Source: Ophioderma brevispina (lineage: Eukaryota > Echinodermata > Ophiuroidea > Amphilepidida > Ophiodermatidae). Taken from it: a stretch of 64,000 nt of DNA. Shown here piece after piece: positions 1-64,000 of this stretch (the stretch's first letter is position 1; each line of letters opens with the position of its first letter). The stretch covers positions 1 to 64,000 of the forward strand of contig JAMKCH010035202.1 in NCBI GenBank assembly GCA_023653785.1, given 5' to 3'. The notes beneath the pieces are model-generated. The model worked only from the letters and a program-made list of their open reading frames with translations, had not been told where the DNA came from and did not search any database. The translations under genes and the position numbers were made by a program.

Positions 1-441
1 CAATGGAGACAATATAGCAATGACGAACCAACCCCCCCCCCCAAAAAAAAAATACTGGAGAAATGCAATAACAAGCAAATGGGTCTCTGCTAGAATGCAT
101 GTCATTCAAACATAACTGAAAACTAGTAGTCCACAGGTACGAAAAATGATAATTTATGTTTATTTATTTTTTATAACGGCAGAAATTATTATAACAAGGG
201 GACTATTATATTAATCGGCCGAATTTTTAGGCCATGAGACCCAACCCCGTGGCTAAGTAACAAGAAAATAACGAATGTACATTAGTATTTTTAAACCAGT
301 CTTTTGGACCATGGTACAATTTCATTAGACACGCGATGGGATGGTATTCGCGTATGGAAAACAGTAGCTATAGTTCCGTTACAATTGAGTAAAATAAAGT
401 TTGATTAAGATCTGGATTGACCACTGATGACACGAGCTCTA
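1..441. other. No gene seen; AT-rich edge sequence
   Basis: AT-rich sequence with a C-run followed by an A-run near position 30-50. I see no reading frame, repeat or RNA gene that I can support. It lies downstream of the LINE ORF1 relic on the minus strand and could hold the rest of that element. Confidence 0.4.
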
Positions 442-1127
442 TCAGAGCCTTCTTTCAGAGAAGATTTTACCATCGCCAAACCATGCTTTTGATACATTTT
501 TGGGTCCTTTTACTGCTTTGTAGTAGGTGTGGTTTTCTCTGGTAAGATCTTCTTTGATTACGATTTTAGAGCCTTTCACCTTGCGACAGATTTCAGTACG
601 TCGAGTTAAACTCGTGACGAGCGAATTTACGATCAGCCGGTCGCTTACCATTCATCATTTTTGGGTCACCGCGATGTGATCTGTCCAATATCAGCGTCAT
701 CCAATGGTAATTTCCAGGTGATCAGCCACATATTTTTTTGACGATGGAGTTTGTGTTCTCCCCGTCGGTGACAGGGATGCCAAAGATCCCTACGTTGTTT
801 TCTTCTGGAATACGTTCCTGATTGTTGGAATCTCGTCGGGCTTTATCTTGAGTTTGTTTTAGCTCATGTAGTTCCTTTTGCATCGATCAGCTCTTTAGTG
901 CAGTCATCGACTTGTTTATAGGTATATCTCTAATGTTAACCCGCCTTGTACGCGACACTTCTGCATATTTCTTCGAGTTGTGTATCGATTTTTCTCCTAA
1001 TGATGTTGAAAATGCATCAATTAGCTAGTAACTTTGTAAGGACCTGTCCAACAAGGTCCTGCTGTTGAGGGTAAGCGAGCCTCCGTTGTAGGTAGATAAA
1101 GTCCTCGTCGACTCGTTCAGCGGCCAT
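442..1127 (-). pseudogene. Decayed LINE ORF1p-like protein (RNA-binding, coiled-coil type)
   Basis: On the minus strand the conceptual protein starts MAAERVDEDFIYLQRRLAYP. After frame changes it reads NNVGIFGIPVTDGENTNSIV, then a DRSH-like segment, then KGSKIVIKEDLTREN and KAWFGDGKIF. The order is a coiled-coil-like N-terminus, an RNA-recognition-like block (R-N-..-GIP-...-GENT) and a C-terminal domain with KG..I.I.EDLT. This is the layout of ORF1 proteins of L1-type and related non-LTR retrotransposons, which bind the element RNA. At least two frameshifts and a stop near 700-735 break it, and only the last 69 codons stay open. No matching ORF2 is adjacent. The family assignment rests on motif pattern alone. 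Confidence 0.68.
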
Positions 1128-2520
1128 AGTCCCCGTGCGGGTCAATTCTTGAGCGATTCTCAAGCTCAATTGCTCATTAGTGCGTGACAATTATTATGTA
1201 ATCACACAAACGCACAAACAACAAAATGCAGAATGGCCGTATTAGATCGACGCGTACAAATTCAATAGCGTCTGAAAAACAGGTTTGGGGGGGCCATGTC
1301 AATAAATACAACACTTCTAGCAATATATGAATACACATCATCAATTCATATCTCAAATATCTATCGGTAGCTCTTTCTTCAAGTGAGTTGTAGTTTATGC
1401 CACTAGAAGAATAATAGTTCGTGTGAACAACGATGTAAGAAATCCAATATGGCGTTTGCTTCTAGCTCACTCATGTACAAGCAATTAAATGGTTTATCAT
1501 ACTCACAGATATATCAAACTTAATAGTTTATGAGTATGAATAAGTCATCAGTTCCATATGTTCACTAAGCTGCTTCCTCTCACTTCCATCGATGCCATTA
1601 AGCTACCATGAAGATTACATTACGATATAATATTAGGGAGATCGGGAGATGCGGTGATGAGCACTTCCGCCAACCCCACCCAAGTCTTATTGTCAGACTC
1701 TGAAGTCAGGTTTAACAACCACTTGCTGCACGCAACGCGGAAAATTTTTACCAAATTTATAAGGGTTATATAATTCTCTATGTAAATACAGTTTCCAGAG
1801 CATTTTTTTTCAGCAAGGGTACTAGTCGACCCCCCTGATCCGCCATTATGGGGTGCAACACAAAGTTTATCAAACTAAACCCTAGTATAGCTAACATGGT
1901 TTTAAAGGAAAGAGATTTCAGATTGTCTCAAATCCCTGAGGGATAATGACATTTACACACATTTATTTTAGAGTAGACATAAAAGTAACAACTTAACTCA
2001 AATCGTTTTTTTATTTTTCCGTTTTTTTCTCATTTTTCTGTTCTTATATTTCCCGGTTCCTGATTTTTTTTTTTTACTTTTTACCTGGGGGCTCGCGCCC
2101 CCCACGCGGCCCCCTGGTACGCGCTTGCTGACGACAGACGTGTGAAAGTCGGCATGGGAGCTCACCTAAGGTCCCACAAAGTGTCCGAGACCATGTTATC
2201 CTGTTTCAAGTCCGTTCACCATATCATGTTATTCGATCGCTGTGGGCTATCTTTCTGGCTCTGTAGCACTGGGTCACTCTGATGGAGAAGAAATGAGCCG
2301 GGTCCGATGCGACAATAAGAGTGACATACCTCAACAAGGGCTGTGGGTCGGGATTCAATGGTGGCGGATTGGGGGGGTCGGGGGATAATTGCCTACTCAT
2401 GTTCCCCATTGTGGATGACACCGAGAAGTCCCCGTCCTGGTTCTGTTGGTGCCCACATTTAGCCTGGCTCGACTCTGGTTCCCACGGCTTCTAAAGTTGT
2501 GCTAGAAATCGACTCGTGTT
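1128..2520. other. No gene seen; GC-rich patch near 2085-2130
   Basis: About 1.4 kb without a convincing reading frame. A short GC-rich patch with runs of G and C (about 2085-2130) interrupts otherwise AT-rich sequence. The small open frame on the minus strand at 2224-2421 is proline-rich from low-complexity sequence and is not taken as a gene. Confidence 0.35.
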
Positions 2521-2990
2521 AGGGAGAGCGTGGCCTAACCTAGCGGTTAGGGTGCACATTGGTGCCTCTGGCGCAAATTTACCATCAAAATTCACGGGTT
2601 CGAATCTCGGTGGGGTTCGTGGCACTTGCTGGGATTAATTCGGATTACTATCCAATTCTGGATTGAATCTGTATAACCAGCTATATGATTAAATACAGAA
2701 TACCGCTCTCCTCCATGGTTTTCACTTGGAATTGGGCAAATGGAATCATGAAAGCATCCGTCCCTTCGGAGGGGACGTTAATCCGTCGGTCCCGTGTTCA
2801 TTGAGTCACAACTGTACATGTCCCCTGACTGTTCCCAATCCGCCCCAGCCTCAAATAGCGGGCCATGTTAGGAGCGTCCGTATCATGGATACACGCGGCC
2901 CCGGATCAGCATACTAGCTGAATAAATCCTGAAACCACCACAAGCCATTACCAATGGATTGTGGATACGAGCAAACAAACAAACTCGTGT
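2521..2990 (+). mobile_element. tRNA-derived SINE, family A, copy 1
   Basis: The left end is tRNA-like, with a box A-like stretch (TGGCCTAACCTAGCGG, from 2531) and a good box B (GGTTCGAATCT, 2597-2607) of an internal Pol III promoter. The body includes ATTAAATACAGAATACCGCT, then AATTGGGCAAATG, ATCATGAAAGCATCC, a GGACGTTAATCCGTCGGTCC-like block, and ATCATGGATACACGC near the 3' end. The same blocks recur in the same order at 44405-44935, so this is a dispersed repeat and not a gene. The central domain may belong to a known conserved SINE core (Nin-DC or Meta type); I cannot confirm which. Confidence 0.75.
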
Positions 2991-4145
2991 TACTCCCTCA
3001 GCGAGGGGATCTGGTAAGCGGTCCTCCAACCGACCCGTTCATTCCGGAGTGTTACCATCTGCGTTCTCAATCTGACTGTCTGGTGCATTTCCGCCAATCG
3101 TACACTCAGGCGCGGGACTTTCTGAAAAGGCTGCCGCGCTTGCTGCTCAGGCAAGGCGGAAGTCAACTAGCGAGTCTTAAGATTATCAACTCCCCTAGTT
3201 GAGTCTTCCAAAGTCCTTCGATACGGTCTAGTTCTTTGCGAGAAAATACGCCCGTGGGCGGATGGACTCGCAATCCTTTCACCACTCCGTGCATTTCGGA
3301 ACCCCGTCGCCCAGGGGCGACTGCCACAATAAATGCATTTTTCTCTAGATAGATGAAGGAGACTAGCTTTCTAATGGCTCAAATTCCTCAGATGCTAAGA
3401 ACTGGGGCACTAGTGGCAGGTTCCACTCCAGAATAAGTGAACGAACCAGGGGACATAACGTAAACATGTCCTTCGGAAGATTCGCTAGGATCAGGCTATT
3501 AGAGACAACTTTGCCATTTCTGAAGCCCCGATGGAGCTCTTTGGACGCCCAAGCCGTCATGAAATGTTTCTTTGAGGAAATCCTCGATCTGCCATACGGA
3601 TGCAGACAGCGTATAGACACCATCTATAGAACAGCATTACATCTTCACTGCCCCTCCGTCCGTAGCGCACACCGAAAAACATCATAATCGGTTGGTCGGC
3701 TCTTGGTTATAGGTCCCATGATGTGCATCTCCTCTTGGGCAATATCCTGGACACTATGGGATGAAGTTCTGCAACCACGTTTCAGAGAATTGATCTCCGA
3801 GACATTCTAGTACGGAGAGGAGAAGGTGAGCACAATTAACACCTTCCCTGGATCCGTGCTTGGCAAATTCGTGGGCCTCACATACCAGGGACTTTAGGGA
3901 TAAAGATGGGCAATTACTGACCTCCCGTCGGCAAACATGTGGGGGCAGGCGACCTAACAACCCATTCAAAATATTTTTCTCCGCAAGAAGTTTTCTCATA
4001 CGCAAGGAGGTCTCGGGAAGGTTTATTCTTCTACAAACTGGAGAGCCAATTTGGGTTGAGGACGTTTCCACGTGTATTGGAGGTGATCCGCCCGAAATTT
4101 GTTATAATGTGCTATAGAGGTTTCTGGTCGGGGCCCAAATGAGAC
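2991..4145. other. Unidentified, possibly decayed coding sequence
   Basis: Base composition is higher in GC than the surroundings, and overlapping open frames occur on both strands (2954-3202 +, 3363-3623 -, 3466-3687 +, 3754-4071 -, 3860-4142 +). No single frame runs through and I recognise no domain in any of them. About 65 bp at 3880-3950 (around CCAGGGACTTTAGGGATAAA) recurs in reverse orientation at 33230-33300. A repeat origin is therefore likely for at least part of it. It could be a decayed retroelement. Confidence 0.3.
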
Positions 4146-5724
4146 ATTTTTTACCTAGTATTCGGCCTAGCCTATCCCTAGCTATTCTAACGTACAATTA
4201 GGTACTTTTTGTGTTTCGAAATTGTTTATAATGCAGCTAGCCAAATTTCTTCTAGCCCACACAAATATCGTCCAATAATTGCTGCTGCATTTGATAGGTC
4301 CCAGTCTAGGAGATTATTGGTAACATGATGCACCCATCACTTACCGATTTATTGTAATATCATCAATGTTAGGAATCGTTTCAGCACTTTATTTCACATA
4401 TGTAAACTAAAAATTACATGTTATGTGCTATGTCCATTTAAAGTTAAATCGTTACACATTGAGCATTACTGGCGGTCCCTATCCTACCATCAACAGCCTA
4501 ATTCACCACTGAAGTCTTACCAAACAAGAATACAATAAATGAAATTATGACATATACCAGAGAAATGGAGTGAGCTTAAATAGAAAAAGAGGCAAACTAT
4601 GAAAGGCAAAGAACAGCAAAAATTCGGGCAAACACAAACAACATTAAAACGGCCACTCCTAGGAAATCGAAGCACAAGAAGGGAATACTAAACTTGACTC
4701 ATCATCTTTTAACCGTATCAAAAGGATTGATCTGGGCTGGTTTGTGTACCACATCCAGCAGAGGGATGCATCCTTGCCAAATGCATCTTCCAAGAGAATG
4801 GTTACTGCAAAGGGTTGTCAACCTCCCCAATAGGTTTCAACAGCTTTCAACTGTTCTACCCATGGAACTGTATCCGTTTTCTTGAAAGTGCCTTTCACCT
4901 TTCAAAAAAATTAATTTCTGAACGTTGCACTTTTTGGCACACTCTCTATATACACAGAGTACAGATAATGCGATGTCTCGTTTGAACTTGACAAATTTCA
5001 GGGTGGGGAGTTACTTTTTTTGGGATTCGTCCACAATCAACGCGAACACACCTTTTACCGGGAAAACTAAACAAATTATAAAGGAGTCTAGTTTGCCGCC
5101 GGGGCACGGCTACTCCATTGCCAGACACACGCAAAAGAATCTCAAACACCAACAAATCGAGGCACGATGTGTTAATTACGACGTCACACCACCTGCACCA
5201 TGCATAATGCATGTCGTGTAATCTATTCCAACCAATTACTGCACGGGTCGTGCATGTACAATCAGGGAAATCCGTGCGCCGTCCATGTGAATTGAATGTA
5301 AAACACGATCGAATAGAACTAGCCAACGGTATATAATGGAACGCTTGTAATGGATTAGGAAAATGTTGTTTTGGAAGAAGTGTGGTTTTGCATTGTGCAT
5401 ATCAGCAATGTCAGTAGCATTAAAAACGATGTCAGAACTAAACATGACATTTCGCTAATATGGACTTTGACCTTTTGCACACAAATTGTACTAAGTGTCT
5501 ATGAAAGTATTATGAGCAAAATGGGAATGAAATGTAATTGGATAATTTGACTCGGGTGCAAGCTTTCTGTGCTGTGGTTTTATAGCGCTATCAGGTGACC
5601 CAACCAAGGTTTTATATTAAGCAGTGGCGCGTTTTTCAATATGGTCTAATGATGTTGTAAAAAAGTTTCGTTTGTTGCGCACATCTTACGGCATTTTACA
5701 TTTAACCATTTGTCGATTCTTTAG
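4146..5724. other. No supported feature
   Basis: AT-rich sequence upstream of the SLC16-like remnant. Short open frames at 4925-5445 overlap on both strands and carry no motif I recognise. Upstream exons of the transporter were looked for and not found. Confidence 0.35.
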
Positions 5725-6515
5725 GTACGATTGGGACTACCAAGCGTTGCCATTCTCAAATTATACGTGATTATTTGCAATTAGATTAGCTTTTAATGGA
5801 TGCATTATCACCGAAGGAGAATGATGGCGTTCCCTCCTGTTATGGACTGTCTTATATCTAGACGGATGGAGACATGCAATGATCTTACTAGGAGCTTTCT
5901 CTTTCAACATATGCGTTGCTGCTGCTTTATATAGACCGCGACATACATCAAACCGGTACTTTCATGAATTAGACGAGGATGCTTCGGATTGTAATCCAAT
6001 TCAATTGGATATTGGTCTCATTGGTCGATTAGCTAGAAACCAGTCCTAACTATATATTTTGCCGCTTTTGCATTGTGGGGTATAGCTTATTCCCGATGGG
6101 TGTTTATTTTTGGTGTCATATGCATATCAATTGAATCTATCGGCTATGCAGGCACGTTTTTCTGTCACCATTGGGAGATTCGGTACCCCTAATTGGCCGT
6201 GTGCGACATGTTTGCAGAGCACGGTCTCATTTCCGCATAAAACAAACCTCTCTTTATTTACTTCAACCGATGGTGCCTTCCTATTTACATATCCAGGGTG
6301 AGTCATCTGGGCACTCTTGGTAGTATCTATAATAGTTTGATTTTTTCTTTGGAACTCAGCCACCGTTATGGTAGTGTTCACGAGAATTGACGTCATCAAT
6401 CCAGATACTTTGCAGATGCTCTTGTGTACATTACTTATTTATGGGCCTTGGATTACTTTCGGAGGACCACAAACGGTAGGTGTAGCTATCCTTGAAAAAG
6501 GTTTATGAATTTTAT
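5725..6515 (+). pseudogene. Broken SLC16-like (monocarboxylate transporter family) gene segment
   Basis: SLC16 proteins are 12-helix transporters of the major facilitator superfamily, many of them proton-coupled carriers of lactate, pyruvate or related acids in the plasma membrane. After a possible acceptor (TTCTTTAG, ends 5724) the + strand reads, in shifting frames: LGLPSVAILKLY; RLAFNGCIITEG (5783-5818); MAFPPVMDCLI (5824-5856); DGWRHAMILLGAFSFNICVA (from 5861); FAAFALWGIAYS (from about 6055); ARFSVTIGRFGTP then IGRVRHV (6150-6215); and YGPWITFGGPQTVGVAILEK (about 6445-6505). The order and content match the stretch from about TM4 to TM11, including the GWR motif after TM5. At least five frameshifts or stops break it. 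A terminal exon follows at 9214. It could be a real gene with sequencing errors, but the number of breaks favours a pseudogene. Confidence 0.66.
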
Positions 6516-6596
6516 TTGTGATTTTTTACCTATTCCAGAAATACGAAAATATATAGAAAAGAAATACAGTCACTAAATACGGGTTACTAGATCGTA

Positions 6597-7127
6597 ACCA
6601 AGAGCGTAAAATTAATCTAGTACTAGACTTACCGATATGCAACGGTTTTCTGGTATCATCGAACTTCAGAAGCTGAGTGACCCCTGACCCTTACCAGATC
6701 ACGCTATGATAGACGGCTTTGAATTTCTTGATGGCCTTGTCCATGCATATATAAGCTGTAGCACAGTCCCTCTTTTTCCTTCACTCTTTTTTCTGAATTG
6801 TCGCCCTTAAAAGTGCATTTTTATTTGTGATTCACTAGATAGCCTAATTGTGAATTTCTTGCAGAGATGATGGAAACGTCATATTCGCCAACCATACAAT
6901 AGCTAATGGTTCAGACGATACAAAAATCTCAACCTTTTTAAGGTAAATTGGGAGACGAGGATGTGGATCACGAAAAGCCGCTTTACTGCCCCCTCTGGGT
7001 CACTGTTCCTCATGACCGTCTATCATCACGTGCTTAGCGTGTCACTCTGCTGAAGTTCGGTGGTGCCGGATGCGACGTCGAGAAACCTTTCAGTACAGTA
7101 CTAGATTAAATCAAAACTCTTGATTCA
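6597..7127. mobile_element. Inverted-repeat DNA element (MITE-like) with arms about 100 bp
   Basis: The left arm (6597-6722) and right arm (7013-7127) are imperfect inverted complements. They share TTAATCTAGTACT, CGAACTTCAG, AGTGAC and TGATAGACGG in mirrored order. The unpaired centre is about 290 bp and has no transposase frame. It lies in the gap between the two SLC16-like pieces. Superfamily is unclear because no target duplication is obvious. Confidence 0.6.
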
Positions 7128-7819
7128 CAATACTCACAACACTAGATGATTAAGAATAATATTCTTATGCTAGATCTTAATCCTACTGGAAGACCTGCCA
7201 ACGGTTGCTTCGGAAAGGCGACGTTTTCCCGATGCGTAATTCAAATATTACACAGGAGCACGTGACCACTGTTCATTAACTTTGTCAATGCATGCTGTTT
7301 TGCGTTCGAATGCACACTAAAACGGCTATTTGTAATAACTCAAACTTGTTCTTGTTTATCGATCACAGACGCTTTCATTGATTTGTTTTCAACGAACTAT
7401 CTCACTACTTGTGCATTAATCCAATACAATCCAATTAAACAAGCGCTGGCGGCGGACGCGTATTGCGAATCGCGAGACTTTTGAGTGAATGTAAATTTTA
7501 GAGATCCCATAGGATCATATAAAGAAGAGAACCACTGAAACCAAATTTTACAATACAATTTATTGTCAAAGTAGCCTGCAGTGATAATGTTGGCATTTTG
7601 GCTGGACCGGACAACTCTCTAGTCAGGGGCGGATCCAGACCTCCAAATTACCGGGACCTAACGTGAGGAAAAACACGTGAAGATATAATAGGAAAGCCAG
7701 AGTACCACTTTAGACCATATTAGTGGTCGACCCGGGATGGGGGGTTTCCCCTTCCGCTCGAAGCGCTGAACCCTAACAATTATTCTCTTTCCAAAACACA
7801 TTTTCCTATGCAAATTTGA
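7128..7819. other. No supported feature
   Basis: Non-coding AT-rich sequence between two inverted-repeat elements. No reading frame or repeat is recognised. Confidence 0.35.
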
Positions 7820-7821
7820 TA

Positions 7822-8685
7822 CACTCTAAATTTTGCAACGGATAATGTAGTTGTGTACAAATGGTTGAACCATTTGTTGAACTCTACTTTGAATAAATCT
7901 ATTTTAAAGGTGCAACGAGAGATTTCACATATCAGGTGTCCCTAAAAATTGAAAGTACTGATTTTTGCTCTGATGTAAAGCATTCCATCAAAAATATCCC
8001 CATCTGAAAGGATTAAGCTGAGAAATGTTTCTTTGGTACAAAAGTTGTGAAATTTTTAATTTCGTATAGGAGCAAATACGAAATTCAATCTATTTTTATA
8101 TTGAAATTTAAGCCAATCAAAATCACCCTTTTCTCTCTTTTAAGACATTTCTTCAGCCAAATACAAGGTAAGAAATCTATTGAGTGTCTAATCTACATGA
8201 AATTACTTTTATGACACAATATTAGGGTGCCCTCAAAATCTCTTGTTGCACCTTTAATGTAGACTACGAATTTGTCATAATATGTTTTATAAAATAGGTG
8301 GCATTTGAAGACACTGAAGACACATACTTTTCAGTTCCTATTATACAGATACAAATAATTTTTTATGTGTTGCATGTGCTTGTATTTACGGGAAAACTAT
8401 GTACATAATTATTAATGGCACTAGCAGATGTCCAGAAAAAACAAACACATATAACTGGTATTTGAAAATCCTCTGCTAACAATTTACGAGCATTTTTTTC
8501 CGCAATGCCTTAAACACATATGGTCATTTTATGCGATATATAATGTCATATAAGCACTGTTTGTAAACAAATTGGTTGTATTCAAAGCTCTTTTGGCTAC
8601 ATTTTGGCTCTTTTTGGTATCATTAGAGTAAAACAATTGGTAAACCATTTGTACACAGCTACATAATCCGTTGCAAAATTGAAAT
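7822..8685. mobile_element. Outer inverted-repeat element with a second element nested inside
   Basis: The left arm at 7822-7880 (TTTTGCAACGGATAATGTAG then TTGTGTACAAATGGTT) is the inverted complement of the right arm at 8625-8685 (AACCATTTGTACACAGCTAC then ATAATCCGTTGCAAAA). The arms are about 60 bp and about 85-90 percent alike by eye. The interior is AT-rich and non-coding, apart from a separate inverted-repeat element at 7905-8256. Without the nested element the outer one would be about 510 bp. Confidence 0.66.
7905..8256. mobile_element. Nested MITE with TAAAGGTGCAAC terminal inverted repeats
   Basis: It begins TAAAGGTGCAACGAGAGATT and ends with the imperfect complement AATCTCTTGTTGCACCTTTA, giving terminal inverted repeats of about 20 bp. 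These extend, with mismatches, to about 40 bp (GGTGTCCCTAAA against TTAGGGTGCCCT). The total is 352 bp with no reading frame. TA at both outer edges would fit a TA-targeting (Tc1/mariner-type) element, but the TA may also belong to the repeat itself. Confidence 0.65.
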
Positions 8686-9213
8686 GTATATTTTATAACC
8701 ATCTCAATTTGGAGTGGCTCACGTTTATTACATAACCCATGATAGCTTAATTTAACGTTTTTTAAAAGTGAGTTATTAATGTTTTAGTTTTCTTTGCCTA
8801 CTAGTCTATGTATAACACCACAACTGGTAGTGTGGTCAGGTCAGTGGCTATGTGCTACTCAGGGCGATAGCTTTGATTAAATTGCTTTGTGGTTTTAATC
8901 TCCCTTAGAAAACTCCTATCAAATTTTTGTGGAATTTATTGAACTTGCTTGTGGAAGGCTGCAAGCATGGAGCATAGGACAGGTGGAATTAGAGCTTGAT
9001 AGAATGAATTCTTGCCATGGAATTGCTATTTCTTTAGTTTTAGAGAGGGGGAATATGCTCCACTCCTCGCATGATTTCTGCCTAATATGATCTGTGACAT
9101 TATTTGTAGAGCGTCTTGAACAAGGCTAATGGGCCTACGACGCACACTCTAGACGAGCCTAGTATTGTTTAAAGATAATCGTTATCAAATTGTTCTGTTT
9201 TCAATCCATGCAG
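8686..9213. other. Presumed intron sequence ahead of the terminal SLC16-like exon
   Basis: No reading frame is seen. A pyrimidine-rich stretch (TTCTGTTTTCAATCCATGCAG) leads into the exon starting at 9214, as expected for an intron 3' end. Confidence 0.4.
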
Positions 9214-9390
9214 GGTTTTTTATACGACATCACTGGTGATTTCACTTGGTCGCTCATTTCTATAGCAACGGCAGAGTTAGTGGCAGCGATACTAGGAGCA
9301 AAAACGCACCATCACCGTTTTCAAATCGTGGCCTGTAATTTGAGGACATATATTGGGAAATTGATCCAACCATCGTCACCCAATATTTAA
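9214..9390 (+). CDS. Terminal exon of an SLC16-like transporter
   Basis: A strong splice acceptor (TTCAATCCATGCAG) is followed by GFLYDITGDFTWSLISIATA, then ELVAAILGA and a short polar tail to a TAA at 9388-9390. G(W/F)LYD-(x)-TG-(x)-(Y/F) at the start of the last transmembrane hairpin is characteristic of the C-terminal end of SLC16 transporters, and an intron just before this G is common in the family. It lies 2.7 kb downstream of the broken SLC16-like segment at 5725-6515 on the same strand, so both probably belong to one locus. The exon itself is open. The bridging part with the TM11 end was not found, so the gene as a whole is probably defective. Confidence 0.62.
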   Translation, partial: GFLYDITGDFTWSLISIATAELVAAILGAKTHHHRFQIVACNLRTYIGKLIQPSSPNI

Positions 9391-9727
9391 AAGTGAATTT
9401 TCATGATCCTAGCACCCTATTTATGTTATGGTTTAACGGTTATCCTTGAAACAAAATTCTGAATTTTGGTGGATTCTGATATTACGTTTTTCGAGTTATG
9501 AACAAATTGTATGGACTAATTCATAATTCAAGTACCGGTATACAGATGCTATAAAACATCTTTTTATATAAGTTTGCGGACGTGATTATCAATTACGAAA
9601 TGCCCCTTTAAATCCGTCAAGTCATAGACTACCATTGTATTTATCAAGCTATTTGTAATCAGCGATGACTGAATGATTGTCCCACAACAATTTTGGTCGA
9701 CATCTAAGCCACTCGCTTATGCCCCGT

Positions 9728-10166
9728 TTAAGGGGAGAGGTGCACCAAAAATCATTTTTTTAAACTAATGAATATAAAAAATTGTGGAATTAGATTTTTT
9801 CCTAAATCTTTCAATTTTTTTTTATAATAAAAAAATGATTTTGACCCGAAAGTGCCATTTTTGGCTCCAAAACAGGGCCCGGTACGCAAAAACAAAAAAT
9901 AAAATAAAAATCTAATTCCACAATTTTTTGATATTCATTTTCTCTTTCATATACAAAAAAATGAAGTCTCTAGCACATACGGTTGCGTACCTTTGCCCTT
10001 TTTGAAATCCGACACCAAAATCCAAGATGGCCGCCAATTAATATGCAAATTAGGCAAATTTTTGCATTTTTGTCTTTTTATGATATTTTGTGTTCTACAA
10101 CCCCAGATATGACGCTCTAGCATATTTAGTTTAAAAAAATGATTTTTGGTGCACCTCTCCCCTTAA
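9728..10166. mobile_element. TTAA-flanked MITE with 35-bp perfect inverted termini
   Basis: TTAA (9728-9731) is followed by GGGGAGAGGTGCACCAAAAA and continues to TTTAAACT. The right end carries the exact reverse complement and then TTAA (10163-10166). Counting TTAA, the arms agree over 39 bp without mismatch. A second inverted pair lies inside (about 9769-9798 against 9905-9937, around TGTGGAATTAGATTTT). The core is 431 bp and has no reading frame. TTAA duplication is the mark of piggyBac-type integration, and some other non-autonomous elements also use it. The perfect arms suggest recent activity. Confidence 0.85.
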
Positions 10167-10485
10167 GGGAGACACAAAATGTCCTACAAAACAACAACAA
10201 CAACTCAGAATAATTTTGGCGCGACTCTAGTTTTACTTTTTAAACCACGTATCTCTAAAGCGTTTAGCTAAAACACATGAATTTGAATCAGCGATGTGCA
10301 AAGACCATGAGAGATATTTGCCCAAAATATTGGATAAAATTGTCAGAATATTCTGAGAATGGACCTTACATCATACACTGTGTTTATTAATTGATTTCGT
10401 GTGTACTTTTATAAATCCCAACTATTCAAGTCTATCCAATTTTTATTCGACAAACAACAATATGATACAAGATAAATAATTAAGA

Positions 10486-10780
10486 AATAAAGGGTGATGC
10501 AGTATCCTTTATGGGCGAATAATGTGTCCGAGGTCGGAAGAAATAAATAATGGACGAGGCGCAGCCGAGTCCATTATTTTATTTTTTTCCGGCCGAGGAT
10601 ACATTATGAGCCCATAAATAATACTGCAAACCCTTTATTTCTATTCTATTACCGAAAACAGCGTGATATAATGAGAAAATGCATTCGCGGCCCATTATTG
10701 CAGAATAATGGGCAATAAACTGACCAATCAGAATGCTGCATTTCAATAATGGGCAGCAGAGGTAATAGAATATAATATAT
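10486..10780. mobile_element. Fold-back MITE family B, copy 1
   Basis: The inner palindrome is AATAATGGAC, GAGGCGCAGCC loop, GAGTCCATTATT. It is flanked by longer mirrored blocks, CAGTATCCTTTATGGGCGAATAATG... against ...CATTATGAGCCCATAAATAATACTG. The outer part holds a CCCATTATT-rich segment with GACCAATCAGAATGCTGCA. The same blocks appear in reverse orientation at 14166-14515, so this is a mobile family. There is no coding capacity. Confidence 0.72.
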
Positions 10781-11190
10781 ATCATACGCTAGGACTGCCA
10801 ATATAGCCAACCCAACGGGGCTTATGGTATTGGTAGCCCTTGTTGCCTATGTTTTGATAATATATTAAATGATACAACAAGAAAGATGGATCAATCATAT
10901 CATAAATATTATGCATAATAAGTACGAGAAGTTGTAATTAAGTCGCAGACTATGGGACGATGATATATAAATGTAATACAAATGACCAATGTAAGTTACA
11001 AATACACAAAGAATACATGTGTAGAAGAACTGAAACGGGGGGGGGGGGTGATCTGAAAGTCAACAGAATTTGCTCAGATAGTGGTGTAGCACTGAGATAA
11101 GAGGGTTAAGAGAAAAAGAGAAACGATAGTAAGAGTAGGTTAGAGAAGAGGATGAACAGAGAGATGAATGGGAAAGATTTATAAAAAGAT
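10781..11190. other. No gene; poly-G tract
   Basis: Non-coding sequence with a run of about 12 G near 11037-11048. It lies 3' of the LINE remnant on the minus strand and could include its untranslated tail. Confidence 0.35.
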
Positions 11191-11772
11191 TTACGTCCTA
11201 TAAAGATCAATGAGGTCTTCAAAGTCATGATTTGAATATTTTTTAATCAATTGTTGTGATTGTATTTGGAAGTTCATTCCAAGTTTTCTTCTTAGTAGTT
11301 TGGGTAGTGGAAGGCGAAATTTACCAGCCTGCCTAGTATCGTAATTGTGTCTTTTGTCATGGAAAACTTGGAGATAAGTTATTGTAATTAAAGTCATGCA
11401 CAAAGAGTGCCGTTTGGAGTTTGTTTATGTCACTTATTTTAAGAGTATGAGAAATACAATAAAGGCAGTGTGTGGGCCCGGAAGGGTGAATTTGTAATGG
11501 TATTAATAGTCACTTTTTGGTGGTATTAAGTTGATTGAGTCTGAACTGAAAGTTTGAGACCATCATAATATTACAATACGTAACATGAGGAGGACAATTG
11601 CATCATATAGTGTCTTGAATATACATGTATGGAGTGGGAGATGGTATTTTGCTCTGTGTCAATAGCCTGAGAAGCCTTTTTAAATTGCTAATATTATGTT
11701 AGTTCCACGTTAGTTTGTCATCAATAATAACGCCAAGGAATTTAGTAGTATCAACTTGTAGTATGAATTTCG
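11191..11772 (-). pseudogene. Decayed LINE reverse transcriptase, C-terminal part
   Basis: Read on the minus strand from 11772, the frames give DTTKFLGVIIDDKLTWN, then HVTYCNIM, then ISDINKLQTALFVHDFNYNN, then KRHNYDTRQAGKFRLPLPK and a final DFEDLIDLY. KFLGV.ID..L.W, a (L)TYC(N)..W-like block and H(N)Y(N/D)TR are hallmarks of the RT thumb and C-terminal region of CR1/Jockey-group non-LTR retrotransposons. Several frameshifts and stops interrupt it, and the last 70 codons (11403-11191) stay open. Endonuclease and RT fingers/palm are absent. It is a 5'-truncated dead copy. Confidence 0.8.
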
Positions 11773-12494
11773 TTTGCTGTTTCGTCAGCTTCTCTTAGTA
11801 TTTCTGTTTATCCTCGCTTCCAAGGACCCCATAAGAAATGAGCTGGCAAATGCCGGCTTAATAGGTTATCCTGGTATTCAAACTCAATGTGTGCTCGAGT
11901 ATTTTTATATTTTTATATTTGCTTGTACATTGTGGATTCTATTATGGAATTGTAATTTGGTACTTCCTTCAGAGCACATTGCTGGAGTTGCTTGTAGCTC
12001 CATCTGTCTGGATGTCCTTTGGGACGTTCTGCTGAGCCAGATGACATAGCTCGCTCTGAGTGCAACTTTGGCTGCTGTATCGTTTAGCCTTTCACTTTCA
12101 TTTAGGAATGCCTAAGGATGCCAGGCATTGACTGATGTATTGCAGAAACCTCTGCTTCCTTCTTCTATTTGAAAGTAGTATGTAGACCATCTGCTTTCAC
12201 AGTCAATATATATTGAACATATATATTTAACAAATGATAAAATGATATCATTTTGTCAATTATCAAGATCAAATTTGACCCAAAAGTATTTTTTGAAAGC
12301 TGTGAAATTCACTCTTTTTAGATGGGCCCTGTAGTCACTCCAAAAGAGTGAAATTCACTCTTTTGCATTTAGAGAGTACATTGGCCAGCTAGATCATACA
12401 GTGATGATATCATTGGAATCTGTAGATGAGGTGACATCAATGTTTACAAAAACAAATTAGCACCTGGTCTACTGACATGTTACAGGTGCGAAGA
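11773..12494. other. No gene; short palindromes at 12230-12370
   Basis: The open frame at 11774-12049 (+) has no recognisable motif and begins where the antisense RT relic ends. Near 12343-12365 an AAAAGAGTGAAATTCACTCT palindrome repeats a related sequence at 12300-12320. Another near-palindrome (ATAAAATGATATCATTTTGT) lies at 12237-12256. Confidence 0.35.
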
Positions 12495-12815
12495 ATATCA
12501 TTTTTACCAAAAATCCTATCCCACAATGCACCAACGATGTACAAGTGGATAAAATAAATAGCGCATATATACGATTAAAACAATATGACACAATGATACA
12601 ATGACAAAGGTAATTTTTCTGTCAAACCTGTGCGAAAACCGAATTTGCTGTACATACATTTACCAGTAACGAGTACTCTTTGATTGCCTTGTAATTTTTG
12701 CGCCACAAAATGTGCGCGTAGTTTAAAGGAGGCGCACTAAACCGCGAGCGTGCATGGAGTGATACATATCTACTCGTACATCGTTGGTGCATTGTTGGAA
12801 AGAAATTTCGGTAAA
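12495..12815. repeat. Fold-back element
   Basis: CAATGCACCAACGATGTACA on the left arm (12523-12542) is exactly complementary to the right arm (about 12775-12794). The pairing extends with mismatches through TCATTTTTACC on the outer side, giving arms of about 55 bp. The interior is about 210 bp of non-coding sequence. Confidence 0.58.
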
Positions 12816-12904
12816 AAATGATTTCCGGTAGGAAACCCAGGATCCACGTATTCTTCGTAAGATCAATAATTTTTGTGTTTGAAGTCAAACCACCGGTGTG
12901 AAAT

Positions 12905-13062
12905 TAATCATAGTCCGGCAGGTATCATAGTCCGGGCTCCATAGACGACAACGGAATAAAGCGTGAAACTAATGTTGCGCGTGAAGAGTCAATCGATTGC
13001 CTTATTGTTCACCATTGTTCCCGGACTGTGAGCCCGGAGGACTATATCGCCTGCCACATCGG
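12905..13062. repeat. Short hairpin with CCGGGCT arms
   Basis: The left arm CCGGCAGGTATCATAGTCC then GGGCT is matched by the right arm AGCCCGGAGGACTATATCGC then CTGCC. The loop is about 85 bp and no coding potential is seen. It is probably a small non-autonomous element. Confidence 0.5.
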
Positions 13063-13965
13063 TCATGGTGCAAAATATTAAGTTTATAAAGCTGGGACAT
13101 TCACAGGGAAAGGTTTTTTGATCTCAAGTAGGAATTTGATACGCACGTATAGAATTACAGAATCACAGAATTACAGTACCGCCCTGTCTTTAATACGCGG
13201 ATTTCAAGCCAACCACTTGCAGGTTATGTTAGCACATCCATGCCAGTAACAAAATACCAATATTTTGATGATCTTTTTTCAATGTTTCGGATCAGCAATC
13301 AGCAGATGTTAAAACTCACAAATGGTATTGAGGAAAGCTTTGCAAAGCGTCGTAAGGCAGGCGTCATCTTGGTGGACCTTATACTGCAGCCGTATGGCAG
13401 CAGAGTTTGACACTCAAGCTTCTCAGGATCATCCCGGATCGTCACCATGTACAATTCATTTCGTCGTGGTCACGACATAGTGTCGAATCTGATTTTTTGG
13501 TCAAATTGAGTTAATAGTTGATTCTGGTTGCATTTTATGTACTCTTTAATAGTACCCAAAAATAAAAGTGAAATTACATCTCCTAACCAAAATAGCCGCA
13601 GTCGAATAACACACATTTGTATAAAACGGGTTAACAAACAATCGAATACGTATTCGATAGCTTTGCGTGTCCAAATATCTCAAAGCACACAGATAAATTG
13701 TGAACGAAGACGTATTCGCTGGGACAAAGATTGTTACTTCAGTGATCAAAATCGATAATAGGTCTATCAAGATTTAAGGCAATCGGTGAAATTTACCTTT
13801 CTATACTTCATGACGGATTGGTCATGTTATTTCACATTTTAATTTTTGTGTTTTAATTATGTTACTTGTTGTACTTATTGAAACCTACGGTCTGTGCGTC
13901 GTGAAAAAGAATTATCCAAGTTCTGTAGTTTTAACATTTGTAAAATAACACCAAATTTAGGGGGC
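13063..13965. other. No supported feature
   Basis: AT-rich non-coding sequence. Two overlapping antisense open frames near 13528-13770 have no motif and are taken as chance. Confidence 0.35.
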
Positions 13966-14165
13966 ATAGTGACATTAACCCTCGTATTACCAAAGGGGAG
14001 GAGTTACCACCCCAGGTAAACTTTCCCTCGGTGCGCAAAAACTTTAAAACTTTCGTTAAGTCTTCCATATAATTATTTCACATCCTTCTGCTAATTTTGG
14101 CGAAACAAATGTGAAGGTAGCACCCTCAACGGGGTTAGCGTCGAAGTCGATTGGTGGTAGTGGTT
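13966..14165. repeat. Dispersed repeat R, fragment
   Basis: ACCCTCGTATTACCAAAGGG with a GTTACCACCCC block, then TTTTGGCGAAACAAATGTGA, resembles 16280-16440 (CCCTCGTCCCCAACAAAGGG, GGTTACCCCCC, TTTTAGCGAAAACCATGTGA) in the same order. A further shared piece (TTTTGCCAAC ... TGACGTCATTG) lies just beyond the MITE at 14690-14760. The MITE at 14166 may therefore have inserted into this repeat. Confidence 0.45.
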
Positions 14166-14515
14166 CTACTACCTCTACTACACCCATTATTGAAAAATGC
14201 AGCATTCTGATTGGTCAGTTTACTGCCCATTATTATCTTCCATATTGAGCCGCTAATGCATTTGTTTTTTATCATTTTTTTCATTTCACATACAAAATAA
14301 ACATACATAGCAATATTATACTTAAAACCTATACAAAATAAATCAAGTTTTTTTTAGTTTATAGACAGTAGAATAAAGGTTTTTTGTATCCATCTAATGG
14401 GCTCATAATGTATCCATCCCGGGCGGGAAAAATAACATAATGGGCGCCATTTATTTAGTTTTCCGACCTCGAGACATTAGTCGCCTATAAATGATACTGC
14501 ATTAACCCTTTAGGT
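14166..14515. mobile_element. Fold-back MITE family B, copy 2 (inverted relative to copy 1)
   Basis: It carries ATGCAGCATTCTGATTGGTC, then a CCCATTATT block, then GGGCTCATAATGTATCC, then a GGGCGCCATTTATTTAG palindrome half, then CCTATAAATGATACTGCATT. These are the blocks of 10486-10780 in reverse order and complement. Copy-to-copy identity is roughly 75 percent by eye. No reading frame. Confidence 0.7.
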
Positions 14516-15656
14516 ATTAGTTTCATTTGTTTAATTTTAAATATTGTGAAACTTACTGTATGGGCTCTAAAATTATCAGTTGATAAACGCTAGTCATTTT
14601 CCATATCATTTGGGAGCCAAAAAAACCCGCATGAAAAAAATCCAATAATTCCTACCTTTTTTTATGCCAAAAATTTCACTTTTTTTCATTTTATCTCTGT
14701 GTGTGTCTGTGAAATGACCACTTTTGCCAACTTGTGAACTTTGACGTCATTGTTACGTACATAGTTATGTTGTTGGAAGCATAGAAACGTTGCCCAATGC
14801 TATCACGGGTATACCAACTCGAAATCATCTATTGCTTATACTAAATGAATTCTCGGGGAGTTTAACACCCCACCCCTTAGTACACCGTGTTCACAAAAAT
14901 AGACATAACCTATTGCGAAAGTTTGATTTCTTTGATGTTAACTTGGAAATTCTGCAACTAAATATCTCACAATATACATAATCCTTTAAAAAAAAAAACT
15001 CGCCTTTCAGAACAAATTGGATATTTCTGTGGAAGCAGCTGTTTGTATAAAAGCGTTAGTGCCTTCTACATTGTTTAGATTATGTTAGATTTTATGATAT
15101 ATTACCCATTTAATTTTTTAATATCGTTTCAAGTTTGTATATTTTTTAAATTTTTTTAATTTTTTTAATTTTTTTAAAAATATTGTAATGCAATTTAAGA
15201 AAACGAGATTAGACCACTTTTATCCTCAAATCCTTGAGTTTATGACATTCCAGTTACATTTTAAACTATTTGCTGAGCTCAATTTTTGAACGGTTATTGT
15301 GGGTACAACATGCATACTATTCTATTAAGTTTTATCTAACATGCCTACACACGTTTTTGTTGTTCCTTTCCTTCCTAAACGTATTTACTCTTGAAATTTA
15401 TGTTTTTTTTTTTTTTTTTTTTTTTTAAGTGTTTTATTATTTAATTTAAGATATTAATTTTGAGAGCTAAATTTGTAAAAAGAGATTGTAATTTCTGATT
15501 CTCGTTGGTCATCGTGGTAGCTTGCGCTATATTTTTACAACGAACGATAATGCACAATGATGTTTCCCACTTTTAAAAAAAATTAAAAACCGCTCTCTTG
15601 AAGTAGTTTTGTTACAAATTTTGCATGGTTTCTTTAACATAACACAATTCATAAAC
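14516..15656. other. No gene; T-rich simple sequence
   Basis: Very AT-rich. Includes repeated TTTTTTAATT near 15140-15175 and a T-run at 15402-15426. The stretch at 14690-14830 shares TTTTGCC...TGACGTCATTG with repeat R copies at 16690 and 62590. Confidence 0.4.
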
Positions 15657-15790
15657 ACACATCATCATCATCATCATCGTCATCATCCTCATCATCGATC
15701 ATTAGCATCATTTGTCGTCGTCAAGCGCGATGTTTCCTTATTTCATCGTTATTGCCACCATCGTGGCATCATCGGCATCATCATTTTAAA
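15657..15790. repeat. Microsatellite (CAT/ATC)n, interrupted
   Basis: CATCATCATCATCATC, interrupted by CGT, CCT and CGATC variants, recurs to 15790 (ATCATCGGCATCATCATTTT). A histidine-rich open frame here is the translation of the simple repeat. Confidence 0.85.
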
Positions 15791-16279
15791 ATAGTAAAAA
15801 GCCCGTAGCTATAGTAATCTCACCATACCAACATTACAAATCAACGGGTTTCATGCAGATCAAAGTCCTTCGACCCTTAGAGCACAGCGAATCAAACATT
15901 TGGGGTTGGACAAGTCAATGAACCACATTCAATGGCCATTTTAATAAGAAATCAAGTGTTTCTTGTATATTTAATACTGTCGTCGTTAGTAACCATCTTT
16001 CTTTAACATACACCACTTAATAAGACCATTTCCTTTATTCATTTAATTACACGGCCAAAGTCCCATAAAAAGTCAAAACTGAAACTTTCAACGGACCTTT
16101 TTTCTTTCTCAAACTAGCTTTATGCTTCTGATTCGCACCTATGCAGACCCTACACGATATGTAACATGCTGGCAAACCGTAGCTTTGTTCTCAAACCAGC
16201 TATGTATTGTTTGCAGCTTTGGCATAATGGCAGTACATGATATTGGTCATAATTGTGCAGGTGAAATGGGAAGAGGCAA

Positions 16280-16794
16280 AATGTTTAAACCCTCGTCCCC
16301 AACAAAGGGGGGGGTGGTTACCCCCCTAGTGAACTTCGATCTGATGCGCTACAATCCAACAACTTTCCGTAACAAGCTTCTATGTAATCGTTCTCTCCAA
16401 TCATCCTTATTCCGGTCATTTTAGCGAAAACCATGTGAGTTAGCACGGGCTTGCAGGGGCGGCGGGGGGGTTAGGGGGGCGTGGGGGGATGGGGGAGTGG
16501 GGGGGGGGGGGGTGGTTGCCACCCAATGATATTTATGGTGCATTTTTGAAAATATTATGGCACGTTTGCTACTAAAACTCTATGTTTATGTAAAACAGGT
16601 CCTTTGCAATCATTTACGAGCTGAAAACCGCATGAAAATCCGATATTCCTATTTTTAGCAAGCAAATTGGATTTTCGCCTATTTTCTGGGGACAGGCCAA
16701 TTTTGCCAGACCATCGCGGACATTGATGACGTCCATTGATGACGCCATACTATGTATGTTGGTTACCTATTTTGGTATCAAATGAAAGGGAGGA
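16280..16794. repeat. Dispersed repeat R with G-rich tract (quadruplex-prone)
   Basis: It starts with CCCTCGTCCCCAACAAAGGG and GGTGGTTACCCCCC. An extreme G-rich tract follows (about 16452-16515) made of many G-runs of 3 to 12. The 3' part (TTTTCGCCTATTTTCTGGGG, TTTTGCCAGACC, TGACGTC, GGTTACCTATTTTGGTATCA) recurs at 62570-62680 and, in weaker form, at 14680-14770. The tract meets the four-G-run rule for a G-quadruplex on the + strand several times over. It abuts the inverted-repeat element at 16795 and may be its outer flank. Confidence 0.6.
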
Positions 16795-17875
16795 AGCTAA
16801 TACCTATACACGAATCCGACGGTGAAGCCTCGAAGGACACCCTCTACGTCGCCGCCATTACTGGGTGGCATCCCGGCCACCAAACATACAGTACACACAC
16901 GCCGCAATTGCTTAACGAACGAAATATAAGCCCATAATCATGATAAGAGAATTTACAACCTACCTTTTTTTGCATTTGTTAACAAAATTTCAATCCTTCA
17001 CCGTTTTTTTTCCATGGATTTATGGAAGGAATATGGTCAGGGACTCGTGACCTAAACTGGAATTCCAGATCAATGTCCTTCTGTTGTTGTAAAAAATTGA
17101 GGTTATCCTCCCCCCCCCGCCAACTTGCGTTGACTTAGACACTGACACGCTTATGGTTAGTATACTGTTAAAAATTGGTTAATAACAGCCGCGTGAGAAA
17201 AATAATTTTTCGTAAAATCAAACATCCAACAAAACTAACGTAACAATAGAATGTAGATATATTCCGTGTACGTGACAACTTGAAATAGTACCAAAGACCG
17301 ATCGTATTTTGCTGAAAACGTGACATCTTCCGATGGGGTTTGTTGGTGTTTTAAGAAAGGACACTTCCGTGCCCCTATGATCGATTTCGGAGATCTTGAA
17401 CAAAAATTAGTCTCTTTTGTGCCTGGAATTGCTACCGCCTGGACTATCAGTCACGTGAAAATGAACCCCATCGCGAGTTACCATGTGGTTTCTTAGACGG
17501 AAAATGGATACGATTATTGTTCCATTTGTGTCATAGCGAGTGAATTCGCACGCAGTTGCTTCCATTTTTGTACTTTTTAATCGCTATTTGTATCAGGCAA
17601 GAAATTTACATTTTTTTTCCTGAGCCCGATATTTGTTATATGAATTGATATACAAATGATACCAGTGAAATAGTTTTGGTCGATTTTTGCCGCAGAACTG
17701 ATCAAAATTATCGCTTCTTTGTGGTAACCCGTACAACGTAAACGCGGTGTATAAAAACGAGAAATGCAAAAAAGATGCCCCCAGTCATGTCATGGCGGAT
17801 GGTGAGTGGCGCCGCCCCGGCGTAGGGGACGTAAAATAGTCGACCGTCGGGATTCGTGGTCACTGGTATGCAAAA
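16795..17875. mobile_element. 1.1-kb inverted-repeat element, family C, copy 1
   Basis: The left end (ACACGAATCCGACGGT ... CTACGTCGCCGCCATT, 16808-16862) is mirrored at the right end (GGCGCCGCCCCGGCGTAGGG ... ACCGTCGGGATTCGTGG, 17809-17862). The interior is non-coding or decayed. The whole element recurs in reverse orientation at 30772-31815, with matching blocks throughout (CCATGGATTTATGGAAG, GGAAGATGTCACG, GTGTCCTTTC, TCGTATCCATTTTC-type). One short frame is conserved between copies (GRCHVFS here, GRCHGFS in copy 2). That could be a relic of coding or simple homology. No known transposase is recognised. Confidence 0.68.
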
Positions 17876-18010
17876 ATCACAAGCATCGGGTGCTTTAATA
17901 ACGAATTCTCGGGGGGGTGGGTGGTAACCACCCCCTTGGTCGTGAACGTAGTAACAAACCCTTGTTTTTGACGAGGTTAACACCGGGGGCTACTTCAACA
18001 CAAGCAACCT
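17876..18010. repeat. Dispersed repeat R, inverted fragment
   Basis: The GGTGGGTGGTAACCACCCCC block is followed by TTGGTCGTGAAC and GTAACAAACCCTTG. It corresponds in reverse to 16280-16330 and closely matches 22270-22340 in the direct sense. With 16280-16794 it flanks the family C element on both sides. The two may be the termini of one larger element. Confidence 0.5.
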
Positions 18011-20283
18011 GGGGTTCGTCCGCGAAAACTCAGTCGTAATCTACGTGCATACTATGTCATGCCTGTAGTGGATCACTTATCCAAGCACTGTGTAAATGTA
18101 TGAAAAGGTCTAGTTATGTAGGACATACGCATGATTCGATCCACGTAGGGTTACGCATGAGGTCGCGAACGGAACCCCTTGGCATATGACGACAACATTT
18201 TGCGTCGTGGTCGGAAAGGCAGGAGCACTTGGTACCTCTGATGTTGCGTTCACGGCGATAAGATGTGCTGGGATGTGTTGTGTTTAATGATATATATCAT
18301 AGTTATTTTACATTAGAATTTTTATCCATTGTTTTTTTGGTATTATTGGTACAATGTCTTTTTCTACCATAAGCGCCTGGAAGCCATTAGGCGCTATGTC
18401 AAGATTGTTTATTATATTATTGTTAGTATTATTATTATTATTATTGTCTGGATCGCCTAACATTGCCTATAAGGAGTATTTCAGACTGTTATTTCCATTT
18501 ATATGAAAAACTTGATAAAGATCAAAATATTTACAATCTTTTGGTCAGAATTATATTTGTATTTTTTTTCATAATGATTTATACGATGTGATAACATTAC
18601 TCTGTATGTGTCACATCAGATCATTTTTTAATTACACGCCAAGAATATAAATGTTGATCATCGGATCATGAACATTCAATTGTTTATCATGCGATATCAA
18701 GATCCGCTATCTTCTGTCTCAGAGTGAACTTTTAAATTATAACACTTTGAATAAGTGATCACGTATGTAATTACAATCTGGATTTATCTCCCGTTAACAG
18801 CTGGCGAACCCATGAATTCCAAAGTGACGAGCAAGTCCAACATCCCTTCCGTAGTGATAGCCACTTTCTGCTATTAACGAGGAATGCACTTAAACGTTTA
18901 GGATATTGTTTTAAAGCGTGACAAATTGAGGAGAGTGGCCTCAATTTTTAAAAGGATTGCCAACATTTGACCACGAAACCTGTGACAAGGGGCATATTTC
19001 TCCGGTGGTATGTCCCGCCTTTTCGAATCGCTCAGCATCTGCACTGTTGCATTTCAATAAGTTGTTACATGCAATGTAAACGAAACAACTCACAGCTGTC
19101 GCTATTGGTATTTCGCATGTAGACCATTTCAGAACAGATACCCATCCGATTGGAATTATATTTCCCTAATTATCTGATCTGTACAAATCCTTCAAATAGC
19201 CACAGTTGAAGTCGGATTTTCAACGGTGCGGTAGAACTTCTGAAATGAGACATCATTCTTTGTGGCTTTCAAGGATGAATAAGAAGGGGCTTCATTTACA
19301 ACTCTTTTGTGGTTTGTGGTTTTATATAACGCTGTTTTCTTTCAACCCTAACACAGGCATGTGTATTCAGCATCTCCACTTCCAGCTGATTTTTCACTTC
19401 ATGGTAATTTCTCTTAATAAGACACCAACGCTGATAAATGTATATCAGTCGATGGCTATCCTTTATCAAGTATTTATATAGTTCGTTTTCACCTTGTGTA
19501 TTAAATATCTTGGATAAGGAAAATATACCCTTTTAAAACACCATTGTAACATGCGATTTATTCTTTTCAACAGAAAAAGAGAACACATTATAAGAGTGGT
19601 TGCGAAGGTTTATTTGTAAACAATTATTCCGAATACCTAATAGGTAGTAATTACAATGAAACCGGAGTAACCTCATAGTGAGCTACCAGTTTATAATGCT
19701 TGATCATTTTTTAAATTTCACTTAGGGATACATTCTCTAAATTTTGGCCTTGATTGGTTGAAAATACTACCGAAAACGTTCGAAGGTTAATAGAAAACCA
19801 ACTATCGATGAACCTGCGTTTGGCCTAATCAACCCTATAGAGAAGTTTATTGCTTCCTAAATCCTTCTCTTCTCTTTATTTTTCACTTCAGGTGTTTTTT
19901 GGCAATATTTATCTCTTGTATCTACTCCTCAGTAGTGCCGAGTTGCTCTTACTAGACACTTACTCCATGGGATTGTGGTTCGGTACTCGTCCGGGGCTAT
20001 TAGTGCAAGATAACTCCTCAGCTGAATCTGGAACCTATTAACCCTGACACTACTCGACCACGACTGTTGAGCAATTTAAGTATAATTGGAGGCCGGCCTC
20101 ATTCAACCATGTCTTAACTTGACCATGTATTTTGTAGTACCACCTGCACATCACACGCTTTGTGGGCGATTTGTGCAGTACTAAAACAGTTAAAAAGATT
20201 CAAGAAGGTTCATTTTTAATTCGTCATCAATCATAATTCACGCATCATTTCATCAGGGCGAAGTAATAGTCCTTAATTCTTTT
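18011..20283. other. No supported gene; TAT microsatellite
   Basis: AT-rich sequence with a short (TTA)n run at 18424-18446. Open frames at 19206-19481 and 19850-20041 are hydrophobic but carry no recognised motif. A possible acceptor (TTTTTCACTTCAG) precedes the second. They could be isolated exons, and I cannot support that further. Confidence 0.35.
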
Positions 20284-20793
20284 TTGCTTTTGTACATTAT
20301 GTGCAACGTTTCAGTAGACATTTTGAAAGTTTTGGTAAAAAAAAAAACCAAACAACAAACAGGGTTAATGGAAGCTAACCTTTCAAGAAAAGTGCACATT
20401 TGTGTGTGTGTGTGGGGGAAGTGGGCTATTTCTTTTGCGCACACATTACTATATTTTCAGATCCACATGAGCTTGAGAACACCATGGTCTGTGAAACCTG
20501 ACATTGTAGTGTGGTCTTTTAACTGGCTGTACCAACGTGTTTGTGTATCGTGTGCAAAGCTCTGTATTTCGCTGTCTCACTTCACTCAGGTGCAAATGGG
20601 AGCGTTTAGTGTAGGCATACTGTGCGTAGTGTTCACATTGGCTGTCTCCGGAATAAGGCACAAATGTGATTATCTCCCAATGTATATTATCACTGATATA
20701 ATAGTGGCATGTCGTGTGGAGATCCTTCGGACATCACCCGCATTCTTAGTGTTGATTTTACTAAAAACCCCTTGTTTGGGTGAACTCTGCTAG
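20284..20793 (+). other. Open frame of 169 codons, unrecognised
   Basis: This is one of the longest open frames of the window. Its translation is cysteine- and hydrophobic-rich and spans an A-run and a (TG)n stretch (20341-20415), which together keep the frame open. No domain, signal peptide or transmembrane family is recognised, and no related copy is seen in the window. It is probably chance, but is recorded because of its length. Confidence 0.15.
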
Positions 20794-20879
20794 AGCAAAA
20801 TTCTATATGAAACAATCCCTTCCATGTCATATCTTCCTAACAAAAAAGTAAATCTTCCTGGAATTCCTGGACCCCATTA

Positions 20880-21330
20880 CAATCGAGAACAAGCACAAGC
20901 CTTTGCACTTACTAAACCTCGTAAAAAGGTCTGGCACTGATGACATTGACCCTAACAAAACGTTGGACAACATCATATCACCTCCACATCTTTGACATTG
21001 CAACTCTCTCATGTATGTTCCCAATTATCTAAAGTCAGACGATGTCATTCCCATCTTTAAAAAGTAACGATCTCACAACATCACCAAATACAGGCAATTT
21101 CCTTCTAGTCTTCTTTTCAAAGTGCCCAATGCATCTCTTTTCAATTTTATAAACAAACATAATTCTTGTTGATGCACTGTACGGTTTTCATGCCCAAGCG
21201 TTTCACATATACGGCACTCCTTCAACTAACCAATAATCTCAATCAATGAGATTCTATAAGCTTCAACACGATGGTGTTGCCTTGGAGTGATTCAAAAGTT
21301 ACCGCATGATTTATGTAGGTTTGTGAGAAT
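20880..21330 (+). pseudogene. Decayed LINE reverse transcriptase, finger/palm part
   Basis: Across shifting frames the + strand reads SGTDDIDPN, MYVPNYLKSDDVIPIFKK, (N)ITKYRQF, FINKHNS, then RFTYTALLQLTNNLNQ, then a GVALE.FKSY-like end. VP..LK...V.PIFKKG, (I).NYRP.S, NKHN(I)LS..Q(Y)GFR and (S)TYTALLQL are landmarks of CR1/Jockey-group non-LTR RTs, here with the same spacing. Stops and frameshifts are frequent and the catalytic YADD box is not seen. The zinc-knuckle LINE C-terminus at 21780 is on the same strand and may be the other end of the same dead element. Confidence 0.72.
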
Positions 21331-21779
21331 TCGAATTTTGCGATTTTAATTTGCTCCATAACTGGTTTATGAGCAATGTTAGGGGGGTTTGCCAACTTCC
21401 TGTCTTTATCTTTGTAAAATGCCAAAAAAAAATGGTACTTCAATTTATTTAGGATGCGACTGTAAGCCAATACTGGCAATATTGTATTTTTGTTCTTTTT
21501 TTTTTAGAGTAATAACATGTGTATTCTTACTTTGGCACCATTACCAATTTTGCTTGCATGAATGGCGAAACGGTAAAAAAAATCCCTTGATTTTGGAGAT
21601 TTGGACTACAAATACCTTCAAAATTAGCCTCGGTTTCTTAGTCAAAGTCCAACCTCTTGAAACAGTCCCCCCCCTCTAAGGAGCTCAGAGAGTCGCCCTT
21701 GTGGAAAGAAAGACTTGCAATCAACCAGGTAACATCTATTAGTATTGAACGCGATGAGCATCTCTCACCTTGAGCTGAC
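21331..21779. other. Spacer between two LINE relics
   Basis: No motif is recognised. It could be decayed LINE sequence joining the RT part (ending about 21330) to the C-terminal part (from 21780). Confidence 0.3.
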
Positions 21780-22025
21780 TCCTCATGGCTGAATGGCGAT
21801 GCCTCAACATATGGAGAACCATAATTGGCCGATCTAAGGTTTCCTTGCAGAAGTGGGGCAACCGAGCAGACCAGGACACTACCTGTGGTTGTGGAACAGC
21901 AAGACAGACAATGAACATCTCTTGGTCTGCCCACTGCTGAGCAACAATGCACAAACAAGGATTTGCGGAATTCATTGAGTAGCCAGACATTGTACCAGTC
22001 TCTGGCTGGATCATATGTGAGACCA
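21780..22025 (+). pseudogene. LINE C-terminal zinc-knuckle fragment, copy 1
   Basis: The + strand reads AEWRCLNIWRTIIGRSKVSL, QKWGNRADQDTTCGCGTARQ, TM, then HLLVCPLLSNN after a one-base shift. C-x-C-G-(x7)-H-(x4)-C is the CCHC-like knuckle found at the C-terminus of many Jockey/I-group LINE ORF2 proteins, preceded by the usual (W)-x-R-(x)-G/W block. The same peptide (QDTTCDCGTAPQTMTH) occurs at 38740-39058. It is frameshifted and ends with stops. Confidence 0.7.
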
Positions 22026-22239
22026 CATGTTTGTGACACCTAGACGCTCTCGGTTATGACGTCACTATGCTTGTTGGAGATTTGCTTACAATACTGTTAT
22101 AAATTAGCTCTCAGTTATTACGTCACTGTGGCGTCACATTGTTAAAACTGATATGTTTGTACTTTATTTGAAAGAAAGGACTAGTACTACATCACTGCTA
22201 TCAAACAAGATGATATTGTCGCTTAATTACGAAAAGAAT

Positions 22240-22400
22240 CAGCGTGGGTGTGTGTGTGTGTGGTGGTGGTGGTGGGGGGGGGGGTGTAACACCCCCTTGG
22301 TCGTGACTATAGTAGAAAAACCCTTGGTTGGACGATGGTTTGGTGGTTTGAGATAACAGTATAATCTGACATTAAGTCAGACAAAAGTCGAATATTGTCT
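22240..22400. repeat. Dispersed repeat R, fragment with G-run
   Basis: A (GTG)n/G-run leads into TGTAACACCCCCTTGGTCGT and then GTAGAAAAACCCTTGG. This is nearly the same text as 17920-17965. The G-rich edge is shared with the other copies. Confidence 0.55.
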
Positions 22401-22419
22401 TTACCTTACGCGACAACAG

Positions 22420-22980
22420 GGGGTGGCAATAAAAATATCAGACATTATGAAAAAGACCCTTACTGAAATCACTTCCACAAGTTTTAAAACCATTTGGTGT
22501 TTATTACATTCTGTAAAAACATTACAAACAGGAAAAGTTTCCAAGGTGAGGTGGGCAGTTCGTGGCAATTTCTGGAAAAAGGATGCTTACATTACTGCCA
22601 GCATTTACCAAACTTGAAAAGCATGACTTCATCAGCTCCAGAACCACTTGCTATTGTATATGGCTAATCCCCCGGCTAATCCATCTTCCTTGCCAGAATC
22701 AATATCTTACTAGCATCCTAAAGTACAATGCCTTATCCTGGGGTTCGAATGCTTTTGAATGGTGTCACAAAACATGCTAGATACACTGTAAATTCTGTCA
22801 GGGATGTCACAACCTGGTTTTCTGTCCAGAAATTCCCACGAACTGCCACCTTCCCCTCTGGAACTCTTCCGTTTTTACTGTTTTTTAACAGAATGTAACA
22901 TCCAAATTGTTTTCAAACTGTGGAAATGATTTCCGTAAGGGTTCCTTTATTGTGTCTGAATATTTTTTTATGGGCCATTC
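22420..22980. mobile_element. Fold-back element with arms about 190 bp
   Basis: The left arm (22424-22620) and right arm (22790-22978) are inverted complements at about 80 percent identity. Paired blocks include CCCTTACTGAAATCA, TTTGGTGTTTATTACATTCTG and GGCAGTTCGTGGCAATTTCT. The loop is about 170 bp. Open frames within it are by-products of the repeat. Confidence 0.75.
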
Positions 22981-24480
22981 TGTCGCTTTAATTTAAATTA
23001 CTTAGCCTATAATTACTATCATAAGTCTTTTTCTTAACTTCCTTGCGGCCACATTGGTTCGAATATTTTCGATTTTCGTCATTTACGTTCTGCAACGGCT
23101 ATTTTGCTAACTTTCTAGGACAACTACTTAGTTGTACCTGTGATAAGATGAGCTCTCAATCCCTGATCATATATTTCAAACCACTCAGCCAAGTGATCGT
23201 ACATATACATCTCTCTACCGGGATACTAAACAAATATTGAGATAAATAAGACCGGCACCCCCCCGCCAATCAACACCATCTTATTCTCAGTCTCCTGACA
23301 ACAGGTAGGTTGCAAAACAAAAATAGCTCATTGAAGTTCACTTTGGGTCGACATGACTGCTTCATGCCAGCAACGTGGAACGTATAAACAAACTAATCCT
23401 AACCCTAAATTTTAATCTCACATCAATTGCACACTCTGAACCTTCAACGCAATCATCAACTAGAGCAGAAGGGGCGTTTCTGTTAAGCCCCCCCTAGCCA
23501 GGTTCAACGACCTTGACAGAATAAAGCTGTGTGGGTTTTGAATAGGTTGTGGAATTCACGGTGTTTCCGAAACCTGTCAGGTTAAGGAACACCAGAGCAG
23601 AACATAGTTGAGGTTTCAATCAATCACTCAATCAATCAATCATCAATCAATCGATCGATCGATCGATCGATCGATGAAGGAATGAATAACCAATGCAATC
23701 ATATGCAAAAAGCAAAATACTTAACCCATAGTGCACTTATTGGCCCTGTTAAAAGAGTCCATTGGCCACCTCAACAAAAAAAAAAAAAAAAAAATCATTG
23801 TGACTGACTCTATTCCTAGTTTGACCCATCATTAATTATCTAATACAAAATTCTTGCTTTTGCTCACAATAATTTTTGAGCTATACCATTCACAGGTATA
23901 GTTTACAACTCCAATTATCAATAAACTGTGCAAAAATCTACAAAAAACATTTGGAATTGGGGCACTCTAACAATGTGCTGTTATTGCTTTAAGACAGTTC
24001 ACTTAATGTTGCCAATAGCAAATTCCTGTGTAGGGGGATCGTTTGGTATTTTGCGTATGTTTCCCTTTTGTGACTCTTACGGACTGTATTTACGTTACGA
24101 TTTTGTTAGTTGTCTGTTGTTGTTGACCAAATACAAATACAGAGAGGGCTTACCCAAATATTCTGGAAAATGGTGTACCTTTTGTGTCCTTTGTTTTTTT
24201 GTCTTTTTAAAAATGTGTTTTTCTTCTTGGACTCTTTTTGTAGGCATTAAACTTGCACTGTAATGTATTTCAGTGGTGACGAATGCCGTCCATCTATGCG
24301 GCAGTTGGGCCGGGCTGAATCGACCAATCCAGATGTGTAATTTCGCGAACTCTGCTCCGACTCGCGCTTTGAAAAAGACGAGGAAAAAGAACAGATGTCG
24401 CCATAATCGGAATTCTAATATATCAAAGATGATTTTTAAAAATGTATCGCTTCTTAATGAACTATTTTTCAACTGATATT
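22981..24480. other. No gene; two simple repeats
   Basis: Contains an (ATCA)n/(CGAT)n microsatellite at about 23612-23676 and an A-run at 23777-23795. The open frames at 23928-24476 overlap on both strands and show no motif. Confidence 0.4.
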
Positions 24481-26937
24481 GGGGGAACCCACCATTGGTG
24501 CTGGTCCCTGGTTATTTCAGAAGCCATCTCAAAACAGTGACCAACCTTATTTAATGGCAAAGAACCTTTCAGTGCGATATCCAAATGTTAACTTTTATAT
24601 TTTTTTTTTCAACACCGAAATGGGTTTTCTGCGTCCAGAGAAGTCTGCAAAGTAGAAACTGGAATCCGAGGTTAAAAATGATTTAAATGTTATCAAATTA
24701 AAGGGACCGTTGGTAGGGTGTCATGAAAGACGTATATGGCCTACTAAAGTCCTAGTAAGGGTTTTCAGATTCGTAGTCTCTATTAATTCTTATGTGGTGT
24801 ACTTGCTCAACAGTTACAGGTGTGTATTGTGTACGTTGTTTTTTTTTCTTGCTCGCAACTTTATAAGCGACCTAATCTCAAATAACACTTTTGCGGGTTA
24901 AATATTACAAATCTACAAACTAAAATTAAGTATAGGGACAAATACCATCCAAGCAAACTTCAATTATTAAGTAATTGTTTTGGCTTGGTGTTTGATTCCG
25001 TTGCCGTCCATCAAAAGTTAACTTGGTTTGCAGATATTCAAGCGATTGACAATTCGTCCTTGTATCAGACAAAATTGAGCCCATTTTTTCCTGAAAGAGT
25101 AAGCATTTTGAAGAATTTGAATATATCTTTAATGCACCGCTCGTGTAAAATGCAAGGTCAATAATTTGTTTTTCAACTTTTTTAGTTTAATAATTGTTCA
25201 ACCAGTTTAATCGTTAGTAGCCATTACAAGGGACTCACTCTGGGGGGGGGGGGGGGGGGGGGTCTTCATGACTAGGTTTTTCCCTGGGTTGGATGAGAAA
25301 TATAAAAAGGGTCAATACTTTATCATAATTCCTATAATGATGCAAAGCATATGAAAACGTTTCGTTGGGATTTTTTTTCGGTAAATGCAGTTCAACAAAA
25401 TCTAGTTATATAGTCCACGCAATCTACGGTATGACCTGGACAAACCTGCTACAGAAGGTTTCCTTCTTCAATCCACAAAGGTTGACCACTTCTGGTATAA
25501 TCTTGGAGTAAATGGGGACGATCTATTAGCGACAGGCGCCACGGGCCCCTTTAACTCTTGAGTCTCGGACCCTAGGTCTGAGTCTAACGTTTTTAGTTGG
25601 GCTCTTCCTCATCGACGGTCATGGTATTTCATTCGTCTCTTTGGCATTTAGATGTAAGGCTTGACTTTATCTGCAGCATTCCCAAATGATGCTTTGTAGT
25701 AGATCTTGTGGAGCAGCACATAGCCACAACCCGTTTTTAGAGCTCGCAGTCAAGGGCTTTTGAGATGCTGACTTTGGTGCGTCTAGAACACGCTTTGACC
25801 GCCTTTTTTTTTTTTTTGCCTGCGCCTGCCTATTAACCCAGGAATGACCACCTTTTTAAATGTTCACATACTCATTTACCCCATTTTCTTTTCCTAACTT
25901 TCCTGTTATCAACTTTTATCACAAGTTTGCATACAATTATCCACTTTTTAAAGAATTTGAACACCCAAAGTCAAAATTTTCGCAGCCTACTTCACTGTTT
26001 TAACAATTTTATAATTTTCATGGCAGCAATTTTTAAATTCATGGGAATGGCAATTTGAACTCCTAGAAAAGAGGCCCCTTCCTATTTACTCAGGTTTTTA
26101 AACGATTGCAGTCTGACAAATCATCTCTACAATGCAAAATTAATTTTGGGGGAAAATTGTGTTTGAAATGTATTTAAACAAGATAACAACAATATTTGCC
26201 TGAATTATCAAACTTGCAAGTGCTACCCACCTTGAAGTCATAGCCCATCAAAGCATGTTCAAATACTAACAGGAAATGAAATCTACCTAACAATGCATTT
26301 ACTATAGCTATATACTTTGTCCCGAAATATGAGCGTATACATCCACGAAGATAAATGAAAATAGCATGTCTTGCGGCTTTCTTTTTCTAACCTTTTTGAA
26401 TGTTGTTTGGGAGGGTTCGTTTACTGTAGATACAGCAAGAAACCTTCTTGTAGCATTTTGTCCAGGTGTAAAACCTACTATATTTCATAGATGATGGACT
26501 ATATAAAGTAGGTTATCCCCTGACGTTATTACCCGAGTAATTAGTAAGTGTCCCTTAGGTGCTGCTTGGACCTATAGTTAGTAGAGTAACGGGCGGGAGT
26601 CCAGTGGGAACGCCCCAAGGTCTGATCGTGAACATGTAGCGCAATCGCCCAGTAAAAGGGAAAGTAAAGAGGGTTCAAGGAAAGGATATGGAAGAAGCGA
26701 GGGCATGGCGAGAGGATGGAACGCGAAAGTATGTTATTGGATATTGAACATGTGACAGCAAAAACATTACAGCCGCCCTTTTGGAGTCGTCGGCCGGCAA
26801 AGCGAAATAGTCCTAACAGTTTCTGTAAGGGCCTTAAATTCGATTGTGCCCCCACCTGGTGAGTAATTTTCCAATAGATCACCTTGGAAGGGGGTGTCCC
26901 CCTGACTAGGATTAGGTATGTTTCCGCAGCCGAAAAA
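24481..26937. other. No gene; 21-base poly-G tract
   Basis: Mostly AT-rich non-coding sequence. An uninterrupted run of 21 G stands at 25242-25262. A slightly GC-richer stretch at 25500-25810 has no frame I recognise. The short antisense frames at 26541-26961 carry no motif. Confidence 0.35.
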
Positions 26938-28190
26938 GTTGCACATTAGCGCGTACCGCATTTCAAAATGGCCACCAATTGTTTATGAAAAACTGCTTAT
27001 TTTTGTGTGTAATTCATTATAGAAAGGATTTTATTCCAGGACTAAACGAAATAAGTTCTACCTTCCTTAATTGCTTTAAACATTTAAGTGTCAAGATGGC
27101 CGTCGGTAGGAGGGCATGTTTTTTTGTTAAATGTACTTAAATTGGCAAATAGATGGGGTAAGAATGCGAGTAATATTTTTAGAGCACCAAAAAGAGATTC
27201 AATGACATTTGTGTATTGCGGACATGATCATAACTCATGATGGCGGCGGTTATACCCGCTCCGGGGGACATAAATCAAGAAGAAATACAACCCTGCACAT
27301 CTTTTCGACATAATAAGAACCATAACGAAAACTATTGATAAAATTTTCCCGCAATTTTCTCTCGTACTTCTGGATAATTGCAGACCACGCAACACTAGTT
27401 GACGCTGGGAAGGAAGCTGATCTAGGCAGTAGAGAGAGAGAGAAGGAGCCTGTGGTCCAAGTCAGAAACAAAGATAGCACTTGATGTGCTCGAAAGAAAG
27501 TTAGGTCTCCATATTTAAATTTTCCTTCTACATATAGACAACTTTTTCACTTCTTCATAAGCATATTTTTTTATTTTTACTGGGAAACACTTATGACGTC
27601 ACTGAGTAGTCCTTAAATACAATCCACGCCCATTTATTATGATTTTATTGTATCAGGTTGATATGAGCTGTTGTCTTCCTATGAACTAGTATATAGTCAG
27701 TTTAAACTACGTTATATGTAGTAACCAGCTATAGTAATGGCACTCTCTAGGACAAGTCAATACCCCACTTTAATATGTTTTACATCTTGGAAATGATTTA
27801 GAGTTATTATTAGAAAGTGTTGTTTAATAACGTCGAAAATATGGGTAGGCTGCCTTTCTTCCTGATTTACGTACCTAGAGCGAGTAAAATCACCGCCATC
27901 TTTAAAAACAAACCTGTACATAAAATATAAATGCCATAAATTCTTTTTGGAGCTCCCAAAATATCAACCAGGTTCTTATTTCAACAATTTGTCATTTTAA
28001 GTTCATTTAGCAAAATATGCCTCCTTGCGGCGGCCATCTTGGACGCCTAGATGTTTAAGCCCCTTTAGGCAGTTAAAAACTTGGTTTTGTGTATCCGTGG
28101 ATAAAATTTCTATCTGTAATGAAATTATAATGGCGGTTTTACATAAAACAATGGCAGCCATTTTGAATTAATCACTAATTGGGTGCAACG
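26938..28190. mobile_element. Large fold-back element with arms about 300 bp
   Basis: It begins GTTGCAC and ends GTGCAAC. Mirrored blocks run inward on both sides: TTCAAAATGGCC... against ...GGCAGCCATTTTGAA; GTCAAGATGGCCGTCGG against GCGGCCATCTTGGACGC; and GATGGCGGCGGTTATACCCG against AAATCACCGCCATC. The arms span about 26938-27270 and 27860-28190 at about 70 percent identity. The centre is about 600 bp. The long arms resemble Mutator-like or fold-back elements. No target duplication is certain and no transposase is seen. Confidence 0.7.
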
Positions 28191-28423
28191 AACGGAATAT
28201 CTGATGATGGCAGCTTATGGACTAAAACGAGCAGGGGAAAGTGAAAGGCCTAGGCCCGAATTTGCACAGGGCAAAATGATACACATCGGTGAAATGATTA
28301 CCCCTTGAACACCAACCCTGTCTATAATAAATTTACAAAGATATACGTAATTATTATCTCCGAATTCGTTTTATCAATTACCAACGTTGTTTCCTTGTTT
28401 GTTCGTTTTGTTTTGGTAAATAG

Positions 28424-28531
28424 AGCCCAAGCCAATACATGGTTATCAACGGGATGGATGACTATTCTGTTTGCTATCGAGTCGTGTGACACTGTAAATG
28501 TATATGGCATGGTTCAGGAGCAACATTGCAT
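28424..28531 (+). CDS. Exon of a GT29 sialyltransferase, ST6GalNAc-like (sialylmotif S)
   Basis: GT29 enzymes move sialic acid from CMP-sialic acid to glycans in the Golgi lumen. The frame reads AQANTWLSTGWMTILFAIES then CDTVNVYGMVQEQHC. The STG...(A/F)...CD.V.VYG pattern is sialylmotif S, which binds donor and acceptor. The form VYGM followed within a few residues by C is typical of the ST6GalNAc III-VI group; most other GT29 groups have VYGF. The exon lies between an acceptor (TTTTGGTAAATAG, ends 28423) and a strong donor (GTAAGT at 28532). Neither the upstream sialylmotif L exon nor the next exon (expected YHYYE) was found in the window. The exon itself is open and may belong to a working gene with long introns or to a remnant. 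Confidence 0.7.
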
Positions 28532-28599
28532 GTAAGTTGAAAATGTATAATGCAACTCTTTTTTTCGCCGAGAATCCAATATATTGTATTTTTTTAGAT

Positions 28600-28975
28600 T
28601 GATATGTAAAGAATCTCGATCGTTTACCGCCGATATTCCATTATTTTCGAATTCTGGTCCATAATCCAAGATTTTCAATTGATAATCCTAGAATGTCCAT
28701 CGAGAAACCTGGTTTATCGCAGATATTCTAAGATTTTCAGGCAATATTCAAAATTGTTCGAATTTTGTTCGATAATCCAAGAATTTCCATCAACAATCCA
28801 AGACTTTTGATTGATATTCCAAGAATATCGATTACAAAATTTGGTTTATTGCCGATATACCAAGGTTTTCGGTCGACATTTGATTTTTTTTTTGTAGGCA
28901 ACCCAAGATTTCTAATGATATTCCAAAATGTTCAGCCGATAATCAAAGAATTCCGACTCAAATGTACAACATAGT
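28600..28975. repeat. Degenerate tandem repeat, unit about 21 bp
   Basis: About a dozen diverged units of the form GATAATCCAAGAATTTCCAT follow one another, for example at 28659, 28681, 28768, 28790 and 28811. Because 21 is a multiple of three, one + frame (28765-28974) stays open and reads as seven-residue repeats (DNPRISI, NNPRLLI, DIPRISI). It begins about 70 bp after the sialyltransferase donor site, so it lies in that presumed intron. Confidence 0.72.
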
Positions 28976-30771
28976 AGAAACTCCATGTTTTTTAATTAAA
29001 CAAGTTTGGATTTTTTTTCGATAAACTTGGAATATCTTTCGATAAGAACAATCAGTCAGGTTTATAGGTCTAAATACACACCTCAAAAAGTTTGAAATCA
29101 GTTTGTATAATGCTATATCCGTAAAAGGCTCATTTCCAAAGCTTAGCAATGACACCCCAATTATAACAATCACTTGATTGTTTATAAATGTTTATAAATC
29201 ATATTCATGATTATTACAAATGAGCACAATAACAACACAACTGCGGTATTGCATGTGCATATTTCCTTCAAGCACAAATGAACCAAAGGATTTTAAAATT
29301 AAAAAATGACGTGTATCATGTTTTGAAGATAAACTCTTCATACCGTATCTCTTGATGTTTTTTCACATCGTTGACAGTATGTAATAATCTTAAATTTCTA
29401 TTAAAATATTTGCAAGGAAGAAAAACGCAACTGATGTCCTTATCACTATTAGACATGGAAGTAATGCCATAGAGAATGTAATACTACTTAAAAGTGAATC
29501 TAACCTTAATTTGGTCACAACAAACTAATCACAGAAAAAGCCGATTTGCTCGATGGTCTACGAGGACGACCTCAAACTTTTACTATCCTACATGGGAAGG
29601 AAAGTTTCTCTGCCACAGACTCAAAACTGCATTGGAAACATTATCCTTCAGATTTACAAAGCGAACCCCTAGGACCGGAGACTTCGGAGACGAAAGAACA
29701 GCTGAAATGCGAAAAGGTTTTTTAAAAAAAGATATGCAAAGAAAAGAAAAGAGTTAAAATTGTATTACAAAACAACATGGGCGCCAAGGGTAAATTAGTC
29801 TTGCAACAAAAGACAACGCACTAATGTCAAGAAAGAGAATTCATCGGCAGAGCCATGCTATAGCCATTGTGTCCGATTTTATATTACTTTTGTCGGCATT
29901 AACTGACGAACTATTTAATACTTGTGGCACAATAAAGAAGGAGACAACCAAGGGAATTTGGGGGAACAGACAAAAAATAATATAAAACACTCTATATTGA
30001 GGGCGTTTTCTCAAATAGCTCTGCCTTGATTTGTGTTAAAAAATTGTTATTTGTTACAAGTCGTGGCTCTGCCAAAACAACCCTAGGCTGAATGAATGTA
30101 AACAATTAGCCGAGTAAACCTCGAATTCTAAATTAAAATCACTGTACTCATTTGAATTCCAAATCCATTTTTTGTTGTGTGATTAATTAGCAAATGAATT
30201 TAAGGACGCGTAAATCATGGACGTTTAGTTAAAAAACACGGTTTTGACCAGTCGCGGCTCTGTAGGGTCACTCGGCCATACAGAGTTTGCCAAATGTAAC
30301 ATTCATGAATCATTGTTCGTTAGCTTCCAATAAAACCTTTTCCCCCCATCGGTTGGACAATTTTAAAAAGGAAATTATCGTAGATTCAAAATTAAAATGA
30401 TCGCTTCTGCATTTCGAAGAGGGGTATTGAATATGGGGTTCAAATTCCGCTTCAGGCTGCGACTAGCCGTTTTTGCCATTAAAAACATATTGTCATGTAC
30501 AAAAATTTACTTTACAGAATCGGCTACTGGAAAACTGATTCATTCAGTTCTACAATTGCCTGTTAATGATAATTTATGCCATGGTTGCTCGGATATCAAA
30601 TCCGCTTTTCGCCTATCTCTTAATACAGGGTTGACCATTATTTTGATGGCCAATAAAAACTTAGTTGTGTTTGTGTGTTTTTTTTTTTTAATATTTTTAA
30701 TGTTTTAACATAAAAAAAAACAACTTGACCCTGAAGTTCATTCACTTTATCTTGTTTGGAAAGATCTATAC
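28976..30771. other. No supported gene
   Basis: AT-rich. An 87-codon open frame at 29494-29757 (+) and the other two frames across it are unusually free of stops, but none shows a known motif. AGCTCTGCC-type words recur near 29850, 30015, 30065 and 30250 without a clear unit. Confidence 0.3.
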
Positions 30772-31815
30772 ACGAATCCTACGGCGACTATTATGCCCTA
30801 ACGCCGTGGGCGGCGCACATCAACCATCGCCATGACTGGGGGGCAATCTTTGCATTTCTCGTTATACAACACCACCGATTTTACGTTGTACGTGTTACCG
30901 CAAAGAAGCGCTAATTTGATCAGTTCTGACGGCAACAACCAACACTATTTCAACTGTTATCATTTTATTATCATCTGGGCGGCTCAGGAAAAATGTAAAT
31001 TTCTTGGCCTGACAAATAGTCGATAAAAAAGTTACAAATGGAAACGAACTGCGTTCGAATTCACTCGCTAATGACCCAAAAAATGAAACAATCATCGTAT
31101 CCATTTCAGTCTAAATACCACATTGTCACTCGCCGGTAATTTTCACGTGTACTGATTGATAGTCCAGGCGTAGCCCATTCCATGCACAAACGAACTACTT
31201 TTTGGTCAGATCTCCGAACTCGATTCACATGGGCAGGGAAGTGTCCTTTCTACAACATACCAACAACCGCATCGGAAGATGTCACGGTTTTTCAGCAAAT
31301 AACGATCGGTCCTTTGGAACTATTCAAGTTTTCATTCACGTACACGGATATATCAAACAGTCTAATTGTTGCTTTGTTTTTTTCTGGATGTTTGAATTTT
31401 ACGAACAATTATTTTTTTGTTAAAAAAAGACAAAACTTATTATTATTACTAATTTTAACACGTATTCTAACTATTAGCGTTTCTATTTCTCAGTCACGCA
31501 AAGTGGGCGAGATAACCTTGAATTTTTACAACAACAGTAAGACAACTATGCCCGAATCGCAGTTATTAGGCCAGTCCCTTACATCATCCTTCCATAAATC
31601 CATGGAAATAAACGTAAATTTAATTAATTGTTACATTGCAAAAAGGTAGTTGTAAATTCTTATTATCATTATTATGGGCTTATTATTTCGTTCGTTTAAG
31701 ACTATGCGGCGTGTGTGTACTGTGTCATTTGTGTTTGGTGGCCGGGATTCCCCCCAGTAATGGCCGCGACGTAGAGGGTGTCCTTCGATGTTCCCCGTGG
31801 ATTCGTGTATTAGTA
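30772..31815. mobile_element. 1.0-kb inverted-repeat element, family C, copy 2
   Basis: It is the reverse complement of 16795-17875 over its length at roughly 70-75 percent identity. Ends are ACACGAATCCTACGGCGACT on the left and CGATGTTCCCCGTGGATTCG then TGT on the right, an imperfect terminal inverted repeat. A 155-codon open frame (31182-31649) and a 73-codon one (31202-31423) lie in the conserved middle. The shorter keeps GREVSFL...RIGRCHGFS in the same frame as GTEVSFL...PIGRCHVFS of copy 1. No transposase family is recognised. Confidence 0.7.
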
Positions 31816-32252
31816 AATTGTCGAGAAAACAAACAATGGTTTCTACATTGCTTCTGGTGTGAATGAAAGGTGTCCATAATCACAACGTCTTCAGTGTGAA
31901 TTATGGCTGTTTGGTGGTTACCAGGCTGAGGACCAGCCATATTGAAGCAATTCTCAATGTGTAACGCTTTATTGAATCAGAAACATAATGGCACCTTTTT
32001 ACAATCAATACTTTACTACCTGAATGAAAGACCCTTCCAATGTAAATCTGTTAACACTTTTTTGAAAGTTAGGTCCAACAAATCCCATGCATTTTCAATG
32101 CCATTGGTACTTATCAGTTAACATCTCCTGGTGAAAGTGGACCACTAATTAAAAGACCCTAATACTTGAATTTGTATCTTGGGACCTAGGCATCCAAATG
32201 AGAGTGGGAGGTAAACTGCAATTGATAGAGGAATATGATAGATACAGGGGTG
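31816..32252. other. No supported feature
   Basis: AT-rich sequence between two inverted-repeat elements. No gene or repeat is recognised. Confidence 0.35.
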
Positions 32253-32445
32253 TGTGACAATTAGCGACCCTGGGTTACTAGTGACCCGAGGTTGTGACAA
32301 TTAGTTCGACCCTGTGCACTATTGACCCTGATGGATTCAGACTTGTACGGAACTGCATAATTCTGCATATTATGCAGTTTATTCCGAGTCGATGAATTCC
32401 CCTCAGGGTTTCACTAGTGATTCCAGGTCGCTAATTGTCACAACC
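32253..32445. mobile_element. Small MITE with TGTGACAATTAGCGACC termini
   Basis: TGTGACAATTAGCGACCCTG with ACTAGTGAC on the left is the inverted complement of TCACTAGTGATTCCAGG with TCGCTAATTGTCACAA on the right. The terminal inverted repeats are about 40 bp in a 193-bp element. A third partial copy of the terminus (GTTGTGACAATTAGTTCGAC) lies inside at 32294. A small inner palindrome, AACTGCATAATTCTGCATAT, follows. Confidence 0.68.
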
Positions 32446-33229
32446 CATTCAGACAGTACCATATTTAGCAAAGATTGACAAAAGAAGCTTTTGAAATATG
32501 TTTGCACACTCTGTATTGCTGCATGATGCAACTCTTGTATGCCGCGAGTGTTTAGTAGTCTCAGCCCTCTTTCACTTAGATTAAGAAGGCCTGTCAATCA
32601 AACTGAGGAAACTATTTCAACATTTAAAGAAGGCCCTCTAAAGTATATTTTTAAAGCTGCTAATACAAGGGTCCTTAAAACAACGGACATATTTTGAAAG
32701 TTTTGTCCTCCGTTTTCTTTTTCGGTACTATGTTTTTGTCGTTTGTGTCCCACAGAAAAAACATTATTGCTAACCACCTTTTATCAAGACGATGGATTAC
32801 AACTATATTTCTCTATCTTCAGTATTTCAGCCGGAGTCCAGGTTTTTGGTGATAATTTTTATTAATTGCGTTCAAATTGCATTGCCAGTTTTTTGAAACT
32901 GTCCTTTTATAGGGTTGCTCCGATATTAACGTATCTTTGTGAATTGACAGCCCTTTTATCCAAACTCATTTTTTTTTTCATTATTTCCGCATCACTAGAA
33001 TGGTGCTTGTAAGAAGACGTTGTTCAACACTGACGGTGTTTCGGACTTTGTGCTACTCCTATCTCAGTTTCGCTTCGTGGTTCCATTGTTTTAACGCAGT
33101 GAAGTTGAACCAATACTCAAAACTAGCGAGACATAGCAATTCTGACCGCAGCCTGCCCTAGATTTCTAGCCAAAGTGTCTCGTTTCGAGGCATTTTTTCA
33201 ATGAAACTGCAAACCCGATATCAGCTCGT
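32446..33229. other. No supported feature
   Basis: Non-coding, T-rich in places. A 64-codon antisense frame at 32403-32597 begins inside the MITE and has no motif. Confidence 0.35.
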
Positions 33230-34775
33230 CAGCGCACACATGTGTGCCGAATGGAGGTCAGCATGCCAATCTTTATCCCTAAAGTCCCTGGTGTGGGGGG
33301 GGGGGGTCACATATGAAATGGATATAGGTATAAGGCTAGCGGTTTCAAACCCAGGGCCATTCGGTGACAGAGAACTCAAACAAATAGGGATTATTTGGGT
33401 GAGAAGAGAAGAGCAGCCAAAATCCCCAAAATAGAGTTTTATGGGTGACAAATGTGAATGCAAAATTTTCCAAAAATTGTCTTTTTAGAAAATTTGTAAA
33501 AATTCACCATGTCAATACTTACAAACAGTTATCTACTATTGAAAAGAAATGCCATCTGCAGCTGGCTTTCCCATATTGACATAAATTGAAAGAGGACAAA
33601 GGAGTTGCCTGCTATTAAGTTAACAATAGTGCCACGTGTAAGAAAACGCCCCAGTACAATTAACAACTAGACATATTATGTAACTGGTTATAAAGGCTTG
33701 GACTTACAATAATACACTGTCCTTCAAACTAACTTACAAGCTTCTATATGGGCCATGTTTGGCTATTGTATATTGCGTGCCAATGAGGACAACTTTGATC
33801 GGTACTTCTTGATAAACGTTTTGCCTAACCTTATGAAGTACCTCCTGAAGAATTTCTGACCAAATCACAGATGACAATCATCACATTTTTGTGTTTTGTC
33901 AAAAAAAAAAAAACAACATCCTACCGATTTCGTGTACAAAACTTTAAGCTCATGGAGGCCGTCGTGCTGACATCCGAATAAATTTTAATTTGGTGGAGGT
34001 CATTATTTTGACAAATTGCACAGTTTAAGACTAGGGAAAAGAAAATTTATTGACATGAGGGGCATCAGATGTACCCTATTGCTGGTAATAACTAATATAC
34101 GGGGAGGCACTCCCATCTTGGAGGTGACGCGTATGTAAAGGATGTTAAAGGTCCCAGGAAATAAGATGATAAACCTAGTCCAAATTTTTACTGGGCATTC
34201 CATTCCAATAAACAGGGCCACAAAAAAGAATACACTACCAGTGACATCATTAGTGAAACTATTGATTTTCAGTCAGTGCCATGAATAGATTCACACCAGT
34301 CACCTTGAATTTTCTATTACTCTCTGAAAAATCAATAGTCACTAATGATGTCATCACCAACCCAAATATTGAATGCTTTCTCGCCCCTCCTTGTAGGCTT
34401 GACACAAACTACATCAATTCTATTTGCATTTCCTGGGACCTTTCAAGACCCCAATTTTCAGCACCGCTGTCACTCAAAGAAAATGTCACCAAAGACCCCT
34501 ATTTATTTGGAAAGTTTTGAAAATGTTCACCCAAAGACCCCTATTTTGGTTTAATTTTTGCAAACTTTTCTAAAAATAACACATTTTTTGGGAAATATTG
34601 CATACAAATTTGTCACCCAAAAACCCCTATTTTGGGGCATTTTGGTTGTCTCTCACACAAATACCCTTATTTGTTTGAGTCCTCCGTCGCCGAAAGCCCC
34701 TGGGTTTGAAAGCGCCAGCCTTTACACCTATATCTATTTCATATGTGACCACCCGCCCCCGTGTATACTGTACGT
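33230..34775. mobile_element. Inverted-repeat element about 1.5 kb with inner hairpins
   Basis: The left arm (about 33290-33490: G-run, TCACATATGAAATGGATATA, GGTTTCAAACCCAGGG, CAAACAAATAGGG, GGGTGACAAATGTG) is mirrored by the right arm (about 34575-34760: TTTGTCACCC, TTATTTGTTTGAG, CCCCTGGGTTTGAAA, TATATCTATTTCATATGTGA). Inside are two further inverted pairs: TTAAAGGTCCCAGGAAAT (34146) against the complement near 34428-34446, and GTGACATCATTAGTGAAACT (34241) against 34336-34357. At 33230-33290 a 65-bp block is shared with 3880-3950. It may be a composite of nested elements. Confidence 0.62.
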
Positions 34776-34803
34776 CACCTAATCATTTCCTAGTAATGGT
34801 GTT

Positions 34804-35245
34804 GCCCGGGGGGGGGGCACTTGTATTCAAAGGTGGATATGATGCGTGAACATGGACTTCCAAAATGCACCCTAAAAAAGTATTTCCATCGACTATAAAA
34901 TATACCCTAAACAAGTACTTTTTTCTGATTTTGCTACACCAAAGAAGTATTTCTGTAAGTTTTGCTACCCGAAACAAGTAAGCAATGCATTGTGTCGTTA
35001 GTATACCTTTATTATCTTGCTTTGCTTTACAATATTTCTGATCTCTGCTTAATTTGAGTATTACACGTACATCACAATTTCAGGATTTAGAAAAAAACAT
35101 ACCCTTTTTCCACATTTTGCTGTTTTGACACCCTAGTCAATATACATGCGTACATCGCCTGTTGGAAAAAAGATACCCATTTCACACGTTTTCTTGTTCA
35201 CGCATCATATCCACCTTATCCATCATATCCACCACCCCCGGGTGG
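34804..35245. mobile_element. MITE family D, copy 1
   Basis: The left end is a C/G-rich run, then ATTCAAAGGTGGATATGATG and CGTGAACATG. The right end is TTGTTCACGCATCATATCCA then CCACCCCCGGG. The terminal inverted repeats are about 45 bp. Internal ACCCTAAACAAGTA and AGCAATGCATTG blocks recur in the copy at 61836-62255, which is in the opposite orientation. It is about 440 bp and has no frame. Confidence 0.72.
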
Positions 35246-36314
35246 TGTTGCAACACAATACTACTGAACGATACACCATGTCACAGTGTACACGTTTACA
35301 ATCGTGTAACAACGATTCAACTTGGCAACAGGGTTGCCTTAAATCGGCAGCGACAGTTCTGCTCACACATTGAAAGAGTGACTAAAATGATGCAAGCAAA
35401 ATCTAAATGTCATTAAAACCTAGGGGTGTTCATTTCAAAACAAAACTGTCATCTCTATAGAACATATTTTTACATCAAATGGTGACATAATCTTTCGAGG
35501 ACACCCTCTAGAATTTTGGTAAAAATGGTTAAAGTTGCAGCAAATTTTTATCCATTGTGAGGGATTATGGGTAGTCTGGCAAGTCGAAATTAATACATGA
35601 TAGCATTTTTCATAAATAAGACACGCAGGTGGCGGTAGTACGGTTGAGAAATCAGCACGTATTTGGATGAGCCCCTCTTTGTTACATCATATCAGGAAAT
35701 GCTCTTTTTCGTTGGGTATTCCACACATTCTACTCAAACCGCTTGTCTGTTGGTCGCCTGATTTCTTTAGTAATTATTTTTCCATTTAATCTTACGTGTT
35801 TACAGAAATAAAACTTCAAGGTCCTGAAAACATGTACTAAAACTTATGTATTGTCATGGTTACCAGTTTTAATGTAAACCGAAAGAGGGAAATGGAGGAC
35901 AACACACTTTTGAGTGGTAGAATTTCACGCTAAATTGACATAAAAGGGAATTGTTCACTCCGAAAAGTGGAAATACCGTTCTTTTCGGAGCATGTTTATG
36001 CTCAAAAACGTGTTGGTGTACCAGAATTCGAAGAATTTAGCTCCACTTGCAGTGGTCCAAGAAACACTGTAATTTTATGCCTGCGATTCTACTGTTTATT
36101 TAAAAGGTAACGCAATGTTGTAGGACCAATAGACTCTACACTTTGCCATATAGTGATAAGGTAACGTGGGGTAAGCTTATCCAAATACATAAATTACAAT
36201 GTGACAATAATTATCTTATCTTGCTAAAATGATAGTAACAGATCAACCTTAGACAAACACATTAGGTCATGGTATTATTCGGCAATTGCACCACATCTGT
36301 CTCGCTGTCTCAAA
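35246..36314. other. No gene; small hairpin near 35960
   Basis: Non-coding sequence 5' of the TRIM remnant, so it could hold that gene's promoter, though no core motif is convincing. A hairpin of about 11 bp (CTCCGAAAAG / CTTTTCGGAG) lies at 35959-35998. Confidence 0.35.
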
Positions 36315-38035
36315 ATGGCTGTAGCATTTATTCGCGCTGCTGAAGATGAGCTTTCATGTCCAATGTGTTTTGAGCAATTTGTGGACCCAAATACGCCCAA
36401 AAATTTTACCTGGTTGTGGTCATGTCTGCTGTGAAGTTTGTCTTAAGGTAATGCTTGCAAGGAAACACAGACGATCCTGTCCAGAATGCAGAAATGCGAT
36501 TCATATCCCTACTGATGGGGTAGCTTCTTTGAGTATTCAAACAGTTCATCACTACCAAAACAGATGGCGTCCCCATTTGCTCTGCCCATGAGGGTTAAAA
36601 GATGCATTATTACAGCACTACCTGTGACAAAAACTAGCCAAGCTTTTCTGATCCTGAAACACAGCGATACTAAACACAAAATAATTAAAGATGCAAAGAA
36701 AAGATACAATGAACTAAACGACCACAGTCTTAAACAAAAGTGTTGGCACAATCGGTCCCCTCTCCACCGGAACAAAGTTGAAACCTGAAATTGTGTTACA
36801 GTGCGCCTAACAATAACCAACATTGATTGGTGGGGAAGGGGGAAGTTTTAGGAATTAGCAAAAGCTTCAAGCTTGATACCCAATAAAGTTAAATTTCATA
36901 CCTTCAAATATGGTCAAATTATGCAAGTGTAACACTGATAATATTAATTAGTCAAACAAGTGTCTTATTTGACTAATTAAATATTAGTCATGCACATTAT
37001 TTTTTTTATAATCCACAAAATAGTGCTAAAAAGTAGTTTGAATTAAAAAGAATGTTTTTAAAGATTTTCGGATTAAATTTCATTTACAAATATTTCTACA
37101 ACTTAAAAATTAGGACTTTTTAATTACAAAATTCGTCAAAAGACTAATTAGCAAATGACCAATGTGTACTTAAATTCGTCCATTTTTGTGCTTGACAAAC
37201 TAATTCTAGTCATTTGGTGAGTCTAAAGTCGTCTTTAAATAGTCAATTAATTTATCATTTGACAAATTAAAATTCGTTAGTCATTAATTTGTCATTTTAA
37301 AGTGTAAATTTAGAGGTAATGAAAATATTTTGTAATCAAGAAAACTAGTTTAAAATATGGGAAGGTTATCGTCCAGCATAGAAAACATGTTATTATGAAT
37401 GATAAAACAACTGACTTGCATGACTAATTTTTAATTAGTAAAATAAGGCACTTTTTTGACTAATTAATATTCTCAGTGAAAAGAGCACATTTTCACAATA
37501 TTTGCCAGCTACTTTTGTCCAAGATTGCAGATACAGTCTGTCATTGAAAGTACAAGTCGCAGTATTGAACAAGCAACGGAAACATTACAGAAAGTCATGA
37601 AAGACCTAATACAGAACTCTGATAAAACAGCTAAAACAAATTGATACAAGCGTGGAATTACACATTAACAGTTTACTTGAACAGAGCCAGAATTTGGAGA
37701 AAAAACTTGAACAAGCTGAGGAGAATCAAATGGCCGACTTGGGGCAGATATCATCCCACGTTCATCAAGAAATCCCCTCAGCTGCAAAATACATCAGGGA
37801 TATTGTACGTGCCCTGAAAAACTAAACTGATTATGAGTACATAACTAAACATGCTTTTCTGGTTGGTTAAATAAACGAACTTCAGTTGAAAGAACAAATG
37901 TCTCAGGTTGTCGTACCTTATGCAAATGCGTCTTCCGTGTTCGTTGAAGGTGATGCAAGTATAAACCTTATTAGCATTGAGCACCAAGTGCATCCAAGGA
38001 AATTGAACTGGTTCGATTGTACCATTTTTTTGAGA
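36315..38035 (+). pseudogene. Broken TRIM-type (RING, B-box, coiled-coil) E3 ligase gene
   Basis: TRIM proteins are RING ubiquitin ligases, often in innate immunity and cell regulation. Exon 1 starts ATG at 36315: MAVAFIRAAEDELSCPMCFE, QFVDPNTPK. After one extra A in an A-run (about 36401) it continues ILPGCGHVCCEVCLKVMLAR then CPECR. All C3HC4 ligands are visible. Next comes a B-box 2-like part, CSAHEG(stop)KMHYYSTTCDK (about 36580-36640), then KHKIIKDAKKRYNELNDH in another frame. The second part (from about 37530, after a possible TTGCAG acceptor) is a coiled coil: VIESTSRSIEQATETLQKVM, then QIDTSVELHINSLLEQSQNL and EKKLEQAEENQMADLGQISS. It fades after 38030. The intron between holds a CACTG-ended element. 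Stops and frameshifts make it a pseudogene unless some are sequence errors. No C-terminal NHL or SPRY domain is found. Confidence 0.8.
36933..37478. mobile_element. CACTG-ended (CACTA-like) MITE in the TRIM intron
   Basis: It begins CACTGATAATATTAATTAGT and ends with the near-complement ACTAATTAATATTCTCAGTG. The terminal inverted repeats run about 60 bp with few mismatches. The interior repeats short GACTAATTA / GTCAT / TAGTCA words many times in both senses, like the subterminal repeats of CACTA (EnSpm) elements. The flanking triplets are TAA and AAA, so the 3-bp target duplication is imperfect. It is 546 bp, very AT-rich and non-coding. Confidence 0.72.
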
Positions 38036-38739
38036 CAGGTTGTAAGCTTCCTTGCAGAAGTGGGGCTGAGCGAATATACCTAATAGAAATTCGAAGCAAG
38101 TAATCAATTGATTGTTTGCAGCGTGCAGTGTCTGGTACGAATAAATTGTTATGGTAATTCAACGATTCCTTACAACTGATACTAGAGCAGTAATCATTCT
38201 TCAATACATTTCAATGTAAACCGCCAAGATTTGAGTTTGGCGGGCTATTTTTAAACAATGATGCTCACCACGTGCGTGTTATTTTGTCAAAAATCTTGAA
38301 CACAGTTTGTACTCAATGACTTTTTGCATTCAAAGCCATGGAATAATTTCAAATGACCCCATTTTGTACACTCTTTGTTGACTATAGGTAGAATTTGCTC
38401 AATTATCCGTGTATTAATGACATTCTTGGAATCTTCAAAATATACTGAGTTCAATTAAAATGTGTTATTTTCTCTTTCACAATATCACAAGAATTGAAAC
38501 AAATGTGGACCATTTTTATTTCTCAAACTCATATTTTTTTATTAAACAAGAATAGGATCCTAATTGGACATTTTATTTTAATTTTGACTTATGTCTATGA
38601 AAAGAGTTATTGATAACATGGCCAAACCCATAAAGTATTAATGTGAGCCGGTCCTAAGAACAATTATATTCACGTTAGGTCATGAATTGAAGAACAGAAT
38701 TGGGTAAATTTGCCTGATTTGCAGCATGATACCTCGCTC
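38036..38739. other. No gene; short LINE-like snippet at 38040-38075
   Basis: AAGCTTCCTTGCAGAAGTGGGG near 38043 resembles the SKVSLQKWG codons of the LINE C-terminal relic at 21836, so LINE sequence may begin directly after the TRIM remnant. The remainder is AT-rich and non-coding. Confidence 0.35.
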
Positions 38740-39058
38740 ATAAAAAACTTAAGATGCTCACAGCTCCACCGTGCGGCCAAGTCATTCCAAGCCGAAAACG
38801 ACCTTGTTCGTATACGCGCGTCGAGCTGTTAACAAGGGACTACAGCTTTGCTTCCGTATCTCTGTAGGTATATTCGTCTCAGAGTGGGGCTACCTGGAAT
38901 CAGATCAGGATACTACCTGTGATTGTGGAACAGCACCACAGACAATGACACATCTCTCGGTCTGTCCACTGCTGGACCAACAATGCACAGACAAGGACCT
39001 TGTAGAATTCAGTGAAGCAGTCAGACATTGTACACACCTCTGGCTGTTGTGCCAATAG
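38740..39058 (+). pseudogene. LINE C-terminal zinc-knuckle fragment, copy 2
   Basis: An open frame from 38771 reads to WGYLESDQDTTCDCGTAPQT then MTHLSVCPLLDQQCTD and FSEAVRHCTHLWLLCQ. It carries the C-x-C-G...H...C knuckle typical of LINE ORF2 C-termini and closely matches 21780-22025. The upstream part (38740-38870) is in disturbed frames. No RT domain is adjacent, so this is a truncated copy. Confidence 0.72.
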
Positions 39059-39834
39059 CTACCCATATACTTCGTATAAGGTTACCACACACTGCCATAG
39101 GAAGTCGATGTCAATGAAATTCCCATTGAGTGTGGATGGAGCAAAAGTTTTCACCTCATTTTCTCTGAAAATGACGAAAGCCTGCAATAATTACTCACAA
39201 TATCCATGTTCTATAATGTAAAGAGAACACATGCAAGGTGATTTTAGGAGTATAGAAGTATATTTTGTGGTTTAAATCTTCCAAGAGTTCCCCTTGTGCT
39301 AATTGAGGGATGGGGGGGGGGCAGGGCAAATTTTATAGAGGGGTAAAGAAATTAAAATGATTAAATTGAACTAAATCACGGATTATTGTATTCTTCTGGT
39401 CAAACTGAGTAAGAAAATGTATAATTTGTCTAACTTTTGAATTTTAGTTTTAGGTCTGCAGGCCAAAAATTGTTCAAGGTCATCATGGGGTAAAATTTTC
39501 AAAATAGTACGATTTTAATGAAACTAATTCCAAATTACTCGTATATTTTGTATGGTCATATTATGGCAAAAATGCTAATTCACACTATCTACATCTTCGA
39601 AATAATGACCTTTATAGTGGCTTGTGAGCTCCCATAGACGCATAAGAAACCTGTCATAATGAGCCCTTAAAACTATGCAAGAAAATTACTTAACTATTAA
39701 AATCTATCTTTTCAGCTTATACAATTTGATACACTTTTGGAATGAATCGGAGAATTCTGAGGCTTTACCCCAGTATGACTTGAACAGTTTTTTTCTCAAA
39801 AAAATATTTAGTATTAGTAAATACTGTTGTGACA
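39059..39834. other. No supported feature
   Basis: Possible 3' flank of the LINE fragment, then AT-rich sequence. A run of G (39311-39319) is the only notable feature. Confidence 0.35.
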
Positions 39835-40144
39835 GGGGGAACGTGTTGGCGCAGCGTATCTTCCCTCGCCTTTCACCAATGAGGTCTCGGGTTCGATTCC
39901 CGGCAGGGGCTCGTTCTCGGTGGCTTTATGTGAATTTGGTTTCTCGATCCATACTCGTTCCCGCAGGTTTTCTCCGGGTACTCCGGTTTTCCTCCTGCTT
40001 CTAAAATCGAGCTTCTTGGCATAAATCTATTCTGGTATTATGGTTTCTCTGATGTGCTGAGCGCCTTTCATGGCAGCCGCACAGCGCCTTGATCACGTTT
40101 AACGTGGATATGTCGCGCGTTAAAAATACAAATTATTATTATTT
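39835..40144 (+). mobile_element. tRNA-derived SINE, family E, full-length-looking copy
   Basis: The tRNA-like head has box A (TGGCGCAGCG, 39847-39856) and box B (GGTTCGATTCC, 39890-39900), the Pol III internal promoter. A central domain follows (GCAGGTTTTCTCCGGGTACT, CCGGTTTTCCTCC), then TCTAAAATCGAGCTTCTTGG, a 3' region (GAGCGCC...CACAGCGCC...CGCGCGTTAAAAATAC) and an (ATT)n tail. A second copy lies in reverse at 47983-48200. A SINE this complete was probably mobilised by a partner LINE using the same 3' tail. Confidence 0.85.
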
Positions 40145-40379
40145 ATGATGCTTACATCATCGTCAAGGACACAGTCTTGGCTTTCAAATGCCGTCTGTTC
40201 TTTTCAATTTGCTTGTTTTAATCTCAAGATATGGTTAGTTAACGACGAAAGGATAAAATCGCAATTGTGCCACTTTTTAGAAAATTGAATAGAATGTTAT
40301 ATCACCTATACAGTACAGTTAATAAAAGAACATTCATTTGTAGGATTAGAAATGATTATGTAACAATTGCTCAGTATGT
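40145..40379. other. Short non-coding spacer
   Basis: No feature is recognised between the SINE tail and the LINE tail. Confidence 0.4.
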
Positions 40380-40896
40380 CTTCTTCTTCTTCTTGCGTAT
40401 GAGACAGCAGCTAAATATGTTTTAAGCGTTGGAGCCAACTCACTGTTGATTGGTTGGGGTTTGAGAAATCTGTGTCCACCGGTGGACGAAAGGTAGGGCA
40501 CTCATTGAGAATGTGATCCGCAGTCTGTAATGGAGAGCCACATAGGCAGGCTGGCGATGGCCGCAGCCCCCATCGGTGCATGTTGCTATTGAAGCGACCG
40601 ACTCCTGTGCGAATCCGGTTTAAGGTGACCCATTCCTTGCGTGGGATATTGCTGCCAGGTGGTAGTTCTGTCTTTGGTGTAATAGAGAGTTGATCTGGTC
40701 TTGGAGTATCTTGCCAGGCAGTATTCCATGTCTGTGAGATGTTGAATGGGGAACTGGAGAGTTTAGCAGCGTGTCGGCAGAAAGGTCGGCGAGAGCGCAG
40801 TCTCTGTCTACCGAGTTGGTGTGATTCTTTGACAGTGTTATGCAGCAGGCACTTGTTGTTCAGTAGGTGCTTGTTGTCCAGCAGGGCGTTATTCAC
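40380..40896 (-). pseudogene. 5'-truncated LINE: ORF2 C-terminus with (AAG)n tail
   Basis: On the minus strand a 161-codon open frame ends WVTLNRIRTGVGRFNSNMHR, WGLRPSPACLCGSPLQTADH, ILNECPTF and WLQRL. R-(I/L)-R-T-G-x-G, H-(x)-W, C-x-C-G...QT..HI...CP is the C-terminal zinc-knuckle region shared by many Jockey-group LINE proteins in animals. It ends shortly before a tail that reads AAGAAGAAGAAGAA on that strand (40394-40380), as expected at a LINE 3' terminus. The frame is uninterrupted, so the copy is younger than the others here, but it lacks endonuclease and RT. Confidence 0.82.
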
Positions 40897-42489
40897 TAGC
40901 TCAGTATGTAATTGTATATATTGATATTGAAAGTGTTATAAATAGTGATCAGCTGCTCATTCATATCATTTTCAATATGGTTTCAGAATTACAATCACAG
41001 GGTTTCGTGTACATAGACGGCTCGATCAATTGTTTAAAAATGATAACTTGGTTGAAGGCAAGCATTTAACTTGTATTACATGAGAGATAATTGTAAAAGA
41101 TTTACTCGGGGGCTAAAAATTTGAAGAATGCAACAAAACTACTAAATTAATGAAAATTTGACTGAAGATGGCGGCCGTGAAGCGTATTATTTTCAAGTGC
41201 TTACAAAAACAGTCAGTGGAAGACAAGCCATTGACATGTTTAATATGAAAGATAATTGGATAAGGATGACTATAAGACTTTAAAAATTGAAGAACAAATT
41301 CATCTATGGTTTGGAAATCCACAAAATCTAGGAAATTGGTAAAAAATAAAAAAATGGCGGATATTGAATGCAATAAATGATCAGAGCCAGATAAAGAGGG
41401 TAATTATTGGACAAATTTAGCAAAAGTGGTACAGTTGTGATTTTAGCCTTCCATTGTTAAATAAACATATCTCGAGAGTAAAGCAAGCAAATTGAACAGT
41501 ACAAACGGAATTTCAAAGCTGAGATTCTGCCCTTGACGGTGATGTAAGCATCTTGTCACAACAGTATTTTCTAATTGTCAAGGAGGTTAATGATTTATAA
41601 ATCGCAGATTTTTAATCCTTATGATGTAACACAAACGTTGGTATACATTTTATAATTTGACCCCTGTACAAACTTTACGCCCTTGTTTCTCAAATAGCAC
41701 ATGGGGGATTGTTGGGGACTTTTGATATGTTGCTCCTTACAACATCAGGAAACTATCCTGAAAAATTCAGCTTCTACTGAAGGCGGGATTACATTGTCAG
41801 CCAGAATGCTGCATACAAACATTCAAAAGAGCCATTCATAATAGAGTTACCAAATGGCACACGCATTAATCTGAGAAATAAATTGCACTCGTGAAATTAA
41901 TTGAGACCTTCAATGTGTACGTTAGAATGAAATTACTTTGCACCTGACCAGCTAATCAGAAAGTTAAAATTGTTATTTGGGACATGTGGTATTTCAATTA
42001 CTTTATTGCATCTGGTAACATCTTGAAAATGTAGTAGGTAATCGTTAATCATATTGAAGTTATTTATGGTCGGCTTCAATTGTTTGCCAATTCCGTCCGG
42101 TTCTTCCAGGTTCGCACCATTTCCATTGATCCAAACATTTAAACACAGTTACACCGGCATGAACCTCAAGTAAACTGACGGTTGGGTTTTGAAGCAATCC
42201 CTTACGTTGTGTTGGATATCGTCATTGGATAAACTGTAAACATGATTTCACATTGGGTCGAGACGTCACAATGGCCGTGAGATTATTGTTAATCATAAAC
42301 ATCCCATGAGTTCCCGTCTTCATTTTCTACTTCTAATGAGCTAATTACTCTATTGAAATGATGTCACTGATGGGAATAATTCAATATGATATATCACATA
42401 TGTAAACCAAAACTTAACGTGTTATTTCCCTTTAATTCTGGTGGTCCAGGGGTGTTCATTCCAGGAATTTTTTAATACTTGCCTTTTCA
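40897..42489. other. No supported gene
   Basis: AT-rich. A phrase TAATTTGACCCCTGTACAAA (41654-41673) matches the fold-back family F at 47880 and 48830, so a small relic of that family may sit at 41580-41700. Confidence 0.35.
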
Positions 42490-43400
42490 ATGTACAATAC
42501 TTTGTTGCACTCAACAGAAATTGAATTTTGAGTGCAACAACGTCGTATCTACACCTTATTAGGCCTATTTACCCTAACAACTCTGCAAGAAATTTAATCT
42601 TATATTTGAAATATATGTTAAATTATACGTATTCATTTACATTTTGTAAATTAATTAGTCAGAGATTTCGAAATATTAATTTTTTGTGTAATAATGAAAA
42701 ATAGTCAACTAGAACTAAAGATAGTAACCTAAAATGCACAATTCCGAAATTTGAGATGAATCGGATTTTTTTTTCGTTTGAGGCAGTAAACATTTAGTGT
42801 GTATTACGTCCCCATTAGGATTTACTGTGTATAACAAAAATTCCGGATCCGGAATTTTATAACAAAGTTGGGATTTTCTATATGAAGGAATTCGATTTTA
42901 AGCTTAGCAATTTCACACAGTGATTAGTATATGGACAATCATTATGTGCATGCAAAAAACACGATTTTTTTAAAATTGAGGGCGCCCTCCTCAGGAAATC
43001 TCTGAGTCGGCCTTTAAGTACTGAGCGCAATAGTGAGTGGAAAAGGTCATAACTACATTTTTTGATGTTTTTAAGCTTTTGTGTGCCAAAAGTTTTTTTA
43101 CTTATACACCTTTTTAAAAACCATCGCTTTACAAGAAATAGAATGTCGTATGCACATACTAGTTTTCCCGTGTCGTGCAACAAAGTCGTATCTACCAATT
43201 ACGACTTTGTCGCACAAACAGAAATTCAATTTGTGTGCAACAAAGTCGTATCTACACCTAAATAGGCCTGTTTAGCTTAATAGCTGCAATAAATTGAGAC
43301 TATCACCTGAAATGTATATCAAATTAAGCGTAATGATCTACTTTTTCATATTATAAAAATAACTCAATTTCGCCAAAAATGTCAGTTACGACATTGTTGC
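42490..43400. repeat. Duplicated hairpin-bearing repeat (TTGTTGCACTC family)
   Basis: CAGAAATTGAATTTTGAGTG then CAACAACGTCGTATCTACAC with a TAGGCCTATTTA block (42520-42580) recurs about 680 bp on as CAGAAATTCAATTTGTGTGC and CAACAAAGTCGTATCTACAC with AATAGGCCTGTTTA (43218-43275). Both include hairpins (TTGTTGCACTC / GAGTGCAACAA at 42510-42541). A third terminus, TACGACATTGTTGCACTC, at 43387 is inverted. It may be one element with TACGAC...TTGTTGCACTC termini plus a duplicated end. Confidence 0.55.
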
Positions 43401-44404
43401 ACTCACTTATATGACGATCTGTAGTTGTGTCAGAATGCTTGTGATGTAAGATTGACTTCATGTGTTTGACAACACGCACTTTCAAATTAGAAAATAAAAA
43501 AAAGATATGATTTCCATTTACACCTCATAATATCAAAATGAAATTGTTGCTCCTAAAAAAATCCCTCTGCACATGAGCGTAAAAGGGGTCACTTGTCAGA
43601 AGGGCCAATTCTCGGTTTTGAGGCAGATTTTCCCTTGAAGGTGATTTTAAGGCAAATTTTGCTGGTTGGAGATGAAAATTTCCCAGTGAGCAGGCAAAAA
43701 GGGCTGATTTAGCATTAGTTTCAAGCTTTTCTTCAAGGTCAAAGCTCTCCTCCAAGCCCCATGTCAAGCTCTCTGGGGTGGCAGCATTTGCTCGTCCACC
43801 CTCACCACGCCTTTGTTACGCTACTGCTGACGGATGTTATAAGTGTTGTAAAAGAATATATATTTTTGAAATCAGCGACATGATGAAAATGTGCGGTATT
43901 TTTAAAATCCTTTGATTTTGAAGTCTACAGACATTGACTGCTTTACTGTGTATGATAAGTCATGTTATACACTTAATACAACTGTGTCGAATAATTATGT
44001 TACGCAACTTAGTTTTTCTTTCGTGTTCTTTATGTTCACAGTTTGCTTCGGTGCACTCTTTACAAACTAAAAGGAATGGTGTTTCATGTCGAGACAAAAA
44101 AAAAATGATTCACTTTGTGTTATAACATCTTATTATTTGTATCGTAAAAAGTTCATACAATATGGTAGTTATCATGTTCTTTAAATGCACTTCGATTAGT
44201 GTTTTACTTTGTTTATGCATGTAAAAAACCGTGTTCCTTAAAAATGGTTGTGGCTTGTCGACTGCCTCAGAAAAATCACTTTTAAGGTAAGGTAAAGCTA
44301 AAATGTTCATACCATAGCTTCGCTATTTTTGTTTGGATTGCCTACCCCTTCGTAAGTGTTTAGGCAAAGTCTGATGTAGAGGGTCGCACCTCATATCAGT
44401 TATT
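43401..44404. other. No supported feature
   Basis: AT-rich non-coding sequence. Short frames on both strands without motif. Confidence 0.35.
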
Positions 44405-44935
44405 GTCCCTACATATCAGAGTTGGAGAGCGCAGCTTTTAATTTACCAAAATCTAGGGTTTGAATCCCGCTGGGACATTTGCTTGATTTATTCGGGTATT
44501 TAATTCTGGATTTATTGATTGGATCTATTGATTAAATACAGAATACCGCTGTCCTCCATGGTTCACTTAGAATTGGGCAAATGAATCATGAAAGCATCCC
44601 ATCCTTTGGAGTGGACGATAAGCAGTTGGCTCTGTGTACAGAGAGTCACAAGTTCAACTGTACATATCGCAGCCAGTTTCGAATAAGAGTATAGGTGAAA
44701 ATTCCTGACTGTTGCACCTCAAATATTATAGATTAAAATTTCTCAGATTTAATTTTAAATCTGAACATGGGTTGGTCACTAAACCGCAATCTTTTGGAAT
44801 TTATTTTAAATCCCCGTAATTTACAGTGTACATGTATTTTAGGTGCGTCCCTATCATGGATACACGCTGCCCCGATTCCCGACACCACCACAAGCCATTA
44901 CAGATAACTTGCGGATACGCTAAGAAGAAGATCAG
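44405..44935 (+). mobile_element. tRNA-derived SINE, family A, copy 2
   Basis: A degenerate tRNA-like head with box B-like GGTTTGAATCC (44457-44467) is followed by ATTAAATACAGAATACCGCT, GTCCTCCATGGTTCACTTAG, AATTGGGCAAATGAATCATG, AAAGCATCC, TGGACGATAAGCAGTTGGCT and ATCATGGATACACGCTGCCC. The order is the same as in 2521-2990. An extra 100 bp or so (about 44700-44835) separates the central and 3' blocks here, possibly an insertion. No TSD was identified. Confidence 0.72.
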
Positions 44936-45213
44936 AGTAGGGAGGTAAACGAGGCAGAGTGTCTTTCCAAGGGATACAACACGCCGATGTCATGAAATGT
45001 GGTATCCCTTTGACTGAGTGTCCCACCTATTGTGCTTCCCATTGTTGCTTGGCTCAGCATTTATTTCGATACTATACCCTATAGCCTCGTCTGCAAGGTC
45101 ACAGTTTATTTCGTGTACGTTGACATGGTAGCTAGGAAACTCTCTCATGGAGAACTCTCATTTTCGTTACACATACCCTGAGGGAGTTTGAACTTACAAC
45201 CGTGAGATAATCC

Positions 45214-45421
45214 TCGCAATAGACCGTATTCAATAGCCAGCCATGTTGGTGGACAAGATAGACGCATTCCAGTACTACAATACATTCACCTGTCAATGAT
45301 CCCTGTGCAATCGCTAAACATGGATCGATTGACAGCTGAATGTATTGTAGTCCTGGAATGTATGCATCTTGTCCACCAACATGTCTGGTGGCTGACGCCA
45401 TATTGAATACGGTCTATTCGC
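45214..45421. repeat. Compact hairpin, arms about 90 bp
   Basis: The left arm GCAATAGACCGTATTCAATA, CATGTTGGTGGACAAGAT, ACTACAATACATTCA, CTGTCAAT is mirrored almost completely by the right arm ending ACGGTCTATTCGC. The loop is only about 20 bp. The arms agree at roughly 85-90 percent. Such a long perfect-looking stem could be transcribed into double-stranded RNA. A MITE is the simplest reading. Confidence 0.75.
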
Positions 45422-47156
45422 AATACCCTTGCCAGGTCAATTTTTGACCGCAAGGGTCGACATCGCTGTCCAACTTCCATTGTGGGATCGAAAGAAAGCA
45501 AAGGGTTTTATTGTAAATAGCTGTTTTAGTGTTCATTCGCATGCAAACCATGGCAAAATACCTTCGTGGACAATGAAAGTGCTAATTGATTGCGCAAGTC
45601 TACAGTTTTTCTTCTAAACAATGAATTACAAACCTTGTAATCTTCTCTCTCTCTCTCTCTCTTTATATATATATATGCAGTGGCGTTTTTTTAATAATAT
45701 GGACATTTACCTGACAACTCCTAGAAATGTATCACCATTTAGGAATTGTGGTACTTGTGCCACTACATCTACTTATTTGTCACTGCAAAAGATTTTGGGT
45801 GTTGCCCCTTCACGGGGCCGTAGTTAGGGCTACTTAGCCTTGCTTGGCCTTGTGTATTGGATATTTTTATTTTTGGTGTAGTAGTGCTTCTTTAATGCTC
45901 TGTGTGGATTATACATTATATTTGTTTTGTTGGATGTGATGAAGTGATTGGTTTCTTACTGGCGCTGATTGAACATTTGTTTTAGAGTGTATGATTGGAT
46001 CTTCTTGGAACAGCAATTAGCTGTTCTCCAATAGCTAGAGGAATTCAACACAACATTACGAGAATGTTTCTCCGATGATGCAGCATGATTTAGACGATAC
46101 TATTGAACAGGGCAGTAAGTTTAAATCCATGTCTACATATCAGTTGTTTGTCCAAGGTGAATCCTTTGCCAAAGCTGAAACCTCCGTGTGGTGGTTTACA
46201 AAGGCCAATCATACACGCAGATTCTGCTTACCATCTTTTCAATAAACGTTTACCAATTCCAGGCAAAAACCAATTATGTCAACTGATATTCGCACTGTTC
46301 AACCATGGAGGTAGAAAGAGATGTAGAGGAACATCGCACATTGAATTGGTTACAAGTAGATACAAAGCAGATTTACTTATTATTGAAATCAATAGATTGA
46401 ACACGTAAGTTCTGCCTATGGACTTCATCGGGCGAGACTGATATGTCCTCTTCACTTCATCATTTCCAAACTTCATAACCTCTGTGACCAAAACGATTAG
46501 CTATTTTCACTGCATCTTTTAGCAAAACATAAATTTTGTCACTTTTGTGGAATTGTAACGTTTCTTGTGATCAATTCTACGAAATACAAATTTTAGTATT
46601 GGCTATTATATTTTCAGTGCAGTTCCATTTGACACTGTTAAATTACATTTTCCTGATGTTTGCGTTGCGGCGGAGTGCGGGTATTTTTAGTACAAAAACA
46701 CGAAAGGTAAACGTTTGTCTGAAGCGTAGAATAAAGTTATGTTTTGGTCCTGCTTGTCCTATTTGCGATATGACCAGAGTTTAGGAAATACTACAGTGTT
46801 TCGCGGCAAAATGAAAAATCAAATGAACATTCAGAGAAGCCTATCCAAACGCTATATTGTAGTCTACTTATCCAAAGTAGGAAAGTACTTAAAAAAACTA
46901 TTGTATTCAGGCAGCACAACATCTTTGCAATCTATTCATAAATTTTGAAAGTTTTTCACGGACGATGAAAGAGCTGTATGTTTTCTTCTCAACTAAATCA
47001 ATTGATCAATATCTTCTGTGGGCATGCTTATAAGTGATTGCTGAACAGGACAAATAGGGTACATCCTGTCCCGCATCCATGTCTGCATTTTGTTGTTCGT
47101 CAAAGGTATTTCTTTGCATAAACTGAACCAGCCTGAATCAACAATAAAGTCAACCG
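45422..47156. other. No supported gene; (TC)n(TA)n simple repeat
   Basis: Includes a CT/TA microsatellite at 45643-45677. An open frame at 46103-46408 (+) runs to a good donor-like GTAAGT at 46407 and could be an orphan exon, but I recognise nothing in its product. The frames at 46536-46948 have no motif. Confidence 0.3.
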
Positions 47157-47330
47157 ATTTATTTATTTATTTATTTTATTAAACGGTATAAGAACCAGAA
47201 AAAAAAACACAAACAAACAAACAAAAAACAGCTGAGCTGGCTTACAATATACATCACAAAAAAGTTAACATTTACAGGAAATACAAAATGCAGGAAATGC
47301 AATCTCCATCCGCTAAACTTTTAATCTCAA
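47157..47330 (-). mobile_element. LINE 3' end with (AAAT)n tail
   Basis: Read on the minus strand the segment ends ATACCGTTTAATAAAATAAA then (TAAA)n, after TTGTAAGCCAGCTCAGCTG. A 3' UTR with CCG(A/T)...AATAAA and a short AAAT array as tail is usual for CR1/Jockey-group LINEs. The LINE at 49155 ends in the same manner. No coding part is left. Confidence 0.5.
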
Positions 47331-47334
47331 TTAA

Positions 47335-47982
47335 AGGTGCTTGTTCCGATCACTTTTGGGACCCCCTGATTTAACCGGAAGTAGTATAAATTTTTATATC
47401 AGATGAAAGGCCGTATTTTTCTTATTGTTGTCCTGAAATTTCAGCTCTCAAATCCATTTCTTTCTCAAGATGTAGATGAAAAACTACCGTTTTAGTGGTT
47501 AACCGTCAATATTAGCACAGTAAGGAATAGGGCGTTGCACTATGCATTATCGCATCTAGCATCGAACCGCAAGTCTGTTTCCCACGGTACTTAATAGTCA
47601 GTGTGTACAAGTGTCAGGCTCTCATCATCAAGTAGAGAAAACGATAGACAAAAATCGGAACACACACCTTGTTGATGGAACTCATAGGATTAATATAGGG
47701 AATAGTTTTGAGTGTCTCAAATGCTTGCTTAACAAAGTACATGTAAGGAGCAAACAACGTCACGCCCCACTGAATGCAATGGACGCCGACCTTTAAGGCC
47801 CTACATTGGTAACAAAGCATTCAAGACGATCAAAACTATTCCTTATTTTAATCCTCACCAATAATCTTTTATCCAAATCAGAGCAACTTGAAAATTTGAC
47901 CCCTGTACAAACAAAATTGACCCCTTTTTTTATTGATTTTGTGATGTTCTTAACCTGAAACTCCGACTTTAAGTTTTAAATA
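47335..47982. mobile_element. Fold-back family F, copy 1
   Basis: GGGAATAGTTTTGAGTGTCT near 47699 and its complement near 47835-47850 (AAAACTATTCCTTATTTTAA) form an inverted pair around a short centre. TTGACCCCTGTACAAACAAA (47897) is the outer block seen again at 48830 and, inverted, near 48515. It is more decayed than copy 2. Confidence 0.55.
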
Positions 47983-48200
47983 GTACATAATAATAGTAAT
48001 AAAAATCTAATATTTAATTCTTATACGCGCGACAAATCCACCGAAGTGCTCAGGACGCCGCTGTGGAGCGCCTTAGGCTGCTACAACACGACGAGTAAAT
48101 CCAGAACGAGAAGGAAGGCATTATGGGAAGAAGTCCGATTTTAGATGCAGGAGGAAACCGAAGTTCTCGGAGAAAACCTGCGTAGTGGGGGACTGTAGTG
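47983..48200 (-). mobile_element. tRNA-SINE family E, 3' part, reverse orientation
   Basis: On the minus strand: GCAGGTTTTCTCCGAGAACT, TCGGTTTCCTCCTGCATCTA, AAATCGGACTTCTT, then GGCGCTCC...GTCGCGCGTATAAG and an (ATT)n tail. These match the middle and 3' end of the copy at 39835-40144. The tRNA head is missing. It sits between two copies of fold-back family F. Confidence 0.75.
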
Positions 48201-48294
48201 CACAGATCTCATGTGAGTGTGCAAATCTTGATAAAAACTGTGAATTTTGGTACACAAGTATTTTATGCATTGATAATCAAAAAAAATGATGGAA

Positions 48295-48965
48295 GCACTT
48301 GCCACACTCCTTTCATGGCCCCAGCTTGGATTTCAAGGTTACAAAGGGGTAAAAAATTTTAAATGTTCCGATTGTGTTGAAAAGCACACCATGATGTTTG
48401 TCTGGTTACAAGGATTCCAAAAAGGTATAGTTTATACTACCAATGGCTTATAGTTTTGGAATTATGGGGTAAAAACTGTAAAAATGATAAAAAAAAATCA
48501 ATTTTGGTTTGTACAGGAGTCAAAATTTAAAAATCACTCCAATTTTTTGTAAAATGTGGTTCAAATTGTTGGTTTAGCTCGCAGAATGAAATATAGGAAT
48601 AGTTTTGACTATCTTAAGTGTTTGGTTATTAATCAAAATGGCGAATAGAGTCAACAACTATTGGCAGCTATTGGATTTATTGACCTGTGACCTATTTTGT
48701 TGGATAACGTAGAAACTAAGCATACAAGATAAGGCAAACTATTCCTTATTTCATTCTTTTAAGCTCGGGAAACAATTTGCACCACATTGCACCACATATT
48801 ACCTGAATCAAAGCAACTTTTAACTTTTGACCCATGTACACACCAAATTTGACTTTTTCACTATTTTTACATTTTTTACCCCATAACTCCGAAACTATAA
48901 GGCATAGATAGTGTAACCTACACCTTTTTTGAATCCTTATAACCAGACAAACATCATGAAGTAAT
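48295..48965. mobile_element. Fold-back family F, copy 2
   Basis: The left arm (about 48389-48630: CATGATGTTTGTCTGGTTAC, AAGGATTCCAAAAAGGT, TTATGGGGTAAAAACTG, GGTTTGTACAGGAGTCAAAA, AGGAATAGTTTTGACTATCT) is mirrored by the right arm (about 48690-48965). Identity is about 80 percent over some 240 bp, with a centre of about 60 bp. A piece of one arm also lies at 54720-54835. Its right end meets the Penelope-like repeat at 48966 exactly, around TTCATGATG. Confidence 0.74.
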
Positions 48966-48979
48966 TTAAAACTTGACCA

Positions 48980-49073
48980 CAACACTCACATTTTGGAGTC
49001 CGAATATTTCGGTGATACCAATCACCGTCATCAGCGGGTGGAAGCTGAATCTGTCTGACAGATCCTCTTCTGA
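48980..49073 (-). repeat. Penelope-like terminal repeat (downstream copy) with hammerhead-like core
   Basis: This 94-bp block is almost identical to 53210-53303 (one substitution and one indel). On the minus strand it contains CTGATGA (49034-49028), a stem CGGTGA / TCACCG with a 6-base loop, and GAAA (49010-49007). That is the arrangement of a hammerhead ribozyme core, a motif known from Penelope-like element repeats. Stems I and III were not convincingly paired by eye. It is the 3'-side copy of an LTR-like pair around the element. Confidence 0.72.
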
Positions 49074-49154
49074 CGAAGGTATCGTCCACATATCGCATCC
49101 AAATGCGTGGGGCTGTTGTGCGGACTTTAAAGCATCCAATTCAAAGCTTTCCAT
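49074..49154 (-). pseudogene. Penelope-like reverse transcriptase, YVDD segment
   Basis: Starting at 49154 the minus strand reads MESFELDALKSAQQPHA and then, with a one-base shift, IWMRYVDDTFV. YVDD (49092-49081) is the catalytic motif of RT, and the (M)E.FE..AL..A..P..W.RYVDDTF context is that of Penelope-like RTs. The segment directly continues the frame that ends ...ILANLY at 51735. The rest of the protein (RT thumb and any GIY-YIG endonuclease) is missing, since the terminal repeat follows at once after TFV. Confidence 0.78.
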
Positions 49155-49429
49155 ATTTATTTATTTATTTATTCTTTATTCGGCAAAATCGACAAACAAT
49201 ACAAAAATAGCAAGTACTAATGAGACGTATTCAGTATCACACAAAAACAGACAACCAAGTCGATAAGCCAGGATAGCCCATAAAGTTGGCTGAATATGCC
49301 AACTTATTTCCAATGAGGTCCCAAACAAGAACTAGTGCCTGCAGAAAGGTGATAAGAAAAAAAAATACGAAAGAGGAGACTACGCCAGGGAGATAAGCTA
49401 GACATATTCAGCCAATTCTTGGTTCATTG

Positions 49430-49560
49430 TCATAGTAGACAGATGAATCTTGACCTGGTATTTAAAGGAATTCTTGTGGTCAATGGACTTGATGGTATCT
49501 GGTAATGAGTTCCAGTCAAGGGCACCATGATAGAAAAAAGACTTGGAAGCAAGACCAGAT
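49430..49560 (-). pseudogene. LINE RT C-terminal end
   Basis: The minus strand reads GLASKSFFYHGALDWNSLPD, TIKSIDHKNSFKYQVK and IHLS. (F)x.(G)A..WNSLP..I....S...FK is the last conserved block of CR1/Jockey-group RTs. It belongs to the insertion spanning 49155-51734 and is separated from its RT palm by the repeat array at 49778-50280. Confidence 0.7.
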
Positions 49561-49777
49561 GAAAATTGAATGAACTAGATCTTGTGCAATAATTATGAGT
49601 ATCTCAAAAATCGGCCTTTTGAGATATTACCTTTAAAGTTTGCCCGTTTGCATTTCCTTATACATTAAAAATTAGCTAAATTGAATGCATTTAATATATT
49701 TATCATATCATTTTCTGTATATCCATTAATTTTGAGGGTTAATGATTAAACCATTTCAGAATTACAACATAATTTGT

Positions 49778-50280
49778 CAAGTTACGTAGTTTTGCCATAT
49801 AAATTTAGGAAAAAGCAGTTATGGCAAAATACACATGCTATATTTCAATGGCTGAACACAAAATATACTTTACAAAAGAAATATAATTCTTGATATGTGT
49901 TATCTACAAAATTTTTTAGCTTGATCTTATGCTTTTTTAGTTTGATCTGAGCATCTGTAGTCCCATTAATTTGTATAGCAAAAGACCGGCACTCATAGTA
50001 TATTTTTATGACAAAACTACGTATCTCTGAGTTACGTAGTTTTGCCATGAAATAATAAGGCGATTTTGAGAAAAAAATGACACGTAACTAAGAGATACGC
50101 AGTTTTGCCAGAAAAATACCTTCAGAATGGTAAAAAGCAACCGAGTTAGGATTTGGTATCTCAGAAAGGAAGCATTTCTGGCATGTAAGACTTTGTGAAA
50201 TGAAAGTAGCGCCCCCAAATTGCCCAGAAATAACTTTATCTCAAAAAGTCAAAATTTCGAGTTACATAGTTCTGCCATAA
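49778..50280. repeat. Cluster of a 19-bp motif in both orientations
   Basis: GTTACGTAGTTTTGCCAT occurs at 49783 and 50031, with variants at 50094 (GATACGCAGTTTTGCCA) and 50262 (GTTACATAGTTCTGCCAT). The inverse ATGACAAAACTACGTATCTC is at 50008. The pair at 50008-50048 makes a 41-bp near-perfect palindrome. Spacing is irregular. The cluster divides the LINE RT from its C-terminal block, so it may be a secondary insertion. Confidence 0.62.
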
Positions 50281-51140
50281 AAGGGCCGCTCGGTCTTCCC
50301 AACATGAAGTGATAGCTTATTGGATATTAGGCACTTGTTGAATGATTCTAAATCTGAACTTAGACTACGAGAAATGACCTCGGGATCACTATGAGATGAA
50401 ATAATCACACTATCATCCGCATACAGAAGCAGCCTGTTGTGCACCGAAGTTTCCATGTCATTGCTATAGCATAAGTAGAACAGTGGGCCCAACAAGCTCC
50501 CTTGTGGCAGGCCACAAGAAAGCTGTCTAAGACTGGAATTAACACCATCGATGCACACCAGCTGCTGTCTGTTGGATAAATAGGATTTGAACCAACTTGG
50601 GTCAATTCCCATAGCCTCAAGTTTTTGACAAAGGATTTGATGGTTCACGCTGTCAAAAGCTTTTTGCACGTCAAGCAAAGGCATGCCCACAAATTTACCC
50701 ATGGAGATTTGCTGTCTGATATAATCTGTAAGAAAAATCAGACATGTTTCAGTGGAATAACCTGAACGAAATCCGGATTGATATTGATAAAGTAAATTCA
50801 CAAAACTAAGATAATCATCAACCTGAAGGTAAACACATGTTTCTAAAATTTAGAACCCAACTCAAAATGCTAACCTGGGCCGGTAATTCCCTACATCAAG
50901 CCTGCATTTTTCTTCTTAAACAAATGGACTTGACTTTGGCAGATTTCATATCATCCGGAACAGTGCTGGTGACATCGATAGTTTCACGATGTGTGTAACC
51001 AAAGGATAAAGAACTTGGTAAGCGCCATCTTTCAGGAATCTAGAATCTAGATAACCATATAGCGGATCGGCCGAGCCATTGAAAAGTGCTCTAGTTTTCG
51101 AGTTACCCCTCCCCCCACCGTACAACAAAACACAAACCAC
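50262..51140 (-). pseudogene. LINE reverse transcriptase with YADD motif
   Basis: An open frame of 179 codons (50801-50262) reads LLYQYQSGFRSGYSTETC, LLDVQKAFDSVNHQIL, LSCGLPQGSLLGPLFYLCYS, NDM and LLLYADDS, then LSLHVGKTE. These are RT motifs 1-6 of CR1/Jockey-group LINEs: two catalytic Asp in YADD, one in LLDVQKAFD, and the PQGS(L)LGPL loop. Upstream, in broken frames, are VPDDMKSAKV and a GNYRPVSIL-like piece (50860-50960). Motifs are intact in the palm, but the N-terminus and the join to the C-terminus are disrupted. Confidence 0.85.
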
Positions 51141-51734
51141 CTTTACGTTGAAGGAGAAATATATAAGTTTAAGAAAGAATGATGGTTGTGGTTGAAATTT
51201 TGGGTGGCAGGGGGATGATTTCTATGACAACAAATGAAATTTGGGATGCCAGTTAAGCGAAATTAGTATTTTTTAATGTAAAAAAGATTACATCTTATTT
51301 TTATGTATCCTTTTTGTTATTGATTATGTTTTAAACATTGCCTAAAGGGTTCAGGGAAGACTCGTTGTGGTGACATGGGATGAAAAGGATGCTTTTTTTT
51401 TTAGGAAAAGGTGAATTTTGGGGGTAAAATTCTAGACCCTTTTTTTTATATATTGTATGAAACAGAATCAAAAATATAAATGTAGAGTTGATAGTATTGC
51501 ACTGATGCATAAATTGTTTTGTTGCTAAGAAATTAAAAATATTTATTATTCGTTACGTTTTTAGCTCAAACGTGATTTTTTTGACTCAACTAAACACCCT
51601 GCCACCAAGTTTTTGACGCCCAACCATCATTTTTTAAATATTTATTACTATCCTTTGAATAGAAGATGGTTGCGTTTTGTTGAACCGAGGGATGGGTTGT
51701 CGACCATTTTGCAGTTCCAAAACCGCTGCACAAT

Positions 51735-53184
51735 ATACAAGTTAGCGAGGATGGGCTCAGCCCGGAAGTCCCTACCACATCCATGATCTTGTTGGTAGAG
51801 TTGTCCTCTGAACTTGAAATTGTCGTTGATAACAAAATTCGAGGAGATTTATTATTTGCGATACATTCAGATACGTTCGCGGTTTCCAGCTGTTATCACT
51901 TTCCAGAAAATGTTTCAACACTTGATATCTCTATCTCCAATCCAACCGGGACACTAGTAAACAAGGCAGTGACATCATAAGAATGTTAAGATTTCATTGT
52001 CATCAAGTACAAGATCTTGTATCTTGGCGACAAAGTCTTGTGAGTTCTGTATATGGTGAGGTGACTTTCCTACTAACGGCGATAAAAGGTCAGATAACAA
52101 TCTGGCTAAGTTGTACACAATAGGCCGTACTGTGATAGGTTCCTTTTTATGAACCTTGGGCAAGCCGTATATACAGGGCACAACACAAGCTGATGGTCTA
52201 AGCTTGTCATACAGTGATTGGTCAATGGCACCTTCAGCTTTCAAGTTTTTCAGAATTTTCAAAAGTTTATTTTTATATTTATTTGTGGGGTCCGTCGACA
52301 AATTGGAGTAAGTTTTTTCATCATTCAACAAGTCGTTGACCTTGCTCTCATAAGTGTCTTTATCCAGAACCACAGTGATCTTGCCCTTATCGGCGGGTAA
52401 AACGATAATATTGGGGTCTTTCTTAGGATCATTTATCGCTTTACGTTCTTTAGAAATGACATTACTAGCAGGGGATTTAGCGGTTTTCAAAATAGATGTT
52501 ACCTTAGAGCAAAGTTCCTCCTTGTTTTGTTGGTCAAGTTTGTCACACGCTAATTCAGTTGCAACGATGAATTCCTCAACGGGTAATTCCCGGGGCGAAA
52601 CACCGAAGTTTAATCCCTTACTGAGAACCGATTTCTCATCCTGGTTTAATTGGCGAGACGATAAATTAACCACCCATTTGTCTTGGATTCCAGAAACGCT
52701 GTTAGAAGTACTATTTTTCGCGATATCCTGTGCAGAAACGCTTGTTTACATTCCTTCAGTTTCCGAAATTTTGCAATATGGCGGCTTCTTACACGGTCGT
52801 TTTCCACCTGAGCTGCATTCTGGGTAAATCTGACAACTTCCTGAAATTCGTTGCTAGGCAACTTTGATTGTAAACGGTCTTTCAATTTAGGTTTTTCCGC
52901 ATTCAAAACATCGGTGGAAAAATTATGCTGGCGAATTCGTTCATTTACAAGAGCTCTCTCGGCTTTTTGGATTATTTCATGAGCGCGAGGACCCCGTATG
53001 TTAGATCTTAAAGACCCGTGGGTGTAAGGCGGGAATTATAACACGTCAATGTGTAGCGGAGATGATTGCGAGTACGAGCTAATTTTTGTGAGACTTTCTC
53101 AAGCTGTCTAGCGTCAGATAAGCAATCTTTGCCGAGATCAAATAATCGCGAATGAATGTTCTTATACGTGTTGGTATTAATCAT
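51735..53184 (-). pseudogene. Penelope-like element ORF: N-terminus and RT
   Basis: From an ATG at 53184 (minus) the frame reads MINTNTYKNIHSRLFDLGKD and ARQLEKVSQKLARTRNHLRY. After a shift near 53010 it gives GPRAHEIIQKAERALVNERI and HIAKFRKLKE. After another shift near 52700 it gives VNLSSRQLNQDEKSVLSKGL, then NIIVLPADKGKITVVLDKD, LRPSACVVPCIYGLPKVHKK and HHIQNSQDF. A third shift at 51975 leads to SYDVTALFTSVPV, then FKFRGQLYQQ and ILANLY at 51735. NLSxRQL, LPADKG, YGLPKIHK, DVTALFTSVP and the (Y)QQ..G block are diagnostic for Penelope-like RTs. The gene continues at 49154 beyond a LINE insertion. At least four frameshifts plus a stop make it dead. Confidence 0.88.
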
Positions 53185-53209
53185 GAAGAATTAATATAAA
53201 ACTTTACAA

Positions 53210-53303
53210 CAACACTCACACTTTGGAGTCCGAATATTTCGGTGATACCAATCACCGTCATCAGCGGGTGGAAGCTGAATTCTGTCTGACAGATCCTCTT
53301 CTG
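53210..53303 (-). repeat. Penelope-like terminal repeat (upstream copy) with hammerhead-like core
   Basis: Direct repeat of 48980-49073, placed 26 bp upstream of the ORF start on the minus strand. It has CTGATGA at 53264-53258 and GAAA at 53240-53237 around the same stem-loop. The position fits the LTR-like 5' repeat of a Penelope-like element, in which a self-cleaving RNA would process the transcript. Beyond 53303 the two copies diverge: this one continues into CCTGACGCTGGTGGCGTCC and the other into RT codons. Confidence 0.72.
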
Positions 53304-53365
53304 ATTCCTGACGCTGGTGGCGTCCTAGATCTTGGTGGTATTTCCAGAAGAGAATCAAACAGTTT

Positions 53366-53408
53366 TAGACATGAAGTGCATTGATTTACAAATCTGAGGG
53401 TTCTGTAG
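53366..53408. repeat. Exact 43-bp direct repeat, copy 1
   Basis: TAGACATGAAGTGCATTGAT continuing to GAGGGTTCTGTAG is identical base for base at 54193-54235, 827 bp away. It begins 62 bp beyond the Penelope upstream repeat. The DNA between the copies has no recognised feature. Confidence 0.9.
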
Positions 53409-54192
53409 GCGACGTGTGTAGAGACTAGCAAAAAAAAAAAAAGCTTGTGACCCTGACCTCTAGTACGTTGAACTTGATCTTGTCATTTTGACTTCAAGAC
53501 TAGTTATAGTCTACTAGTGTAGCCTGGGAAGCTATTTAGACCGGGGGGGTCAGCATGAAAATATGAAGAGTTCGACAGACAAGGTAAGTCAATAGAGCTG
53601 TGAAATGCGTGTACACTTGGCTACCTGAATCATTCAGATTGTAAATTGAGTGGCGCAAGTCTACGACTAAGGTGCAAATTCAGCAGCAGTCTGCTTGTGC
53701 CAGTGTTATATTACCGTAGCCAATTTTGAAGTAGCCTCACCATATGGATAAAGAATATAGCAGCTTTTGCGACCCGAGTGTACACAGATGGCTGCTCTTA
53801 CTTTTATCCAAATTGTGGGGCTATTTTGAGTCATGTTATCAGCTGTAGCCTGCCTTTTGGCTTGACATACATGTACACAGCTGTCCCGAGTAAGCTCCCC
53901 ACTCTAGTAGCCCCCTTCCCCGAGTAAACCCCCACTTCGCTTCCCAAGGGCAAGGTGCTATGTGCTATGACGAGCAAAGAGTAAGTTATTTTATTTCTGA
54001 TTACATAATTAAGCAAAGGAAATCAGACAATGTTGTTGTTTCTCGTATTCTGGCTGTTAAGTGAGCTCCCACGAAATCTCCAGTAGATAGCAGCATCTGC
54101 ATATTTTAGGACAACATTAATTTCTTGCTTAGTTCATTAAAATAATGAAATTATTCTCACGAATGATCAAAATTTGTCAAGATGGGTTGAAA
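53409..54192. other. Interval between the 43-bp direct repeats
   Basis: 784 bp without a recognised gene or transposase. Includes a short A-run at 53430-53441. It may be an insertion or the body of a tandem duplication whose remaining sequence has been lost. Confidence 0.35.
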
Positions 54193-54235
54193 TAGACATG
54201 AAGTGCATTGATTTACAAATCTGAGGGTTCTGTAG
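54193..54235. repeat. Exact 43-bp direct repeat, copy 2
   Basis: Second exact copy of 53366-53408. The flanks on either side differ from those of copy 1 from the first base outwards. Confidence 0.9.
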
Positions 54236-55889
54236 ATTCCACACCACTAAATATTATCTTGTCTGGGTTGGCCCACCTTCTGGCCAAAAAGTGTTTGGGA
54301 AAAGGGTAAAAAAGAGTGACGTCTAAGTTAAAATTGAAAAATAGTAGAAACTGGAACTTCCTGGGCCATATTTTGTGTTAGAAAATATTTTAAAGATAAA
54401 AATCAGCACAATATCAAGACAAAAGGTGTGTGAGGCTTACTACTGAGTAATTACAGTTCTAATTTTACACCCATCCCATAGGAATATTTTGACTAGAAGC
54501 CACAGTTTCAGAGGGGATCGGAACTCATCGTTGTCTTCATGCTTCAGTAGCTCGAAAACTCCGTGGTCAACTTATGGATTCTTCTTGCTGAATGGATGCA
54601 GAGGTCTAGCAGTCCAAGGTAATGCATAATTTAAGCAACTTAGTCGCTTCGTTAATGAGAAATTTACGTTTTAATTAGTGCCATTTTGTACATAAACCAA
54701 TGGCAATTTATTTGGTGGTGTGCAACCCTATACCTTTTGGAATCCTTACGGTTAGACGAATAACACAGTATAATTTTCAACATGATTGGATCAATTGAAA
54801 AAATTGACCCCTGTGTAATCTTTGTCTATCCCCCTCCTTAGGGCACAATTTGCGGCATTTAAGAATCACGTTTCAGGGGTCCCTGTCAGGCTGTCTGTAT
54901 ATTTAATCACTCAAACCTTTTATACTTGAGATGAGTTACAAATGTCTTTTAGCTCCCAGGCTAAATCGTGTTATCCTAATACGAGTTAGTAATCGATGGT
55001 AAAAATGAGATTAAAAGCTTTCTTTCACCGTCAACTTCAAAATTGCAGTAAAAACTTTTACGAAACCTCCAAAAGTGAAATATACTTCCCGCAACTGATT
55101 ATATTATAGCCATCCTATTTTTGATCGATATGAATCTAATATTATGGCGGTTTAATTACGAGGCTGTGGGCGTGGATATTTTTCTTCTGTGCAGAATCAA
55201 GGTTCCGATATAGGAACACACGCTCAGTCAATAACCAATTTCTGTGCAAAAAATAAACATAAAATATGACAAAATCAACAACATATGAATTTGGGAAGTT
55301 TAATCACTGGTTGAACAGGCTATTGAGTGTATCACCATTGAAAAGTTTAAGTTTCATTAAAGGCCGGCAAACAGAAATGAGAAATAAATTTAAAGGTTGT
55401 GAATAGTGAATATACCAGTCGTGATGCCGTTAAGGTGGCGAACCGATAGTAATTTGCTAAATCAAGAAAATCGAAAAAAAAAATCATCAAAACCAGATTT
55501 TTGCATGTCTGTTACAAGTACATATATCCTAACATATCCTGCCAAATGATAGGACCAGAGGCATCCCAATAAGGGCAAAATCAGAATTTTAGTTATTACT
55601 GTCCGTACGGACACTTCACAATAAAAACACCAGTAAGTGAATGGAGATTCGAATCTTTGAACACTGTCTTTTCTTCCTTTTCTGTCAATCCTCATTTGAA
55701 AAAGTAACTTGTGAGATTGTACAGACTTATACTTCCCTTTTAAGCTATTCCTGCAATTTTCAAATATTTTGACTCTTTCGGAGAAATCACTGATAGTAAT
55801 TCTTCTCCCTCGTGTGAAAGCATATCACCAAAACATCCGATCACAAATCTTGAGTTAATTGAGTAGCTATTTGGATATTAAAATCCAAA
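54236..55889. other. No gene; fragment of fold-back family F at 54720-54835
   Basis: CCTATACCTTTTGGAATCCT then TTGACCCCTGTGTAATC resembles one arm of the fold-back at 48295-48965. The rest is AT-rich and unassigned. Confidence 0.4.
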
Positions 55890-56345
55890 TTGGCCCTTAG
55901 GACAGTTTGTCTGGACCGTGAGCATGCGTGGTCGACCGCATCTGAGGACATTTATGTTCGTAACGTCATATTTTACTATGGTAATGAGAGTCATCCCATG
56001 TTTCCTTTTAGGGCCTGCTACTGGTATCCTGATAACCAGTACTACCCGCCCCAGGGCCGAGTTGTCGGCGGCTAAACCGTCACCCCCATCGATTTTTTAA
56101 AGGAAATCTGATGAGGAGGGTAGCTGTTTACCCTGGTAGAATGAAAAAGAGATCTACCTACAAGGGCGTCAGCTCTGGAGAGCTTGGCGGCCATCCATCA
56201 CATGCTGCCTTGTATGGTGTGGGCATAGTTGCCCAAAGGCTAGGCCCACCGCCGAAAACTGTGGATTGGCGTCAGGAAAAGGGCATCCGGTCAATATATT
56301 TGCTCCAATAATTCCCACACAGCAGTATTGCCTGGTGTGAGGGTA
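55890..56345 (+). mobile_element. Possible RTE-type LINE or SINE 3' part
   Basis: The segment is GC-richer than its surroundings. It contains TTGGCGTCAGGAAAAGGGCA then TCCGGTCAATA (56267-56296), a phrase very like the 3' region of RTE-clade LINEs and the SINEs they mobilise (GGCGTCAGGAAGGGCATCCGG type). Open frames of about 60 codons cross it but show no RT motif. The upstream part is unassigned. Confidence 0.42.
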
Positions 56346-59271
56346 TCTCGCCACCCCCCCCCCCCGCATTGACGGGGACAAAAAACCGATTTAAAACTTT
56401 GGTTTAAACAACTAACTATAAAAAAGTATCTTTCTTCTGATAGCAAAATCGAATTTGATGGGGGTTAGGTTGTCGATCCGGGCCAAAACACCTGAAACCT
56501 ATATTTTTCCAATTTAAGGTTCCGTGGACCCAAATTCTGCTAGCTCCCAGTCTAAATAAATGAAGATATTGTGAATTAGTCGCTTTACTTGCGCGAAGTT
56601 TTATCTGCTATATTTTAGTGCAATAGTTACATCACGTTTTACATAAAAGAAATTTCCCATTTGGTGTCTTGTTTCTTTTTTTTGGTTTTGTTTGTGGTTC
56701 AACACAGAATTTTTATTATATAGAAGAAAGTACAAGATTTGGCAGAACAAAAGTTTTTGCGTGATACATTTCTGTGACAAATGTTGGTTATTTTAGATCA
56801 GGATAATTATGGCAGTATTGGTTATCTACTATTAGGCTTGGATTTTGTGATAAAGGTTTGTCCTTTTTAACTGTAAATACGAGCCAAGGAAAGTGCTCTG
56901 TAACCAGTATAGCGCGCGCGTGGCAATGAGGGACAATAGGGCAAATGGCTTAAAAGTCTCATAAAAATAGATTTTTGTATCGAATCACTCATCCAAAGAA
57001 AGGTAAGCTCATAGCATCGTAAATGACTTGTAAATAAAAGATATAATAATCAGCGCTGATATGCTATTCCCAATTGGTCGGTACCGGGAGGTATTTTTTT
57101 TTAATCGGGAAATAAAAAGTTACTCGATTAACGCGCTATCGCTGGAGTAATAATCATGAATTCCAAACCTTTGAATGTTGGACGCGTTTGTTATGATAAT
57201 TATTGTGCCGGTCACCGTAACGTTCGATTTGTTTTCCTTCGGGTTTCCTAGACGTTCTGTGGAAAGCAATTTTGTATGGGAGGCAACATTCCGAATTGAT
57301 GCACAAAATCAAATTGACCTGGTTCTGATTAGTGGCATAATTTGCAGTGCAATATTCAAGTTGTGTGCATCTGAATATGGTCATTCCAAGTAGAGATGCC
57401 CGATTCAATGGATAAAGGAAAGCACCATATCTTTACCAGGTCAAGAATCTGCTTGTCACCATTGGTTATTATATTTCTGCTTTGGAGGATTTTCTTTCAA
57501 TGAATGTTATGGAGGTAAGTGTTTCTAATCTGAATATTATGTTTTTGTCAGGAGTAATGTTTAATCTATTCGATCATTAGCTAGAACATAATTGAAAAAT
57601 CTCACTGTATGTGGTATCAACGGAAAGCTATAGTCGATTCGCTTGATACGTTGTCCCCTAGAGTTTGAACCATTTCCACTAAGTCGGAGAGGGGCTCTAC
57701 CGGGAAAATGAAAGAAATCACATGCACTTGCCACACCGGATTATCTTGGAGGACACTCCGGTCATTTAACTTACTCACCTGCCACTAAATACAATTTTAT
57801 TCATGTATGGAAACGCACTATAATAGGGTATTTCAGGCATTAACATTGCTCACAATAACATGATTAACAGAAGTCCCTGCCCCTCATTGAATTTTCACCT
57901 CCGCAAGAATGGTACGGGGTCACATATCAGATGAATCGAGTATAGTTTTATTTGCTGTAAATAAGTTAGGTATAGAGGTCTTTCACCTCACTCATGCATA
58001 ACCTATAACAAAAGGTGTTAGTTCCCGTAGTATTCGTCATTCAGATCAATTTAATACCCGACCTCAAAGTACTTGTGCTATTCAAAGTGTGACCCATACT
58101 TTTATGCATACATATCCAAAATGCATGTCGTTCTTTAGATTTAGAAAGTCTCCAGAAATTTGGAATGGACTTTAACATTCCCGGCAAGATGGTCGCTAAT
58201 CCGAAAGGTGGAAGACCTCTATAGGCCGTGCTACAGCTTTTTGAATCAGGTAATCGCTTATGCGGTCTATCCACGGATTCACATTGCAATGCGGGATGTT
58301 CAGCGAGGCAAATCAGTGCCCAGAAGGAAAAACGCGCTATTTACTAAAGCTTACTAAGCGCAGACCTAAATTTGATGATCTTTGACCCCACAAATTACAG
58401 TCAACGTTAAACATGCACGACCTCTCAACCATGCCCTCATCACGCATAAAAATCATCTGAAATATAATATAAAGTAACTTGACCTATGCAGAAAGTTAGT
58501 CTTTTGAGTTTATTCGACATTATAGAATTTTCTTTATCTTTTTAAGCTTTTTTGCAATTTAAAAACACTAACAAAGAATATGGTGTCAGCATTTCAATCT
58601 TCTAACGCGTCAGTGGGAATTGTAATTGGATTTTGTAAACTACTGTTCCCATTCAATATGCAGCACCACAGCACGAATATGCAGTAATCAAAACTTGCTA
58701 CTTCAGCTTTACATGGCTGCACTCAGTTTACAATTATAGGACGGAATTAAAACAACCAATCGTTTCACACCTCTATCGGGGTTTTGCCAATTTTTTTCTT
58801 CACTACAGTGCAGACTTGTTGCGCAACCATGGATATGTCTTGTTTATTCTTTGGATCTTTTACCGTGACATTTTTGGTTGGGATTTTTGTTCGCTTCCAG
58901 CTAATTGCATAATGTAAAGAAATACATAGGAACGGTGTTTTGTTCTCAGGCATGAAACATGTTATGAACACCAAAATTACAGTGTTTTAAGAAGCCTGTC
59001 AAGGTATTATTTTTGGATCATAACCAAGGTGCCAAATGCCATAATTATGCATAAAATTTATTATCCCACTTTTCTCGATAATGGACAAAACTAATACAGC
59101 ATGACACAGTTTAAATGTGATGGCAGAATATTGTGTATGAGAGTGGGTGTCTGCGCATATGTTTTATGTATAATACACACACATGGTGAATGTGTGTGTT
59201 TGTGTATGTATATAATATGTGCGTGTGTCTGTGCGTTATACTAGCGACATTGCTTTTTTTGTTAGCTTCAG
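56346..59271. other. No supported gene; GT-rich microsatellite near its end
   Basis: Begins with a C-run (56351-56366). Open frames at 57154-57408 and 58041-58357 overlap on both strands without motifs. An antisense 69-codon frame at 58765-58974 is hydrophilic and unrecognised. A (TG)n/(CA)n-rich stretch lies at 59145-59235. Confidence 0.35.
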
Positions 59272-59630
59272 GATTTTGCGGAATTTCTAGAGTAAACATA
59301 ACCTACGATGAGAGATTCAACCTATCTTCAATTTCATATCCACAACCCATTCTTGATTCCTTGGAGTGCACATGGATCGCTCAAACACCTTTCGATACAA
59401 GAGTACAAATGGTCTTTATTGATTTCGTCTCTGGTAGATGATGCCTTTTCTGTTGGAAGTGGTTTCGACCCGGAAAATCTGGGATCTCGCAGTTGCTGCT
59501 CACGCAAAGGAGTGTACACCTCTACTTTAAGGTCAGCGTAAATAAAAGAATGTGGATATCTTTTACAACAGACGGAAGTGATTTCTGAGACACTTACTTT
59601 CTCTTGCTTGGAGTTGAGTGCTTTCAAAGA
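59272..59630 (+). pseudogene. CUB-domain exon with frameshifts
   Basis: CUB domains are extracellular beta-sandwiches of about 110 residues that bind ligands, often through calcium. After a good acceptor (TTTGTTAGCTTCAG) the frame reads FCGISRVNITYDERFNLSSI, SYPQPILDSLECTWIAQTPF, VQMVFIDFVSG. The next frame gives DDAFSVGSGFDPENLGS, and the first frame again gives NKRMWISFTTDGSDF(stop)DTYFLLLGVECF. CG...SYP.....C.W.I..P....V.(M/L)F.DF, D.F.VG.G.DP and N(R)MW(I/L)(S/H)FT.DGS are the CUB landmarks in order. A donor-like GTAAGA follows at 59631. Two compensating frame changes and one TGA break it. It could be a working exon with sequence errors. Confidence 0.68.
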
Positions 59631-60136
59631 GTAAGATTGGAGTCCAACTTAGTCAAATAATTCAACCCAATATTCGGTAGTATGCAATCTTTAAGTCAAA
59701 TCCAACCCATAACATTCACTGTAAAATAATGGGATTACCCTCATATATCCCAACGTTGCCAGAAAAAATCTGACGATCCCCCCGCCAAAAAGTTGAGGTA
59801 GCCGTTATTATCTTTTTTAGATATAGAGCAATTTCCTGCCCAACCCAATCAGGGCCGTTCCGTGAAGTTCTTACAAAAGAACATTTAAATGGAGCAGAAT
59901 CTTAGCAAAATATTACAATGGTACCCAAGAATGCGTAAAGTTGAGTAGTCATTCTTGACTAATATTTTCCTCAACAAGGGTCAATCCCCTTACGTCATCC
60001 GTATCTTTTTCGTTATTATAGTGTAATGGCAGAAAGCGTCATTTTGGTTTCTAATAAGAAATTTGTAATACTTATCGCGTTATTCTGTTATCTGCAAAAA
60101 AGTGTACAAATACAATTCTCTTTCTTTCTCATAGAT
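59631..60136. other. Presumed intron between two exon-like blocks
   Basis: Non-coding. It starts with a donor-like GTAAGA and ends with a pyrimidine tract and TTCTTTCTCATAG. Confidence 0.35.
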
Positions 60137-60267
60137 AACTTATTCGTAAAAAGATTTCCTTGCCAAGACGGTGACATCATCCTAAATGCGTCAGGTCTGA
60201 ACGGGCCTATCCTGACTGTGAAAGATTACAGCGATGAAATTGGTTGCGGTAAGGGATTCAAATGGTA
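60137..60267 (+). CDS. Candidate exon downstream of the CUB exon, unidentified module
   Basis: Bounded by an acceptor (TCTTTCTTTCTCATAG) and a donor-like GTAAAA at 60268. The open frame reads DNLFVKRFPCQDGDIILNAS then GLNGPILTVKDYSDEIGCGK. Two cysteines and a short hydrophobic pattern suggest part of an extracellular domain, perhaps the start of another CUB-like module, but I do not recognise it. It is on the same strand as, and 507 bp after, the CUB exon. Confidence 0.35.
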
Positions 60268-61835
60268 AAAAGGGAAAAGTTACTACAGATTATTTTAAGC
60301 GCGTCACAAATGGTAAAGGTAGAAATACTTTTTGAATGCCTTCCGTTTGCACTCCTATTTTGCTTAGAACAAAATGTGTAAGCCATGCGAACTCCAATTT
60401 GTTTTCAAATCTTTTAGATGGCGTATACGGATTTAACCTGAAGTACTTATTCTTGTGTAAATTACCAGTCTAATTTTGAGTAATTATTCGAAAAAGTTTG
60501 ATAATGTGAATTCCAAGATAACCGCAGAGCAATTAGATAATTGTCTGGTGTACAATAATTGGAAAATTGCTAGATAATTATACTATTTTTTTATAATTTT
60601 TGTAATACATGTTTCTTTTAATACTAATACTATGAATTAGTTATTAACTTCCAATGAGCCAGGTATTTTATTGGTCGTCAATCTCGGATGTCTCTTAAAG
60701 CTTTCTCCTCGTGTATCCATTTGCAGGTTCTTGTGTATTTAAATAGCTTAAAATGACAAAAAAGTTCCATCAGTTAAGGACACGTCCAGATTGGTCACGA
60801 TAACGCTTATCGCCGCCACGATTGCAACGATAGCTTTCCGTATAGTGTACCTAACCCATGTTTTAATCGTTGCTGAAGGCAGGCTTACACAATGTAGATG
60901 CTAGCTTTCAGGAAGAAAGGTCACGATACGGCGACGATAAGTATTTTAAGGGACACACCTCATTTTTACCGAGAGTTCACCCCCTGTCTACCTGACACCT
61001 TGAGCCTCCTTTAGAATACATATTGGCCTACTTCACTATTTTATTGGCCACTCAAACGAATTAAAACTCCACGGCCAACAATAGGCGGTGATCAGCACAA
61101 TTACTCTGCAGCTATAATCATATTCGTTACCCCCTGTAACACACAGTACATTCGTTTTTGGTAGTTGGAAATCCTTCCAAAACAAACTACAATTTTACAA
61201 TATTAACATAAATCAAAATAGACTATTCTGTCCACCAAGACGAACGTTAAGGCCCAACTGTCCTGGTGATCATAGGAAATGCTACTAAAAAAAGATCACA
61301 CATTCTAGCAACATCGCTAAACAACTAACCGTTTTTTCACTTGTTTTAGGCATTGTGCTACGAAATAGTATCCCAATTCCATTGCATGTAATAATGCGTT
61401 TGAAATGAAACAAATTGGCAAAATTTTACAATGTAAGAATTTACTAAACCCCAATTTTTGTTATTGTCATGCACTCCTTTTTCTTTTCGTCTTATTTCTT
61501 ATCTAAATAATAGCAATATAACACAGCGGTTGCTACGACATCTTTTGTAATAATCTTTGTTCGTCCTCTTCGCGCAAAAAATAACCTACCTTTACAGGTA
61601 GAATTCTTTACTCCACGATTTGAATACGAAAATATTGCTTATATTACAATTATAAACAATAAGAAGTTATCGTCAAGATTTCGCGTTTACGCATATAACC
61701 AATCACGAGTGGCGACGTCTAAATTTTAGATTCATGAGTTCGAAGGTTCTAACCCGTTCTATTTACAAAAGCAATACCTGAAGGGGGAAGTGGGTCTTGA
61801 ACACATTCGGGGATTTGATCTTCAAACGTGGATAT
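60268..61835. other. No supported gene
   Basis: AT-rich. A weak inverted pair (ACGCTTATCGCCGCC near 60803 against GGCGACGATAAGT near 60931) hints at another small fold-back element. The arms are too short to be sure. Confidence 0.3.
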
Positions 61836-62255
61836 GATTCGTGACAAGAAACGCGTAAAAAGAATCCCTTTTTCTTTTTACACGTGTACATGTGGGGGGG
61901 GGGATTTTTTAGGGTGTCAAAAACAAGAAAATATGGAAAAAAGTAATATTTTTTCTTAACCTAAAATTGTGATGCGCGTACTTAGTTTATGTACTACTCA
62001 AAGTTAAGCAGAGGATCAAAACCATCCAGCAATATTGTCAAGCCAACAAATCAAGCAATTTTTTTAAAAAAAGGCTGTCTTTTTTTGTATATTAATGACG
62101 CAATGCATTGCAACTTGTTTAGGGTAGCAAACTGACAAAATAACTTGTTTAGGGTATGTTCTTTATTCGATGGAATGCGCGTTCCGGAGGCATTTGTAAG
62201 TCCGTGTTCACGCATCATATCCCCTTGAAAAGTGGCCCCCCCCCTCCCCCGGGAA
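61836..62255. mobile_element. MITE family D, copy 2 (inverted relative to copy 1)
   Basis: The left part has GTGGATATGATTCGTGACAA, a G-run and AGGGTGTCAAAAACAAG. The right part has CGCAATGCATTGCAACTTGT, TTAGGGTA twice, GTGTTCACGCATCATATCCC and a C-rich end. The blocks are those of 34804-35245 in reverse order and complement. Confidence 0.68.
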
Positions 62256-62519
62256 TAATTTTTCATTTGAAACCCTATTATATACAAGTTATATCCGGTG
62301 TCAAATGAAGATAGATTCCCCTAGAGAAATAGTCCGGGGATTGTGTTCCTATAGATAGTCGTCCTTCGGACCTCTGGCCGAAGGAATAGGAGCTCTTGTT
62401 TATTTATTTTTAATAATATAGGCCTATATCATATTATGCATCTCTCATTTTTTATTGTGTATTCATTTCTTCCAGAGTATTTACACCCTTAAATACATTT
62501 CCAACACATGCATGGCATT
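62256..62519. other. Short non-coding spacer
   Basis: No feature recognised. Confidence 0.4.
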
Positions 62520-62960
62520 TTCCAAATTTTACCCTTTTTTCCAAACACATGCGCAAAATTGTACTTTCGCCTTTTTCTCTAGAAAATACCATTTTGCCGA
62601 TTCGTGTACTTTATGACGTCATTGTGATGCCATAATCGGTAGGTTGGTACTTATTTTGGATCAATGGAAGACAGCCTATAACTTATCCACGGTATCAAAT
62701 GCATAAGCATCGAAATCCAAGTGCGGTGGTAACCCCACCCCGGCACCCCACCCCCTTGTAAACCATTTTTTTTTTAAAAAAAATGCTTGTAGACAAGGAT
62801 TAAGTTTCTTCAACGAACCAAACGAGTTATTTAACTGCTTTATAGCACATTTTATGGTTCTGTTAGAACCTTTTGGGGGTCTCATATTCTTATGACCATT
62901 TTTGGGGATTTCATTCTTGAGGGTTCCATATAGGGCCGCCAGGGGGGAAATGCTAAGTCC
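62520..62960. repeat. Dispersed repeat R, fragment
   Basis: TTTCGCCTTTTTCTCTAGAA, CATTTTGCCGATTCG, TGACGTCATTGTGATGCC, TAGGTTGGTACTTATTTTGG and GGTGGTAACCCCACCCC match 16670-16790 and the GGTAACC blocks of the other copies in order. Roughly 70 percent alike by eye. Confidence 0.5.
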
Positions 62961-63244
62961 ATTTTTTTCTTAGAGTTGTAGGAACAGCATACAATTAAAA
63001 CTATTTTGAACTGATCAAATTTTTTGTATTAAGTTTTATTTTTTATGCTAGCCAGTTTTAATATTATTTATAACTAATTATTATTATTAGGTTGGAATAA
63101 CTCCTTCTACTTCCTTTGTAGCTGAAACATTCCAGTTTTATTTTATTTTTATTATTTTTCTTTATTTCTATTCATTTCCTTGAACCTAATCAGACTGTCA
63201 CTGACAGTATGAGTGAAACTTGTTAGAATTCTTAACTTTCCTCG
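62961..63244. other. AT-rich sequence with TATTATT runs
   Basis: Simple TTATTATT/TTTATTTT stretches; no gene. Confidence 0.45.
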
Positions 63245-63570
63245 GACTTGAACACAATTCCTAAGAACCAGTATTTTCCGCTACACATGGACAAGTTCGC
63301 TACGGACTAATAGTCCGTCCTCGTCGACTTGGACATAATCCCTAAGGATAGATATTCTACCTTGAACCTTGACAATAGTTTCCTCAAGACTTATAGTTAC
63401 CTATGAATTGGTACTAATTCCTAGGTACTTGCAGTCCTTTTTGGGTCATGGACATCTTATCCCTAAGGAAACGATATTCCACCTCTCTTCTGTCAGGGCA
63501 TTAGTTCTATATAATGACTAATAGCCACCCATCTTCGGATTTGAAACTAAATCCTTTGAGAATGGACACT
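63245..63570. repeat. Degenerate tandem repeat, period about 40 bp
   Basis: CTTGGACATAATCCCTAAGG (63330) recurs in diverged form at about 63250 (CTTGAACACAATTCCTAAGA), 63289, 63375, 63410 and 63450 (ATGGACATCTTATCCCTAAG), each followed by a (GA)TATTC.ACC-like end. The period is close to 40 bp and units are about 60-75 percent alike. Confidence 0.6.
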
Positions 63571-63574
63571 GCTT

Positions 63575-63850
63575 TGACATGTGCTCAGGCCATGGTGTGT
63601 TTGTACTCTCCGTACAGGATACCATCTACAAACTTCATCTTGGTTGAATTAGAGAGACCATGATTGCCATAAGTGGTGTAGTTTATTGCATTCATTCAAA
63701 GCTTGTCCTTTGCGTGACAGGACGTTTTGGCTGTGTGCAACATCGGTCCCCTATGGTACCTAAGTCCCTGACCTCTTTTAGTTGGGTACCATCTGTAGTA
63801 CACATAGATGATGATTATCTTCCTCATTAAAGGCCATATATTCCGTCTTT
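63575..63850 (-). pseudogene. Decayed RTE-type LINE reverse transcriptase, C-terminal part
   Basis: The minus strand from about 63860 reads AKKTEYMAFNEED, CTTDGTQLKEVRDLG and then, in other frames, MNECNKLHHLWQSWSL and MKFVDGILYGEY. N..KTEYM.FN...........DG..LK.V.DF.YLG followed by a (K)ALN...(K)(V/L)W.S block and a F...(V)E..LLYG-like block is the order seen after the catalytic site in RTE-clade RTs. Stops and shifts are frequent. It may relate to the RTE-like 3' sequence at 55890-56345. Confidence 0.55.
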
Positions 63851-63860
63851 TTTGGCGTTT

Positions 63861-64000
63861 AGACTAAATTGGTTATTAGACAAGCGATCATTAGACGAAT
63901 GGGTTTAGGCAAATGGGTTTAGACTAATGGTTATTAGACCAACTGGTCATTAGACTAAATGGGTTTTTGACCAAATGGGTTTAGATACAATGGTATTAGA
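63861..64000. repeat. Tandem repeat of about 16-17 bp, reaching the window edge
   Basis: Units such as TTAGACTAAATGGGTTT, TAGACTAATGGTTA, TTAGACCAACTGGTCA and TTGACCAAATGGGTT follow without a break to the last base. About nine units are visible and the array continues outside the window. Confidence 0.85.

Follow-up and report, generated by a model that had tools for sequence, protein, structure and literature searches.

The window, that is, the whole stretch of 64,000 nucleotides of Ophioderma brevispina DNA that was analysed, carries on its minus strand a Penelope-like element (PLE) whose reverse transcriptase (RT) codons are split by a second retroelement. The N-terminal and RT coding remains of the PLE (51735..53184) begin near 53184, are spread over several frames and end with ...PILANLY, of which the last base is 51735, and the RT resumes on the same strand at 49154 with MESFELDALKSA, which opens with MESFELD, in a frame equal to that of ILANLY. 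This second piece, MESFELDALKSA...RYVDDTFV, occupies 49074..49154, and the 2580 bp between the two pieces, a length divisible by 3, form the insert (49155..51734, minus strand). The first-pass annotation had described this interruption, with the same end points and the same distance between them, and the description holds.

The assignment to PLE-type RT follows from a search with the first part of the element, which gave 640 relatives at E<=1e-5, 120 of them listed, with a best E value of 6.9e-168. Among those listed, the best relative (P0001) has 68% identity across 93% of the query, and the closest named relatives are proteins of Amphiura filiformis, together with others from Branchiostoma and fishes. 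The PLE fragments taken by themselves had no RT match in Pfam, while PF00078 is carried by their relatives.

The continuity of the two pieces was assessed without joining them, by placing each one independently, and ungapped, on the 120 listed relatives, with the left piece represented by its 28 final residues and the right piece by the 12 residues MESFELDALKSA. Leaving out 32 relatives in which the left piece scored below 40 and 2 that end before the site, the right piece was placed best directly after the left piece in 79 of the 86 usable relatives, and, in the control with shuffled right pieces, 118 of 8600 trials gave adjacency. The right piece scored best elsewhere in 7 of the 86, although 6 of these exceptions have, by eye, a comparable M/I-x-x-x-E or MExxE at the expected place, and P0117 has only the first residues of the right piece there. 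The link between LANLY and MESFE that was anticipated for related Penelope copies is thus present among the proteins of the relatives, and can be followed directly in P0001, where residues 70-410 correspond to 52742-51732, residues 410-424 to 49154-49110, and residues 415-437 to 49140-49072. On the other hand, 47 of the usable relatives have 20 residues from M to RYVDD, 12 have 21 and 5 have 22 (no RYVDD pattern was found in the other 22 of the 86), and here the distance amounts to 59 nt, which puts RYVDDTF one frame off MESFE. Given the spacing in the relatives, a 1-nt frameshift lies within the second PLE piece, so that the earlier reading of MESFE...RYVDDTF as the next expected residues is borne out for MESFE but needs correction for RYVDDTF.

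The left flank ends in ...CTAACTTGTAT, the right flank opens with ATGGAAAGC..., and the insert between them runs from ATTGTGCAG to AATAAATAAATAAAT. As the motif ATAT may be counted on one side of the junction or the other, the break is placed within 4 nt, and the ends of the insert are ambiguous to this extent. A target-site duplication would have 4 nt at most and possibly none, and none is clear. An A-rich tail of the AAAT type lies directly against MESFE, as had been claimed, but the statement that both insertion points are given to the base was too strong, given the ambiguity of 0 to 4 nt and the lack of a clear duplication.

Within the insert, the RT coding remains of a LINE, truncated at the 5' end, lie at 50274..51092 on the minus strand, in the same orientation as the PLE. 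Their identification as a non-LTR RT is based on a PF00078 match (E 3e-23) and on 1009 relatives at E<=1e-10, 120 of them listed, with identity that reaches 89% across one third of the query (P0142, P0147). The 5' end of these matches was sought up to 51100, and 118 of the 120 listed relatives provided one, with 93 of the 118 starting at 51038-51050 and the earliest at 51092; two further alignments stretch loosely to 51191 and 51104. The matches stop at 50274 in 99 of the rows of the listed relatives and resume by 49603, in the last part of the LINE (49155..49603, minus strand), which has the C-terminus (..WNSLPDTIK..LAEYV, matched to 49401), followed by approximately 245 bp, which are probably its 3' UTR, and by the A-rich tail. 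Both parts are matched at E<=0.01 by 89 of the 120 listed relatives and not by the other 31, and the residues missing between them have a median of 180 in these 89 relatives, with values of 150-200 in 85.

The remainder of the insert is of a different nature. Since the LINE coding matches cover only 51092-50274 and 49603-49401, the reading of the whole insert as a LINE was rejected, and two blocks, at 51734-51093 (642 bp) and 50273-49604 (670 bp), which together account for roughly half of the 2580 bp, represent other material. The earlier attribution of the whole insert to a LINE, with CR1/Jockey as its putative clade, is therefore retained for the presence of a same-strand LINE RT, but not for these two blocks, which are not recognisable as LINE. 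Block 1 (51093..51734, minus strand), where the only LINE coding matches are the two loose over-extensions, holds a pair of imperfect inverted repeats, each approximately 100 bp long, at 51597-51691 and 51114-51212, with about 70% identity. Block 2 (49604..50273, minus strand) has several inverted repeats and occupies the site of the missing LINE residues; no alignment of the listed LINE relatives falls wholly inside 49611-50200. Both blocks look like MITE-type insertions, the second of which would have been accompanied by a loss of LINE sequence. Two Rfam microRNA matches below threshold, at 49998-50123 and 48582-48758, were put down to hairpins formed by inverted repeats.

The PLE has itself lost a large part of its coding region. 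In the main copy, RYVDDTFV is joined directly, and in frame, to RRGSV, near the end of the ORF, a deletion that removes the remaining RT and the endonuclease; for residues 438-725 of P0001, no match in the window falls below E 0.56. The GIY-YIG endonuclease that marks canonical PLEs is accordingly missing from this copy. Among its relatives, a GIY-YIG domain scores above the cut-off in P0030 and below it in P0001 and P0058, the match in P0001 being weak (residues 631-665, E 3.8e-4, 21.1 bits against a cut-off of 22.6). The copy thus derives, by deletion, from an element of this family.

The direct terminal repeats (pseudo-LTRs, pLTRs) of the PLE are 93.6% identical over 125 columns, with the 5' repeat at 53180..53304 and the 3' repeat, which is joined directly to RYVDDTFV, at 48953..49073, both on the minus strand. 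Upstream of the 5' repeat lies a C-terminal remnant of a PLE ORF (LFDSLLEIP..RRGSV, 53288..53362, minus strand), where residues 726-749 of P0001 match 53362-53288 with an E value of 0.002, or 3.8e-4 when the 54 C-terminal residues are used alone. This remnant is a sign of a preceding, truncated tandem copy, and the pseudo-LTR or partial tandem arrangement typical of PLEs is present at this locus. There are two candidates for the start codon, one at 53184, which agrees with the annotated starts of P0002 and P0007, and an ATG at 53261, within the motif discussed below. Counted from the latter, the 3' end of the PLE falls 78-81 nt into the ORF. Comparably to this second ATG, the ORF of the Anolis element begins at stem II, and its reverse transcription begins inside the first codons, 111-118 bp in (PMC11167929); in Adineta, a pLTR takes in the first 12 codons (PMC3846280), so that a PLE 3' end located just inside the ORF would agree in kind with both.

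Each terminal repeat carries a motif of the form CTGATGA-C-(6-bp stem)-GAAA, at 53237..53264 in the 5' repeat and at 49007..49034 in the 3' repeat, on the minus strand. The window has 4 strict matches to CTGATGA...GAAA, and a hairpin that reaches up to the GAAA is found only in the two pLTR copies. The hammerheads of PLEs are described as minimal, without helix III (PMC6155905). Here, one extra C parts the hairpin from the core, which leaves no stem that abuts on both sides, the Rfam search gave no hammerhead match for either pLTR motif, and the core is paired with upstream bases in the predicted lowest-energy fold, which is not that of a hammerhead. A canonical hammerhead reading is weakened by these observations, and because of them the motif is termed hammerhead-like only, an imperfect and putative ribozyme. 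In the 5' repeat, the frame of the upstream ORF is closed by two stops within the CTGATGA motif, and in the 3' repeat, which has one A fewer, the fused YVDD frame runs through it.

The 3' end of the PLE meets a palindromic repeat of about 570 bp (48390..48958, no strand assigned), which is 71.7% identical to its own reverse complement over 593 columns and overlaps the terminal repeat by 6 nt, CATGAT. A partial relative of this palindrome lies on the other side of the PLE, at 54728-54822 (71.9% over 96 columns). On that side there is also a perfect direct repeat of 43 nt (53366-53408 and 54193-54235), the inner copy of which abuts the truncated 5' end of the PLE. Given that the two copies are both found 5' of the element, their reading as an ordinary target-site duplication of the PLE was rejected; the repeat may have entered the 5' junction as filler copied from neighbouring DNA, or may be the duplication that belongs to a 784-bp insert between the copies. 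Elsewhere in the window, a remnant of another retroelement is located at 40411-40935 on the minus strand (zf-RVT, E 1.8e-5, slightly under the Pfam cut-off), and the end of the window (63857-64000) is a degenerate tandem array with a unit containing TTAGAC. The tRNA search found no tRNA genes in the window.

As the ORF of the PLE is split, the PLE came first and the LINE later, an order that is firm, and the protein continuity over the gap in the relatives upholds the nesting as it was first proposed, with a younger LINE inside the PLE on the same strand. It is highly probable that the locus as a whole arose from a PLE in partial tandem, an internal deletion, the sense insertion of a 5'-truncated LINE into the RT codons, and later scarring. 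The PLE, with its pseudo-LTRs, would have integrated first, next to or into the palindromic repeat, retaining on its 5' side the end of the preceding truncated copy and meeting the palindrome on its 3' side with the 6-nt overlap. The deletion, which is undated, would have cost the element the middle and the end of its ORF. The LINE would then have entered the RT codons, most likely through target-primed reverse transcription, leaving an A-rich tail and a target-site duplication that is short or absent, and further insertions and losses may afterwards have produced the two blocks of inverted repeats in the LINE part. The mechanisms of integration, and the points in time at which the deletion and the two blocks arose, are what we infer from this arrangement, and the ends of the LINE and the empty site are as predicted from the proteins of relatives.

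The 5' boundary of the LINE is uncertain, and it is at this point that another order of events has to be weighed, in which a different element of the inverted-repeat type (51734-51093) broke the PLE first, and the LINE pieces arrived later, within or beside the block. The block at the 5' junction of the PLE does have inverted repeats and no convincing LINE match, but these repeats begin 43 bp inside the junction rather than at it (this stretch of approximately 43 bp, which starts at the PLE break, had no match in any of the comparisons made), and the A-rich tail lies directly against MESFE at the 3' junction, with the LINE and the PLE in a single orientation, which makes this order unlikely. 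An assembly artefact that partially joins unrelated repeats, for which the richness of the locus in repeats might be invoked, is hardly credible, given the exact continuation from one PLE piece into the other and the terminal repeats present at both ends.

The origin of the internal deletion offers a further alternative, namely that the fusion of YVDD to the ORF end arose once, in a non-autonomous PLE subfamily that was then mobilised in trans together with its pLTRs. Both terminal repeats were kept despite the loss of the remaining RT and the endonuclease, and the fusion preserves the reading frame in YVDDTFV-RRGSV. However, the window holds a single copy, which is otherwise a decayed pseudogene, and microhomology-mediated deletions inside single PLE copies have been published (PMC3846280), so that such a subfamily is improbable. 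That the copy described here belongs to a lineage of this kind, with the catalytic YVDD motif joined in frame to the ORF end, with the pLTRs and the hammerhead-like motifs retained and with trans-mobilisation similar to that of retrozymes, is about as improbable. If other copies had the same fusion of YVDD to the pLTR, they would point to a non-autonomous Penelope lineage.

Returning to the deletion derivative invaded by a LINE, the locus is a fresh instance of a well-known kind of event, with nothing outside the known kinds, and is ordinary genome debris. It shows cleanly how nesting can date one element against another, the split codons placing the arrival of the LINE to within 4 nt without a second copy; as a single locus, it does not change the general view.

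Compared with other PLEs, the element has an RT of the same family, pseudo-LTRs and the remnant of a partial tandem, but is internally deleted, lacks the endonuclease, runs in several frames, and is split by another element. Similarly, the LINE shares the RT, the 5' truncation and the A-rich 3' tail of the non-LTR retrotransposons, whereas here it is interrupted by other repeats and a median of 180 residues is missing. Published PLEs (PMC3846280) include partial tandems, copies nested with non-LTR elements, copies with internal deletions, and junctions that show microhomology but no duplication. In Adineta vaga, for example, PLEs occur in partial tandems with pLTRs, one PLE lies inside a non-LTR retrotransposon, at a junction that has microhomology and lacks a duplication, and a PLE derivative has undergone an internal deletion mediated by microhomology. 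The Ophioderma locus has in common with the Adineta vaga Penelope elements the partial tandem, the nesting with a non-LTR element, the lack of a clear duplication and the internal deletion derivatives, and differs in the direction of the nesting, given that there it is Pen2 that lies inside the non-LTR element, and here the LINE that lies inside the PLE.
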